DNA from: Actinomycetota bacterium
GTDB lineage: Bacteria > Actinomycetota > Acidimicrobiia > Acidimicrobiales > AC-14
NCBI GenBank assembly: GCA_040754375.1
Contig: JBFMCT010000026.1
Span: 1-47,858 of the forward strand
DNA: 47,858 nt
Reading direction: 5' to 3'
Position 1 is the stretch's first letter. Every line of letters begins with the position of its first letter. The notes beneath the pieces are model-generated. The model ran no database searches and was not told the DNA's origin. It worked only from the letters and a program-made list of their open reading frames with translations. Made by a program: the position numbers and the translations under genes. Shown piece by piece: positions 1 to 47,858 of this stretch.

Positions 1-1250
1 GCGATAGGCGCACCGCCGACCGCCCCCCCCGAGGGAAGCGACCCGACGGTCCGCAGCCAGGCCGGGAGCGGGCGGCCGCCGGCCCCAACACGTCCCGGCC
101 GAGGCCCAAGCGGCTGAACGCCGGACGAGCCCACCGTGAGGCTGTCCTGCAGAGCCTCGCCCCCGAGGAGCGGGCCGTGGCCGAGCAGGTGCTCCGAGGG
201 GGCGTGCCCGCCGTGCGCCAGGCCGTCGAGGACCAGAACGCGACCGCCCGGGCGGCCGGTGGTCCCGAGGTCAAGGCCGGTCCCCTGGTCGCCCTGGCCG
301 AGCAGCTCCTCCCCCGCCTGCGCTCAGCCGAGTGGCACGACCGGGCCGATGCGGCCGTGGCCGCCGGGCCCGACGTCGCCCTTCGCGACCTGCGGGCGCT
401 GGTGGCGGGTTCCGACGCAGCCCGGGACGAGGAGGCACGAGCGTTGGCTGCCCGGTTGCGCCAGACGCTCGAGGAGCGCAGCGCAGCCGAGCGCCAGGCC
501 TGGCTCACCGAGATCACCGATGCCCTAGACGGTGGTCGGGTCGTCCGCGCCCTGCGCACGAGCTGCCGCCCGCCCGAGCCCGGTGCCCGCTTCCCCGGTG
601 AGCTGGCCGAGCGCCTGAGCGCGGCGGCGGCCGAGGCAATGGGCCCCGACGTGGCCCCCGACCGGTGGGCCGCCGTGCTGGAGGCGCTCACCACGTCGCC
701 CGTGCGCCGTTCCGTCGAGCCCCGGGGCCTCCCGGCCGAGCCGCCCGCGGAGCTGCTCCATATGGTGCGCCAGGCGGCCGACCGGGTCCCCGGCCTGGCC
801 CGCCTGCCAGGGGTGAACCTTGGCCCGCCGCCGACCATCGGCGCCCGGCGGCCGGGCCCCCCTCCCCGCCCACCCCGACCGGCCCGTCCCGGCCCACCGC
901 CTCCTGCTTCTTCTGCGTCGACCATCTCCACGCCGGTCGGTGTGGCCCCTTCGTCGGCCCCCGCCCCGGGCACCGACCCAGCTCCGGAAGGCACGGCGGC
1001 TCCGGCGCGGCCCGCGGCCGGGACCGCCGAGGTCGCGCGTGCCCCGGAACGTGCGGGCGACCCCGAGAAGGAGACGGCGCCCGCCGGCACGGCCGTGCAC
1101 CCCGAGCCCCCCGGCGACGCCGAGCCCCCGGCCAACGGCGTGTCGGCCGATGACAGGCGCCCGTCGGGCGGCGAAGGCGGCGAAGCCCACGGCCAGAGTC
1201 AGTCAGGTGATGACGGAGACGATGCCGTGCTCGTGGAGGAGCTCGGCTAG
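1..1250 (+). CDS. Hypothetical protein, 5' end outside the window
   Basis: The reading frame is open from the first bases (frame starting at base 3) to the TAG at 1248-1250, so the true start lies upstream. The visible N-terminal stretch is basic and Pro/Arg-rich. It is followed by a roughly 200-residue Ala/Leu/Glu-rich helical region containing RAHREAVLQSLAPEER and GGVPAVRQAVEDQ. After about residue 275 comes a Pro/Ala/Thr-rich, probably disordered tail that ends in an acidic DDGDDAVLVEELG. I recognise no enzymatic motif, signal peptide or membrane segment. The 3' end overlaps the convergent Nudix gene by 48 bp. The coherent composition over more than 400 codons supports a real gene; its function is unknown. 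Confidence 0.7.
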   Translation, partial: DRRTADRPPRGKRPDGPQPGRERAAAGPNTSRPRPKRLNAGRAHREAVLQSLAPEERAVAEQVLRGGVPAVRQAVEDQNATARAAGGPEVKAGPLVALAEQLLPRLRSAEWHDRADAAVAAGPDVALRDLRALVAGSDAARDEEARALAARLRQTLEERSAAERQAWLTEITDALDGGRVVRALRTSCRPPEPGARFPGELAERLSAAAAEAMGPDVAPDRWAAVLEALTTSPVRRSVEPRGLPAEPPAELLHMVRQAADRVPGLARLPGVNLGPPPTIGARRPGPPPRPPRPARPGPPPPASSASTISTPVGVAPSSAPAPGTDPAPEGTAAPARPAAGTAEVARAPERAGDPEKETAPAGTAVHPEPPGDAEPPANGVSADDRRPSGGEGGEAHGQSQSGDDGDDAVLVEELG

Positions 1251-1604
1251 CCCTTCGGTGAGGCGGCGATGGAGTACCTCGTCGAGGGGCACCCACTCGG
1301 CCTCGGCGGCATCGCTCCCCGCTCGCGGTTGCCCGGGCTCGAGGACGGTGACCCGGAAGTCCAAGATCACGTAGTGGGACCCGGCTTCGATGCGCTCGAC
1401 CCATCCCACCAGCCGGTCGCACACGCCTTCGACCCCCGTCTCCTCGGCCAGCTCCCTGACCACCGCCTCGGCCAGAGTCTCGCCCGCCTCGACCCGCCCG
1501 CCCGGCACCGACCAGTCGCCGGCCGCCGGGCCGTGGCCCCGCCGTACGAGGAGCAGGCGGTCGTCGTAGACCGCGATCGCCCCTACGCACAGCTGCGGTC
1601 TCAT
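1203..1604 (-). CDS. Nudix hydrolase
   Basis: This 133-residue protein starts with MRPQLCVGAIAVYDDR. The Nudix box G-x5-E-x7-R-E-L-x-E-E-x-G-V lies at about residues 33-55, with the glutamates that bind the catalytic metal all present. Members hydrolyse nucleoside diphosphates linked to another moiety; the substrate cannot be told from the sequence. The length is normal for a single-domain member. I chose the ATG at 1602-1604 because it follows the TGA of the GNAT gene in a 4-bp ATGA overlap. The longer open frame upstream only shadows that gene. It is likely translationally coupled to the acetyltransferase. Confidence 0.9.
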   Translation of the reverse strand: MRPQLCVGAIAVYDDRLLLVRRGHGPAAGDWSVPGGRVEAGETLAEAVVRELAEETGVEGVCDRLVGWVERIEAGSHYVILDFRVTVLEPGQPRAGSDAAEAEWVPLDEVLHRRLTEGLAELLHEHGIVSVIT

Positions 1605-2089
1605 GGCTCGGGCCGGGCCTCGGCCTCCAGCGAGTGGTACATGACAAGCTTGCGGGCCGTGAAGCCCGACTCCTCGAAGAAGTTCTTCGTGGACCGGTGG
1701 CCGGGGAGGGCCATGGCGTCCATCCCTACGCACCCCTTCTGCCGGCACCAGGCGACCAGGTCCTCCATCATGGCCTCGCCCAGCCCGACCTCGCGGGCAC
1801 CGGGGTCGACGTAGATGTCCTCGACGACTCCCAGCCGGGTGCCGTCGCCCAGTTCCTCCACCCGGGCGACCGCGTAACCGAGGGGCACGCCCGCGATGGT
1901 GCCCACCAGGGCCCGGGCGTCGTCGTCGGCCAAGTCCCGCCGCAGGGATTCCTCCAGGGGCTCGCGGCGGGCCTCACGCGCCCTCCAGATGGCCCCACCC
2001 CGCATGGGGGCCAGTTCGGCTATGGCGTCGCGTGCCAGCCGGGCGACGGCGGCGACGTCGGCGTCGGTCGCGGGCCGGGCTTCTTCCAT
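1601..2089 (-). CDS. GNAT-family N-acetyltransferase
   Basis: This 162-residue protein has a GNAT fold pattern: an N-terminal MEEARPATDADVAAVARLA, a strand ending VVEDIYVDPGAREVGLGEAMM (motif A, acetyl-CoA pyrophosphate loop in a degenerate R-x-x-G-x-G form, about residues 88-108), then a helix with VAWCRQKGC and a C-terminal FFEESGFTARKLVMYHSL. It probably transfers an acetyl group to an amine; the substrate is unknown. It overlaps the downstream Nudix gene by 4 bp and follows the frameshifted gene by 13 bp, so the three are probably co-transcribed. Confidence 0.85.
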   Translation of the reverse strand: MEEARPATDADVAAVARLARDAIAELAPMRGGAIWRAREARREPLEESLRRDLADDDARALVGTIAGVPLGYAVARVEELGDGTRLGVVEDIYVDPGAREVGLGEAMMEDLVAWCRQKGCVGMDAMALPGHRSTKNFFEESGFTARKLVMYHSLEAEARPEP

Positions 2090-2102
2090 TCCGGTAGCCA
2101 GG

Positions 2103-2679
2103 TCAGGGCGTGGCCCGGAGCTGGGCCACCCGCAGGAGGATGGTCTTGCGGCTCCGCGACCCCTCCTCGTAGGTCCGCACCGCCTCGAGCTCGTCGGCCG
2201 TCAAGCCGGGCAGCCGCTGGACCACCTGGGAGGCCGACAGGCTGTCGTAGCCTGGTATCGGGAGCTCGGAGGCCCCGGGAACGTCTTTGCCGCTCTCGGC
2301 TGTGCCTTCGCCGTGGCCCCCCCGCCGGCTCCCGCCGGGGCTGGGCCCGGGACGCGCCCTTGGAGCGTCGGGACGATCGGGGCCGTCGGCCGCTCCCGGC
2401 CGGCGACCCGGTGCCTGCCGGGGCCGGGGCCGGTGCCGTGCCCTCGGTGGTCGGGCGCTCGGGCGCCAGGAGGCTGCCCAGCGCGCTCTCGACCTGGCGG
2501 CGGCCCTGGGCCACGGCCATCTGGCCGACCATGCGGGCCAGGCTGGCCTGGGGGCCGAACTTGGCCCGGGCGTGGGAGGCCAGCTTCGGCACCTCCTCGC
2601 CGGCTCGTAGCACCAGCCCCAAAGGGGCGTAGAAGACCACGTCGAGCAGCCGGTCGAGGGGGCCGGGGCCGGAGCTCAT
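2103..2679 (-). CDS. Conserved hypothetical protein with an apparent frameshift
   Basis: The start at 2679 gives a plausible N-terminal half (MSSGPGPLDRLLDVVFYAPL, then EVPKLASHARAKFGPQASLA and a Pro/Ala-rich linker). In that frame the translation then turns into Arg/Pro nonsense and runs into the GNAT gene. In another frame a coherent C-terminal half appears (LPIPGYDSLSASQVVQRLPG, then LTADELEAVRTYEEG and SRSRKTILLRVAQLRATP) and ends at a TGA at 2103-2105. The span is 577 bp, one base more than a multiple of three. The switch falls at about 2385-2415, in a GC-rich run of CCGG repeats. The C-terminal motif is one I associate with conserved actinobacterial hypotheticals. This is either a sequencing indel or a real mutation; repaired it would encode about 191 residues. 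Confidence 0.7.
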
Positions 2680-2709
2680 GTCCGCCGGGCCCTCACCGGT
2701 GGGCGGGCC

Positions 2710-3168
2710 TCATACGCAGTCCCGGCACAGCATACGGGCCGGGTCGGCCAACTGGCTGGGGTGCTTGAGCAGGAAGCACGACTCGCAGCGGAACTCCCCG
2801 GGACGCTTCGGGAGGACTTTGGTGGACCCGTCGCCACGGTCATCTGCATCGGGGGCCTCGTCCTCGTCGTCGTCTTCGTCGACCGCCACCAAACGGTCCT
2901 TGAGGATGACATCTAGGCCGGCCTCGACGTCGTCGGGATCGAGCACGTCGTCTTCGTCGTCGTCGTCGTCATCGTCGTCCGCCGAGGCCGGCTCTCCGTC
3001 GCCGCCGTCCGCCTCTTCGTCTTCGTCGCTGTCGACATCGAGGGCGTCGTCGAGGTCTTCGATCTCGTCGTCGTCATCGAGCAGGTCGTCGTCGTCCAAA
3101 CCCTCGAGATCGACCGCGTCAGGGTCATCAGGCTCGTCGGTCTCGTCGAAGTCGTCATCATCGGCCAT
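2710..3168 (-). CDS. DUF4193-family acidic zinc-ribbon protein
   Basis: This 152-residue protein has an extremely Asp/Glu-rich N-terminal two-thirds (long Asp runs at residues 3-75) and a short C-terminal zinc-ribbon-like segment with FRCESC at about 127-132 and LCRDC at 147-151. The FLLKHPSQLAD between them is typical of the actinobacterial DUF4193 family. No enzymatic role is known to me. The start ATG at 3166-3168 follows a GAGGA-like ribosome site. It is probably the first gene of the minus-strand run that continues through the frameshifted gene, the acetyltransferase and the Nudix hydrolase. Confidence 0.88.
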   Translation of the reverse strand: MADDDDFDETDEPDDPDAVDLEGLDDDDLLDDDDEIEDLDDALDVDSDEDEEADGGDGEPASADDDDDDDDEDDVLDPDDVEAGLDVILKDRLVAVDEDDDEDEAPDADDRGDGSTKVLPKRPGEFRCESCFLLKHPSQLADPARMLCRDCV

Positions 3169-3598
3169 GCAAGAAGGTCCTCACCCCGGCGCTCGGGGCC
3201 GGGAGTGTAGACGACCCTGGGAGTCGTCGGTGCCGCGCCCGGTCCCAGGCCCGCGGTCGGGCCCACTGGTCGGCAGGGAAGCCAGGGGACCGTTGGTGCC
3301 GTTCGTTAGCCCGCCGCCCTCCGTCTCGAAGAGAGCTGCGGGTTATTTGAACGTTGTCTACTTGGTCCCCCGTGCTCCCTGCCTTGCCCTTCCACCACCC
3401 CTTCGGGGCCGCCACTCGTTCGTGCGGCCCCGAAGCCCACGACCAGGTGTGGGGGCTTCAGGGACGGATGTACCTTCGCTGCTCGGTCGGCCCCTGTCAA
3501 CTCGTTCGAGGGCTCTCGGCAACCCCCGTGACCAGCCACTTCGCGTAACGCCCCAGGTCAGGCAGGGCGCGTGGATTGGCTCGACAATCGGTTTAGAG
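3169..3598. other. 430-bp gene-free region
   Basis: No convincing coding frame fills this gap; the short frames present lack codon bias and homologous motifs. It should hold the promoter and leader of the DUF4193 gene and the 3' flank of the ThyX-like gene, both on the minus strand. It contains a short inverted repeat GACGAC-N7-GTCGTC at 3209-3227 and a long perfect hairpin at 3401-3435 (listed separately). AT content is locally higher than in flanking genes around 3320-3365 and 3575-3600. I tested it by eye for tRNA, tmRNA, SRP RNA and RNase P RNA landmarks and found none. Confidence 0.6.
3401..3435. other. Perfect 12-bp hairpin with 11-nt loop
   Basis: The left arm CTTCGGGGCCGC (3401-3412) is exactly complementary to GCGGCCCCGAAG (3424-3435), with loop CACTCGTTCGT. 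No T-tract follows on either strand, so it is not a textbook intrinsic terminator. In the minus-strand direction it lies about 160 bp after the stop of the ThyX-like gene and about 230 bp before the DUF4193 start. It could terminate transcription in a GC-rich host or be part of a structured RNA. Confidence 0.6.
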
Positions 3599-5206
3599 TT
3601 AGCTCCCGGCAGCCGCCTGGCGACGCTTGGTAGCGGCCCTGCGCTCTCCCTCCAGGCGCTCCAGGCCGGCGTGGCTGTGGTCCACGAAACCCATGGCCGC
3701 GGCCACCGCCCGGTGCCCGGCCTGGTCGGCGATGAGCCGGTGCATCTCCTGGCAGACCCGCCGGTAGCCGGGGTGGCCCGCGGGCTGGGTCCGCAGCTCG
3801 AGCAGGTGGAGCGCCGACCGGGCGTTGATGTCGATGGCGTAGCGGGCCCGGAAGGCCAGGGCCACGGCGTAGGCGGCCTGGGACGGGAACCGGTCGGCCA
3901 ATGCCCCGTGCAGGGCCGCCGAGCGGCCCAGGGCGTCCTCGAAGCGCTCGGCCACCCCGGCGGCCGTTATCTCCTCGGGAACCTCCCAGCCGTGGTCGGG
4001 GGCCAGCGGCTGCCACTGGATGGTCAGCATGCGGTGGCGCTGGAGGTCGCGGAAGGCCCCGTAGTCGCTGAGCACGTCGAAGCGGTAGGACACCGTCTCG
4101 AGGGCCCGCCCCGGCTTGTGGCGCCGGTTGGACCTCTCCCCCACCCAGGCGGCCAGCAGTTCCTCGCGCTCGGACGGGCTCAACCGGGCCACGATGGCGC
4201 GCAGCTGGGTGTCGGGGAGGTTGGAGTGGGGATAGAGGACGGCGGCCAGAAGCTTGTCCTCGGCGTCGGGGTCCCAGTCGACGAGGGTGACGGCCGGGGC
4301 CGGTTCGGGCTCCACCCCGGCGAGCAGGCGCCCCGCGACCTCGGCGGTGGCGGCCGCGGTGGACGCCAGGTAGGCCGTCCACGCTCCCCCCCGGTCAGGA
4401 CGGTCGACCCGGGTGAGAAAGGAGGGGATGACCTTGCGCAGCTCGGCCAGCACGAGGTCGGCATAGGCCCGGGCCTCGGGCAGCGGGTGGGCCCGCATCC
4501 GCAGCACGAGGTGCTCGTAGGCCTGCCCGCTGCCGTAGATCCCCACGTTGGACAGCGAGGCAGCCGGGAGCAGGCCCCGCAGCGAGTCGAAGGCCTTGGC
4601 CCGGATGGCCCGGCGGTACACCAGGTCGGGGTCGCCGGCCTCGCGGGGGTGGCGCTCGCGGAACCACTCGACCATCACCGGGAGCAGTTCGGCGTAGGTC
4701 TCGAACATGAAGTCGAGGTCGGCCACATAGCGGGTGCCCAGCGGAGAGGAGAGCACCTCGGGCGGCCGGTGGTAGCGGTAACGCCCTCCCAGGCGGGTGT
4801 CGTAGGCCAGGTAGCGGGTCGACTGCTCCAGGTAGGACATCAGCCGACCCCACTCCAGCACCTTGGTGAGCAGGTTGGAGGCCTGCTCGCAAGCCAGGTG
4901 CACGCCGCCCAGCTGGGCCACCGAGTCGTCGCCGTACTCGAAGAAGACCCGCTGGTAGAGCTCCTCGGCCCGCTGGAGGCCGACGGTGGCGTCGACCGAT
5001 GCGTCCCCGGTGGTGTCCAGCTCGCCCACGAACTCGTCGAGGAACAGCCGGCGCAGGCTCTTGTGGGTACGCGAGTAGCGGGCGAACAGGGCCCCTTTGA
5101 CCACCTCGGGCAGGTTGACCAGGGCGAAGACGGGCCCGTCGAGGTTGGTCACGTAACGCCGGAGGACATCCGCCTCCTCCTCGGTCCACTCCTCCTCTAC
5201 GTACAT
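3599..5206 (-). CDS. Double-length ThyX-like (FAD-dependent thymidylate synthase family) protein
   Basis: This 535-residue protein is about twice the length of classical ThyX (about 220-250). It looks like two ThyX-fold halves. The first half has LPEVVKGALFARYSRTHKSL at about 32-51 and LEQSTRY near 147, resembling the end of the ThyX motif RHRxxSxNExSxRY. The second half has LQRHRMLTIQWQPL near 390, resembling its beginning. Neither half carries the whole motif, so ordinary dUMP methylation by this protein is doubtful. The ATG at 5204-5206 begins a well-behaved N terminus, MYVEEEWTEEEADVLRRYV. It is upstream of no obvious folate gene. Some databases label such proteins thymidylate synthase; I would call the role unknown. 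Confidence 0.75.
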   Translation of the reverse strand: MYVEEEWTEEEADVLRRYVTNLDGPVFALVNLPEVVKGALFARYSRTHKSLRRLFLDEFVGELDTTGDASVDATVGLQRAEELYQRVFFEYGDDSVAQLGGVHLACEQASNLLTKVLEWGRLMSYLEQSTRYLAYDTRLGGRYRYHRPPEVLSSPLGTRYVADLDFMFETYAELLPVMVEWFRERHPREAGDPDLVYRRAIRAKAFDSLRGLLPAASLSNVGIYGSGQAYEHLVLRMRAHPLPEARAYADLVLAELRKVIPSFLTRVDRPDRGGAWTAYLASTAAATAEVAGRLLAGVEPEPAPAVTLVDWDPDAEDKLLAAVLYPHSNLPDTQLRAIVARLSPSEREELLAAWVGERSNRRHKPGRALETVSYRFDVLSDYGAFRDLQRHRMLTIQWQPLAPDHGWEVPEEITAAGVAERFEDALGRSAALHGALADRFPSQAAYAVALAFRARYAIDINARSALHLLELRTQPAGHPGYRRVCQEMHRLIADQAGHRAVAAAMGFVDHSHAGLERLEGERRAATKRRQAAAGS

Positions 5207-5219
5207 CGCGCAGGGGAGA

Positions 5220-6407
5220 CTACGGCCCAGGGGCGAACGCAGCGCGGATGTCGGCCGCCGCCCCCGGCCGCACCCACACGTCGACGGCTGTCATGGCCAT
5301 GGCCGCGGCCCCGTCGAGCACGGCCTGGCGGGCTTCGGGCGTGGCCCCCGCCCAGCGGGCGAACTCCTCGGTGTGCAGGGCCACGCCCGGCGGGGCCACG
5401 GCCACCAAGGGGTGGACCGAAGGGACGGCCAGGCTCACGTTGCCCATGTCGGTGCTCACGGTCACCCTGCGGTCGGCCCCCGGCCCGGGGTCGGGCACCG
5501 GCCGCCCCAGGGACTCGCTGTTGGCCTGGTACATCTCGACCATCGGCCGGTTGGTACGTAGCTCGGAATACTCCGGGCAGGTCGGGGTGATCTCGATCTC
5601 GCAGCCCGCGGCCACCGCCCCGGCCTGCAGGCAGGCCCGCACCCGGCCCTTGAGGGCGGCCAGGCCGGCCAGGGTGGGCGAACGCACATACCACTCGGCC
5701 ACGGTGTGGGACGGGACGATGTTGGGCTTGTCCCCGGCCTTGGTGAAGACGCCGTGCACCCGCTCGCGCGGCCCGATGTGCTGGCGCAGGGCGGCCACCG
5801 CGTTGTAGCCGAGCACGGCCGCGTCGAGGGCGTTGCGCCCCTGCTCGGGGGACGCGGCCGCGTGGGCGCCGACACCCCGGTAGTCGACCCGCCACGATGC
5901 GATGGCGATCACGTCTGCCTCGGACACGTCGACGGCCGCCGGGTGGACCATCATGGCCGCGTCGACCCCCTCGAAGGCTCCCGCTTCCAGGAGCTTGACC
6001 TTGCCCCCGCCCCCCTCCTCGGCGGGCGTGCCCAGGACCACGAGACGGCCTCCGGCCTCGGCCGCTACGGCAGCAGCCGCCAAGCCGGCACCCAGGCCGG
6101 CGGCCGCTATCAGGTTGTGCCCGCACCCGTGGCCGATGCCCGGCAGGGCGTCGTACTCGCACAGCACGGCCACCAGCGGGCCGTGGCCGTTGCCGGCGCG
6201 GGCCGCGAACGCGGTGGGCACACCGTAGGCCCCTCGCTCGACCTCGAGGCCGGCCGCCTCCAGTTCGGAGGCCAGGAGCCCGGCCGCGAAGTGCTCCTCG
6301 TAGAGCAGTTCGGGCCGGGCGTGGACCTGGGCGGCGATCTCCTGGAGCCGCCCGTCGAGGCGCTCGACCTCGGAGCGGACGCGCTGTTTGGCCGTCTCCA
6401 GGTCCAC
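5220..6407 (-). CDS. M20-family amidohydrolase/peptidase
   Basis: This 395-residue protein has the M20 dizinc layout: GIGHGCGHN with Cys95 and His97 as likely metal ligands, TPAEEGGGGK with the general-base and ligand glutamates at 130-131, MMVHP with His155, and a late HTEEF histidine. The lid/dimerisation domain begins near SWRVDYRGVGAHAAASPEQG. It resembles the aminobenzoyl-glutamate or N-acyl-amino-acid hydrolase branch (AbgB/IAL type); the exact substrate is unknown. Translation starts at a GTG (6405-6407). It lies 13 bp upstream of the ThyX-like gene on the same strand. The repeat element at 6438-6577 lies just upstream and so separates it from csbD. Confidence 0.9.
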   Translation of the reverse strand: MDLETAKQRVRSEVERLDGRLQEIAAQVHARPELLYEEHFAAGLLASELEAAGLEVERGAYGVPTAFAARAGNGHGPLVAVLCEYDALPGIGHGCGHNLIAAAGLGAGLAAAAVAAEAGGRLVVLGTPAEEGGGGKVKLLEAGAFEGVDAAMMVHPAAVDVSEADVIAIASWRVDYRGVGAHAAASPEQGRNALDAAVLGYNAVAALRQHIGPRERVHGVFTKAGDKPNIVPSHTVAEWYVRSPTLAGLAALKGRVRACLQAGAVAAGCEIEITPTCPEYSELRTNRPMVEMYQANSESLGRPVPDPGPGADRRVTVSTDMGNVSLAVPSVHPLVAVAPPGVALHTEEFARWAGATPEARQAVLDGAAAMAMTAVDVWVRPGAAADIRAAFAPGP

Positions 6408-6437
6408 CCCGCGAGCCTAAAGGACGCGGGGGGTCGG

Positions 6438-6577
6438 CTAGGAGGCTGGTGTCCTTCGCGTTCGGCGCTGCGCGCCGAGGCAACCGACCTACACCCCCAC
6501 CAGCACCTTTGCGATACCGCCGAGCCGCGAACTGGGCGGTCGGCCGCCGAAGGAGGGTCTAGACACCACCCTCCTAG
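6438..6577. repeat. CTAGGAGG palindromic repeat element, copy 1
   Basis: This 140-bp element is bounded by 16-bp inverted repeats, CTAGGAGGCTGGTGTC on the left and the complement of CTAGGAGGGTGGTGTC on the right (one mismatch). Inside are a short hairpin TCGGCGC-TGC-GCGCCGA and a longer-range pair CCGACC/GGTCGG. The same architecture and most of the sequence recur at 47293-47430 and 47427-47605. It has no transposase-sized frame. Its right CTAG contains the stop codon (complement 6574-6576) of csbD. It looks like a MITE-like or REP-like dispersed element. Confidence 0.85.
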
Positions 6578-6729
6578 TCGCCCTTCAGCTTGTCCCCGAT
6601 CTTGTCGACGGCGTCCTTGACCTTGCCCTTGCCCTGGTCGAGCTTGCCCTCACGCTTGAGATCGTCGTCGTCAGTCAGGTCGCCGGCCGCTTCTTTCATC
6701 CGGCCCTTGGCTTCGTCGTAGCTGCTCAT
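6574..6729 (-). CDS. CsbD-family small stress protein
   Basis: This 51-residue protein, MSSYDEAKGRMKEAAGDL followed by DDDDLKREGKLDQGKGKVKD, is typical of CsbD-like general-stress proteins: very hydrophilic, Lys/Asp/Gly-rich and without cysteine. The biochemical role of the family is poorly known; members are often induced by stress. I chose the ATG at 6727-6729 because an AGGAGG ribosome site lies 6 bases before it; the upstream in-frame extension is Pro/Gly-rich filler. The stop TAG lies inside the end of the repeat element, so the element begins where this gene ends. Confidence 0.88.
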   Translation of the reverse strand: MSSYDEAKGRMKEAAGDLTDDDDLKREGKLDQGKGKVKDAVDKIGDKLKGD

Positions 6730-6811
6730 GGTGCCTCCTGGGACGTCTGGGACTGGTCCCTCGGTGGTACCCACCGGCCCAGTCCCCGGAAACCCGCCCG
6801 TCAACCCGCCC

Positions 6812-7417
6812 TCAGGCCACGACGACCAAGGCGTCGGGCAGGGCTCTCACTTCAATCACCGTGGCCCGGCCCACGGGTACGCCGTCGAGGCGCACAGGCA
6901 GCGGCCGGGCCAGCTCGGTCCGGTGGGCGGCCGTGCGGCGCTCGCGGATGGCCGGGTGGGGCAGGTGGGCGCCGTGGTGGAGCCGGGCCCGCACGGCCGC
7001 CAACTGGCCCAAGGGGAGGCGGGCGTCGTAGGTGTCGAGCAGGCCGTCGTTGGGGTGGGCGCGCGGCCCCAGGTTCCAGTCGCCCAGCCACTGGGCGTTC
7101 ATGGCCACCAAGGCCCTGGTCCACAGGCGGTTACGGGCCACCAGGTGGGCCACGAACAGGTATGGCCGGCCGTCGAGCACGGCCTCGCCCACGTCGAGCG
7201 TGAACCGGGTGCCCGCCCCCGCCTCGAGCCGGTCCCCGCCCCCGCCCAGGGTGTGGCACAGGTCGCCGCCGAGCAGGCCCAGGGGGGGGAAGGGCCGGCC
7301 CCCGGCCCGGGCCTCCTCCAGCACCGAACGGGCCTCGCCGTCGGAGGCCACCAGGCGGGTGCCGGGGGGTAGGGCGTCGACCGGCTCGCCCCAAGGCTGG
7401 CCCTTGGCGATGGGCAT
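6812..7417 (-). CDS. Diacylglycerol/lipid kinase C-terminal-like protein lacking the catalytic domain
   Basis: This 201-residue protein resembles the C-terminal beta-rich domain of the YegS/LCB5 diacylglycerol kinase family: PNDGLLDTYDARLPLGQL near 125-142, then a basic stretch, PVRLDGVPVGRA near 178-189 and a final ALPDALVVVA. The N-terminal kinase domain with its GGDGT nucleotide loop is absent. It may therefore be a stand-alone lipid-binding or regulatory derivative, but no function can be assigned. Its ATG shares one base with the TGA of helY (TGATG), so it is translationally coupled to the helicase. Confidence 0.65.
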   Translation of the reverse strand: MPIAKGQPWGEPVDALPPGTRLVASDGEARSVLEEARAGGRPFPPLGLLGGDLCHTLGGGGDRLEAGAGTRFTLDVGEAVLDGRPYLFVAHLVARNRLWTRALVAMNAQWLGDWNLGPRAHPNDGLLDTYDARLPLGQLAAVRARLHHGAHLPHPAIRERRTAAHRTELARPLPVRLDGVPVGRATVIEVRALPDALVVVA

Positions 7418-10071
7418 CAGGGGCCGACGACCGACGAGGCCGACACCACGCCCCGGAACAGGCGGTCGGCCGCCTCCCGGGCCGCCTTGGCCGTCGCCGG
7501 TTCGGGGGCCACGTCGCCCAGCTGGCGCAGCAGGTCGATGAGCTGCTTGACGTTGCGCACGAAGTCGCCGCCGGTGATCTCCTCGTCGGCGATGACCTCG
7601 GCCAGGCCCTCTCCGGCGGCCCAGCCGTAAGCCGCCGCGAAGAAGCCAGGGTCGGGTGGACGGGTGAGGGGCAGGCCGGCTTCGTCCTCGGCCTGGTTGA
7701 GGTCACGGGCCAGTTTCTCCAGTTCGGCCCACCGCCGCTTGACCCGGGCCGAGGGGAACCATGGGGCGGGGCGGGCGGCCGATGCCGCCGGGCCGCGGGT
7801 CTCGTAGGTGAAGGCCGACGCCAGGGCGGCCACAGCCGCCGGGTCCAGGCCGTCGAACAGGCCGGCTCGCACGGCCTCGGCCACCAGCAGGTCACACTCG
7901 TGGTAGATGCGGGTCAGCAGTTCGCCGCCGGCCGTGAGCGACCACTCGTCGACATAGCCGAACGCCCCCATGACCCGTAGCACCCGGTCGAACTGGCGGG
8001 CGATCGACTCCGTCCGCCCCGCGATGGTGCGCTCCAGGCGGCGGATGTCCTTCTCCATGCGCTCGGCCCGTTCCAGCGCACGCACGTGGCGGCGGCGGTC
8101 GGGGCAGGTGTGGACGGGGTGGTTGACGGGGCCGGCCGGCCCTGCTTCGGGACCGGCCCGGCCCCGGCGCCGGTCACGGTTGCGGGCGGCCGTGACGGGC
8201 CGGCGGGCGGGCCGCAACCGGGCCCGGACGAGGGCGTCGGCCACCTTGCGCTGGAACCCCGGGTTCCGCGGGGCGTAGGGCGTGGGCAGGCTGACCCGGC
8301 CGACAACGGCCGGTGGGACGGGGAAGTCCCGGGCCGACAGCGTGAGGTAGCGGCGGTCGGCGCCCACCGCCCCCAGGCGCACGTCGCCCCCCTTGCGGTG
8401 ACTGACCGACACGACCACGGCCGGCCCGCCCGACTTGCCGCCCTCGACTACGACAACGTCGCCCAGGCGCACCTCGTCGAGCGTCCCGGCCTTGGCGAGG
8501 GGTGCGGGGCGGGCCTCCCCCGCTGCCGCCCGCACCAGGTCGCGGTAGGTGGCCACGTCTCCTAGTTCGCACTCGGCGTCACGGCGGAACCCGGCCAGCG
8601 AGCGCTCCGACCGTTCCAGCTCGGCCTCCAGGCGGACGACGTCGCGGTCGGCCCGGTACTGGGCGAAGGACAGGTTGAGCAGGTGGTGGGCGGCCTCGGG
8701 CGGGTAGCGCCTGACCAGGTTGGCGGCCATGTTGTAGGTCGGGCGGAACGACGAGGTCAGCGTGTAGGTACGGGTCGAGGCCAGCCCGGCCACCTGGTCG
8801 AAGGGGACGAACGGCGACCACAGGACCACGGCGTTGCCCTCGGGGTCGATCCCTCGCCTCCCGGCCCGGCCCGTGAGCTGGGTGTACTCGCCGGGGGTCA
8901 GGAACTCGTGGCGCTCGCCGGTGAACTTCGAGAGCTTCTCGATGACCACCGACCGGGCCGGCATGTTGATCCCCAGGGCGAGCGTCTCGGTGGCGAACAC
9001 GACCTTGACCAGCCCGGCCGAGAAGGCGGCCTCGACGGCCTCCTTGAACGGGGGCACCATGCCCGCGTGGTGCGCCGCGAACCCCGCCTGCAGGCCCGCC
9101 AGCCAGCTCCCGTAGCCCAGGACGGCCAGGTCGTCGTCGCTGAGCATGTCCGCCTTGGCCTCGGCGATGGCCCCGATCGCCTCCCGTTCCTCGGGGGACG
9201 TGAGGCGCAGCCCGAAATCGAGGCACTGGCGCACGGCGTCGTCGCACGCCTGGCGGCTGAAGATGAAATAGATGGCGGGCAGCATGGCCTCGTCGTCGAG
9301 GCGCTCGACGACATCGGCCCTGGTGGGCGTGTGCAGGCGGCCGCGGGGCCGCGAGCGCCAGCGGTCGCCGCCCGCCCGGCCGCCCCGCACCGAGCTGGCG
9401 TCGAGGCGGACGGCTTCGGGGTTAGGCCGCTCGTCGACGAAGGTGGGCAGCAGGTGCAGGCGTTCGGACTCCCGGTCGCCGACCAGGTAAAGCTGGTTGA
9501 GCACGACCGGGCGCTTCTCCTCGATCACGGCCGCCGTCGGGCCTCGGACAGTGGCTATCCAGTCGGCCAGCTCCTCGGCGTTCGACACGGTGGCCGACAG
9601 GGCCACCAGGCCGACGTCGGGGGGCGAGTGGATGATCACCTCCTCCCACACCGACCCGCGGTAGGCGTTGCCCAGGTAGTGGACCTCGTCGAGCACCACG
9701 TAACGCAGCCCGTCGAGGGTGGGCGAGGCCGCGTAGAGCATGTTGCGCAGCACCTCGGTGGTCATCACCACCACCGAGGCCTCGCCCGAGATCGAGTTGT
9801 CGCCGGTGAGCAGGCCCACCCGCCCGGGGCCGTGGCGGCGCACCAGGTCCCCGTACTTCTGGTTGGAGAGGGCCTTCAGGGGTGTGGTGTAGAACGCCTT
9901 GCCGCCCTCGGCCAGGGCCTTGGCCACGGCGTACTCGGCCACCACCGTCTTGCCCGAGCCTGTGGGGGCGGCCACCAGCACCGACTCCCCCCGGTCGAGG
10001 GCGTCGAGGGCTTCGGCCTGGAAGGGGTCGAGGCCGAACGGGTAGGCGGCCGCGAACTCGGCGCGGTCCAT
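7417..10071 (-). CDS. helY: Ski2-like superfamily 2 RNA helicase (HelY)
   Basis: This 884-residue protein is close to the length of mycobacterial HelY. The Walker A motif AAPTGSGKT is at 34-42, the DEVH box at 128-131, SAT at about 159, the late helicase motif QLTGRAGRRGID near 400, and the C-terminal DSHCT-type domain from about 700 (GYVDEWSLTAGGELLTRIY). An Arg-rich insert at about 235-250 and another at about 610-650 are typical variable regions. It is predicted to unwind RNA with ATP. It follows tatC by one base and overlaps the kinase-like gene downstream. The tatA-tatC-helY order near pafBC matches the arrangement known from mycobacteria. Confidence 0.93.
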   Translation of the reverse strand: MDRAEFAAAYPFGLDPFQAEALDALDRGESVLVAAPTGSGKTVVAEYAVAKALAEGGKAFYTTPLKALSNQKYGDLVRRHGPGRVGLLTGDNSISGEASVVVMTTEVLRNMLYAASPTLDGLRYVVLDEVHYLGNAYRGSVWEEVIIHSPPDVGLVALSATVSNAEELADWIATVRGPTAAVIEEKRPVVLNQLYLVGDRESERLHLLPTFVDERPNPEAVRLDASSVRGGRAGGDRWRSRPRGRLHTPTRADVVERLDDEAMLPAIYFIFSRQACDDAVRQCLDFGLRLTSPEEREAIGAIAEAKADMLSDDDLAVLGYGSWLAGLQAGFAAHHAGMVPPFKEAVEAAFSAGLVKVVFATETLALGINMPARSVVIEKLSKFTGERHEFLTPGEYTQLTGRAGRRGIDPEGNAVVLWSPFVPFDQVAGLASTRTYTLTSSFRPTYNMAANLVRRYPPEAAHHLLNLSFAQYRADRDVVRLEAELERSERSLAGFRRDAECELGDVATYRDLVRAAAGEARPAPLAKAGTLDEVRLGDVVVVEGGKSGGPAVVVSVSHRKGGDVRLGAVGADRRYLTLSARDFPVPPAVVGRVSLPTPYAPRNPGFQRKVADALVRARLRPARRPVTAARNRDRRRGRAGPEAGPAGPVNHPVHTCPDRRRHVRALERAERMEKDIRRLERTIAGRTESIARQFDRVLRVMGAFGYVDEWSLTAGGELLTRIYHECDLLVAEAVRAGLFDGLDPAAVAALASAFTYETRGPAASAARPAPWFPSARVKRRWAELEKLARDLNQAEDEAGLPLTRPPDPGFFAAAYGWAAGEGLAEVIADEEITGGDFVRNVKQLIDLLRQLGDVAPEPATAKAAREAADRLFRGVVSASSVVGP

Positions 10072-10072
10072 G

Positions 10073-10816
10073 TCAGCGCTTGAGGATCCTGCCTATGACG
10101 ATGGAGGCCTCGTAGAACAGGTACATGGGCCCGGCCATGAGGAACAGGGTGTACGGGTCCTGGCTGGGCGTGATCAGGGCGGCCAAGGCGACGATTATCA
10201 CGATCACCGGTCGCCGCCAGCTCCGCAGCTTGCGGCTGGAGACCACCCGGGCGAGCTGGAGGAACACCAGCAGGACCGGGAACTCGAAAGCCACCCCGAA
10301 ACCCACGATCATCTGGAGCAGTAGCCCGAGGTACTTCGAGGGGCTGAAGAAGGCGTCGAGGTTCTCGCCGCCGATCCCGATGAGGAAGCGCAGGGCCTGG
10401 GGGAAGCTGAAGATGGCCAGGGCCGCCCCCAGCAGGAACAGCAGGATCGAAGCGACGATGAACGGGATGGCGTACTTCTTCTCCCGCTTGTGCAGGCCCG
10501 GGGTGATGAAGCGCCAGATCTGCCACAGCACGACCGGCGAGGCCAGGACCAACCCCCCGAAGGCCGCCACCTTGAGCCGGGTAGTGAACCCTTCGAGAGG
10601 ATCGGTGATCAGGAGCTGGGTGCGGCCCGTGAGGTCGGTGTAGGGCCCGATGAGAAAGTCGAGGATGCGGTTGTAGGCCATGAAGGCCACGACGGTGCCC
10701 AGCACCGTGGCGATGACCGAGATGATGAGCCGGCGGCGCAGCTCGGTGAGGTGCTCGACGAGCGACATGCGCTCACCGAGGTCGGCCTCGTCTGAATCAC
10801 CCAGGAACGTGGCCAC
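10073..10816 (-). CDS. tatC: Sec-independent (twin-arginine) translocase subunit TatC
   Basis: This 247-residue protein has the signature SLVEHLTELRRRLI at the N terminus, a long first periplasmic loop (LTGRTQLLITDPLEGFTTRL) and the motif SPVVLWQIWRFITPGL, with six hydrophobic segments in all. TatC recognises the RR signal peptide and with TatA forms the pore for folded proteins. The first Met (10814-10816) gives a short acidic cytoplasmic lead; the internal MSLVEHL is an alternative start. It lies 27 bp downstream of the tatA-like gene and one base upstream of helY. Confidence 0.95.
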   Translation of the reverse strand: MATFLGDSDEADLGERMSLVEHLTELRRRLIISVIATVLGTVVAFMAYNRILDFLIGPYTDLTGRTQLLITDPLEGFTTRLKVAAFGGLVLASPVVLWQIWRFITPGLHKREKKYAIPFIVASILLFLLGAALAIFSFPQALRFLIGIGGENLDAFFSPSKYLGLLLQMIVGFGVAFEFPVLLVFLQLARVVSSRKLRSWRRPVIVIIVALAALITPSQDPYTLFLMAGPMYLFYEASIVIGRILKR

Positions 10817-10843
10817 GGCCGGCCTCCCTCGGGGCGGTCCGGC

Positions 10844-11236
10844 CTAGGGCCGGGGCCCGTCGTCGGTCGTCGGGTCGGGCGCGACCGCGGGCGCGCCCGA
10901 GTCCTGGGCGCGCTCGGCGCCCTCGTGGGCCTGGGCAGGCGGCTCGGGGGTCGGTGTTGGAGGGGATGGTTCGGGTTCCGTGACAGGCGGCCCGTCGGAG
11001 GGAAGGGGTTGGTAGTCGGTGTACGAGGGCGGGGCCGTGCCCGGACGGGCCTGCGACTCGGCCTCGGCGTCGAAGGCCTGCTTGACCTCCGAGCGCATGT
11101 CGGAGGTGAACCGGCGGATCTCCGAGAGGGTCTTGCCCACCTGCCGCCCGGCCTGGGGCAGCTTGGCGGGCCCGAGGACGATCAGGGCCACGATGACGAT
11201 CACCAGGATCTCCGCCGGGCCGAGCGAGGACGGCAT
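10844..11236 (-). CDS. tatA: Twin-arginine translocase TatA/TatB-family subunit
   Basis: This 130-residue protein has a single N-terminal membrane helix (AEILVIVIVALIVLGPAKLP, residues 8-27), then an amphipathic helix, QAGRQVGKTLSEIRRFTSDM, and a long Pro/Glu-rich disordered tail. The LGPAKLP hinge and the following arginines resemble TatB as much as TatA. The neighbour is tatC, so a Tat role is secure, but the A versus B assignment is not. The unusually long acidic/proline tail is the only odd feature. Confidence 0.85.
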   Translation of the reverse strand: MPSSLGPAEILVIVIVALIVLGPAKLPQAGRQVGKTLSEIRRFTSDMRSEVKQAFDAEAESQARPGTAPPSYTDYQPLPSDGPPVTEPEPSPPTPTPEPPAQAHEGAERAQDSGAPAVAPDPTTDDGPRP

Positions 11237-11245
11237 GGCCCCAGC

Positions 11246-11455
11246 TTACTGCCGGCGCTTCTCCTCCATGGTCTCGGCCAGCTGGCTCATGTCGCCCGCC
11301 AGCCTCTGCAGGCGGGGGCCCATGTCACCCAGCTCGGCCAGGCCCTGGCGGACCTCGGCCATGGCCGCGTTCAGGCGGAAGAAGGCCCGCAGCAGGAAAT
11401 AGACCCCGACGACGAGGACGACGGCGGGGATCAGCCAGAGCGCTTCCATGTCCAC
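11246..11455 (-). CDS. Small single-pass membrane protein with coiled-coil tail
   Basis: This 69-residue protein has one hydrophobic segment, LWLIPAVVLVVGVYFLLRAF, followed by a heptad-like helix (AAMAEVRQGLAELGDMGPRL, then MSQLAETMEEKRRQ). I do not recognise the family. It starts at a GTG (11453-11455) with a purine-rich AGGGGGC upstream; the ATG two codons on is an alternative. It lies 9 bp upstream of the tatA-like gene, so it is probably the first gene of the tat operon. Confidence 0.6.
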   Translation of the reverse strand: MDMEALWLIPAVVLVVGVYFLLRAFFRLNAAMAEVRQGLAELGDMGPRLQRLAGDMSQLAETMEEKRRQ

Positions 11456-11511
11456 GATGGTAGCCCCCTGGCAGGCTTGCGGGCGGGGTTACAGTCGCCG
11501 GCGTCGAGCCC

Positions 11512-12219
11512 ATGCGTCGTCCACCCATCGCGTTCGCCCATCGAGGGGGCCGGGCCCACCGCCCCGAGAACACCGTCGAGGCCTTCAGCCACGCCCTGGC
11601 CCTGGGGGCCACCGGGCTGGAGACCGACGCCTGGACGACGGCCGACGGCCACGTGGTGCTCGACCACGACGGCCTGGCCCGCCGGGGCCTGCGCCGCCGA
11701 CGCATCGCCGAGGTGCGCCGTGACGAACTGGCCCCGTCGGTGCCGACCCTGGCCGAGCTGTACGAGACGTGTGGGACGGCCTTCGACCTCTCGGTCGACA
11801 TCCGTGACCCCCAGACGGCCCCAGCGACCGTGGAGGTGGCCCGGGCCGCCGGGCCGGCCGCCCCCAAGCGCCTGTGGCTGTGCCATCCCGACCATCGCCA
11901 GCTGGCCGAGTGGCGGGCGTCGTTCCCCGACGTGCGGCTGGTCAACAGCACGCGCGTGCGGGACGTCAAAGAGGGGATGGAGCGCCGGGCCGCGGAGCTG
12001 GCGGCCACGGGTATCGATGCCGTGAACCTGCACGTCACCGAGTGGTCGGGCGGGCTGGTGGCCCTGTTCCATCGCTTCGAGCGCCTGGCCTTCGGGTGGG
12101 ACGCCCAGTACGAGCGCCAGGTGCGTGACCTGGCCCGGATGGGGACGGACGGGATCTACGGCGACGACGTCGAGCGGCTGGTGGCCGTCCTCGGGCTGGG
12201 CCCCGGCCGGGCCGGCTGA
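11512..12219 (+). CDS. Glycerophosphodiester phosphodiesterase family protein
   Basis: This 235-residue protein has the GDPD catalytic opening AFAHRGGRAHRPENTVEAF at about 7-25 (His-Arg and Glu-Asn of the HR-PEN motif), LETDAWTTADGHVVLDHD at 36-53 with metal-ligand Glu/Asp and catalytic His, and a terminal MGTDGIYGDDVERL. Members hydrolyse glycerophosphodiesters to an alcohol and glycerol-3-phosphate. It is about the minimum length for the family and has no signal peptide, suggesting a cytosolic enzyme. It is divergent from the small membrane gene and convergent with lepB, 22 bp away. Confidence 0.9.
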   Translation: MRRPPIAFAHRGGRAHRPENTVEAFSHALALGATGLETDAWTTADGHVVLDHDGLARRGLRRRRIAEVRRDELAPSVPTLAELYETCGTAFDLSVDIRDPQTAPATVEVARAAGPAAPKRLWLCHPDHRQLAEWRASFPDVRLVNSTRVRDVKEGMERRAAELAATGIDAVNLHVTEWSGGLVALFHRFERLAFGWDAQYERQVRDLARMGTDGIYGDDVERLVAVLGLGPGRAG

Positions 12220-12241
12220 CCGGCGGGGGCTGAGATCACGT

Positions 12242-12874
12242 TCAGAACAGGCGGATCTTGTTGAGCGGCCAGACCCGCACGAACGCCTTGCCGATTATCA
12301 GGTCCTCGTCGACGGCGCCGAAGAAGCGGCTGTCCTTGGAGTTCCCCCGGTTGTCACCCATCACCCAGTAGTGCCCGGGCGGGACCGTCTGCGGCTCCAG
12401 CGGGCCGGTGGTGATGCCGTCGCCCAGGTAAGGCTCGTCGATGACCTGGCCGTCGACCAGGACCTGGCCGTCACGGGCCTCGACCGTCTCCCCGGGCAGG
12501 CCGACGACCCGCTTGATGAGGTCCTTCACCTCGCCGGGCGCCTGGTCGGGGCCGCGGAAGACGATCAGGTCCCCCCGGTCGACGTCCCCGAACCGGTAGG
12601 AAAGCTTGTTGACCAGCACCCGGTCCTGCTCCTGGAGGGTGGGGAGCATGGACCCCGAGGGGATGTAGAAGGCCTGCACCAGGAACGTCTTGACCAGGAA
12701 GGCCACCAGCAGAGCGCCCACGATGATGGCCGCCCACTCGGCCAGGTTGCGCATCCCCGAGACGTGGCGCTTCTCCTTGCCCTGGGGGGGAAGGGGGGGC
12801 AGGGCGCCGCCGGCCGGCTCGGCCGGCGGGGGGACGCGGGGAGGGGGGGTCGGCCAGGGCCCGGGCTGGCTCAT
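12242..12874 (-). CDS. lepB: Type I signal peptidase
   Basis: This 210-residue protein has a Pro-rich cytoplasmic lead (about 1-40), one membrane helix (about 46-66), then FYIPSGSMLPTL with the nucleophile Ser75 and LIKRVVGLPGE with the general base Lys121. The late motif MGDNRGNSKDSRFFG completes the family signature. It removes signal peptides from Sec and Tat substrates outside the membrane, fitting a locus with tat genes. It is preceded by pafC with a 61-bp gap. Confidence 0.95.
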   Translation of the reverse strand: MSQPGPWPTPPPRVPPPAEPAGGALPPLPPQGKEKRHVSGMRNLAEWAAIIVGALLVAFLVKTFLVQAFYIPSGSMLPTLQEQDRVLVNKLSYRFGDVDRGDLIVFRGPDQAPGEVKDLIKRVVGLPGETVEARDGQVLVDGQVIDEPYLGDGITTGPLEPQTVPPGHYWVMGDNRGNSKDSRFFGAVDEDLIIGKAFVRVWPLNKIRLF

Positions 12875-12935
12875 CTGGAGGGCAGGCTACCCGTAGCCCG
12901 GCGCCTGTGGCGTTCGGCGCACCGCCGAGGCTCGC

Positions 12936-13871
12936 TCAGGGCCGGTAGCGGGCCAGGAGCCGGCAGGCGGCTGTCCGGCCGGTGCCCACCTCGCCCTCGA
13001 CCACCCGGGCGTCGGGCCCCAGGCGCAGCAGCAGACGCTCCAACCACGCCCGCTCGCTGACCGCGATGGTGGCCCGGGCGCGGCCATCGGCCATCTCCTC
13101 GACCTTCTCGACCGGGTACTGGTCGACCACCCACCGGGCCGAGGCCGAGAGCTCCACGACCACCCGGGGGTCGTCGGGCCGGGGGCTGAACAGGTCGGGT
13201 TGGACGGGGCCCTCGGGCGCGTCGAAGCCGGTCTCGAGGGCCGAGGCGGCGCGGACCCGGTCGACCCGGAAGAGGCGCTGGTCGCCAGCCGAGTGGCAGA
13301 AGCCGGACACGTACCACTGGCCGGCGGCCGAGAAGACCGAGTAGGGGTCGATCGTCCGGGTGCTCCAGCCGTCGCGCCCGAAGCTGTAGTAATCGATCTC
13401 GACCTGGCGGCGGCCGGCGGTCGCCTCTGTCAGCGTGGCCATGACCTCGGCGGCCGCCGGAGCCAGGTCGACAGCGACCGCCTCGGTCCCGCCCACACCC
13501 AGGGCGCCGGCCAGCTTGGCCAGGCCTCGGGCCAGCGGCCCTTCGCTCTCCGCGGCCGGGCTGGCCAGCATGGCCTGGCCGGCGGCCAGGAGGGCCAGTC
13601 CCTCGGCGGGCGTCAGGCGCAAGGGCCGGGCGAAGTAGTCGGCGTAGCGGATCCACACCCGGCCGTCGGCGATGTCGACATCGATCAGCGTGTCGGGGGT
13701 GTAAGGGTGAAGGCCGCACAGGAACAGCAGGTTGACGTCGTCGGCCAGCTCCTGCTCGGTGCACCCGAAGCGGGCGCACACCTCGCTGACCAGCGGCCCG
13801 TCGTGGGCCGCGACCCACGGCACCAGGGCCAGGAGGCGGTGCAGCCGGGCGTCGGCGCTCAGCCGCGACAC
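12936..13871 (-). CDS. pafC: WYL-domain transcriptional regulator PafC
   Basis: This 311-residue protein starts at a GTG (13869-13871) as VSRLSADARLHRLLALVPW. It has an N-terminal winged-helix region (CARFGCTEQELADDVNLLFL), then a WYL domain with VEIDYYSFGRDGWSTRTIDP and GQWYVSGFCHSAGDQRLFRV, and a WCX-type C-terminal segment. In mycobacteria PafB and PafC act together as a DNA-damage-responsive activator. Its start lies inside the end of pafB (13-bp overlap), so the pair is translationally coupled. The longer upstream frame is only a shadow of pafB. Confidence 0.9.
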   Translation of the reverse strand: MSRLSADARLHRLLALVPWVAAHDGPLVSEVCARFGCTEQELADDVNLLFLCGLHPYTPDTLIDVDIADGRVWIRYADYFARPLRLTPAEGLALLAAGQAMLASPAAESEGPLARGLAKLAGALGVGGTEAVAVDLAPAAAEVMATLTEATAGRRQVEIDYYSFGRDGWSTRTIDPYSVFSAAGQWYVSGFCHSAGDQRLFRVDRVRAASALETGFDAPEGPVQPDLFSPRPDDPRVVVELSASARWVVDQYPVEKVEEMADGRARATIAVSERAWLERLLLRLGPDARVVEGEVGTGRTAACRLLARYRP

Positions 13872-14782
13872 ATCGCCTCCAGCCACCCGACCATGTCGTC
13901 GCGCAGTTCGGCCGGCCCCAGCAACTCGGCATGGTCGAGGAACCCGAGGACGAACGACCGGAAGGCGGCCCGGTTGGACACCTCCATCTGGAGGACGACA
14001 GCCCCGCCGGGCCGATGTTCGACGACGGCCTCGGGGCCGACGTGGCCCACGGCCCACACCGCCTGTTCGGCGTCGACCAGCAGCCGGGCGGTCACCACCG
14101 CCTCGGTGCCCAGCTCCCACGGGGCGGCCGGGGCGGCCACCTCGGCCGGCGGAGCACCGGCACTGGCGGGGGCCGAGAGCTCCAGCGGGGCCTCGACCCG
14201 GTCGAGGCGGTAGGACCGTTGCTCACCTGCGTCGCGGTCGAGAGCGGACAGGTACCAGTGCCCGTTGCGGAACGACAGCCGGTGGGGGTCGACGTTACGG
14301 GGCCGTCCCCGGTAGCCGAAGGTCACCGCCCGGCGGGCGGAGATGGCCCCGAAGAGAGGGGCCAGCAGGGCGGCACCGGGCAGGGCGGCCACCGCCGGGC
14401 CGGGCCCGGGACCGGCGCCCGCCACCTCGCCCCCCAGCTTCCACAGGGCCTCGACACCGTTGGCCACGTCCATGTGCACGGTGGAGGCGGCCAGGTGCAG
14501 GGCCGCCAGCTCGTCCTCCGCCAGGCCCGGGTCGGGCAGGTAGTAGGCCTCCTTGGGTACCCGGTAACCGTCGACCGGCGGGTCGGTGCCGGGCACGGGC
14601 TCCACGCTCACGGGGATGCCCAGCTCGCGCAGGGTCTCCTTGTCGCGCTCGAAGGCCCGGCGGAAGGACGCCTTCTCGTCGGGGTAACCCGGCACCCGGC
14701 GGCGCAGCTCGCGGGCGCTGAGGGGCTGGTCGGCGGCCAGCAGGGCGGCGACCAGGTTGATGAGCCGCTCGAGCCGGTTCAC
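13859..14782 (-). CDS. pafB: WYL-domain transcriptional regulator PafB
   Basis: This 307-residue protein starts at a GTG (14780-14782): VNRLERLINLVAALLAADQP. The HTH continues through LSARELRRRVPGYPDEKASF and FERDKETLRELGIPV, which is the classic PafB opening. The WYL domain follows (AVTFGYRGRPRNVDPHRLSF, then GHWYLSALDRDAGEQRSYRL). The frame is open far upstream, but that region lies opposite the plus-strand regulator gene and has no coding character. It is divergent from the SufR-like gene, with a 114-bp gap that should hold both promoters. Confidence 0.9.
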   Translation of the reverse strand: MNRLERLINLVAALLAADQPLSARELRRRVPGYPDEKASFRRAFERDKETLRELGIPVSVEPVPGTDPPVDGYRVPKEAYYLPDPGLAEDELAALHLAASTVHMDVANGVEALWKLGGEVAGAGPGPGPAVAALPGAALLAPLFGAISARRAVTFGYRGRPRNVDPHRLSFRNGHWYLSALDRDAGEQRSYRLDRVEAPLELSAPASAGAPPAEVAAPAAPWELGTEAVVTARLLVDAEQAVWAVGHVGPEAVVEHRPGGAVVLQMEVSNRAAFRSFVLGFLDHAELLGPAELRDDMVGWLEAMCRG

Positions 14783-14896
14783 GAGGCCACCGTAGCCAGG
14801 TGCGGCGCCCGTGCCGGCGACGGCCACGAGCACGAGGACAGGTCCGGTGGCGGGGCGTGACCGGGGGCCGGCGGGGCCGGGTAACCTTTCGCGTTG

Positions 14897-15556
14897 GTGA
14901 CCACCCGGCGAGAGCTCCTGCTCCTGCTTCGTACCCGCCCGGGCATCACGGTGCACGAGCTGGCCGACGAGCTCTCTCTGAGCGAGGTGGCCGTGCGCCG
15001 GCATCTCGACGTGCTCGCGGCCCAGCAGGTGGCCGAGCAGGTGACGGCGGCCAAGCCGGCCGTCGGAGCAGGACGGCGGGCGTCGGGCTGGCGCCTGTCG
15101 CGGGCTGGCCTGGAGCTGTTCCCCCGCCGCTACGACGCCCTGGCCCTCGAGGTCCTCGAGGACCTGGAGGAGGAGGCCGGCCCCGAGCTCGTGGAAGCGG
15201 TGTTCGCCCGGCGCACCGACAAGCTGGCCGCCCAGTACGAGGCCGCCCTCGACGGGGTATCGGGGACGCGCGAGAGGGTGCGGGCCATCGCCGCCCTGCG
15301 TGACCAGGGTGGCTACCTCACCGCGTGCCGCAACGGGGAGGGGGCCGACGGCGAGGTCCTGCTCGTGGAGAACAACTGCGCCGTTCACCGCGTGGCCGAG
15401 GGCCACCCGGTCGTTTGTTCCATGGAACTGGTCCTCTTCCGGCGGGTACTGGGGCCCGACGTGGAGGTCACCCGGGTGTCGCACACCATGGCCGGCGACC
15501 CGGTGTGCTGCTACAGGATCGCGCCCCGCCCCGCGGAGGACGGCGACCGTAGCTGA
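14897..15556 (+). CDS. SufR-like HTH regulator
   Basis: This 219-residue protein has an N-terminal winged helix (TRRELLLLLRTRPGITVHEL, then LSEVAVRRHLDVL) and a C-terminal sensor region with cysteines. One pair is spaced C-x12-C (NNCAVHRVAEGHPVVCSMEL), and a CC pair sits 29 residues later in GDPVCCYRI. This resembles SufR, which represses suf genes via an Fe-S cluster. The usual third cysteine position appears to be Ser/His here. No suf genes are in view. I chose GTG at 14897; a TTG one codon earlier is possible. Its neighbour is the acyl-CoA dehydrogenase-like gene, 10 bp downstream. Confidence 0.75.
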   Translation: MTTRRELLLLLRTRPGITVHELADELSLSEVAVRRHLDVLAAQQVAEQVTAAKPAVGAGRRASGWRLSRAGLELFPRRYDALALEVLEDLEEEAGPELVEAVFARRTDKLAAQYEAALDGVSGTRERVRAIAALRDQGGYLTACRNGEGADGEVLLVENNCAVHRVAEGHPVVCSMELVLFRRVLGPDVEVTRVSHTMAGDPVCCYRIAPRPAEDGDRS

Positions 15557-15566
15557 CGTCCACGAC

Positions 15567-16628
15567 GTGCTGGCTCCGGGCCCGGGCGGGCCGCCGGGGC
15601 CGGGAGACGACCGGTCCGAGGCGGCGGTGGCCGCCGCGCGGGCGATGGCGGCGGTCGTCCTGCGCCCGGCGGCCGAGGCCACCGACCAGGCCGACGACGT
15701 CCCCCCGTCGCACCTGCGGGCGCTGGCCGAGGCCGGCCTGTACGGCGTGCAGTGCCCCGGGCACGGGGTGAGCGCGGCTGCCGCCCGGGAGGTGTTCGAG
15801 GTGCTGGCTGGGGCGTGCGGGGCCACGTTCTTCCTGTGGGTGCAGCACCACGCTCCGGTGCGCCTGCTGGCGGCCTCGCCCAACGGTGAGCTGGCCGGCC
15901 GGTGGCTCCCCCGCCTGTGCTCAGGCGAGGTGTACGGGGGCGTGGCCTACGCCCACCTACGCAGGCCCGGCCCACCCGCGGTGGTGGCCTCCCCCCGCCC
16001 GGGCGGAGGCTGGTCGCTCACCGGGGAGGCCCCGTGGGCCACCGGGTGGGGGTCGGTCGGGGCCATGGCAGTGGCCGCCCGGGCCGGGGAACGGGTGCTC
16101 TTCGTCATGGTCGAGGCCGGCGAGAGCGCCTACCTGCGACCTTCGGCCCCCCTGCGCCTGCTGGCCATGACCGCGACCCGTACCGTGAGCCTGACCCTGC
16201 GCGAGCTCGAGGTGGGGCCCGAGGACGTCATCTGCGACGTGGCCTTCGAGGACTGGCTGGCTCAGGACCGGGTGATGACGGCCCGCCCCAACCCGGCCGT
16301 CTTCGGGGTGGCGGCGGCCGCCACCGGCCTGCTGGCCGACCGCGACCGAGGCGCGGCCCGCGCCCTCGAACAGGAGCGGCTGGACTGCCGGGGCCAGGCC
16401 GAGGCTGCCGATCCCGCAGACATCGACCGGCTCGTCGGCCTGCGGGCCTGGTCGCTCGACATCGCCCAGCGGGCGGCCCACGCCTTGGTGGTGGCCACCG
16501 GGGGGCGGGCAATGGCCCTCGACCACCCAGCCCAGCGACTGGTACGCGAGGTCACCTTCTACGCCATCGTGGCCCAGACCGGGCCGCTGCGCCGGGCTGT
16601 GCTCGACCGGCTCACCCGGGGGCCCTGA
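15567..16628 (+). CDS. Acyl-CoA dehydrogenase-like flavoprotein
   Basis: This 353-residue protein has an acyl-CoA dehydrogenase layout: an N-terminal helical domain (HLRALAEAGLYGVQCPG), a middle beta domain (GGWSLTGEAPWATGWGSVGA, VMVEAGESAYLRP) and a C-terminal helical domain with VVATGGRAMALDHPAQRLVR. It is slightly shorter than typical members (about 380). I see no confident catalytic base, so substrate and activity are open. The chosen start is the GTG at 15567, 10 bp after the regulator stop. The 3' end overlaps the convergent DUF3866 gene by 17 bp. Confidence 0.8.
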   Translation: MLAPGPGGPPGPGDDRSEAAVAAARAMAAVVLRPAAEATDQADDVPPSHLRALAEAGLYGVQCPGHGVSAAAAREVFEVLAGACGATFFLWVQHHAPVRLLAASPNGELAGRWLPRLCSGEVYGGVAYAHLRRPGPPAVVASPRPGGGWSLTGEAPWATGWGSVGAMAVAARAGERVLFVMVEAGESAYLRPSAPLRLLAMTATRTVSLTLRELEVGPEDVICDVAFEDWLAQDRVMTARPNPAVFGVAAAATGLLADRDRGAARALEQERLDCRGQAEAADPADIDRLVGLRAWSLDIAQRAAHALVVATGGRAMALDHPAQRLVREVTFYAIVAQTGPLRRAVLDRLTRGP

Positions 16629-17610
16629 CCCGGCTGGCCAGCACCCCGGCGGCCGCCGCCCAGCGGAAGAAGTCCGGGTCGTCGGACGGGTGACGGCCCA
16701 TCGATTCCACGTCCAGCTCGACCGGGGGCAGGACAACCGGGACCACGTGGTGGCGCTCGGGCTGGAGGTCCTCGGGCACGGGCTGGCCCGCGGGGTGGGC
16801 CACCCACACGGGCCACTGGCTCAGGGCCAGGACCGTGGCCGTGTGGTGGCTCAGGCCCCGGTGGCGGGGGCGGGGGTCGGCACCCGACCAGCGCACGGCC
16901 ACGATGGGCAGGCCCCCCAGGCGGGTCACGGCGTCGATGGTGCCCAAGGCGTCGAGGCTGCCGAAGCCGAGGGCCGTCCCCGTACCCACCGTCCCCGGCC
17001 CCGGCCCTACCACCACGGCATCGGCCTGCGCCCGACGTGCGGCGACGGCCAGGGCGGTGTGCGCGTTGACCGCCTCGTAGTCACCGCCGAAGGCCTGCCC
17101 GGAGGTGACGGTGGCGGCCAGCACCCCCCGCTGGCGAAGGCCGGCGACCAGGTCGGACAGGGCCAGGGGCAGGGCGGCCGAGTCGGTCATGACGTAGACC
17201 AGCCGCCGTCCGGGGGCGGTGGCCGCGTAGGCGGCCGCCACCACGCCCACCTGGCTATGTAGGTCGCACACGATGACTGGTACCCCGATAGGCCCGCTCA
17301 GGTCGCCGTCGTGCTCCTCAGCCACGCCCACGTCGGTCTGCAGGGACGTGTAGCGCAGCTTCATGACGTGTCCGCCACCGGGGGCGCCCCACGCCTCGCG
17401 CTCGAGGTTCCAGTGCACAACGTGCCATCCTCCGGTACCCAGTCCCAGGTCGACGGCCGTGGTGTTGACCACTACCCGGTCGCCCACAGCCACCGGCCCG
17501 ATCAGCCCGGTGAGCACGTAGGCCCGTCCGCCGCCGTCGAGCCCGACCCGCTGGAGGCCGGGCCGCTCGGAGATGAGTACCGCCACGGTGGCGGTCGCGA
17601 AGCCGGGCAC
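16612..17610 (-). CDS. DUF3866-family protein
   Basis: This 332-residue protein starts with VPGFATATVAVLISERPG and continues with VVVNTTAVDLGLGTGGWHVV, GGGHVMKLRYTSLQTDVGVA and DAVVVGPGPGTVGTGTALGF, which are the conserved blocks of DUF3866, an actinobacterial/firmicute family of unknown function. The GTG at 17608-17610 lies 14 bp after the pafA stop, so it is likely in the pafA operon. No membrane segment or signal peptide is evident. Confidence 0.85.
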   Translation of the reverse strand: MPGFATATVAVLISERPGLQRVGLDGGGRAYVLTGLIGPVAVGDRVVVNTTAVDLGLGTGGWHVVHWNLEREAWGAPGGGHVMKLRYTSLQTDVGVAEEHDGDLSGPIGVPVIVCDLHSQVGVVAAAYAATAPGRRLVYVMTDSAALPLALSDLVAGLRQRGVLAATVTSGQAFGGDYEAVNAHTALAVAARRAQADAVVVGPGPGTVGTGTALGFGSLDALGTIDAVTRLGGLPIVAVRWSGADPRPRHRGLSHHTATVLALSQWPVWVAHPAGQPVPEDLQPERHHVVPVVLPPVELDVESMGRHPSDDPDFFRWAAAAGVLASRVRAPG

Positions 17611-17624
17611 CGTCTGCCAGGGCG

Positions 17625-18983
17625 CTAGAGGCTGGCGATGAGCTTCTCGACCCGCTCGTCGTGGGACTTGAAGGGGTCCTTGCACAGCACGGTGCGCTGG
17701 GCCTGGTCGTTGAGCTTGAGGTGGACCCAGTCGACCGTGTAGTCGCGCTTGCGCTCCTTGGCCTTGCGGATGAACTCCCCCCGCAGCCTGGCCCTGGTCG
17801 TCTGCGGAGGAGTGTTCACGGCCTTGTCGATGGCCGCGTCGGTCACCACCCGTTCGAGCAGGCCGTGCTCCTGCATGCGGTAATAGAGGCCCCGGCGTCG
17901 GTTCACGTCGTGGTACTGGAGGTCGAGAAGGGCGACCTTGGGGCTGCTGAGGGTCAGTCCGTGGCGCTCCCGGTAGGCCTCGACCAGGCGGTGCTTGATG
18001 ACCCAGTCACACTCGCGGTCGAGCGAGAGCGGGTCGACCTCCAGTTTGGTGAGGCAGTGCTCCCACATCTTGAGGGCCTGCTCCTCCAGCGGGGACAGGC
18101 CCCGGGTCTCGGAGTAGCGCTTGGCCCGGGCCAGGTACTCCTGCTGGACCTGGATGGCGGTGAGCTCCCGCCCGTTCTCCAGGCGCACCTTGCGCGTGCA
18201 CGTGATGTCGTGGCTGATCTCGCGGATGGCCCGGATGGGGTTGTCCAGGGTCATGTCCCGCATGACCACCGACGGGTCCTCCAGCATTCGTAGCAGGATC
18301 GACGTGGCCCCCACCTTGAGGAAGGTGGCGTACTCGCTCATGTTGGAGTCACCCACGATCACGTGCAGCCGCCGGTAGCGCTCGGCATCGGCGTGGGGCT
18401 CGTCGCGGGTGTTGATGATGGGCCGGCTGCGGGTGGTGGCCGACGAGACGCCCTCCCAGATGTGCTCGGCCCGCTGGCTGATGCAGAAGGTGGCCCCCCG
18501 GGCGGTATTGAGCACCTTGCCGGCCCCGGCGTACACCTGGCGGGTGACGAAGAACGGGATCAGCACCTCGGCGTAATGGCCGAAGTCGTCGCGCCGGCTG
18601 GTGAGGTAGTTCTCGTGGCAGCCATAGGAGTTGCCGGCCGAGTCGGTGTTGTTCTTGAACAGGTAGACGATCCCCCGGATCCCCTCCTCCCGCAGGCGCT
18701 GCTCGGCGCTCGACAGGAGGCCTTCGAGGATCCTCTCCCCGGCCTTGTCGTGGGCCACCAGGTCCTCGATCGAGTCGCACTCGGGGGTGGCGTACTCGGG
18801 GTGGCTGCCCACGTCGAGGTAGAGGCGGGCACCGTTCTCGAGGAACACGTTGCTGCTGCGGCCCCACGACACGACCCGCCGGAACAGGTAGCGGGCCACC
18901 TCGTCGGGGCTGAGACGGCGCTGGCCGCGGAGGGTGCAGGTGACCCCGTACTCGTTCTCCAGGCCGAAGATGCGCCTCTCCAT
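17625..18983 (-). CDS. pafA: Pup-protein ligase PafA
   Basis: This 452-residue protein begins [20 protein letters not shown] and contains [18 protein letters not shown] (catalytic Asp), [20 protein letters not shown] and [20 protein letters not shown], and ends [15 protein letters not shown]-like with [18 protein letters not shown]. These match mycobacterial PafA almost block for block. It belongs to the glutamine synthetase-like fold and uses ATP to join the C-terminal glutamate of Pup to substrate lysines. The start is ATG 18981-18983; an in-frame extension upstream is the antisense of the small plus-strand gene. It is about 8 kb from prcA, with the transporter module between. Confidence 0.97.
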
Positions 18984-19023
18984 GGACGTCACGCTACCGT
19001 TGGTCCCGATGGAAGGAGCCCGG

Positions 19024-19329
19024 ATGGTGCGGTTGACGACCGTGGCCCATCCGTTCCACGCCCGCGTCATCGCCGCCCGGGTCGGTTGTGAGGGCATCGT
19101 GACCGAGCTCCGGGGGGCGGTCGAGGGGCCCTACCCCATGGGCGACATCGACGTGTACGTCAACGAGATCGACCTCCCAGTGGCCACCGAGCTCCTGTTG
19201 GCCGACGAGGTCGAGTCGGCCTTCGACGACGGGGACGACGACCCCCCCGAGGGCCCGCCCCACGAACTGTGGATCGTTCTCTGCGCCCTCTTCCTGCTGG
19301 CCGCCCTGCTCTTCTTCCGCCAGTTCTGA
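19024..19329 (+). CDS. DUF2007-like small protein with C-terminal membrane anchor
   Basis: This 101-residue protein, [20 protein letters not shown] then [20 protein letters not shown], resembles the putative signal-transducing DUF2007 fold (an alpha/beta domain that covers residues 1-65). An acidic linker ([10 protein letters not shown]) leads into a hydrophobic anchor, [17 protein letters not shown], near the C terminus. The AAGGAG ribosome site 5 bases before the ATG at 19024 decides the start. It is divergent from pafA (40 bp) and convergent with the ABC permease. Confidence 0.7.
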
Positions 19330-19336
19330 GCTCCCC

Positions 19337-20140
19337 TCAGCGTGGGGGGTGATGGCGGAAGAGGCGGGCCTCCAGGGCCGATACCAGGCCGCTGACGGCC
19401 AAGCTGAACAGCCCGGCCATCAGGATGAGGCCGTAGACCTGGCCGGCCAGGTAGCTGCGCTGGGCCACGGCCATCAGGGCCCCGATGCCGCCCACCCGGG
19501 TCAGGATCTCCACCAGCAGGGTGATCACCAGGGCGACGGGCGCGGCCACCCGCACCCCCACGAAGATCCACGGGGCGAGGGCCGGCAGCAACACCTTGCG
19601 GGCCGTGTCGAGGCGGCTCAGGTGGAGGGACCGGGCCGTGTCGACGAGTACTGGGTCGATGCCCCGGATACCCGCCCGGGTGTTGAGCAGGACCGACCAG
19701 ACGGCTGCGAACGTGACCACGGCTACCTTCATCTGCTGGTCGAAGCCCAACAGCAGGGCGGCAATGGGCACGACGGCCGCGGGCGGGATGGCCCGCAGGA
19801 ACTCGAAGGTCGGCCCCAGCGCCCGGTCGGCGGCCTTCGAGGTCCCGACGGCGACGCCCAGAGCCGTGCCCAGCACGGCGGCCACGGCCAGTCCGGTCCC
19901 GAAGGTCACCAGGGTCTCGCCCGCCGCCGGGACCAGCGCCCCGCTACGCCCCAGGTCCGCGAGCCCCGCCAACCACTGCGACGGCGTGGGGAAATAGGGG
20001 GACGAGGGGTCCCCGGCGACCTGCCACACGGCCAGGGCGGCGGCCAGGGGGACCAACCCCCGCAGTGGCGGGAACCCGCCCCGGCCCCGTCCATCCCTGG
20101 GCGCCGGCCCCGGGCGGGCCACGGTAGCGACGGCGTCCAC
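19337..20140 (-). CDS. ABC transporter permease (SsuC/TauC type), second of two
   Basis: This 267-residue protein has about six membrane segments and the cytoplasmic EAA-type loop ARSLHLSRLDTARKVLLPAL used to dock the ATPase. FLRAIPPAAVVPIAALLLGF is typical of the sulfonate/nitrate/taurine (BPD_transp_1) class. It starts at a GTG whose first base overlaps the TAG of the preceding permease gene (TAGTG), so it is coupled. It is the last gene of the operon. The two different permeases suggest a heterodimer, whereas SsuC and TauC usually act as homodimers. Confidence 0.88.
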   Translation of the reverse strand: MDAVATVARPGPAPRDGRGRGGFPPLRGLVPLAAALAVWQVAGDPSSPYFPTPSQWLAGLADLGRSGALVPAAGETLVTFGTGLAVAAVLGTALGVAVGTSKAADRALGPTFEFLRAIPPAAVVPIAALLLGFDQQMKVAVVTFAAVWSVLLNTRAGIRGIDPVLVDTARSLHLSRLDTARKVLLPALAPWIFVGVRVAAPVALVITLLVEILTRVGGIGALMAVAQRSYLAGQVYGLILMAGLFSLAVSGLVSALEARLFRHHPPR

Positions 20141-20997
20141 TACGCCCGTTCCCGGGGACCGGCCGACAGATGGGGAACGAGGCGGCCGGCAGCGGCCCCC
20201 AGGGCGGCATTGAGGGCGATCCCGGCCAGCCCGATGGTGGTCACGTAAGCGAACATCTGCTCGGGTTGGAGGGCATGCTGGGCGCGGACGAGCGCGTTAC
20301 CCAGTCCCCGGGGGTTGCCGATCATCTCGGCTACCACCGCCAACACCAGGGCCAGGGACATGGCCAGGCGCAGGCCCACGACGATCGACGGCATGGCCGC
20401 GGGCAGGACCACCTTGCGTACCGTCTCCAACCGACCGAGGCGGAGGGACCGGGCCACGTCGCCCAACTCCCGGGGCACGGACCGGACGCCTTCGATGGTG
20501 TTGACCAGCACGGTCCACGCGGCCACGTAGACGACCAGGGTCAGCTCCATCCGCAGCGAGAAGCCGAAGGCCAGCAGGGCCACCGGGACCAGGGTGATGG
20601 GCGGGACGGCCCTGACGACCTCGATGCTGGCCATCGACCAGCGCCACGCGCCCCTCGACAGGCCGAGCCACAGGCCCAGGGCCACCCCGAACACGGCCGC
20701 CACGGTCCAGCCCACCAGGGTCGACCGCAGCGTGTGCAGGGTGTGCCCGGCCAGGTCCCCCGAGGCGGCCAGGGGCCCGACGGCGCGGGCGATGGCCGAC
20801 GGTGCGGGCAGGTACTGGTAGTCGAGCGCCCCGGTACGCACGACCAGTTCCCACCCGCCGGCCAGGGCGGCCATGGTGGCCAGCCCGACGACGTTCACGC
20901 GGGCCCGAACGGCAAACCCGCGCGGGAACCGTGGGCGTTTCGCCCACGGTGCCCGCGCGGGTTTCGTGGGGTTGACCCGTCCCCCCCGGCTAACCAT
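20140..20997 (-). CDS. ABC transporter permease (SsuC/TauC type), first of two
   Basis: This 285-residue protein carries VVRAVPPITLVPVALLAFGF, the EAA-like loop ARSLRLGRLETVRKVVLPAA and about six membrane helices. The first 30 or so codons are Arg/Pro-rich and are encoded by the long hairpin at 20914-20964. Therefore the real start may be the GTG at 20898 (VNVVGLATMAALAGGWELVV), which would give 252 residues, a normal family length. The ATG at 20997 overlaps the ATPase stop by 8 bp, favouring coupling. Both starts are open. Confidence 0.82.
   Translation of the reverse strand: MVSRGGRVNPTKPARAPWAKRPRFPRGFAVRARVNVVGLATMAALAGGWELVVRTGALDYQYLPAPSAIARAVGPLAASGDLAGHTLHTLRSTLVGWTVAAVFGVALGLWLGLSRGAWRWSMASIEVVRAVPPITLVPVALLAFGFSLRMELTLVVYVAAWTVLVNTIEGVRSVPRELGDVARSLRLGRLETVRKVVLPAAMPSIVVGLRLAMSLALVLAVVAEMIGNPRGLGNALVRAQHALQPEQMFAYVTTIGLAGIALNAALGAAAGRLVPHLSAGPRERA
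20914..20964. other. 51-bp near-perfect hairpin at the ATPase/permease junction
   Basis: Two 24-base arms (20914-20937 and 20941-20964) are complementary except at one position and enclose a TTT loop. Each arm runs AAACCCGCGCGGG then CCGTGGGCG or its complement. It lies 26 bp after the ATPase stop in the direction of transcription and within the first codons of the longer permease reading frame. It could be an RNA-stability or attenuation hairpin, or a REP-like inserted palindrome. Confidence 0.75.
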
Positions 20998-21814
20998 CTC
21001 GGCCCACGATGCGGTCGTAGACGAGGCGGCGCAGGCGCAGGAACTCGGGGTGTTCCCTGGTGGTGAGCTGGTGGCGGGGCCGGGGCAGGTCGACGGCGAT
21101 GTCGTCGACGACCCGGCCCGGCGGCCCGCCCAGGACCACCACCCGGTCGCTCAGGTAGACGGCCTCGTCGATCTCGTGGGTGACGAACACGATGGTGGGC
21201 CGGGCCTGGTGGTGGACGGCCAGGAGCTGGTCCTGTAGGGACGCCTTGGTCATGGCGTCCAGCGCCCCGAAGGGCTCGTCCATGAGCAGGACGACCGACC
21301 GCATGGCCAGCGCCCGGGCCAGCTGTACCCGTTGCTGCATGCCGCCCGACAGCCGCCAGGGGTAGTCCTGGGCCCGGTCCTCGAGGCCGACCGTGGCCAG
21401 GGCCTCGCCCACCCGCCGCCTGAGCTCGGCCTTGGCCACCCGGCCCTCGATGCCGAGCGCGACGTTGCGCTCGACGGTGCGCCAGGGGAGCAGCGATGCC
21501 GCGTAGTTCTGGAAGACGAAGACCGCCCCCTCCGGAGGCCCGTCGACCGGGGCCCCCCGCATACGCACGACCGATCCCGGGGTGGGCTGCAACAGGCCGG
21601 CCAGCACCCGGAGCAGGGTCGTCTTGCCGGTCCCGGACCGGCCCATCACAGAGACGAGCTCACCTTCGTGCAGCTGGGTGGTGATCCCTTCGAGGACCTG
21701 CCGAGGGCCGTCGCTGGACTCCAAGTCGACACCCAAGTCAGTGCACTCGCACGCCGGGGGGCGCCGGCCCGCGCCGGGCCCCCCGGTGTCGGCCGCGGTC
21801 AGCAGCGCGTTCAT
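20990..21814 (-). CDS. ABC transporter ATP-binding protein (SsuB/TauB type)
   Basis: This 274-residue protein has Walker A GRSGTGKTT, the Q-loop VFQNYAASLLPWRT, the signature LSGGMQQRVQLARAL, Walker B VVLLMDEPFGALDA and the H-loop VTHEIDEAVYLSDRV. PWRTVERN is typical of the nitrate/sulfonate/taurine importers. The ATG at 21812-21814 overlaps the stop of the binding-protein gene as ATGA. A longer upstream frame is a shadow of that gene. It energises the two permeases downstream. Confidence 0.93.
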   Translation of the reverse strand: MNALLTAADTGGPGAGRRPPACECTDLGVDLESSDGPRQVLEGITTQLHEGELVSVMGRSGTGKTTLLRVLAGLLQPTPGSVVRMRGAPVDGPPEGAVFVFQNYAASLLPWRTVERNVALGIEGRVAKAELRRRVGEALATVGLEDRAQDYPWRLSGGMQQRVQLARALAMRSVVLLMDEPFGALDAMTKASLQDQLLAVHHQARPTIVFVTHEIDEAVYLSDRVVVLGGPPGRVVDDIAVDLPRPRHQLTTREHPEFLRLRRLVYDRIVGRDG

Positions 21815-22866
21815 GAGGCCAGCACGAGCTTGGCCGGGTCGACGGTGCCGCCGAACTGGCCGATGTCCTTGAGCACGGTGACCCACGTGGCCAGGTCGCG
21901 CGCCCTCACTTCGAAGTCGTAGGTGGGCAGGGGCACCGAGGCGGCCACCGGCGCGGGCATGCCGGTGTAGCCCTGGAGGACCTGGCGGGCGTCGGCCGGG
22001 TTCTGCTCGATGAACCGCTGCGCCTCCCGGAGGGAGGCGACGAACCGTCCGATGGCGTCGGTGTTGGCCCGGGCCCATGTCCCCTGGGCGATCCAGAAGT
22101 TGGTGGCCAGCGGGTCGGCGATCTGGGAGAAGGGGTCCCCGATGGACACAAACCCGTCGCGCTTGAGCTGGCTGGCGAACGGCTCCAGGGCCTGAACCGC
22201 GTCCACGCGGCCCGCCTTGAGCTGGTCGGGAAGGTTGGGCGAAGGGACCTCCACGCCCCCGATCGACGACGGGTCGACGCCGGTCTTCTTGGCCCAGAAC
22301 TGGACTCCGGCGTGGATGACGCCGCTGAGGGTGGGGCTCCCGATGGTCTTGCCCCGCAGGCCCGTGACATCGACGATGCCCGAGTCGGCGCTCACGATGA
22401 CCTGGACGAACGGGTTGGCCGCACTGCTCACCGTGTTGCCGGCCACCTGGACCACGTCGATCCCGGCCCCGCCCGCCCGAATGAGGTCGGTGGCCGTACC
22501 CAGGGCGATGTCGAACTGGCGGCCCAAGGTGGCGGGGACCTCGGAGATGTTGGCCGCCTGCTCCAGGGTGACCTCCAGGTTGTTGCGGGCGAAGATGCCC
22601 TGGACGTGGGCCACGTGCAGGGGCAGCACGGTCGTGGCCGGCACATAGGCCACCCGCAGCGCGGTCGGCCCAGCGGCGGTGGTGGGCGTGATGTCGGGGG
22701 CCTGGGCACTGCCGGTGCCTCCCCCGCCGCCGCAGGCCGTCGCCACCATCCCGAGCACGGCCACCGCGGCCATCGCCCGGGCTGGGCGCCCCGCCCGCCG
22801 GCTCCGAGCAGAGCCGCCGGCCGGACGGTGGTTGCCGAGCGTGGGGGACCTTCGGGACAGCATCAT
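21811..22866 (-). CDS. Substrate-binding lipoprotein of an SsuA/NMT1-type ABC importer
   Basis: This 351-residue protein has a twin-basic N terminus, a hydrophobic stretch and a lipobox ending VATAC with Cys45, so it should be a lipoprotein on the outer face of the membrane. The mature part has LRVAYVPATTVLPLHVAHVQ and GIFARNNLEVTLEQ, the hallmark start of the NMT1/SsuA fold, then VTGLRGKTIGSPTLSG. Substrates of this group include sulfonates, nitrate, taurine and thiamine precursors; which one is not visible. An AGGAGG site (complement 22874-22879) lies 7 bases before the ATG. It is the first gene of a four-gene operon. Confidence 0.92.
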   Translation of the reverse strand: MMLSRRSPTLGNHRPAGGSARSRRAGRPARAMAAVAVLGMVATACGGGGGTGSAQAPDITPTTAAGPTALRVAYVPATTVLPLHVAHVQGIFARNNLEVTLEQAANISEVPATLGRQFDIALGTATDLIRAGGAGIDVVQVAGNTVSSAANPFVQVIVSADSGIVDVTGLRGKTIGSPTLSGVIHAGVQFWAKKTGVDPSSIGGVEVPSPNLPDQLKAGRVDAVQALEPFASQLKRDGFVSIGDPFSQIADPLATNFWIAQGTWARANTDAIGRFVASLREAQRFIEQNPADARQVLQGYTGMPAPVAASVPLPTYDFEVRARDLATWVTVLKDIGQFGGTVDPAKLVLAS

Positions 22867-22873
22867 GTTCGTT

Positions 22874-22879
22874 CCTCCT
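22874..22879 (-). promoter_or_regulatory. Ribosome binding site of the binding-protein gene
   Basis: A perfect AGGAGG on the minus strand lies 7 bases before the ATG at 22866. It supports translation from the first of two adjacent ATG codons. Confidence 0.8.
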
Positions 22880-22913
22880 GGAGGGGACCTGTGATGGGCG
22901 TCACCGTCCCCCC

Positions 22914-22946
22914 GGCCGTTGCACGGCCGTTGCGCCCCGGTTGCGC
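22914..22946 (-). promoter_or_regulatory. Three direct 11-bp repeats, likely SARP binding site of the transporter operon
   Basis: Read on the minus strand the segment is GCGCAACCGGG, GCGCAACGGCC, GTGCAACGGCC: three consecutive units of exactly 11 bp with core GYGCAACSG. SARP proteins bind heptamer direct repeats spaced 11 bp (one helical turn) apart near the -35 region. The array ends 47 bp before the start codon of the binding-protein gene, and the regulator gene lies just upstream. The same motif is at 26228-26249. Confidence 0.8.
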
Positions 22947-22961
22947 GGGAAGGACCCTGTT

Positions 22962-25900
22962 TCAGCCCCGGGTGGCCAGGGCCCGGGCGAGGCGTCCCCC
23001 GCGAACGAGGGCCTCGCGCAGCTCAACCGGCAGGCCGGCCGCCACCCGCCCGAGCGCCTCCGCGGCGGCCGGGCCGGGCGCGACCTCGGCCACCAGCAGG
23101 TCAGAGCCCGTGGCGGCCGCCGCCTCGGCTGCTTCGGTCCTCCGGCCCAGGTGGCCGAGGGCCAGTGCTTCGTACTTGCGCGATCCCCGTTGGCGGGCCA
23201 GGTCGAGCAGCTCGTCGGCCTCGCCGTCGGCCGGCCCCAGCCGGCAGCGCACGTCCCTCAGCCTCAGCTCCGCTCGCCACCGGAAGGGGAGCCATCCCTC
23301 GAGCAGCGGCTCGGCCCGGGACACGAGTCCGTGGGCCTGGTCGGGGTCGCCAGCCTCCAGCGAACACTCGGCCAAGGCGAGCAGGGCGTGTAGCTCCTGC
23401 TCGACCTGAAGGGCCCCGGCGGCCACCTCGGCGGCTTCCTGGAGGGCCTGCTCGGCCAGGTCATGGGCCCGGCCTGGCTGCCCCAGCTCCCGCCACACCC
23501 ACGACAGGGTGGTGTCGGTACGGGCCCGGTAGAAGTGGACCTCGTACTGCTCCAGCAGCCGCCGCTTGCGTTCGAGAGCTCGTAGTGCCCCGCCGAAGTC
23601 GCCCAGATTGGCCCGGGCCAGGCCCGCGAAGAACAGCGTGCGCAGGAGAGGGCGGAACGCCCCGGTGCGGGCCGCCTCGGCGGCCGCCTGGTCGAGGGTG
23701 TGGCGGGCCTCGGCAAAGCGGTCGCCGTGCTCCAAGAGGGCGCCCAGGCAGCTCAGGGCCGAGGCTCGCGTGGCCCCGTCGGGCTCCCGGGCCAAAGCCG
23801 CTTCGTAGGCCTCGGCCGCCCCGGCGATGTCCCCCGCCCAGTGACGGGTCCGGCCCACGAGCACCAGGGCGCTGGGCAGCGCCACCGGGAAGGCGGCCGC
23901 CGACTCGGCCAGGTCGGCGGCCTGGGCCGCCAGTTCCCCGGCGGCCGCCGAGTCCCGCCCGTAGTAGGCCGTCCAGCCCAGACGTTCGAGGGCGGCCGCC
24001 TCGATCTCCTCGTCACCGAGCTCGCGGGCCGTAGCCAGCGCCGCCGCGTGGTCCCGCCGCGCGCCCTCGTAGTCGGCCAACTCCTCTCGCATCTGGCCCC
24101 GCCGCAGGCGGGCACGCGCGCCCGCCCTCAGGTCGCCGGCCTGGCCGGCGGCCTCGATGGCCTCCCCGAAGAGGCGCTCGGCGTCGCGGATGGCGAACGC
24201 CCGTACCGCCTGTTCGGCGGCTGCCGTCGAGGCTGCCCACGCCTCGGGCCATGCCCCCACCTGCCGGTGATGGGCGGCGGCCGCCTCCGGCCGGTCGGCC
24301 AGGCGGGCTGCGGCCCGGCGGTGGCGGCTGGCCCGCACCGGCTCGGGGGTCGATTCGTACAGGGCCTCGCGCAAGGCGCTGGCTGCGAACTGCAGGCGCG
24401 GCCCCTGGCTGGTGAGCAGGCCGGCGGCCAACGCCCGTTCTACGAGCCGGCTGGCCTCCTCCTCGTCGACCGAGGCCAGCTCGGCCACGAAGTCGAGGTC
24501 GAACGACGTGCCCAGCACGGCCGCCACCCTCAGGAAGTCCTCGACGTCGCGGCCCAACTGCCGGACGCGGTCGAGGACGGCCGCGGCCAGCGACGGTGGG
24601 GCCCCGTCCGTACCCGTCTGGTGCTGGCGGAGGGCCTCCACGACGAACTGGGCGTTGCCCCCGGTGGCATCGAGGAGCGCGCCTGGGTCGAGGTCCGGAC
24701 GACTGGCGGTCTCCGCCAGTTCCTGCACGGCCGCGAGGGTCAGCGGCCCCAGCTCCAGGAGGTGCGCGCCCGGCCCCAGAGCCTCGGCCACCTCGGGGGC
24801 GGCGCCGCCCACGGCCGTCCCCAGGACCAGGAGGGGCGCGCCCGCTCCCCGCCGGAGCAGGAACTGGAGGGCAGCCAGAGTCGAGTCGCCGGCGTGGTGC
24901 AGGTCGTCGAACACGGCCAGGACCGGGTTGTCGCGGGCCATGGACCTGACCACCGCAGCCACCGCCTGGAGCGACCGCCGGTACTCCAGCTCGGCGGTGC
25001 CCGGGTGCCCATCCTCCGGGGGAAGGATGGCAGCCAGGTCGGGAGCGAGCCGGGCCAGGACACCGGCGTGCTCGCCGGCCAGGGCGCGGGCCCGCTCGGG
25101 GGCCAGCCCGGCCAAGTGACCTTCGAGGGCGTCGACGACGGGCTGCAGGAACAGCGACCGCTCGGCCTGGTGGCAGGTCGCCCACAGGACCACTCCTCCG
25201 GCCGCCCGGGCCCTGTCAGCCAGCTCGGTGCTGATCGCCGTGCGGCCTGAACCGGACGGCCCGGCCACGACGACCGCCCCCGGGTGCCCGGCCACGGCCG
25301 CGGCCCACCTCTCGGTGAGCCGCTCCAGCTCCTGGTCGCGGCCCACCAGCCTCGTCGGGCCGGGGCGGGCCCCGGTGGCGGCCGGCCCCGGGGCGGGCCC
25401 AGGTCCTTCCGCGGACAGGTCCTCGCCCCGCAGCACGGCCAGGTATAGCTCTTCGGTCGCGCCGCTGGGGCTGACCCCCAGCTCCTCGGCCAGAAGGTCC
25501 CGCAGGCGGGTGTAGGCCTCCAAGGCCCGGGCCGAGTCCCCGCTGAGGTGGAGGGCGCGGATGGCGGCGCGGTGGGCCTCCTCGTCGAGGGGGCTGACCC
25601 GCACGGCCTGTTCGGCCAGGGCGAGGGCGGCGGCATGGTCGCCAACGGCCATCGTCGATTCCCACCCGGTGCGGTAGGCCCGGCGGGCCAGCGCCTCGGT
25701 GCGGCGGCGGCCGTCCTCGGCCCAGGCCGCGTAGGGGTAGTCCTCCAGGAAGGGCCCGGTCGCCAGGACGGCCAGTGCCCGAGCGACCGCCGACGACGCC
25801 AAGGACGGGCGCCCAGCCCGCTGCTGGGTGGCGGCCTCGGCCACCAGCGCCTCGACCTCGTCCACGTCCACGTCTAGGCCTGAGGTCTCGAAGCGGTAAC

Positions 25901-26195
25901 CGGTACGCCCCCCGGTGATGGCGTCCTGGCCGAGAACCGCCCGTAGGCGACTGACGAGGGACGAGACGTTCTGGGCGGCCCCCGGGGGCGGACCGCCCTC
26001 CCACAGGGCGTCGATCACCTCGTCGGCCGCCACCAGCGAGCCCCGGCGGGCGACGAGAAAGGCGGCCAGGGTGGTGGCCTTGCCGGCCGGTAGGCGGAGG
26101 GGTTGGTGCTGCCCGCCCAAGGTCAATCGGAACGGCCCGAGCAAGCCGGCCCGCAGCCGCGCCTCCCGCGCCCCCGCAAGACCCCCACCGGCCAT
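22962..26195 (-). CDS. SARP/AfsR-like transcriptional regulator (HTH-BTAD-ATPase-TPR)
   Basis: This 1077-residue protein has an OmpR-type winged helix at about 11-103 (LLGPFRLTLGG, QNVSSLVSRLRAVLG, GYRFE), a BTAD at about 110-255 (SGDSARALEAYTRLRDLLAE), a P-loop ATPase from about 285 with AGPSGSGRT at 311-319 and Walker B LAVFDDLHH at 426-434, and a C-terminal TPR-like region (about 640-1060). The Walker A lysine is replaced by Arg318, so ATP use may be altered. It is predicted to activate the flanking transporter and DsrE-like genes. The ATG at 26193-26195 precedes the first conserved residues. High-confidence family; its signal is unknown. Confidence 0.92.
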   Translation of the reverse strand: MAGGGLAGAREARLRAGLLGPFRLTLGGQHQPLRLPAGKATTLAAFLVARRGSLVAADEVIDALWEGGPPPGAAQNVSSLVSRLRAVLGQDAITGGRTGYRFETSGLDVDVDEVEALVAEAATQQRAGRPSLASSAVARALAVLATGPFLEDYPYAAWAEDGRRRTEALARRAYRTGWESTMAVGDHAAALALAEQAVRVSPLDEEAHRAAIRALHLSGDSARALEAYTRLRDLLAEELGVSPSGATEELYLAVLRGEDLSAEGPGPAPGPAATGARPGPTRLVGRDQELERLTERWAAAVAGHPGAVVVAGPSGSGRTAISTELADRARAAGGVVLWATCHQAERSLFLQPVVDALEGHLAGLAPERARALAGEHAGVLARLAPDLAAILPPEDGHPGTAELEYRRSLQAVAAVVRSMARDNPVLAVFDDLHHAGDSTLAALQFLLRRGAGAPLLVLGTAVGGAAPEVAEALGPGAHLLELGPLTLAAVQELAETASRPDLDPGALLDATGGNAQFVVEALRQHQTGTDGAPPSLAAAVLDRVRQLGRDVEDFLRVAAVLGTSFDLDFVAELASVDEEEASRLVERALAAGLLTSQGPRLQFAASALREALYESTPEPVRASRHRRAAARLADRPEAAAAHHRQVGAWPEAWAASTAAAEQAVRAFAIRDAERLFGEAIEAAGQAGDLRAGARARLRRGQMREELADYEGARRDHAAALATARELGDEEIEAAALERLGWTAYYGRDSAAAGELAAQAADLAESAAAFPVALPSALVLVGRTRHWAGDIAGAAEAYEAALAREPDGATRASALSCLGALLEHGDRFAEARHTLDQAAAEAARTGAFRPLLRTLFFAGLARANLGDFGGALRALERKRRLLEQYEVHFYRARTDTTLSWVWRELGQPGRAHDLAEQALQEAAEVAAGALQVEQELHALLALAECSLEAGDPDQAHGLVSRAEPLLEGWLPFRWRAELRLRDVRCRLGPADGEADELLDLARQRGSRKYEALALGHLGRRTEAAEAAAATGSDLLVAEVAPGPAAAEALGRVAAGLPVELREALVRGGRLARALATRG

Positions 26196-26227
26196 GGCGT
26201 GAAGCGTGCCACCTCCCGGACCGGGCC

Positions 26228-26249
26228 GTGCAACGGCTGTGCAACCGCG
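26228..26249 (+). promoter_or_regulatory. Two direct 11-bp repeats, likely SARP binding site of the DsrE-like gene
   Basis: GTGCAACGGCT and GTGCAACCGCG are adjacent 11-bp units with the same GYGCAACSG core as 22914-22946. They read toward the DsrE-like gene and end 50 bp before its ATG, almost the same distance as in the transporter promoter. They also lie 32 bp upstream of the regulator start on the other strand and so could mediate autoregulation. Confidence 0.7.
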
Positions 26250-26299
26250 CACCGGACGATGAGCCGGACCGCCCTGCCGAGGAGGCACATCAGACCGCC

Positions 26300-26659
26300 A
26301 TGAGACTCATCTTCTTCGTGTCCGTCGATCCCGCGACCGACGCCATGGCGGTCGCCAGTGCCTTCCGACTGGCGGCCACCGCGGCGGGCGCCGAGCTGGC
26401 GGCCGAAGTACGCCTGGCGGGCGCGGCCGTCCTGGTGGCCGACCCGGCCTACGCGGCCACCGTGCCCGACGCCGAGCGCCTGCGGGCCGAGATCGACGGG
26501 TCCGCCCGCAGCGGTGCGACGGTGTCCGTCTGCCCCCGCTCCGTCCAGGCCCGGGGTATCACCGCCGACCAGGTGGCCGCCCTAGGTGCCCGCCCCCGGC
26601 CCCTCACCGAGATCCTGACCGAGGTCGCAACCGGCCAGTCCTTCCTCGTCCACCTGTAG
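26300..26659 (+). CDS. DsrE/DsrF-like protein
   Basis: This 119-residue protein, MRLIFFVSVDPATDAMAVAS, ..GATVSVCPRSVQARGI.., has the small Rossmann-like DsrE fold, with a single conserved-looking cysteine (VCPRSVQARGI, about residue 80) where sulfur-relay members carry a functional Cys. Members move or sense sulfur. The ATG at 26300 has GAGGAGG 14 bases upstream, a rather long spacing. It is divergent from the SARP gene and convergent with prcA. Linked to an SsuABC-type transporter, it could serve organosulfur use, which is an inference. Confidence 0.78.
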   Translation: MRLIFFVSVDPATDAMAVASAFRLAATAAGAELAAEVRLAGAAVLVADPAYAATVPDAERLRAEIDGSARSGATVSVCPRSVQARGITADQVAALGARPRPLTEILTEVATGQSFLVHL

Positions 26660-26688
26660 GCGCGCTCGTTCTTGCACAACGCGGCTCG

Positions 26689-26712
26689 GGTCGGTGGGCC
26701 CGCAGGCCGACC
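26689..26712. terminator. Possible bidirectional terminator hairpin
   Basis: GGTCGG (26689-26694) pairs with CCGACC (26707-26712) across a 12-base GC-rich loop. It lies between the convergent stops of the DsrE-like gene (26659) and prcA (26715). There is no T-tract, so termination is only plausible. Confidence 0.4.
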
Positions 26713-26714
26713 GC

Positions 26715-27398
26715 TCAGGTGGACAGCAGGGTGGTGAGCTCAGGAGGGTCGAGGCGGCGGAAGGCCCGGCGGCCGTTGCCCCGGTCGAGGACGGCCACCT
26801 CCAGCTCCGACGGGGAGATCTGCCGGTCGGGGCCGGCCAGCGCACCCACGGCGGCCCGCACGGCCGGGCCCAGGGCCATGGCCTCGGTGTACGCCGCCTT
26901 GATGCGGTCCGAGATCGTGTCGGCGTCTCCCCCGAGCACGGTGAAGCGCTGTTCGTCGACCACCGTGCCGTCGTAGAGGATGTGGAAGAGCTGGTCGGTC
27001 CCCACCTCGAGGCCGACCTCGGCCACCAGGATCTCGACCTCGAGGGGCTTCATCTCGTGGGTGAAGATCTGGCCCAGGTGCTGGGCGTAGGCGTTGGCCA
27101 GCGAGCGGGCGTCGACGTCCTCGCGGGAGTACTGGTAGCCCTTCAGGTCAGCGATGCGCACCCCGGCGGTGCGCAGGCTGTCGAACTCGTTGTACTTGCC
27201 TACGCCCGCGAAGGCAATGCGGTCGTAGATCTCGCTGATCTTGTGGAGAGTGCGCGACGGGTTCTCGGCGGCCAGCAGCACTCCCCCCTCGTACACCACC
27301 GCCACCAGCGGGCGGCCCTTGGCGACGTTCTTGCGGGCGAAGTCGGCCCGGTCCTTCATCGCCTGCTCGGGCGACACGTAACCGAACGGCATCGTCAT
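26715..27398 (-). CDS. prcA: 20S proteasome alpha subunit PrcA
   Basis: This 227-residue protein starts [20 protein letters not shown], the typical actinobacterial alpha N terminus that gates the pore. It continues with [40 protein letters not shown] and a C-terminal [16 protein letters not shown]. It lacks the catalytic Thr, as expected. The ATG at 27398 overlaps the stop of prcB by ATGA; the second ATG at 27392 (MPFGYV) is an alternative. It forms the outer rings that receive substrates from Mpa. Confidence 0.97.
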
Positions 27399-28201
27399 CG
27401 GGGCTGGCCCTCCGCGCTCTTGCGGGCGATCAGCGCCTGGAAGCGCTCGGCCACCTCGGCGTCGCCCACCCGTTCGAAGCCGCCCTCGGTGATGGTCGCC
27501 ACTGTCGGGTAGATACCCCGCACGACATCAGGCCCCCCGGTGGCCGAGTCCTCGTCGGCCGCCTGGTAGAGCCCCTCGATGGCCAGCTCGATGGCCCCCT
27601 CGCGGTCCATGTCCTCGCGGTAGCCGAGCTTGATCGTCGTGCGGGCGTCGCGCCCGCCCGAGCCGGTGGCGTGGAAGTCGTCCTCCTCGTAGCGCCCGCC
27701 GGTGATGTCGTACTTGAAGATGCGGCCCGTGCGCCGGCGCAGGTCGTAGCCCGCGTAGATCGGGACCACGGCCAACCCCTCCATGGCCATCCCCAGGTTG
27801 GCCCGGACCATCTGGCCCAGCTTGTTGGCCTTGCCCTCGAGGCTGAGGGCCACACCCTCGACCTTTTCGTAGTGCTCCAGCTCGGTCTGGAACAGCTTGA
27901 CCATCTCGACGGCGAAGCCGGCCGCACCGGCGATCGACACGCCCGAGTGGCGGTCGGCGGGGTAGACCTTTTCGATAGCCCGGTGGGCGATGCTGTAGCC
28001 CTCGGTGGCCCGCCTGTCACCGGCCATCACGACGCCGTCGGCGTACCGGATGGCGACAATGGTCGTGCCGTGGGGGACGTGGACGGCCGCGGATGGCCCC
28101 GGAGGCCCGGGCGCCACCGGCGACGCCGCGCCGGAGCGGCGCAACAACTCGGAGAAGCTCGGGCCCGGGTCCTGCCCGGCCCCGAAGACGGGAAGGCTCA
28201 T
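27395..28201 (-). CDS. prcB: 20S proteasome beta subunit PrcB
   Basis: This 268-residue protein has a 45-residue propeptide followed by [20 protein letters not shown], so autoprocessing should expose catalytic Thr46 after Gly45. Other conserved blocks are [19 protein letters not shown] and [16 protein letters not shown]. It forms the inner proteolytic rings. It is followed by prcA with a 4-bp overlap and preceded by pup with a 154-bp gap that is long for this operon. Confidence 0.97.
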
Positions 28202-28317
28202 AGACCCCGCAGGCTAACTGCCCCGGCGGTGCCCTCCCTGCGGCCCGCCCCCTGGGGCCGGCCCCCGCCAACCGGCCCGGCGCGCCCTGAGGTCGGCCAG
28301 CCGCGGGCATAGTCGAT

Positions 28318-28337
28318 ATAGGGGGGGGTGCGCCTAT
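28318..28337 (-). other. Short hairpin with poly-C loop between pup and prcB
   Basis: On the minus strand ATAGG and CCTAT form a 5-bp stem around a loop rich in C; a run of eight C spans the loop and 3' arm. It lies about 20 bp after the pup stop in the direction of transcription. A perfect palindrome GCAGCGCTGC sits between it and pup. It could slow or partially stop transcription between pup and the proteasome genes. Confidence 0.35.
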
Positions 28338-28355
28338 CGGGGCTAGCAGCGCTGC

Positions 28356-28550
28356 CTATTGGCCGCCCTTCTGAACGTATGATCTTACGAACTCCTCAGC
28401 ATTGTCCTCGAGGACTTCGTCTATCTCGTCCAGTAGGTCGTCGAGTTCGGCCTTGAGCTTCTCGCCCTGGCGGGCGGGGGCGGTGACGGCCTCCTGCACC
28501 TCGTCGGTGCGGGCGGGGGCCTGCTTCCTCTTCTGCTCTCGTTCTGCCAT
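28356..28550 (-). CDS. pup: Prokaryotic ubiquitin-like protein Pup
   Basis: This 64-residue protein is hydrophilic and predicted to be mostly disordered. It has the Mpa-binding helix region LKAELDDLLDEIDEVLEDNA and ends FVRSYVQKGGQ. The terminal Gln must be deamidated by Dop to Glu before PafA can ligate it. It has no cysteine or aromatic core. It lies 12 bp after dop and ahead of prcB. Confidence 0.97.
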   Translation of the reverse strand: MAEREQKRKQAPARTDEVQEAVTAPARQGEKLKAELDDLLDEIDEVLEDNAEEFVRSYVQKGGQ

Positions 28551-28562
28551 CTCGTGGTCCTC

Positions 28563-30053
28563 CTAGGAACCCAGCGCTTCAAGCAGCTGCGCCGGGGTGT
28601 CGCAGGCTGCCAACAGAGTATCGACGTGTGCGGCCGTTCCTTTTAGGGGTTCCATCATCGGCACCCGGCGCAGCGGGTCGCTGCCCAGGTCGAACACCAG
28701 CGAGTCCCAGTTGGCGGCCGAGATCGAGGGGGCCCAGCGTTGCAGGCACTTGCCCCGGAACCAGGCCCGGGTGGTCCTGGGGGGCTCGGTCATGGCTGCT
28801 ACCACGTCGGCCTCGTCGACCAGTCGCTCCACATTGAGCCGGGCGAACAGCGACCGGCCGGGCCGCACGTCGTGGTACTGGAGGTCGAGGGCGGCCAGGC
28901 GGGCGTCGCCCCAGCCCAGGTCGTGGCGCTGGCGGTAGGCGTCGACCAGTTGGTACTTGGCCACCCAGTCGAGCTGGCCGGCCAGGGTCATGGGGTCAGA
29001 CTCCAAAGCGGCCAGCACGTCCTCCCAGCGACGCAGGACGTCGCGGCCGACCTCCTCGCCCACGGCGTCCAGCCCCCGGCTCTCAGCCCACTTGCGGGCC
29101 CGGTCGAGCAACTCCCACTGGACCTCGACGGCCGTCATGCGCCGGCCGTCGGCCATCTCCAGGGGCCGAGCCAGCGACAGGTCGTAGGACACCTGGCGGT
29201 GGGTCGGCACCGGGTGGGCGAGGACCAGGTCTTCGCCCCCGAGGTCGTCGTCCTCGATCATGGCCAGCACGATGGCCGTGGTGCCCACCTTGAGGTAGGT
29301 CGACACCTCGGACATGTTGGCGTCGCCCACGATCACGTGCAGCCGCCGGTACTGCTGGGAGTCGGCGTGGGGCTCGTCGCGGGTGTTGACCAGGGGCCGC
29401 TTGAGCGTGGTCTCGAGCCCGACCTCCTCCTCGAAGAACTCGGCCCGCTGGCTGATCTGGAAGCGGATGTCAGCCGCCCCCGAGCCCGGGGCCTCGCTGC
29501 CCACCTTGCCCGCCCCGGCGAACACCTGGCGGGTGACGAAGTGGGCCGTCACCTGCTGGGCGATGCGGGTGAAGGGGACGGCCCGGTCCATCAGGTAGTT
29601 CTCGTGGCAGCCGTAGGAGTTGCCCTTGCGGTCGGAGTTGTTCTTGTAGACGACCACCTCCTGGCCCGCGGGCAAGAAGTCGGAGGCGGCCTCGATGGAG
29701 CGGGCCAAGATCCGCTCGCCCGCCTTGTCCCAGGTGACAATCTCCAGGGCGTCCGAGCACTCGGGGGTGGAGTACTCGGGGTGGGCGTGGTCCACGTAGT
29801 AGCGGGCGCCGTTGGTCAGCACGGCGTTGACCAGGTGGGTCTCGACCTCGGGGGCCATGGACCCCTCCCGGGCGAAGCCCCGGGCATCGCGGCCCGGGCT
29901 TTCGTCCTCGAAGTCCCAGTCGACCTTGCGGGCCAGCCGCGACACGTAGGCGTTTATGAGCAGCGACGACGCCGCGATCGGGTTGGACTCGGCCGCCCCC
30001 CGCAGCACGATCCCGTACTCCGTCTCGATGCCGCACACCTTCCGGATGGCCAC
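28563..30053 (-). CDS. dop: Pup deamidase/depupylase Dop
   Basis: This 496-residue protein starts at a GTG (30051-30053) as VAIRKVCGIETEYGIVLRGA. It shares the glutamine synthetase-like fold with PafA, with YYVDHAHPEYSTPECSDAL (catalytic Asp), [20 protein letters not shown] and [20 protein letters not shown]. The early segment AAESNPIAASSLLINAYVSR contains the Dop-specific loop that distinguishes it from PafA. It converts the Pup C-terminal Gln to Glu and removes Pup from substrates. The order mpa-dop-pup-prcB-prcA is the standard one. Confidence 0.96.
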   Translation of the reverse strand: MAIRKVCGIETEYGIVLRGAAESNPIAASSLLINAYVSRLARKVDWDFEDESPGRDARGFAREGSMAPEVETHLVNAVLTNGARYYVDHAHPEYSTPECSDALEIVTWDKAGERILARSIEAASDFLPAGQEVVVYKNNSDRKGNSYGCHENYLMDRAVPFTRIAQQVTAHFVTRQVFAGAGKVGSEAPGSGAADIRFQISQRAEFFEEEVGLETTLKRPLVNTRDEPHADSQQYRRLHVIVGDANMSEVSTYLKVGTTAIVLAMIEDDDLGGEDLVLAHPVPTHRQVSYDLSLARPLEMADGRRMTAVEVQWELLDRARKWAESRGLDAVGEEVGRDVLRRWEDVLAALESDPMTLAGQLDWVAKYQLVDAYRQRHDLGWGDARLAALDLQYHDVRPGRSLFARLNVERLVDEADVVAAMTEPPRTTRAWFRGKCLQRWAPSISAANWDSLVFDLGSDPLRRVPMMEPLKGTAAHVDTLLAACDTPAQLLEALGS

Positions 30054-30137
30054 AAGCTGACCCTACCCCCTGCCCATGCCAACCGGTGCCCGGCCGCCCG
30101 TGCCATGACGGCCCCGGGCTGACCCGCCCGGCCCGCC

Positions 30138-31910
30138 CTACAGGTACTGGCCTGTGCCCACCCGTTCGATGGCGCGACCGCCCTTGGCTTCCTTGCCCTC
30201 GGACATGAGGGTGCGGACGTAGACGATGCGCTCGCCTTTCTTGCCCGAGATCTTGGCCCAGTCGTCGGGGTTGGTGGTGTTGGGCAGGTCCTCGTGCTCT
30301 TTGTACTCCTGCTTGATCGAGGCCAGCAGGTCCGACACCCGTATGCCCCGGCCCTCACCGGCGATCGTCCGCTTGATGGCCAGCTTCTTGGCCCGGCGGA
30401 CGATGTTCTCGACCATGGCCCCCGAGGAGAAGTCCTTGTAGAACAGGATCTCCTTGTCGCCGTTCTGGTAGGTGACCTCGAGGAACCGGTTGTCATCGCC
30501 CACGTCGTACATCTCGACGACGGTGCGCTCGATCATGGCGTCGACCGCCTTCTGGCGGTCGCCACCGCCGAGCGACTCGACCTCGGCCTCGTCGAGGGGC
30601 AGGTCGGCGGTCAGGTAGCGGCTGAAGATCTGGCGGGCAGCGGCCTCGTTGGGCCGCTCGATCTTGATCTTCACGTCGAGGCGGCCGGGACGCAGGATGG
30701 CCGGGTCGATGAGGTCCTCGCGGTTGGAGGCGCCGATCACGATCACGTTCTTGAGGGTCTCGACGCCGTCGATCTCGGCCAGGAGCTGGGGGACGATCGT
30801 GGCCTCCATGTCCGAGGAGATGCCCGTGCCCCGGGTGCGGAACAGCGAGTCCATCTCGTCGAAGAACACGATGACGGGCACGCCCTCCTCGCTCTTCTCG
30901 CGCGCCCGCTGGAACACGAGCCGGATCTGGCGCTCGGTCTCGCCCACGTACTTGTTGAGCAGCTCAGGGCCCTTGATGTTGAGAAAGTAGCTGCGGGCCG
31001 ACTTGTTGCCGCTGACCTCGCTGACCTTCTTGGCCAGGGAGTTGGCCACCGCCTTGGCGATGAGGGTCTTGCCGCAGCCCGGGGGACCGTAGAGCAGGAT
31101 GCCCTTGGGGGCCGGCAGCTTGTGCTCGGCGAACAGGTCCTGGTGGAGGAAGGGCAGCTCGACGGCATCGGTGATCTGCTCGATCTGGTCGTCGAGGCCG
31201 CCCACGTCTTCGTAGGACACGTCGGGGACCTCTTCGAGGACCAGCTCCTCGACCTCGGGGCGGGGCAGCTTCTCGAGCAGCAGGCCGCTGCGGGCGTCGA
31301 GCAGCATGGTGTCGCCCGCCCGGAGCTTCTCGCCCAGCAGGCCGTCGGACAGCTCGACGACCCGCTCCTCGTCGGCCCGGCCCACGATCATGGCCCGGGT
31401 GCCGTCCTCGAGCAGCTCCTTGAGGGTGACGACTTCGCCCTGGACCTCGCCGGCGCGGGCCATCACCACGTTGAGGGACTCGTTGAGCACGACCTCCTGG
31501 CCCCGGTGGAGCTCGTCGTCCTCCAGGGCCGGGTGCAGGGCGACGCGCATCTTGCGGCCGCCCGAGAACACGTCGACCGTGCCGTCGTCGTTGCGGCCCA
31601 GGAGCGTGCCGTAGGCCGACGGCGGCTGGGTGAGCTTCTCGACCTCCTGGCGGAGCTCGGCGATGTGGTCGCGCGCCTCCCGCAGGGTGTAGGTGAGCTT
31701 CTCGTTTTGGGCTACGGCCTGGGCCAGCTGGCCCTTGGTCTCCAGCAGCCGCTCTTCGAGGGTGCGGACCCGCTTGGGGGCGTCCTGGAGCTTGCGGCGG
31801 AGGTTGACCACCTCCTCCTCCAGGGTCTTGACCTGCTCGAGCATGACGCCGACCTGCTGCTCGTAGGCGGACAGGCGGCGCTCGTACTCCGAGCTCGATG
31901 AAGGGCTCAC
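30138..31910 (-). CDS. mpa: Proteasome-activating AAA ATPase (ARC/Mpa)
   Basis: This 590-residue protein has an N-terminal coiled coil (about 8-95) that binds Pup, two OB-like domains (about 97-225), and an AAA domain with Walker A GPPGCGKT at 275-282 and Walker B FFDEMDS at 349-355. The C terminus GTGQYL has the penultimate Tyr that docks into the proteasome. It starts at a GTG (31908-31910). It is divergent from the ferredoxin gene with a 199-bp gap. Confidence 0.97.
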
Positions 31911-32040
31911 TCGAACCTCAACACAAGCACATCACCTCTTGCGGTCACCATACACCGGGACCCCCGATATCAAGTGGGCATTGTGGCCCGGCTTGGGGCC
32001 GCCCGGGGGGTGCCCGGGGGGCTCGGCCGCCTGATTTGGT

Positions 32041-32063
32041 TTTACCGGCCAGATCCGGGTAAA
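32041..32063. promoter_or_regulatory. AT-containing inverted repeat in the mpa/ferredoxin gap
   Basis: TTTACCGG-N6-CCGGGTAAA is an imperfect inverted repeat (one extra C in the right arm) located 47 bp before the ferredoxin ATG. It is AT-rich against its surroundings, which suits an operator or promoter element. The regulator is unknown. Confidence 0.4.
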
Positions 32064-32109
32064 TTGGTCCCGTACAGCCCAGCGAACTCACGAGGCGAGG
32101 CAAGACGAC

Positions 32110-32352
32110 ATGGCCATGAAGGTCTGGATCGACCAGGATCTCTGCACGGGCGACGGCATCTGCGAGGAGATCGCCCCCGACGTCTTCACCCTGCTCGACG
32201 ACGGGCTGGCTTACGTCAAGGAGGGCAGCAAGGTCTTCAGCAACCCCGGTGGGGTCGAGGGCCTGGCGCTGGTGCCCGCCGGCCAGGAGGAAGCCACCAT
32301 CGAGTCGGCCGAGGAGTGCCCCGGGGAGTGCATCTTCATCGAGGTCGAGTAG
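32110..32352 (+). CDS. Small ferredoxin, probably 3Fe-4S type
   Basis: This 80-residue acidic protein has CTGDGICEEIAPDVF at 12-26 and ECPGECIFIEV near the C terminus. The first motif is C-x5-C with the central cysteine position occupied by a non-cysteine, as in 3Fe-4S ferredoxins that serve cytochromes P450. The second motif is CPGEC. It should be a soluble electron carrier. A purine-rich GAGGCGAGG lies 9 bases before the ATG at 32110; a second ATG two codons later is possible. The redox partner is not in the window. Confidence 0.88.
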   Translation: MAMKVWIDQDLCTGDGICEEIAPDVFTLLDDGLAYVKEGSKVFSNPGGVEGLALVPAGQEEATIESAEECPGECIFIEVE

Positions 32353-32376
32353 GTCGCTGAGCCGGGGGTCCTTGCC

Positions 32377-34482
32377 ATGGGCCCCTCGCGTGGGCGACGC
32401 TGTCGCCTGGTGCCGACCACTTCCCCCCGGTCCCGCCTGCGCGGCGGGGCAATGCCGTTGGTCCTGGTCCTGGTGGCGACGGCGGCCGCCGTCGTGCCCG
32501 TGCCCGGCCGCGCCGCCTCCGCTTACCCCACGGCCAACGTGGAGATCGACGGCCACGGCTGGGGGCACGGCCGGGGCATGGGCCAGTACGGCGCGCTGGG
32601 TTATGCCCTCAACCACGGGCGGGACTACCGCCAGATCCTGGCCCACTACTACAGCAACACCGTCGTGGGCGAGGTCCCGGCCGGCTCGGAGATGACCGTG
32701 ATCCTGCGTTCGTTCGACCGCCAGGACACCTTGGTGGCCCAGGAGCGGGGCCAGATGACCACCAACGCGGCCGGAGGCACGTTCTCGGCCCTGCGGGCCG
32801 TGATGATCGGCCCCAACCGGTTCCGGGTCGACAGCGGCCCCACGTGCGCCGGGCCGTGGACGCAGGTGCAGGCCGACATGGCCGGGCCGGTGGTGATGGC
32901 CCCCGTGAACCGCAACGACGACCGCCAGGACATGCTCCAGGCCTGTGAGCCCAACGGCAACCGCCGCTGGTACCGGGGCGAGATCCGGGCCGTGGAGGGC
33001 CTCGATGGCACCAGCCGCACGATCAATGCCACCGACCTGCAGAGCTACCTCCGGGGCGTGGTGCCCCGGGAGTCCCCGGCCTCGTGGGGAGACCTGGGCG
33101 GCGGGGCGGGCATGCACGCCCTGCGGGCACAGACGGTGGCCGCCCGCTCCTACGCCATGGCCGGCAACCTGGCCCATTACGCCAAGACGTGCGACACCAC
33201 GGAGTGCCAGGTCTACGGCGGGCGGGCCGTCCAGAGCGGGCCCAACTTCTTCGACCTCGAGGACCCCCGCTCCAACCGGGCCATCGACGAGACGGCGGGC
33301 GAGGTCCGGTTCCTCAACGGAGTGCCGGCCCGCACTGAGTACTCGTCCTCGACCGGGGGCTACACGGCCGGGGGGACGTTCCCGGCCGTGGTCGACGAGG
33401 GCGACTCGGTCTCGCTCAACCCCAACCACAACTGGCGGGCCTCGGTCCCCGTGGGCCAGGTCGAGGCCGCCTTCCCCCAGGTGGGAACGCTCAACAACAT
33501 CGTCGTGACCAGGCGCAACGGCCTGGGCGACTTCGGGGGCCGGGCCATCGACGTCGAGGTCCAGGGCTCGGCCAGCACGGCCCGCATCAGCGGCGAGGCC
33601 TTCCAGTGGGCGCTGGGCCTGCGGTCGAACTGGTACCGCATCAGCGGTACGACGGTGCCCGCCCCCACGACCACGCCCACGACCTCGGGCACGACGCCGA
33701 CGACCCTGCCCGTGCCCAGCGGTGGTTACTGGGTGGCCGGGGCTGACGGCCAAGTCTACGCATTCGGGGGTGCCCCCTTCTTGGGGTCGATGGGCGGCAC
33801 GCCCCTGCTGCGCCCCGTCGTGGGGGTGGCAGCCACGGTGACGGCCGGGGGTTACTGGCTGGTGGCCAGCGACGGGGGCCTGTTCACGTTCGGCGACGCC
33901 AAGTTCCTGGGCTCGATGGGCGGGGCCCCGCTCAACCAGCCCATGGTCGCCATCGCCCCCACCCCCTCGGGCAACGGGTACTGGACGGTGGCGACCGACG
34001 GCGGCATCTTCACCTTCGGCGACGCCCCCTTCAAGGGGTCGATGGGGGCCACTCCCCTGGTCCGCCCCATGGTCGGCATGGCCGGCACCTCCAGTGGCCA
34101 GGGTTACTGGACGGTGGCCAGCGACGGCGGCATCTTCACCTTCGGCGACGCCCCCTTCCTGGGGTCGATGGGCGGAGCCCCCCTGCGCGAGCCGGTGGTG
34201 GGCATGGCCCCCAGCCCGTCGGGCAACGGCTACTGGCTGGTGGCCAGCGACGGCGGCATCTTCACCTTCGGCGACGCCCAGTTCAAGGGTTCGACCGGGG
34301 CCATGACCCTGGCCCGGCCTATCGTGGGCATGGCCCCCACCCCGTCGGGCAACGGCTACTGGCTGGTGGCCAGCGACGGCGGCATATTCACCTTCGGCGA
34401 CGCCCAGTTCTTCGGCTCGGTCCCGGGTGTGGCTCCGTCCCCCACCGCCAAGGTAGGTATGGCCACCGCCACCGCCCGGTAG
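32377..34482 (+). CDS. Secreted SpoIID/LytB-domain protein with C-terminal GYW repeats
   Basis: This 701-residue protein has an Arg-rich N terminus, a hydrophobic signal segment (PLVLVLVATAAAVVPVPG) and a likely cut after GRAASA. The SpoIID domain (about 50-430) has GWGHGRGMGQYGALGYALNH, YLRGVVPRESPASWG with the catalytic-type Glu of SpoIID lytic transglycosylases, and ALRAQTVAARSYAMA. A Thr/Pro linker (about 430-448) leads to six approximately 42-residue repeats with GYWLVASDGGIFTFGDA. It is predicted to act on peptidoglycan outside the cell. The ATG at 32377 is assumed; ATG 32452 would shorten the signal region. Confidence 0.9.
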   Translation: MGPSRGRRCRLVPTTSPRSRLRGGAMPLVLVLVATAAAVVPVPGRAASAYPTANVEIDGHGWGHGRGMGQYGALGYALNHGRDYRQILAHYYSNTVVGEVPAGSEMTVILRSFDRQDTLVAQERGQMTTNAAGGTFSALRAVMIGPNRFRVDSGPTCAGPWTQVQADMAGPVVMAPVNRNDDRQDMLQACEPNGNRRWYRGEIRAVEGLDGTSRTINATDLQSYLRGVVPRESPASWGDLGGGAGMHALRAQTVAARSYAMAGNLAHYAKTCDTTECQVYGGRAVQSGPNFFDLEDPRSNRAIDETAGEVRFLNGVPARTEYSSSTGGYTAGGTFPAVVDEGDSVSLNPNHNWRASVPVGQVEAAFPQVGTLNNIVVTRRNGLGDFGGRAIDVEVQGSASTARISGEAFQWALGLRSNWYRISGTTVPAPTTTPTTSGTTPTTLPVPSGGYWVAGADGQVYAFGGAPFLGSMGGTPLLRPVVGVAATVTAGGYWLVASDGGLFTFGDAKFLGSMGGAPLNQPMVAIAPTPSGNGYWTVATDGGIFTFGDAPFKGSMGATPLVRPMVGMAGTSSGQGYWTVASDGGIFTFGDAPFLGSMGGAPLREPVVGMAPSPSGNGYWLVASDGGIFTFGDAQFKGSTGAMTLARPIVGMAPTPSGNGYWLVASDGGIFTFGDAQFFGSVPGVAPSPTAKVGMATATAR
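33724..34428 (+). repeat. Six tandem 126-bp coding repeats
   Basis: Units begin at GYW codons at 33724, 33850, 33976, 34102, 34228 and 34354, exactly 126 bp (42 residues) apart; the last is truncated. The consensus is GYW-VASDGGIFTFGDA-F-GSMG followed by a variable L--P-VGMAPTPSG. Units 3-6 are the most alike in DNA, which suggests recent duplication or gene conversion. The repeats probably form a beta-propeller-like surface domain. Confidence 0.88.
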
Positions 34483-34488
34483 GCCAGG

Positions 34489-35577
34489 TCAGGCGCCGGC
34501 GGCGCGGCGCACAGCGGCGACGACCAGTTCGTCGCGGGGGACGGAATCGAGCACCGTCAGGCGGCGGGCCTGGGCCGCGAGCACTCGTGACCGCAGACCG
34601 TCGTCGGCCGCGACACGGGCCACGGTCTCGGCCACGGTGGCTGGGTCGAGCGTGCCCACCAGCAGGCCGGCCCCGCCCATCGTCTCGGCGACGGCGCCGC
34701 CACCGGAGTATGCGACCACGGGGCGGCCCTGGCGCATGGCTTCGACCAGGGGCAGACCGAAGCCCTCGTGCTCGGACAGCGACACGTACACGTCGGCCAC
34801 CTGGTAGTGGGCCGCCAGGGTGGCTTCGGTCACCGACCCGCAGAAGGCCACGCCTTCGCGGCCGAGGCGGTCCCGCAGGGCGAGCAGGGCCCGCATGTAC
34901 GGGTCGGGCCCCCATGACCCCACCAGGAACAGGCGGGCGCCGGGGTCGACGGCCGCCCGGTAGGCGGCGAACATACGCAGCAGGTGGAAGTGGCCCTTGT
35001 TGGGCACGATCCGGCCTACGGCCAGGATGTCGGTCCCCCGCTTCGACCGCCGTAGCCACTCGGCGTGGGTGGGGTTGGGGGCGGCGTCGACCGTCGGTGG
35101 CAGGTAGGGGGGCATGACCGTCACGTCGCCCACGCCCAGGTCCTTCAGGTCGAGGGCCGAGTACTCGGAGTTGGCCATGAAGACCTGGCCGGTTGCCGCC
35201 ATCGTCTCCAGCTCGCGCCGGCCCTCCTCGAGGTTGAGGGCGGCTACCGGCGCGTAGTGTTCGAAGAACCGGGCGGGCGTGATGTTGTGGTAGTAGACGA
35301 CCTTGGGCTCAGGACGGGCGGCCACCATCTTGGCCATGCCCCGTGACCCCGTCGACGCCTGGTAGACGAGAACGTTGGTCCCTCGGCGGGCCGACCGCAG
35401 GCGGGGGTAGCGGTCGGGGGGGTGAGCGGCGCGGGCCAGGTGGCCGTGAACCTCCTCGGCCCAGATCGCCCCCTTGACCCCGGCCGCGGCCAGCGCCCGG
35501 TGGGTCTGCAGGGTGTGGCTACCCACCGCGTCGCGGTAACCCAGGCTGGGCAGGAAGTGATGGGCCTCGTGCCTCAC
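34489..35577 (-). CDS. GT4-like glycosyltransferase
   Basis: This 362-residue protein starts at a GTG (35575-35577), VRHEAHHFLPSLGYRDAVGS. GT-B fold features include YYHNITPARFFEHYAP, ILAVGRIVPNKGHFHLLRMF and the late donor-binding block VSLSEHEGFGLPLVEAMRQG with the E-x7-E pattern. It overlaps the upstream glycosyltransferase by 4 bp (GTGA). It probably adds a sugar to the polysaccharide exported by Wzm/Wzt; donor and acceptor are unknown. The longer upstream frame is a shadow. Confidence 0.88.
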   Translation of the reverse strand: MRHEAHHFLPSLGYRDAVGSHTLQTHRALAAAGVKGAIWAEEVHGHLARAAHPPDRYPRLRSARRGTNVLVYQASTGSRGMAKMVAARPEPKVVYYHNITPARFFEHYAPVAALNLEEGRRELETMAATGQVFMANSEYSALDLKDLGVGDVTVMPPYLPPTVDAAPNPTHAEWLRRSKRGTDILAVGRIVPNKGHFHLLRMFAAYRAAVDPGARLFLVGSWGPDPYMRALLALRDRLGREGVAFCGSVTEATLAAHYQVADVYVSLSEHEGFGLPLVEAMRQGRPVVAYSGGGAVAETMGGAGLLVGTLDPATVAETVARVAADDGLRSRVLAAQARRLTVLDSVPRDELVVAAVRRAAGA

Positions 35578-36839
35578 GTGACGGCCGGGGCGGTGACGCG
35601 GCTGGTGACGGGGGCTGTCACCCGGGTGTCCGCCAGCCAGGAGTAGGCGGCCGCATGGAACCGTTCGAGCACGGCCCCGGGCGAGTACTCCGAGCGCACG
35701 TAGGCCCGCCCGCCCCGGCCCAGGGCGTCGCGTAGGGCGGCGTCGGCCAGCAGCCGGTCGAGCACCGCCTCGAACTCGGCGTAGTTGGAGAACCACAGCC
35801 CGCCCCCGGAGCGCTCGCAATGGTCGCGGGTCACGGCCGCCCGGCCGTGGACCAGCACCGGGCGCTCGGCCAGCCAGGCCTGCATCATGACGATCGAGAG
35901 CGACTCGTTGACACTGGGCTGGCAGAACACGGTGGCCGCCCGGTACATGGCGTCGCGGTGGCGCCAGTCGGGCTTGAGGTCGACGACGTCGGGGCGCCGG
36001 GGCAGGGCCACATCACCCGAACCAGCCTGCACGAGCACCAGGTCGCCCCCTCGCCGGTGCTTGTAGCGGCAGAAGTGCTCGATCAGCAGGGGCACGTTCT
36101 TGCCCCCCTCGCGGCGGCCCACCGACAGCAGGAGCGGGCCGTTCCCCAGCCGGTGGCGGCGGCGGAAGGCGGCCGCGTCGCCGACCGGGTCGGGCTCGAA
36201 GCCCATCCCCACCATCGTCCACCTCTCGATCTCGCCCACGAGGGACCGGGCGAAGTCGGCCTCGGCCCAGGCGTTGAACAGCACCCCCCGCGAGCCCCGC
36301 AGCATGTCGCCCACGATGGCCAGGCGGGCGTAGGCCTCGTCGTGCAAGCAGGGGACGACGGCCAGCTTGGGCGCGGCCACCTCGTAGGCGAAGTAGGTGG
36401 TCCCGAACAGGTAGGGGGCGGCCACCACCACGTCGAGGGTGTCGAGGTGGTCGGCCAGGTGGTCCTCGAGGGCCAGGGAAGCGACCCCGTGGCGCATCCA
36501 CAGCCGCTCTTCCTCGCGCGACAGCGGGTAGCCGCCCACGATGGCCCGCTCCAGTTCGCCGTGAACGCCGAGGTCACGGTCGTCGACCGGGAACCGACGG
36601 ACCACGACGGGCCCGTCCTGGGAGCGGCCCGGCGGCAACTGGTTGCGCCAGGTGAAGTGGTCGGCCGCGCACGTGGTCAGCACCTCGACCCGGTGGCCGG
36701 CCTCGGCCAGCCGCCAGGCCAGGTCGCGGCACAGAAGCTCGGCCCCCCCGTGGGTGTCGGGCCCGTAGCGGGGCACGACGATGGCCACCTGCAGCGGCGG
36801 CCCGGGGGCCACCGCCGCAGGCTCAGCGGTGAGCGACAA
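35574..36839 (-). CDS. GT4-family glycosyltransferase
   Basis: This 421-residue protein has an N-terminal Rossmann half starting VAIVVPRYGPDTHGGAELLC, a middle FNAWAEADFARSLVGE and LLLSVGRREGGKNVPLLIEH, and a donor site VFCQPSVNESLSIVMMQAWL. The final Val/Thr-rich tail (TAPVTSRVTAPAVT) is unusual. Its start overlaps the methyltransferase stop by 17 bp. It belongs to a five-gene polysaccharide cassette. Confidence 0.9.
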   Translation of the reverse strand: MSLTAEPAAVAPGPPLQVAIVVPRYGPDTHGGAELLCRDLAWRLAEAGHRVEVLTTCAADHFTWRNQLPPGRSQDGPVVVRRFPVDDRDLGVHGELERAIVGGYPLSREEERLWMRHGVASLALEDHLADHLDTLDVVVAAPYLFGTTYFAYEVAAPKLAVVPCLHDEAYARLAIVGDMLRGSRGVLFNAWAEADFARSLVGEIERWTMVGMGFEPDPVGDAAAFRRRHRLGNGPLLLSVGRREGGKNVPLLIEHFCRYKHRRGGDLVLVQAGSGDVALPRRPDVVDLKPDWRHRDAMYRAATVFCQPSVNESLSIVMMQAWLAERPVLVHGRAAVTRDHCERSGGGLWFSNYAEFEAVLDRLLADAALRDALGRGGRAYVRSEYSPGAVLERFHAAAYSWLADTRVTAPVTSRVTAPAVT

Positions 36840-38133
36840 CGGCGAAGTCCTGGGGGCCGAAGAGGATGTCGTCGATGCGCCGGAAGTTCTCGTCGAGGCT
36901 GGCCACGACCGGGGCCAGGGGACCGTCCTGCACCGGGCCCACGGGCTGAGGCCGGAACTCGGGCGGCGGGGGCGCCATGTACTCCAGCTCGACCTTGGAG
37001 AACCCCGCCTCCCGGGCCAAGAACTCCAAGGTCAGCGGGTGCAGCGGGCGGCTGTGGCCGAGGTCGACGTAGAAGGCGTGGGCGAACACGAACAGGCTCT
37101 CGGGGTTGATGGTCTCGACCACCAGTGGGGCTCCGGGGGCGAGGGCGTCGGCCGCCAGGTCGAAAAGGCTGGGCACCTCGGCGGGGGCGAGGTGCTCGAC
37201 CATCTGGGCACAGAAGATCCCCCCCAGCGAACCCCGCTCGAGCGACGCCAGGTGGGCCAGCGTGTCGGCCTCGATGACCTCCAGCCCCTGGCCGGCCACG
37301 GCCGCCACCATGTCGGGGTGGCGGTCGACCCCGTAGCAGGGCACGCCCGCGCCAGCCAGCAGGCCCAGCATCTCCCCCCGCCCGCAGCCCAGGTCGACCA
37401 CCGGGAGGGTGGCCTCCCGGAACAGGTCGACGTAGTGGCGCTGGCGGTCGGCGATGACCTCGGGGTCCCCCCGGAACCGGTTCTCGAAGGCCAGGTAGTC
37501 GAAGCTGCGCTCGGCCCGCCGGCTGGGGGCCATCGACGGTCCGCCGTCGGAGCGACCCGCAACGGCCCCCACAGTTCCCCCGGCCCCCCCGGCCGCTCCC
37601 TCTTCCAGTCGCTCCCGCAGCTCACGCACCGCCCGTTCGAGCCGGCCCAGCCGCTGGGGGACGGTCTCGGCGTCCATGGCGGCCTGCCACTCGTCGGCCG
37701 CGGCCAGGCGCCGTTCGAGGCCGTCGATGCGGGCGTCGAGCTGGTTGGTGCGCTCGGACAGCAGCCCGGCCGAGCGCACGGTGTTGTCGTTGAACCGGTT
37801 GACCTGCTCCAGGATGCCGTTCATGTACCAGGTCAGCGAACTTCGTATGGCCCGCCGGGCCTGGGAGATGAGGGGGGCGATGACCGGCTTGCGCGACGCC
37901 GTCGTGACCAGGCCGCTCACGTGGGAGGAGCGCTGGAGGTCGACCAGGGCCGAGGCCATCACGCCGGACGTGCGGGCCCCGGAGTCGCCGCCCGGGGCGC
38001 CCGGGTCGCCTGCCGCGGCCGACGTGTCGATCTCCACCACCACGTCAGGCGGGTAGAGCCCCTCGGCCCGCTTGCGGGCCACCTCGGCTTGGATCTCGTC
38101 CATGACCTCGCGCACGTCGACCCCTTCCGTCAT
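36823..38133 (-). CDS. SAM-dependent methyltransferase with N-terminal coiled coil
   Basis: This 436-residue protein starts MTEGVDVREVMDEIQAEVAR. A helical/coiled-coil region (about 85-185, with LDARIDGLERRLAAADEWQ) precedes a class I methyltransferase domain with VVDLGCGRGEMLGLLAGAGV, VIEADTLAHLASL and IFCAQMVEHLAP. This architecture is like polysaccharide-modifying methyltransferases that cap O-antigen-type chains before ABC export. The ATG at 38131-38133 overlaps the wzt-like stop by ATGA. Confidence 0.88.
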   Translation of the reverse strand: MTEGVDVREVMDEIQAEVARKRAEGLYPPDVVVEIDTSAAAGDPGAPGGDSGARTSGVMASALVDLQRSSHVSGLVTTASRKPVIAPLISQARRAIRSSLTWYMNGILEQVNRFNDNTVRSAGLLSERTNQLDARIDGLERRLAAADEWQAAMDAETVPQRLGRLERAVRELRERLEEGAAGGAGGTVGAVAGRSDGGPSMAPSRRAERSFDYLAFENRFRGDPEVIADRQRHYVDLFREATLPVVDLGCGRGEMLGLLAGAGVPCYGVDRHPDMVAAVAGQGLEVIEADTLAHLASLERGSLGGIFCAQMVEHLAPAEVPSLFDLAADALAPGAPLVVETINPESLFVFAHAFYVDLGHSRPLHPLTLEFLAREAGFSKVELEYMAPPPPEFRPQPVGPVQDGPLAPVVASLDENFRRIDDILFGPQDFAVVAHR

Positions 38134-39314
38134 ATCCGATCGACCTCGATCTTGGGGTCGAGGTGCAGGACCCCGCTGTCGATGTTGAGGCTGAACACCT
38201 TGAACGAGATCTGGCGCTCCAGCCAGTGGTACTGCACGGCCTCGTCGCGGGAGTGGACGGCCACCGTCACGAAGTACTGGCCCTCGACCATGGGGATGGG
38301 CCCGAAGTCGAAGCGCACCCGCCGCTTGCCCGACAGCGTGCCCATGTGTACGCCCCGGATGCCGGTGTTCGTGCCGTAGATCATGGTGTCGAGGTGGTTG
38401 TAGATGGCCACCCCCACGACCGGGTCCTCGACGGGCTCGTGGCCGTCCAGCATGACCTCGACCCCGAGGCGCTCGCCCGACTCGAAGCGGGCCTTGTCCT
38501 TGCCGTGGCCGTCGGTCACCCGGATCCCGGTGATGGTGAGCTGGCCCGTGCCCCGGTCGTCCTCTTGGACCTCGACTTGGGCGGCGTAGCGCTCGCGGAA
38601 GGCCCGGGTGGCCTCCTGGGGCTTGCCGTCGACCACGATCTCGCCCTTGTCGAGCATGATGACCCGGTCGCAGAGCTGGCGCACGGTGTCGATACCGTGG
38701 GTCACGAGCACGATCGTGCGCCCGTCGCGCTGGAACTCGCGGATGCGCTTCATGCACTTGCGCTGGAAGGGCTCGTCGCCCACGGCCAGCACCTCGTCGA
38801 TGAGCAGCAACTGGGGGTCGACGTGCACGGCCACCGCGAAGGCCAGCCGCACGTACATGCCCGACGAGTAGAACTTCACCTGGTTGTCGATGAACTTCTC
38901 GATGCCCGAGAAGTCCACGATGTCGTCGAAGTACTTGTCGGTCTGGCGGCGGGTCAACCCCAGGATGCTGGCGTTCATGTAGACGTTCTCCCGGCCCGTC
39001 AGGTCGGGGTGGAACCCGGCGCCCAGCTCCAAGAGGGCGGCCATGCGACCCCGGCGCTCGACGTAGCCGGTCGTGGGCGTGAGGATCCCGGCGATGAGCT
39101 TGAGCAGTGTGCTCTTGCCCGAGCCGTTGGCCCCGATGAGCCCCAGGGTGTTCGACTCGGCCAGGTCGAAGCCGACCCCCCGCAGCGCCCAGAAGTCCTC
39201 GTCGGACCCCTTGCGTACGTTGACCAGGCGCTCCTTGAGCGACTTGTCGTGGTGGAGGTTGAACCGCTTGGAGACGTCCACCACCCGCACGATCGGGTTC
39301 GCACCCTCGACCAT
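38130..39314 (-). CDS. wzt: Polysaccharide ABC exporter ATP-binding protein (Wzt-like)
   Basis: This 394-residue protein has an ATPase with Walker A GANGSGKST, the signature YSSGMYVRLAFAVAVHVDPQ, Walker B LLLIDEVLAVGD and the H-loop VTHG. About 150 extra C-terminal residues (from about 250; FESGERLGVEVMLDG, VGVAIYNHLDTMIYGTNT) form a Wzt-type carbohydrate-binding beta-sandwich, which recognises the chain to be exported. I chose ATG 39312-39314; it follows the permease stop by 5 bp. Confidence 0.92.
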   Translation of the reverse strand: MVEGANPIVRVVDVSKRFNLHHDKSLKERLVNVRKGSDEDFWALRGVGFDLAESNTLGLIGANGSGKSTLLKLIAGILTPTTGYVERRGRMAALLELGAGFHPDLTGRENVYMNASILGLTRRQTDKYFDDIVDFSGIEKFIDNQVKFYSSGMYVRLAFAVAVHVDPQLLLIDEVLAVGDEPFQRKCMKRIREFQRDGRTIVLVTHGIDTVRQLCDRVIMLDKGEIVVDGKPQEATRAFRERYAAQVEVQEDDRGTGQLTITGIRVTDGHGKDKARFESGERLGVEVMLDGHEPVEDPVVGVAIYNHLDTMIYGTNTGIRGVHMGTLSGKRRVRFDFGPIPMVEGQYFVTVAVHSRDEAVQYHWLERQISFKVFSLNIDSGVLHLDPKIEVDRI

Positions 39315-39319
39315 GGTGC

Positions 39320-40192
39320 CTACAGCTCCTGGGCGAAGTTGCCCTGGGCGCGGGCGAACACCCGCTGGGCCAGCCACACGAGGGCCGACGACAGCAGGAT
39401 GACCCCCACCATGCGGGTCACATAGGTCCCCATGGACGCCTGGTAGAGGGTCTTCACGACCACACCGTTGGCGTCGACCACCTCGAGGTGCTTGTAGATG
39501 GCCCGCTGGAAGCCGATCACCACGTTGGCCAGCGGGTTGAGCATGTAGATCGACGACAGGCTGACACCGAACACCTCCCGCCTCGACAGCACGTCGAAGG
39601 CGAAGTTGATCGGGTAGACGATGGGCGTCAGCCAGAACCAGAACAGCAGGAAAACCTCGATCAGGTGCTGGACGTCACGTAGGTAGACGTTGGCGGCCGC
39701 CAGGAACAGGCTCATGGCCGTCAGGAAGATCACCAGGGCGACCACGGCCAGCGGCAACAGCAGCAGGTTGGGGCCGAAGAAGTCGTAGCCGAAGAGCACC
39801 AGCACGCTGAACACGACCACCAGTTGCAGCCCGAAATGGACCAGGCCGGCCCCGATGGTGGCCAGGGGCAGGATCTCGCGGGGGAAGTAGACCTTCTTGA
39901 TGAGGCCGGAATTGCTCACGATCGACGTGGTGGCCGCGCTCAGGGTGGACCCGAACAGGTCCCAGGCGATGAGCCCGGCGAACAGGTAGAAGGCGAAGTT
40001 GGGGATGTTCGAGCGCAGGAACTTGCCCAGCACCAGCCAGTAGATCATCAGCAGGCACAGGGGCCGCAGCAGCGACCACAGGAACCCCAAGAAGGAGTTC
40101 TTGTACTTGACCTTCAGTTCCTTGCGGACGAGGTTGCCGAGCAGCTCGCGGTACGCCCAGATCTCGCGCACGGACCGGCCGAACCCCCGCAC
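39320..40192 (-). CDS. wzm: Polysaccharide ABC exporter permease (Wzm-like)
   Basis: This 290-residue protein has six predicted membrane helices and ABC-2 features: YRELLGNLVRKELKVKYKNS, LGFLWSLLRPLCLLMIYWLV and KKVYFPREILPLATIG. It starts at a GTG (40190-40192). The frame stays open upstream and encodes DDRTLVRVNAPQTF, which resembles the N termini of homologues I recall. A start at a non-standard CTG further upstream is possible, since no ATG, GTG or TTG occurs there in frame. It is the first gene of the exporter cassette. Confidence 0.88.
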   Translation of the reverse strand: MRGFGRSVREIWAYRELLGNLVRKELKVKYKNSFLGFLWSLLRPLCLLMIYWLVLGKFLRSNIPNFAFYLFAGLIAWDLFGSTLSAATTSIVSNSGLIKKVYFPREILPLATIGAGLVHFGLQLVVVFSVLVLFGYDFFGPNLLLLPLAVVALVIFLTAMSLFLAAANVYLRDVQHLIEVFLLFWFWLTPIVYPINFAFDVLSRREVFGVSLSSIYMLNPLANVVIGFQRAIYKHLEVVDANGVVVKTLYQASMGTYVTRMVGVILLSSALVWLAQRVFARAQGNFAQEL

Positions 40193-40366
40193 GAACGTCT
40201 GGGGGGCGTTGACCCGTACGAGCGTTCGGTCATCGGGCTGGGCAGTCAGGTAGGAGCTCCGCGGTCGGCGGTCAGGGACGCTAAACGATACTGCGGCCCT
40301 GCCCGCCGCCCCTCGCCGCCCTTCGTCAGCCCTCGGCCGGCGCCCGTGGCCGGCGCCCGGCGGCCG

Positions 40367-40804
40367 TCAGGTGGGGCGTTGGGCACCCTGCTCGCCGGGG
40401 GTGGCGGGGTCGAGGTCGAGAGAGCAGGAGTTGATGCAGTAGCGCTGGCCGGCGGGGCCGGGGCCGTCGTCGAAGACGTGGCCCAGGTGCCCTCCGCAAC
40501 GCCGGCAGACCACCTCGGTGCGGACCATGAAATGGCTCCGGTCACGGCGCAGCTCGACGGCCTCGGCCACGGCCGGCTCGGTGAAGCTGGGCCAGCCCGT
40601 GCCCGAGTCGAACTTGGCGTCGGACCGGAACAGCTCGGCGCCGCACCCCGCGCAGCGGTAGACGCCGTCCGCCTTGGTGTCGAAGTAGCGGCCCGTGAAC
40701 GGGCGCTCGGTGCCCTTGCCCCGCAGCACCTGGTACTGCTCGGGGGTCAGCTTCTCCCGCCACTGGTCCTCGGTCATGTCCATCGTGCCCCGGTCGTCGC
40801 CCAT
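40367..40804 (-). CDS. msrB: Peptide-methionine (R)-S-oxide reductase MsrB
   Basis: This 145-residue protein has zinc-binding CAGC and CRRC pairs, the substrate block [13 protein letters not shown], and [20 protein letters not shown] with the catalytic Cys in RYCINS. It reduces the R epimer of methionine sulfoxide in proteins. An AGGAGG site 6 bases before the ATG at 40804 fixes the start. It has no signal peptide, so is cytosolic. A 174-bp gap separates it from the exporter permease, which should contain that operon's promoter. Confidence 0.96.
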
Positions 40805-40883
40805 CGGGCCCTCCTGTGTGGTTGTGCACCCGTCAACACCTCGGGCGCGCCCTCCTGTTCCACGTCCCCGCGTGCCGCCCCGG

Positions 40884-42047
40884 TCAGCAGCGGCCGGTGT
40901 CGGCCGGTACCGACCGGTCGAGCTCGAGCAGAGGCCTCAGCTCGTCGGCCACCACCGCGAAGGCCACCCCCGAGCGCGAGTTGCTCACCGCGAACGCCAC
41001 CCCGGCGACGTCGCCGTCGGGGGTCACCAGGGCACCCCCCGAGTCACCGGGGGCGAGGTGGGCGGCCAGGACGAAGATGTTGCGCCTGGCCGGCTGGTCG
41101 AGCCCCACGTCGCGGACCGTGGCCACCAGCTTCTGGCGGATCTCGGCGGGCGAGACCTCCAGGCTGTCCTGGCCCTCGGGATGGCCGAAGACGGCCGCCG
41201 CCGACCCCTCCCGGGCCGTCCCCAAGGGCAGGGGTTCCTGGCTGAGCCCCGCCACCCACAGCAGGGCCAGGTCGCGTTCGAGGTCGAACACCACCACCAC
41301 GGCGTCGAGGCGCCGCCCGTCGGGCCGGACGACCTTGGACGCCTTCTCCCCGGCTACCACGTGGGCGTTTGTCACCACCAGGTCCGTGTCCACCGCGAAC
41401 CCACTGCCCTTGCGGGCCGTGCGGCAACTGTCGCCCACCACCTGGACCGTGCTGGCCGACACCCGGCGCACCACGTCGGCGTCGAGGGCCAGCGTGGTCG
41501 GGGGCGGGCTGCTGTCTCCCGCCGGGCCCAGGGCGGTCAGGACCTCGGGCTGGGCCAGCGGTGCGGTCAGCCAGCGCCGGGCGTCGGTGGTGTCCGGGGC
41601 GGCGGGCAGGGCGGACCGCACTCCCCCGGCGATGGCCGACTCCCGGGCCAGCTCGGAGGGCCAGCCGGGCGCCTCGTCCATGGGTGGCAGCACGACCAGC
41701 CACAGCAGGACGAGCGTCAGGACCGGGCCGGCGGCCGCACCCAGCAGCCGATCGGTCCCCCGGGCGTCGTCGGGCACCAGCCGCTGGCGGAACGCCGAGC
41801 CGACCCACCGGCCGGCCAGTTGACCGCCCACCCCCCCGGCCACGAACAGGGCCAACCCCAGGACGAGCCGCAGCCCGACGAGGTCGCCTCCGATCCCCTC
41901 CACCACGACCGGGGTGGAGAGCGAGGCCACCACCAGGCCCTGGATCAGGAACACCCAGGAGGTGGCCCCGGCCATCAGGCCCAGGCGGTGGCCGCCCCAA
42001 ACCGAGGTGGCGAAGATAGCCACCAGAGCGGCGTCGAGCGCGTTCAC
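40884..42047 (-). CDS. MarP-like membrane-anchored trypsin-family serine protease
   Basis: This 387-residue protein starts at a GTG (42045-42047), [20 protein letters not shown]. The N-terminal CvpA-like region has about four membrane helices (1-165). The periplasmic protease domain has His in [10 protein letters not shown], Asp in [12 protein letters not shown] and Ser in [11 protein letters not shown] cysteine before the domain ([14 protein letters not shown]) and the final Cys in VPADTGRC could form the disulfide known in mycobacterial MarP. MarP contributes to acid resistance. It is coupled to trmI by a 4-bp GTGA overlap. Confidence 0.9.
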
Positions 42048-42844
42048 GCCCCGGCTACCGGGCCCGTCCCCTCGTCGCCCGAGGAAAGCAGCCGGGCCGA
42101 GGTCAGGAACCCGGTGTGGGCCACCATCCGGTGGTCGGGCCTTACCGACTGGCCCTTGACGTGCCACGAGCGCACGAGGACCTCGACGGTGCTGGCCAGG
42201 CCGAAGGCCGACGCCTCGAGGGCCTCGCGCAGCTCGGCCACCTGGCCGACCGTGGGCAGGTAGGCCAGGAAGATGCCCCCGGGGTGGAGGGCGTGCTCGG
42301 CGTGCTTGACGACCCGCCACGGTTCGGGCAGGTCGAGGACCACCCGGTCGAGGTCGTCCTCGCTGATGCCTTCGTAGACGTCGCGCATGGCCACCGTGTA
42401 GGGCTGGTCGGGCCCGAGGAAGCGTTCGACGTTGGACCTGGCCACCTTGGCGAAGTCTTCCCGCAACTCGTAGCCCGTCACACGTGCGCCCGCCCGCAGC
42501 AGGGCCATCGACATGGCCCCGGAGCCCACACCGGCCTCGAGGACGTGGGCTCCCGGGAAGATGTCGGCCATCATCAGGACGTGGCCCAGGTCCTTGGGGT
42601 AGATGACCTGAGCGCCCCGGGGCATCGACAGGACGAAGTCGGCCAGCGTCGGGCGCAGGGCCAGGTAGCGGGCGCCGCCGCCCGAGCGCACGGTCGTGCC
42701 TTCCGCCGCGCCGATCAGGTCGTCATGGGGGGTGACGCCGGCATGGGTGTGGAACTCGCCGCCGGTGGCCAGCCGGACCAGGTAACGCCGGTTCTTGCTG
42801 TCGACGAGCAGGACCTGCTCACCGGGGAGGAAGGGTCTGCTCAC
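42044..42844 (-). CDS. trmI: tRNA (adenine-N1)-methyltransferase TrmI
   Basis: This 266-residue protein has an N-terminal beta domain (FLPGEQVLLVDSKNRRYLVR), then QVIYPKDLGHVLMMADIFPG, the SAM-binding VLEAGVGSGAMSMALLRAGA and VVLDLPEPWRVV. It methylates A58 in the T-loop of tRNA. In many actinobacteria trmI sits beside mpa; here it is about 10 kb away, behind the polysaccharide cassette. Confidence 0.94.
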   Translation of the reverse strand: MSRPFLPGEQVLLVDSKNRRYLVRLATGGEFHTHAGVTPHDDLIGAAEGTTVRSGGGARYLALRPTLADFVLSMPRGAQVIYPKDLGHVLMMADIFPGAHVLEAGVGSGAMSMALLRAGARVTGYELREDFAKVARSNVERFLGPDQPYTVAMRDVYEGISEDDLDRVVLDLPEPWRVVKHAEHALHPGGIFLAYLPTVGQVAELREALEASAFGLASTVEVLVRSWHVKGQSVRPDHRMVAHTGFLTSARLLSSGDEGTGPVAGA

Positions 42845-42892
42845 CCGCCCATGATCGCGTGCCCGCCGCAGGTGACGGCCGCGGCCGGCGCG

Positions 42893-43114
42893 TCAGTCTT
42901 CGGGGGACTCTCCCTTGCGGAACCGGCGTACGACCAGGGTCTCGCCCGGCTCGAGCTTGTGCGACCAACTGGCCTTGGGATCGCCGCTCTTGCGCCTCAT
43001 CCACTGGGCGGCCCCGGCGGCCAGGCCGACGACCAACCATCCCCGGCTGCCGGGACCGATGGTGAGCCCCTGGCGCAACCCCTTGCGGGACAGGGCCCGC
43101 AGCAAGGCCCCCAT
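42893..43114 (-). CDS. Small basic protein, unknown function
   Basis: This 73-residue protein, MGALLRALSRKGLRQGLTIG, has a short hydrophobic stretch (GWLVVGLAAGAAQWM) and a basic tail (KLEPGETLVVRRFRKGESPE). I recognise no family. Its ATG shares a base with the stop of the previous gene (TGATG), so it is coupled to the two genes upstream. Confidence 0.6.
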   Translation of the reverse strand: MGALLRALSRKGLRQGLTIGPGSRGWLVVGLAAGAAQWMRRKSGDPKASWSHKLEPGETLVVRRFRKGESPED

Positions 43115-43329
43115 CAGAACCGCTTGATCTCCACGACCGTCGAGGAGCGGCGGCCCCGGCGCTTGCCGATCAGGTACACGGCCACGATCAGCACCACCCC
43201 GGCCACCGCCGCCCCCATGGTGCCGGCCTTGGTAGCCGCCTCGCCGGCGGTGTCGACCTCGCCCCTGACCTGGCGGAGCTTGGCCTCGATGTCCTGGCGG
43301 GTGATCCTCGCCGGCGCGGGAGCGCTCAT
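43114..43329 (-). CDS. Small single-pass membrane protein, unknown function
   Basis: This 71-residue protein has an N-terminal helix (ITRQDIEAKLRQVRGEVDTA), one membrane segment (TMGAAVAGVVLIVAVYLIG) and a strongly basic end (KRRGRRSSTVVEIKRF). The first helix is reminiscent of DUF3618 but too short to assign. It overlaps the holin-X-like gene by ATGA. Confidence 0.6.
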   Translation of the reverse strand: MSAPAPARITRQDIEAKLRQVRGEVDTAGEAATKAGTMGAAVAGVVLIVAVYLIGKRRGRRSSTVVEIKRF

Positions 43330-43658
43330 CTGCGGGCGTCCTCCTTCTTCTTTCCGCCGATGGCCTTGGCCGCACCTGCCACGACGGCCCCGCACAGGAC
43401 CACCGTGACCAGGTAGGGGATGAACCTCAGGTGGCCCCGGAACAGGCTGCCGGTCTCCTCTTGGAGCAGGCGCAGGACCCCGAGGAACAGCACGAGAAGG
43501 CCCATGCTGACCAGGACCGAACCGGCCAGGCCGAAGGCCACGAACCGCTTGAGGCCACGGATGGGCTCGACGGTCTCCTGCTTGACGTAGGCGATGACCA
43601 TCTTGGTGAGGTCCTGGACGTGGCCCGGCAGCTCGGTGGGATCACTCGGTTCGGCCAC
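43326..43658 (-). CDS. Holin-X-like (Phage_holin_3_6 type) membrane protein
   Basis: This 110-residue protein has two membrane segments (FVAFGLAGSVLVSMGLLVLF and FIPYLVTVVLCGAVVAGAAK) separated by RLLQEETGS, with an N-terminal helix containing VQDLTKMVIAYVKQETVEPI. This is the pattern of the actinobacterial superfamily III holin-X group, which is usually chromosomal and not phage-linked. It is the first gene of a three-gene operon. Confidence 0.75.
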   Translation of the reverse strand: MAEPSDPTELPGHVQDLTKMVIAYVKQETVEPIRGLKRFVAFGLAGSVLVSMGLLVLFLGVLRLLQEETGSLFRGHLRFIPYLVTVVLCGAVVAGAAKAIGGKKKEDARR

Positions 43659-43712
43659 GCCCCTCCCTTCGCCTCATGTCTCCGTCGTCCTTACCCCGTC
43701 GGGCCAGCCTAC

Positions 43713-44330
43713 CTACTGCCGCCCGGCCCGCAGGGAGAGCAGCTCGATCTGCTCGTCCAGCAGCGATGCCACCAGGGCCAGCCGGGCCCCGACGTCGTCG
43801 GCCTCGAGGACCCGCTGGCAGTCCGCGGGCCCGAGCACGCCCACGGCCGCGGCCTGCCACCCGGCCAGTACCGGGTCGGGAGCGAGCGCGGGCTCGGCCA
43901 CCTCGGGGTGCCACTCCCCCAGCGCCACCTTGAGGGCCAGGGCGCGGTGGACCTTGGCCACGATGGCGTCCCGGGCGGCCGGGTGGCCCGCGAGGGGCGG
44001 GCGGTCGTCGAGCAGCTCCACCTCGGCCCGCGGGAAGGGCTCCTCGGCCAGCCATCGCCTGACGCGGGCCCGGCGCTCACCGGCGACGGCGATGAGCCAC
44101 CGGCCGTCGGGCAGGGCCACGGCCTCGGCCAGGCGGGCTTGGGTCCCTACCGCGAAACGCACGTCGCCCCCGCCCACCTCGCTCCCACGCTCGATGAGCA
44201 CCACCCCCAGCCGCGGGTCGTTCTCCAGGCACCAGGCCGTGAGCGCCCGGTAGCGGGGCTCGAAGACCTGCAGAGGCACGGCCGTCCCCGGGAACAGCAC
44301 CGACCCCAGGGGGAACATGGGCAGCTCCAC
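43713..44330 (-). CDS. LON-domain (Lon N-terminal-like) protein
   Basis: This 205-residue protein, VELPMFPLGSVLFPGTAVPL then FEPRYRALTAWCLENDPRLG, carries only the substrate-binding domain of Lon, with no ATPase or protease part. Such stand-alone LON proteins are common in bacteria and have no settled function. It starts at a GTG (44328-44330). It follows dacB with a 62-bp gap. Confidence 0.88.
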   Translation of the reverse strand: MELPMFPLGSVLFPGTAVPLQVFEPRYRALTAWCLENDPRLGVVLIERGSEVGGGDVRFAVGTQARLAEAVALPDGRWLIAVAGERRARVRRWLAEEPFPRAEVELLDDRPPLAGHPAARDAIVAKVHRALALKVALGEWHPEVAEPALAPDPVLAGWQAAAVGVLGPADCQRVLEADDVGARLALVASLLDEQIELLSLRAGRQ

Positions 44331-44392
44331 GACGGTGTCACCGGGGCCTGGGCCGGGGCTGGGACTGCCCTGGCCGGTGTTGCCGGGCCCGC

Positions 44393-45817
44393 TCAGGGCG
44401 ACGCCGGGGCCAGCGCCCGGGGCGGCTGGGGGCCGATGGACTCGACGGGCGGTGCGTCGGGGAAGGCGGTCAGTACGTCGGCGACTTGGCCTTGAAGGGC
44501 CGTGCCGGCCCCGTCGAAAGGCAGGTTGTTGGCGACCAGGGAGAAGGTGATGGTCTGGCCCCCCGTGCCCGTGGCATATCCCGACAGGGCCACCACGCCC
44601 CGGAGCGAGCCCGTCTTCGCCCGGACCCGGCCGGCGGCTGCCGTCCCCACGAACCGGCGGGTCAGCGTCCCCGTGGACCCGGCCACCGGCAGGCCGTCGG
44701 CCAGCGGCCCGCACGGGCCGTGCAGGGCCAGCAGGTCCATGAGCAGCCCGCACGTCATGCGGTTGCCCCGGTCGAGGCCCGACCCGTCGGCGTTGCGCAG
44801 GCTGTCGACGCGCAGGCCGAGATCGGCGGCCGTGCGGCGCACGACCTCGGTGCCGGCCGCGGTCGTCCCCCCGCCCCCGAAGCGGGCTCCCAGCTCCTTG
44901 ACCAGCAGCTCAGCCACCAGGTTGTCGCTGTCGCGCAGCATGACGGCTACCGCCTCGCTGATGGGCGGCGACTCGATCTGGGCCACGGCTGGCAGCCCTG
45001 CAGGCGCCCGACCCTCGCCTGTGGCCCCCACGGTGATGCCCCGGGCCCGTAGGAGGTCGGCCAGCACGGCCGCGGCGTGGGCCGCCGGGGCAGGGGCGGG
45101 CACGGCCCGGGGACGCCACTGGACGAACCCGCCGTTGAGGTTGAGGGCGCTCTGGGGGCCGACCTCGGGGTTGGTGGCGTAGTGGGGCTCCCAGGTGGCC
45201 ACGTAGCGCTGGCTGTCGTATCGGGACTCGTCCCCCAGGACCCGGGCCACTCGGCGGACCCCGGCGTTGAACACCCGGTCGGCCAGGGCCTCCAGGGACG
45301 TGGCCGGGCGGGGAGTCTCCAGCCACCCGGCGATGGCCGCGAAGTCGGCGGTGGCCAGCAGGGGGTCACCCGACCCCACCAGCCACAGGTCGCCCACCGT
45401 CCCGTCCGAGCTGACGGCCGCGGCCCGCGCGGGCGTCACGTACACCTCGTCGGCTCCGATCCGGCTGAGGACGGCGCTGGCCGTGAGCAGTTTCATGGCC
45501 GAGGCGGGGATGAGGGCGGAGTCGGTGCCTTCGGAGTAGAGCAGGTCGCCGCCGGGGCCGCTCACCACCAGGCAGCTCCGAGGCCGGGCGCCCGTGAGCA
45601 CGGGTTGGCCCAGGGCATCCTCGAGGCCGGCGGACAGGCGGGCCTCGGCCACGGTGACGGCCAGGGCGGGGGCCGCCCGTCGGGCGCTGAACACTGGGGT
45701 CGTGGGTTCGCTGTCGCGCGCCACGCCCTCAGGGGTGCGCAGCGTCGGGACCACGGCGACGGCCCCGCTGAGGGCCGAGAGCAGGGCGAGGGCCGCGGTG
45801 AGGGACCGGGCGTGCAC
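44393..45817 (-). CDS. dacB: D-alanyl-D-alanine carboxypeptidase, peptidase S13 (DacB/PBP4 type)
   Basis: This 474-residue protein starts at a GTG (45815-45817) and has a signal-peptide-like N terminus. The penicillin-binding motifs are SxxK at 106-109 (ASAMKLLTASAV), SDN in RDSDNLVAELL and KTG in VRAKTGSLRGV. It trims or opens peptidoglycan peptides outside the membrane. It lies between the LON-domain gene and the TetR gene, on the same strand as both. Confidence 0.95.
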   Translation of the reverse strand: MHARSLTAALALLSALSGAVAVVPTLRTPEGVARDSEPTTPVFSARRAAPALAVTVAEARLSAGLEDALGQPVLTGARPRSCLVVSGPGGDLLYSEGTDSALIPASAMKLLTASAVLSRIGADEVYVTPARAAAVSSDGTVGDLWLVGSGDPLLATADFAAIAGWLETPRPATSLEALADRVFNAGVRRVARVLGDESRYDSQRYVATWEPHYATNPEVGPQSALNLNGGFVQWRPRAVPAPAPAAHAAAVLADLLRARGITVGATGEGRAPAGLPAVAQIESPPISEAVAVMLRDSDNLVAELLVKELGARFGGGGTTAAGTEVVRRTAADLGLRVDSLRNADGSGLDRGNRMTCGLLMDLLALHGPCGPLADGLPVAGSTGTLTRRFVGTAAAGRVRAKTGSLRGVVALSGYATGTGGQTITFSLVANNLPFDGAGTALQGQVADVLTAFPDAPPVESIGPQPPRALAPASP

Positions 45818-45852
45818 GACCGGTCAGGATACGGCCACCGTGGACCGGGCGA

Positions 45853-46476
45853 TCAGCGGGCGGCGGCGGGCACCTCAAGGGCGGCCTTGAAGAGCGCCCG
45901 CACGTGTTCGAGGCGGGCCTCCAGCAGGTCGGCAGCCATGGGGTCGCGCTCCATCAGGGCCTGGAGCAGGCCCAGGTCGCTGAACGAGCTGACCAGGGCT
46001 CCGTAGCAGGTGACGAACAACTGCTCGGGGTCGTAGCGCCGCAAGCGGCCCGCCGCCATCTCCCGTTCGAAGAAGGCCACGGCCCGGTCGAAGAGGGGCC
46101 TCAGCCCCGCGCCCAGCTCAGCGGCCATTCGGCTCTGACCTTCGAGGGCCTCGCGGCGCACCAGGCGGACGAGCTCGGGGTGCTCCTGGAAGAAGCCGAA
46201 CCCGGCGCTCAGGATGCGGTCCACCTGGGCCCAGCCTTCCCGAGGTCCCTCAGACGCCTCTTCCACCCTCTGGTACCACCCAGCCAGGGCGCCCACGAAG
46301 ACCTCCTGGTAGAGGGCTTCCTTGGACGGGAAGTGGTGCAGCAGGCTGGGCCGCCGGATGCCGACGCCCTCGGCGATGTCGTTGAGCGAGGTCCCTTCGT
46401 AGCCCCGCTCGGCGAAGAGGCGCAGGGCCTCGGCCAGGATGGCGTCGCGGGTGGAAGGGCCGGGGCGATTGTTCAC
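45853..46476 (-). CDS. TetR-family transcriptional regulator
   Basis: This 207-residue protein starts at a GTG (46474-46476). The N-terminal HTH is [20 protein letters not shown], then [20 protein letters not shown]; the rest is an all-helical ligand domain. It is divergent from the fatty acid desaturase gene, with an 18-bp perfect palindrome between, so it probably represses that gene and itself. The ligand is possibly an acyl-CoA or fatty acid. Confidence 0.9.
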
Positions 46477-46508
46477 GGGCCACCGTAGCCCGGCCTGGCC
46501 GCTCCGCC

Positions 46509-46526
46509 CTACCTACCGGTAGGTAG
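46509..46526. promoter_or_regulatory. 18-bp perfect palindromic TetR operator
   Basis: CTACCTACCGGTAGGTAG is a perfect palindrome centred at 46517/46518. It lies 12 bp before the desaturase ATG and 32 bp before the TetR start on the other strand. The size and symmetry fit a TetR dimer site. The short distance to the desaturase ATG implies a very short leader or a site over the start of transcription. Confidence 0.8.
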
Positions 46527-46538
46527 TACGGTTGGCGG

Positions 46539-47288
46539 ATGCTCCGCTCGTTCTCCGCCACGTTCGTGGCCGCGGCCGTCGTGACCCAGATCGCCATCCT
46601 CACGACGACCGTCTACCTGCACCGCACGCTGACCCACCGGGCCGTCGCCCTGCGCCCGGGTGCGGCTGCCGTCTTCCGTACCCTGACCTGGGTCACCACT
46701 GGCATCCGGCCCCGCCAGTGGGTCGCCGTCCACCGCCTCCACCACGCCCACGCCGACGAGGAGGGCGATCCCCACTCGCCCCGCCTGCTGGGGTTCGGCA
46801 TGGTCCAGTTCGCCAACGCTTACCTCTACCGCCGGGCCGCGGCCCGGCCCGAGGTGGTCGAGCGCTACGCCCGGGACATCAAGGTCGACCGCTGGGACAG
46901 GGCCCTGTTCGACCATGCGCTCGTGGGCCTGGGGCTGGGCATCGCCGTGCTGTGCGTCGTGCTCGGCCCCGCCCTGGGCCTGCTGGCCGCGCTGACCCAC
47001 GCCGTGGGCTACCTGCTGCTCAGCGCGGCGGTCAACGCCGCCGGCCACCTCTGGGGCCGCCGGCCCCACCCCAACGCCGCCGGCAACCTGGCCTGGCTGG
47101 CCTGGCTGGCCGGCGGTGAGGGCCTGCACAACAACCACCACGCCGTGCCGACCGCGGCCCGGCTCTCGTTCTCCCGGGGCCAGGTGGACCCGGGCTGGTG
47201 GGTGATATCGATGCTGCGGCGAGCGGGTTGGGCCACCGTCCGCCTCGACCCGGCCGCCGTGTCCGCCCGCCAGCGCGCCACCGCCTGA
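46539..47288 (+). CDS. Fatty acid desaturase (acyl-lipid/stearoyl-CoA type)
   Basis: This 249-residue membrane protein has three histidine boxes: HRTLTH (28-33), HRLHHAH (65-71) and HNNHH (195-199), which bind the di-iron centre. Hydrophobic segments flank them. It should introduce a double bond (delta-9 type) into fatty acyl chains and adjust membrane fluidity. An electron donor is not adjacent; the ferredoxin at 32110 is only a possibility. It ends at the TGA 47286-47288, 4 bp before the first of two repeat elements. Confidence 0.92.
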   Translation: MLRSFSATFVAAAVVTQIAILTTTVYLHRTLTHRAVALRPGAAAVFRTLTWVTTGIRPRQWVAVHRLHHAHADEEGDPHSPRLLGFGMVQFANAYLYRRAAARPEVVERYARDIKVDRWDRALFDHALVGLGLGIAVLCVVLGPALGLLAALTHAVGYLLLSAAVNAAGHLWGRRPHPNAAGNLAWLAWLAGGEGLHNNHHAVPTAARLSFSRGQVDPGWWVISMLRRAGWATVRLDPAAVSARQRATA

Positions 47289-47292
47289 GGCC

Positions 47293-47430
47293 CTAGGAGG
47301 CTGGTGTCTTTCGCGATCGGCGCTTCGCGCCGAGCGGCCGACCTGCCCCTGACCAGCACCTCTGCAATGTCGCCGAGCCGCGAACGGGGCGGTCGGCCGC
47401 CTGGGGAGGGTTCAGGCACCAGCCTCCTAG
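47293..47430. repeat. CTAGGAGG palindromic repeat element, copy 2
   Basis: This 138-bp copy has ends CTAGGAGGCTGGTGTC and the complement of CTAGGAGGCTGGTGCC. It contains TCGGCGC-TTC-GCGCCGA and GCGGCCGACC pairing with GGTCGGCCGC. Compared with copy 1, the small-hairpin loop changed (TGC to TTC) while the stem is identical. It lies right after the desaturase gene and shares its last CTAG with copy 3. Confidence 0.85.
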
Positions 47431-47605
47431 GAGGCTGGTGTCTTTCGCGATCGGCGCTTCGCGCCGAGCCGCCGACCTGCCGTCTTTCGCGATCGGCGCT
47501 TCGCGCCGAGCGGCCGACCTGCCCCTGACCAGCACTTCGTAGTTCGGCCGAGCCCAAGACTGGGCGGTCGGCCGCCTGGTGAGGGTATAGGCACCAGCTT
47601 CCTAT
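47427..47605. repeat. CTAGGAGG palindromic repeat element, copy 3 (extended)
   Basis: This copy starts at the CTAG shared with copy 2 and ends in GGCACCAGCTTCCTAT, a diverged right end. It is longer (179 bp) because a 42-bp segment is duplicated. The outer end contains the TAG stop (complement 47602-47604) of the transketolase gene. The central part has diverged more than the arms. Confidence 0.82.
47440..47523. repeat. 42-bp direct tandem duplication inside copy 3
   Basis: Units 47440-47481 and 47482-47523 differ at one base and each contains the TCGGCGC-TTC-GCGCCGA hairpin plus the left arm of the next stem. Slippage or recombination within the element explains it. Confidence 0.85.
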
Positions 47606-47858
47606 CCGACCAGCTTGCGGGCCGCGTCGGCGATGGCGGTGGCGTCGATGCCGGCGGCCGCCACCAGCTCGTCGGGCTTGCCCGAGGTGGGCATGGCCGA
47701 CACGGCCAGCGCCCGCAGGTGCAGGGGGCCGTCGGTGGCTGCGGCCAGGGCCTGGGCCACGGCGTCGCCCAGGCCGCCCTCGGCCCAGTGGTCCTCGGCC
47801 ACCACCACCCGGCCCCCGCAGTCCCGGGCGGCCTCGGCCAAGGTGGCGGCGTCGACGG
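47602..47858 (-). CDS. Transketolase, C-terminal fragment (continues outside the window)
   Basis: The open frame runs from the end of the window to a TAG at 47602-47604, giving the last 84 or so residues. RVVVAEDHWAEGGLGDAVAQ, LRALAVSAMPTSGKP and ELVAAAGIDATAIADAARKL match the C-terminal domain of transketolases. The catalytic thiamine diphosphate domains lie outside. The reading frame is open to the edge, so the gene starts beyond the window. Confidence 0.85.
   Translation of the reverse strand, partial: VDAATLAEAARDCGGRVVVAEDHWAEGGLGDAVAQALAAATDGPLHLRALAVSAMPTSGKPDELVAAAGIDATAIADAARKLVG

Follow-up and report, generated by a model that had tools for sequence, protein, structure and literature searches.

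Exact 11-bp direct repeats on both sides of a large SARP gene as predicted operators of a small uptake regulon

Two arrays of 11-bp direct repeats flank the gene of a large SARP-type regulator in a 47,858-nucleotide contig of an Actinomycetota bacterium (here called the window), and they very probably act as operators through which this AfsR-like protein would activate a small uptake regulon. Judged from sequence, the predicted regulon in this genome (G000) is small, comprising an NMT1/SsuA-like ABC transporter operon, a DsrE-like gene and a third, uncharacterised gene on contig C11. As the initial annotation had claimed, three units of GYGCAACSG precede the transporter operon and two precede the DsrE-like gene, the regulator gene lying between both arrays with its predicted targets on either side (Table 1). 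Each array is directed at its gene as described there, while the distance to the start codon, given as 47–50 bp, was measured as 49 nt (ATG at 22866) and 52 nt (ATG at 26300).

Table 1. Features of the predicted regulon in the window.
Feature	Positions	Strand	Details
Three-unit array, 5' of transporter operon	22914..22946	-	9-mers GCGCAACCG, GCGCAACGG, GTGCAACGG at 22938-22946, 22927-22935, 22916-22924; spacing exactly 11 bp
Two-unit array, 5' of DsrE-like gene	26228..26249	+	9-mers GTGCAACGG, GTGCAACCG at 26228-26236, 26239-26247; spacing exactly 11 bp
-10-like hexamer GACGGT	22903..22908	-	9 nt after last GTGCAAC; predicted start ~22896
-10-like hexamer GACGAT	26255..26260	+	spacing as at transporter array; predicted start ~26267
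NMT1/SsuA-like substrate-binding protein	21811..22866	-	first gene of predicted target operon; Pfam; SsuA family below NCBIfam cut-off
ABC transporter ATPase	20990..21811	-	Pfam; top NCBIfam hits are nitrate, SaoA and taurine types, each under its cut-off
ABC transporter permease	20140..20997	-	Pfam, NCBIfam
ABC transporter permease	19337..20140	-	Pfam, NCBIfam
SARP-type regulator	22962..26195	-	1077 aa from chosen ATG; winged helix, BTAD, AAA_16 ATPase, long C-terminal part; Pfam, PDB sequence search, NCBIfam
DsrE-family protein	26300..26659	+	119 aa; second predicted target; PF02635, E 4.8e-08

The number of single GYGCAACSG 9-mers in the window is unremarkable, with seven occurrences, five of them array units, against a mean of 3.69 in shuffled sequence and seven or more in 6 of 100 shuffles. 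The genome scan for GYGCAACSG-N2-GYGCAACSG suggested by the initial annotation returned three exact matches in 3,510,701 bases (3.51 Mb), every one inside the two arrays; the paired motif is thus not frequent and randomly placed, its exact copies being confined to two promoters. With up to three mismatches the window holds four pairs versus a shuffle mean of 1.84 (four being reached in 9 of 100 shuffles), and with up to two mismatches the genome holds four versus four for a reversed-pattern control, so the signal lies in the exact pairs and loose matches carry none. The composite motif likewise stays at control level with up to two mismatches (13 versus 15 in this genome, 85 versus 109 over four genomes), which means that the regulon cannot be extended by loose scanning; the only further site standing out in G000 is the imperfect one on C11 (position 30938, one mismatch, in stretch L035). 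Chance repeats in GC-rich intergenic DNA would look the same once mismatches are allowed, but we rejected such an origin as next to impossible, as the exact pairs are unique in the genome, the base at +28 described below is invariant and the box recurs before homologous genes in other genera.

At both window promoters one fixed distance separates the array from a -10-like hexamer, which was first spotted by eye, before its position was tested on a set of 13 boxes. This set holds the distinct boxes among 14 exact matches in the genomes G000, G003, G006 and G008, picked without the -10; an exact match in G013, which has no A at +28, lies outside it. In all 13 boxes, chosen blind to downstream sequence, the base at +28 from the box start is A. 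The pattern NANNNT stands at column 27 in ten of them (background 1.9%), the remaining three ending in A, and at all other offsets from 18 to 44 it is found in none or one of the 13. Of 15 boxes examined, four (L083 3178+, 6668+ and 3150-; L077 2163-) have an ATG whose first base falls on column 39, exactly where the -10 would place +1. For the sequence logo, 23 rows were collected with the triple array entered by its 3' pair, and removal of L084, L085, L086 and L089 left 18; three of the removed rows have no A at +28, while L085 has the A without the final T. Its removal was probably wrong, because L085 (in G018) precedes a VOC gene 63% identical to a target in G006. Three further sites, L105, L106 and L035, retrieved by a pattern that included the -10, raised the number of sites to 21.

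SARPs in general are described with an 8-bp distance to the -10 in the passages available from PMC10936776, and the new boxes conform to it with 9 nt counted from GTGCAAC or 8 nt with TGCAACG as the heptamer. When compared with the same passages, the hexamers stand in the register that the -10 has relative to the AfsR box; with CGTGCAACGGC as the unit and the AfsR -10 placed at -12 to -7, as we deduce from that text, 6 nt would separate repeat end and -10. The afs box of afsS also consists of two 11-bp direct repeats, and its repeat CGTT(T/C)ATCGNN, as quoted in part of PMC10972967, agrees with the new consensus at 7 of 9 defined positions in our own comparison. Repeat and box position, as far as they are given in PMC10972967 and PMC10936776, can be superimposed on the new box without a shift in register, whereas the core GCAAC differs from T(T/C)ATC. 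A protein sitting just upstream of the -10 could also block RNA polymerase. We nevertheless regard a repressor acting on these boxes as very improbable, since the box occupies the position from which AfsR activates according to passages of PMC10936776, and the quality of the -10 hexamers is low, which fits promoters that depend on an activator.

The regulator carries a BTAD domain (PF03704, residues 109-255, 91.5 bits, cut-off 22.1) followed by an AAA_16 ATPase (residues 282-457, 84 bits, cut-off 32.6), an order shared with AfsR of Streptomyces coelicolor, itself a large SARP. The winged helix scores below the Pfam cut-off as Trans_reg_C (22.1 bits against 26.2), but alignments to EmbR and AfsR, starting at residues 9 and 12, span an OmpR-type winged helix, and the recognition helix can be aligned as well. 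In the C-terminal part, no TPR family was matched in Pfam at E 0.001, and a MalT match at 790-966 is weak and under its NCBIfam cut-off. By the NCBIfam test the protein is not an AfsR orthologue, scoring 87.2 bits with the equivalog model NF053617 against a cut-off of 1430; unlike AfsR it has R in place of K in Walker A (GPSGSGRT), and its predicted targets are uptake and small uncharacterised genes. The best PDB sequence match is EmbR of Mycobacterium tuberculosis (2fez, residues 9-265, E 3.3e-18), AfsR being matched as well; EmbR ends in an FHA domain, as stated in the part of PMC10936776 consulted, where the window regulator has an ATPase.

Beyond the window, the box recurs beside relatives of the regulator and in front of homologous genes, some on other contigs, in other genera. 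Exact RYGCAAC-N4-RYGCAAC-NS occurs 14 times in the four genomes with the closest regulators (three in G000, four in G003, three in G006, four in G008) and once in the other nine genomes of the same scan. Boxes precede DsrE genes in G000, G003 and G008, NMT1 genes in G000 and, in two copies, G008 (where one copy does not share the regulator's contig), and DUF983 genes in G003, G006 and G008. The last three genomes also have them before a binding protein, which Pfam assigns to SBP_bac_5 in G003 and which looks alike by eye in the other two, and before a permease-like protein, recognised by eye and without a Pfam match in its first 150 residues. Boxes also stand before a small protein in G000, G003, G120 and G397; its HHD motif is invariant, and the two members scanned have no Pfam match. 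Some target homologues stand without a box, which is carried by 3 of 10 DUF983 matches, 3 of 8 DsrE matches, 3 of 5 NMT1 genes (one of the two others being cut by a contig end) and, at exact spacing, 4 of 5 small-protein genes; these homologue loci were matrix-scanned on one strand and then again on both. With these boxes recurring beside the regulator's relatives and in the AfsR -10 register, the SARP-operator reading of the initial annotation gains support for what remain predicted sites.

The exact composite motif is present in 5 of the 7 genomes with a close SARP and in 9 of the remaining 390 (Fisher p 5e-7), a comparison that is partly circular because four of the five positive genomes served to define the motif. 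The nine genomes without a close regulator hold one exact composite box each, and several sites there, among them L128 (26.5), L131 (25.8) and L134 (22.9), reach matrix scores equal to those of the weaker training sites; the matrix background maximum of 19.5 is no clean chance value, its sample including loci picked for box-like matches. Around 54 pattern-picked loci searched for DsrE, small-protein, DUF983, regulator and VOC genes, the only homologue outside the clade genomes was the VOC gene in G018. The exact composite box was not found in G050, which has two regulator fragments of the clade, or in G087, which has one with a single mismatch. This distribution bears on another reading, in which an OmpR/PhoB-type response regulator reads the repeats and the SARP gene simply lies nearby. 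PhoP-, GlnR- and MtrA-like regulators read similar direct repeats. In the portion of PMC10972967 consulted, the afsS repeats are reported as targets of both AfsR and PhoP. Against a response regulator, the boxes follow the SARP clade, subject to the circularity noted, and a receiver domain was not found in the 30 window ORFs scanned, some of them perhaps spurious frames; we consider this reading improbable, if marginally less so than repression.

The tree of 15 regulators (15 rows, midpoint root) splits with 100/100 support, placing ten proteins on one side, nine of them from box-bearing genomes; the program warned of the long G013 branch and of the composition of two rows. The position of T88, a base-reading residue of AfsR, is S or T in these ten (S in the window regulator) and V in the five others, while R92 is conserved in all 15. 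On the same side of the split stands a 59%-identical paralogue (G000:C11:37269-40460), and the boxes might be read mainly by it, or by both proteins, an account that overlaps with our preferred one and changes only the acting SARP. Its recognition helix is nearly identical (NVASLVSRLRRV against NVSSLVSRLRAV), and roughly 6 kb separate it from the third predicted target, the gene at the C11 site 30938. However, both exact arrays flank the window regulator, and in G008 and G003, with one clade member each (in G003 as two contig-end fragments), boxes lie beside that member, so we consider this account rather unlikely. The exact array was not found in the stretches around the paralogues G000:C11 (L035) and G006:C79 (L038); the box at the small-protein gene of G006:C79 has its -10-like hexamer shifted by one base.

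With the window regulator as activator, two SARP protomers would bind side by side on the 11-bp direct repeats [C]GTGCAACGGC, perhaps three at the transporter promoter, directly upstream of a weak -10 that often reads GACNNT or GATGCT, and would recruit RNA polymerase to promoters with otherwise almost no activity. Each repeat unit contains an invariant CAA. Gating of this activation by ATP binding, as reported for AfsR, may fall to the ATPase and the C-terminal part. We infer this binding, activation and gating, together with a physiological signal behind them, from sequence comparison. More tentatively, a large-SARP lineage, probably of the Acidimicrobiales, might use an operator of its own, GTGCAACGGC, to control a small, conserved set of genes unrelated to antibiotics, namely those for solute uptake, DsrE, DUF983 and the HHD small proteins, with part of the mRNAs leaderless and beginning at the start codon itself; in some members, including the window's, the Lys-to-Arg change in Walker A might have altered the ATP-dependent relief of autoinhibition described for AfsR.

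In the parts of PMC10936776, PMC10972967 and PMC5930380 consulted, most SARPs control antibiotic clusters of Streptomyces, and AfsR acts on phosphate and nitrogen genes as well. ActII-ORF4, DnrI and PimR likewise use heptamer direct repeats, classically in 11-bp units and some of them three-unit (PMC10972967 and PMC5930380, in part), but their heptamers, where given, are different and their genes lie in antibiotic clusters. What we predict here is that relatives outside Streptomyces use this promoter layout, including the position of the -10, to control an uptake regulon. Among the literature matches listed, titles and abstract openings do not mention the box, which falls short of proving its absence; three listed papers containing both SARP and Acidimicrobiia name SARP once each. 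Operator, predicted start sites and base-reading residues are defined precisely enough for tests with purified protein and short DNA, and the regulon offers a starting point for studying small uncharacterised proteins that form a conserved family.

In the matrix scan of the window, none of the boxes was directed at the regulator gene itself. In G008, DsrE and regulator genes are co-directional behind a single box, so that the regulator may activate itself there. The window regulator gene has a Pup-ligase-family gene to one side and proteasome genes to the other.

The initial annotation had read two GYGCAACSG arrays as SARP-type 11-bp direct repeats marking two promoters on either side of a SARP gene, and a scan of the sequence reproduced their unit counts, positions and 11-bp spacing. 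The array-to-start distance of 47-50 bp put forward with them came close, the exact figures being 49 nt for the transporter operon and 52 nt for the DsrE gene. The paired exact pattern, proposed as a genome-wide check, yields three hits across the 3.51-Mb genome, none of them outside the two arrays; in mismatch-tolerant scans the paired-motif signal falls to control level. Both the arrays and their interpretation as SARP operators are supported, the operators being predicted from sequence. The minus-strand array is followed by genes for an NMT1/SsuA-like binding protein, then an ATPase and two permeases, the plus-strand array by a DsrE-family protein of 119 aa. Such targets suggest solute uptake more than antibiotic synthesis.

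Features of the regulator cassette and its surroundings (window coordinates)
Feature	Position	Strand	Remarks
GYGCAACSG x3 array	22916-22946 (as 11-bp units 22914-22946)	-	11-bp steps, exact
GYGCAACSG x2 array	26228-26247 (as 11-bp units 26228-26249)	+	11-bp steps, exact
Regulator, 1077 aa	22962-26195	-	between the two arrays; BTAD (PF03704) and AAA_16 domains
Arg-type Walker A	22962-26195, plus L105, L077, L042 (loci from related genomes)		4/15 related regulators
Pup-ligase-family gene	17625-19097		one flank of cassette
Two proteasome subunit genes	26715-28201		other flank of cassette
Second Pup-ligase-family gene	28563-30053		beyond proteasome subunits
Proteasomal ATPase	30138-31910		beyond proteasome subunits

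Among solved structures, the N-terminal part of the regulator matches EmbR (3.3e-18) and AfsR (three entries, 3.9e-15 to 2.5e-14), and by NCBIfam the protein falls short of an AfsR orthologue (87 versus 1430 bits). Its only named relative comes from an uncultured Acidimicrobiales bacterium (42% identity). The kind of system is already known; a literature search of limited extent returned no description of the regulator clade, the operator sequence or the regulon. Judged by sequence, both this SARP and its paralogue in the same genome may use the boxes.

A search for the regulator gave matches in 45 of 60 relatives at E 0.001 and, across the order, in 18 of 397 genomes at E 1e-50; the box was searched as exact RYGCAAC-N4-RYGCAAC-NS, leaving downstream sequence unused. 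Such pairs number 14 in the four genomes whose regulators are closest, versus one in the nine others compared. Exact or near-exact boxes precede DsrE in G003 and G008, and in G008 also an NMT1 gene on a contig (C63) different from that of the regulator; a weight matrix added a box ahead of a second G008 NMT1 gene (L155) and, near the G087 regulator, three boxes of lower score. Other genes behind a box encode DUF983, binding, permease-like and VOC proteins, a 201-aa protein whose first 150 residues lack a Pfam match, and one small uncharacterised protein. The last belongs to a family whose genes are boxed in G000 (C11:30938), G003, G120 and G397, and in G006 with a shifted -10; the proteins measure ~95-125 aa, residues invariant in five sequences (L166, L167, L168, L169, L170) include C, F, HHD and TW, and two members scanned gave no Pfam match. 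Boxes were found at 3/10 DUF983, 3/8 DsrE and 3/5 NMT1 homologues. A second NMT1 gene of the window's genome (G000:C10:77296-78264, L154), 72% identical to the window's, has no box upstream. A DsrE homologue at G003:C12:3304-3639 (L148; 61% identity to the window's) is likewise boxless and adjoins a different BTAD-type protein; DsrE and BTAD regulators may have been paired repeatedly. In G087, three boxes (L106: 5177-, 5563-, 7159-) share an identical -10-like GACCAT and, by eye, similar gene starts, perhaps a target duplicated along with its operator.

A midpoint-rooted maximum-likelihood tree splits 15 regulators ten versus five (support 100/100). Two base-reading residues of AfsR, T88 and R92 (PMC10936776), were compared: T88 corresponds to S or T in the ten and to V in the five, and R92 is unchanged in 15/15. 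Eight genomes contribute the ten, and seven of these genomes carry a box; G050 is the one without an exact copy. Order-wide, the exact composite motif occurs in 14/397 genomes (three sites for the reversed-motif control): in 5/7 with a close regulator (E no higher than 1e-100; 12 sites) versus 9/390 others (9 sites; Fisher p 5e-7). Since four of these five box-bearing genomes served to define the motif, only G120, G397 and G087 (one mismatch) are independent confirmations. Against a tie between clade and box, several pattern-picked sites in genomes lacking a close regulator reach matrix scores like those of weaker training sites. Near such sites outside the clade genomes, tblastn with five query proteins returned a VOC protein in G018 as sole homologue. 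There, a box-like site (L059/L085, G018:C28:16093) lies 48 bp upstream of the VOC gene, which is 63% identical to the G006 target, and the G018 regulator in the tree belongs to the five across the split. L120, L128, L131, L134 and L139, from genomes lacking a close regulator, contain box-like sites that score high in the matrix; these may be chance matches or serve other SARPs.

G000, G003, G006 and G008 together have 13 exact boxes, from which promoter geometry was read. Each of the 13 has A 28 positions past the box start, and at column 27, counted from that start, ten have a hexamer that fits NANNNT, that of the remaining three ending in A (examples: GACGAT, GACGGT, GATGCT, TACAAA). Other offsets from 18 to 44 show NANNNT zero times or once each (background 1.9%); the binomial tail for column 27 is 1.3e-15, uncorrected for the hexamer having first been noticed by eye. 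If this hexamer is the -10, transcription is expected to start at column 39, which is the first base of ATG in 4/15 boxes examined, namely three of G003:C78 and one of G397. These four would fit leaderless transcription; a leader or a later start would be expected at the remaining 11. According to PMC10936776, SARP promoters carry repeats 11 or 22 bp apart with the 3' repeat 8 bp from the -10, and the afs box extends from -40 to -19; we infer an AfsR -10 at -12 to -7 from the promoter scaffold of that study. The present boxes match the AfsR register if the unit is CGTGCAACGGC.

The likeliest mechanism is that the SARP would sit on the box as two or three protomers side by side and hold RNA polymerase at a poor -10, as has been shown for AfsR. 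According to the same study (PMC10936776), the ATPase and C-terminal parts of AfsR are inhibitory and ATP binding relieves this inhibition. In the window protein and in those of G120, G397 and G050, Arg replaces the Walker A Lys (GPSGSGRT or a similar motif), and the other eleven of 15 have K; the Arg-bearing regulators form two lineages on the tree, not one. In G008 a single box precedes both DsrE and the regulator, which share one orientation, so that self-activation of the regulator is possible. The regulators of G000 and G003 diverge from DsrE, and no box is directed at the regulator gene.

The regulator-transporter-DsrE cassette is enclosed by a Pup-proteasome cluster (17625-31910). This placing may be particular to the genome, as the Pup ligase (17625-19097) and a proteasome subunit (26715-27398) had no match in 14 loci of related genomes (L035-L048). 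Near 28360, an ORF with a C-terminal KGGQ resembles Pup by eye.
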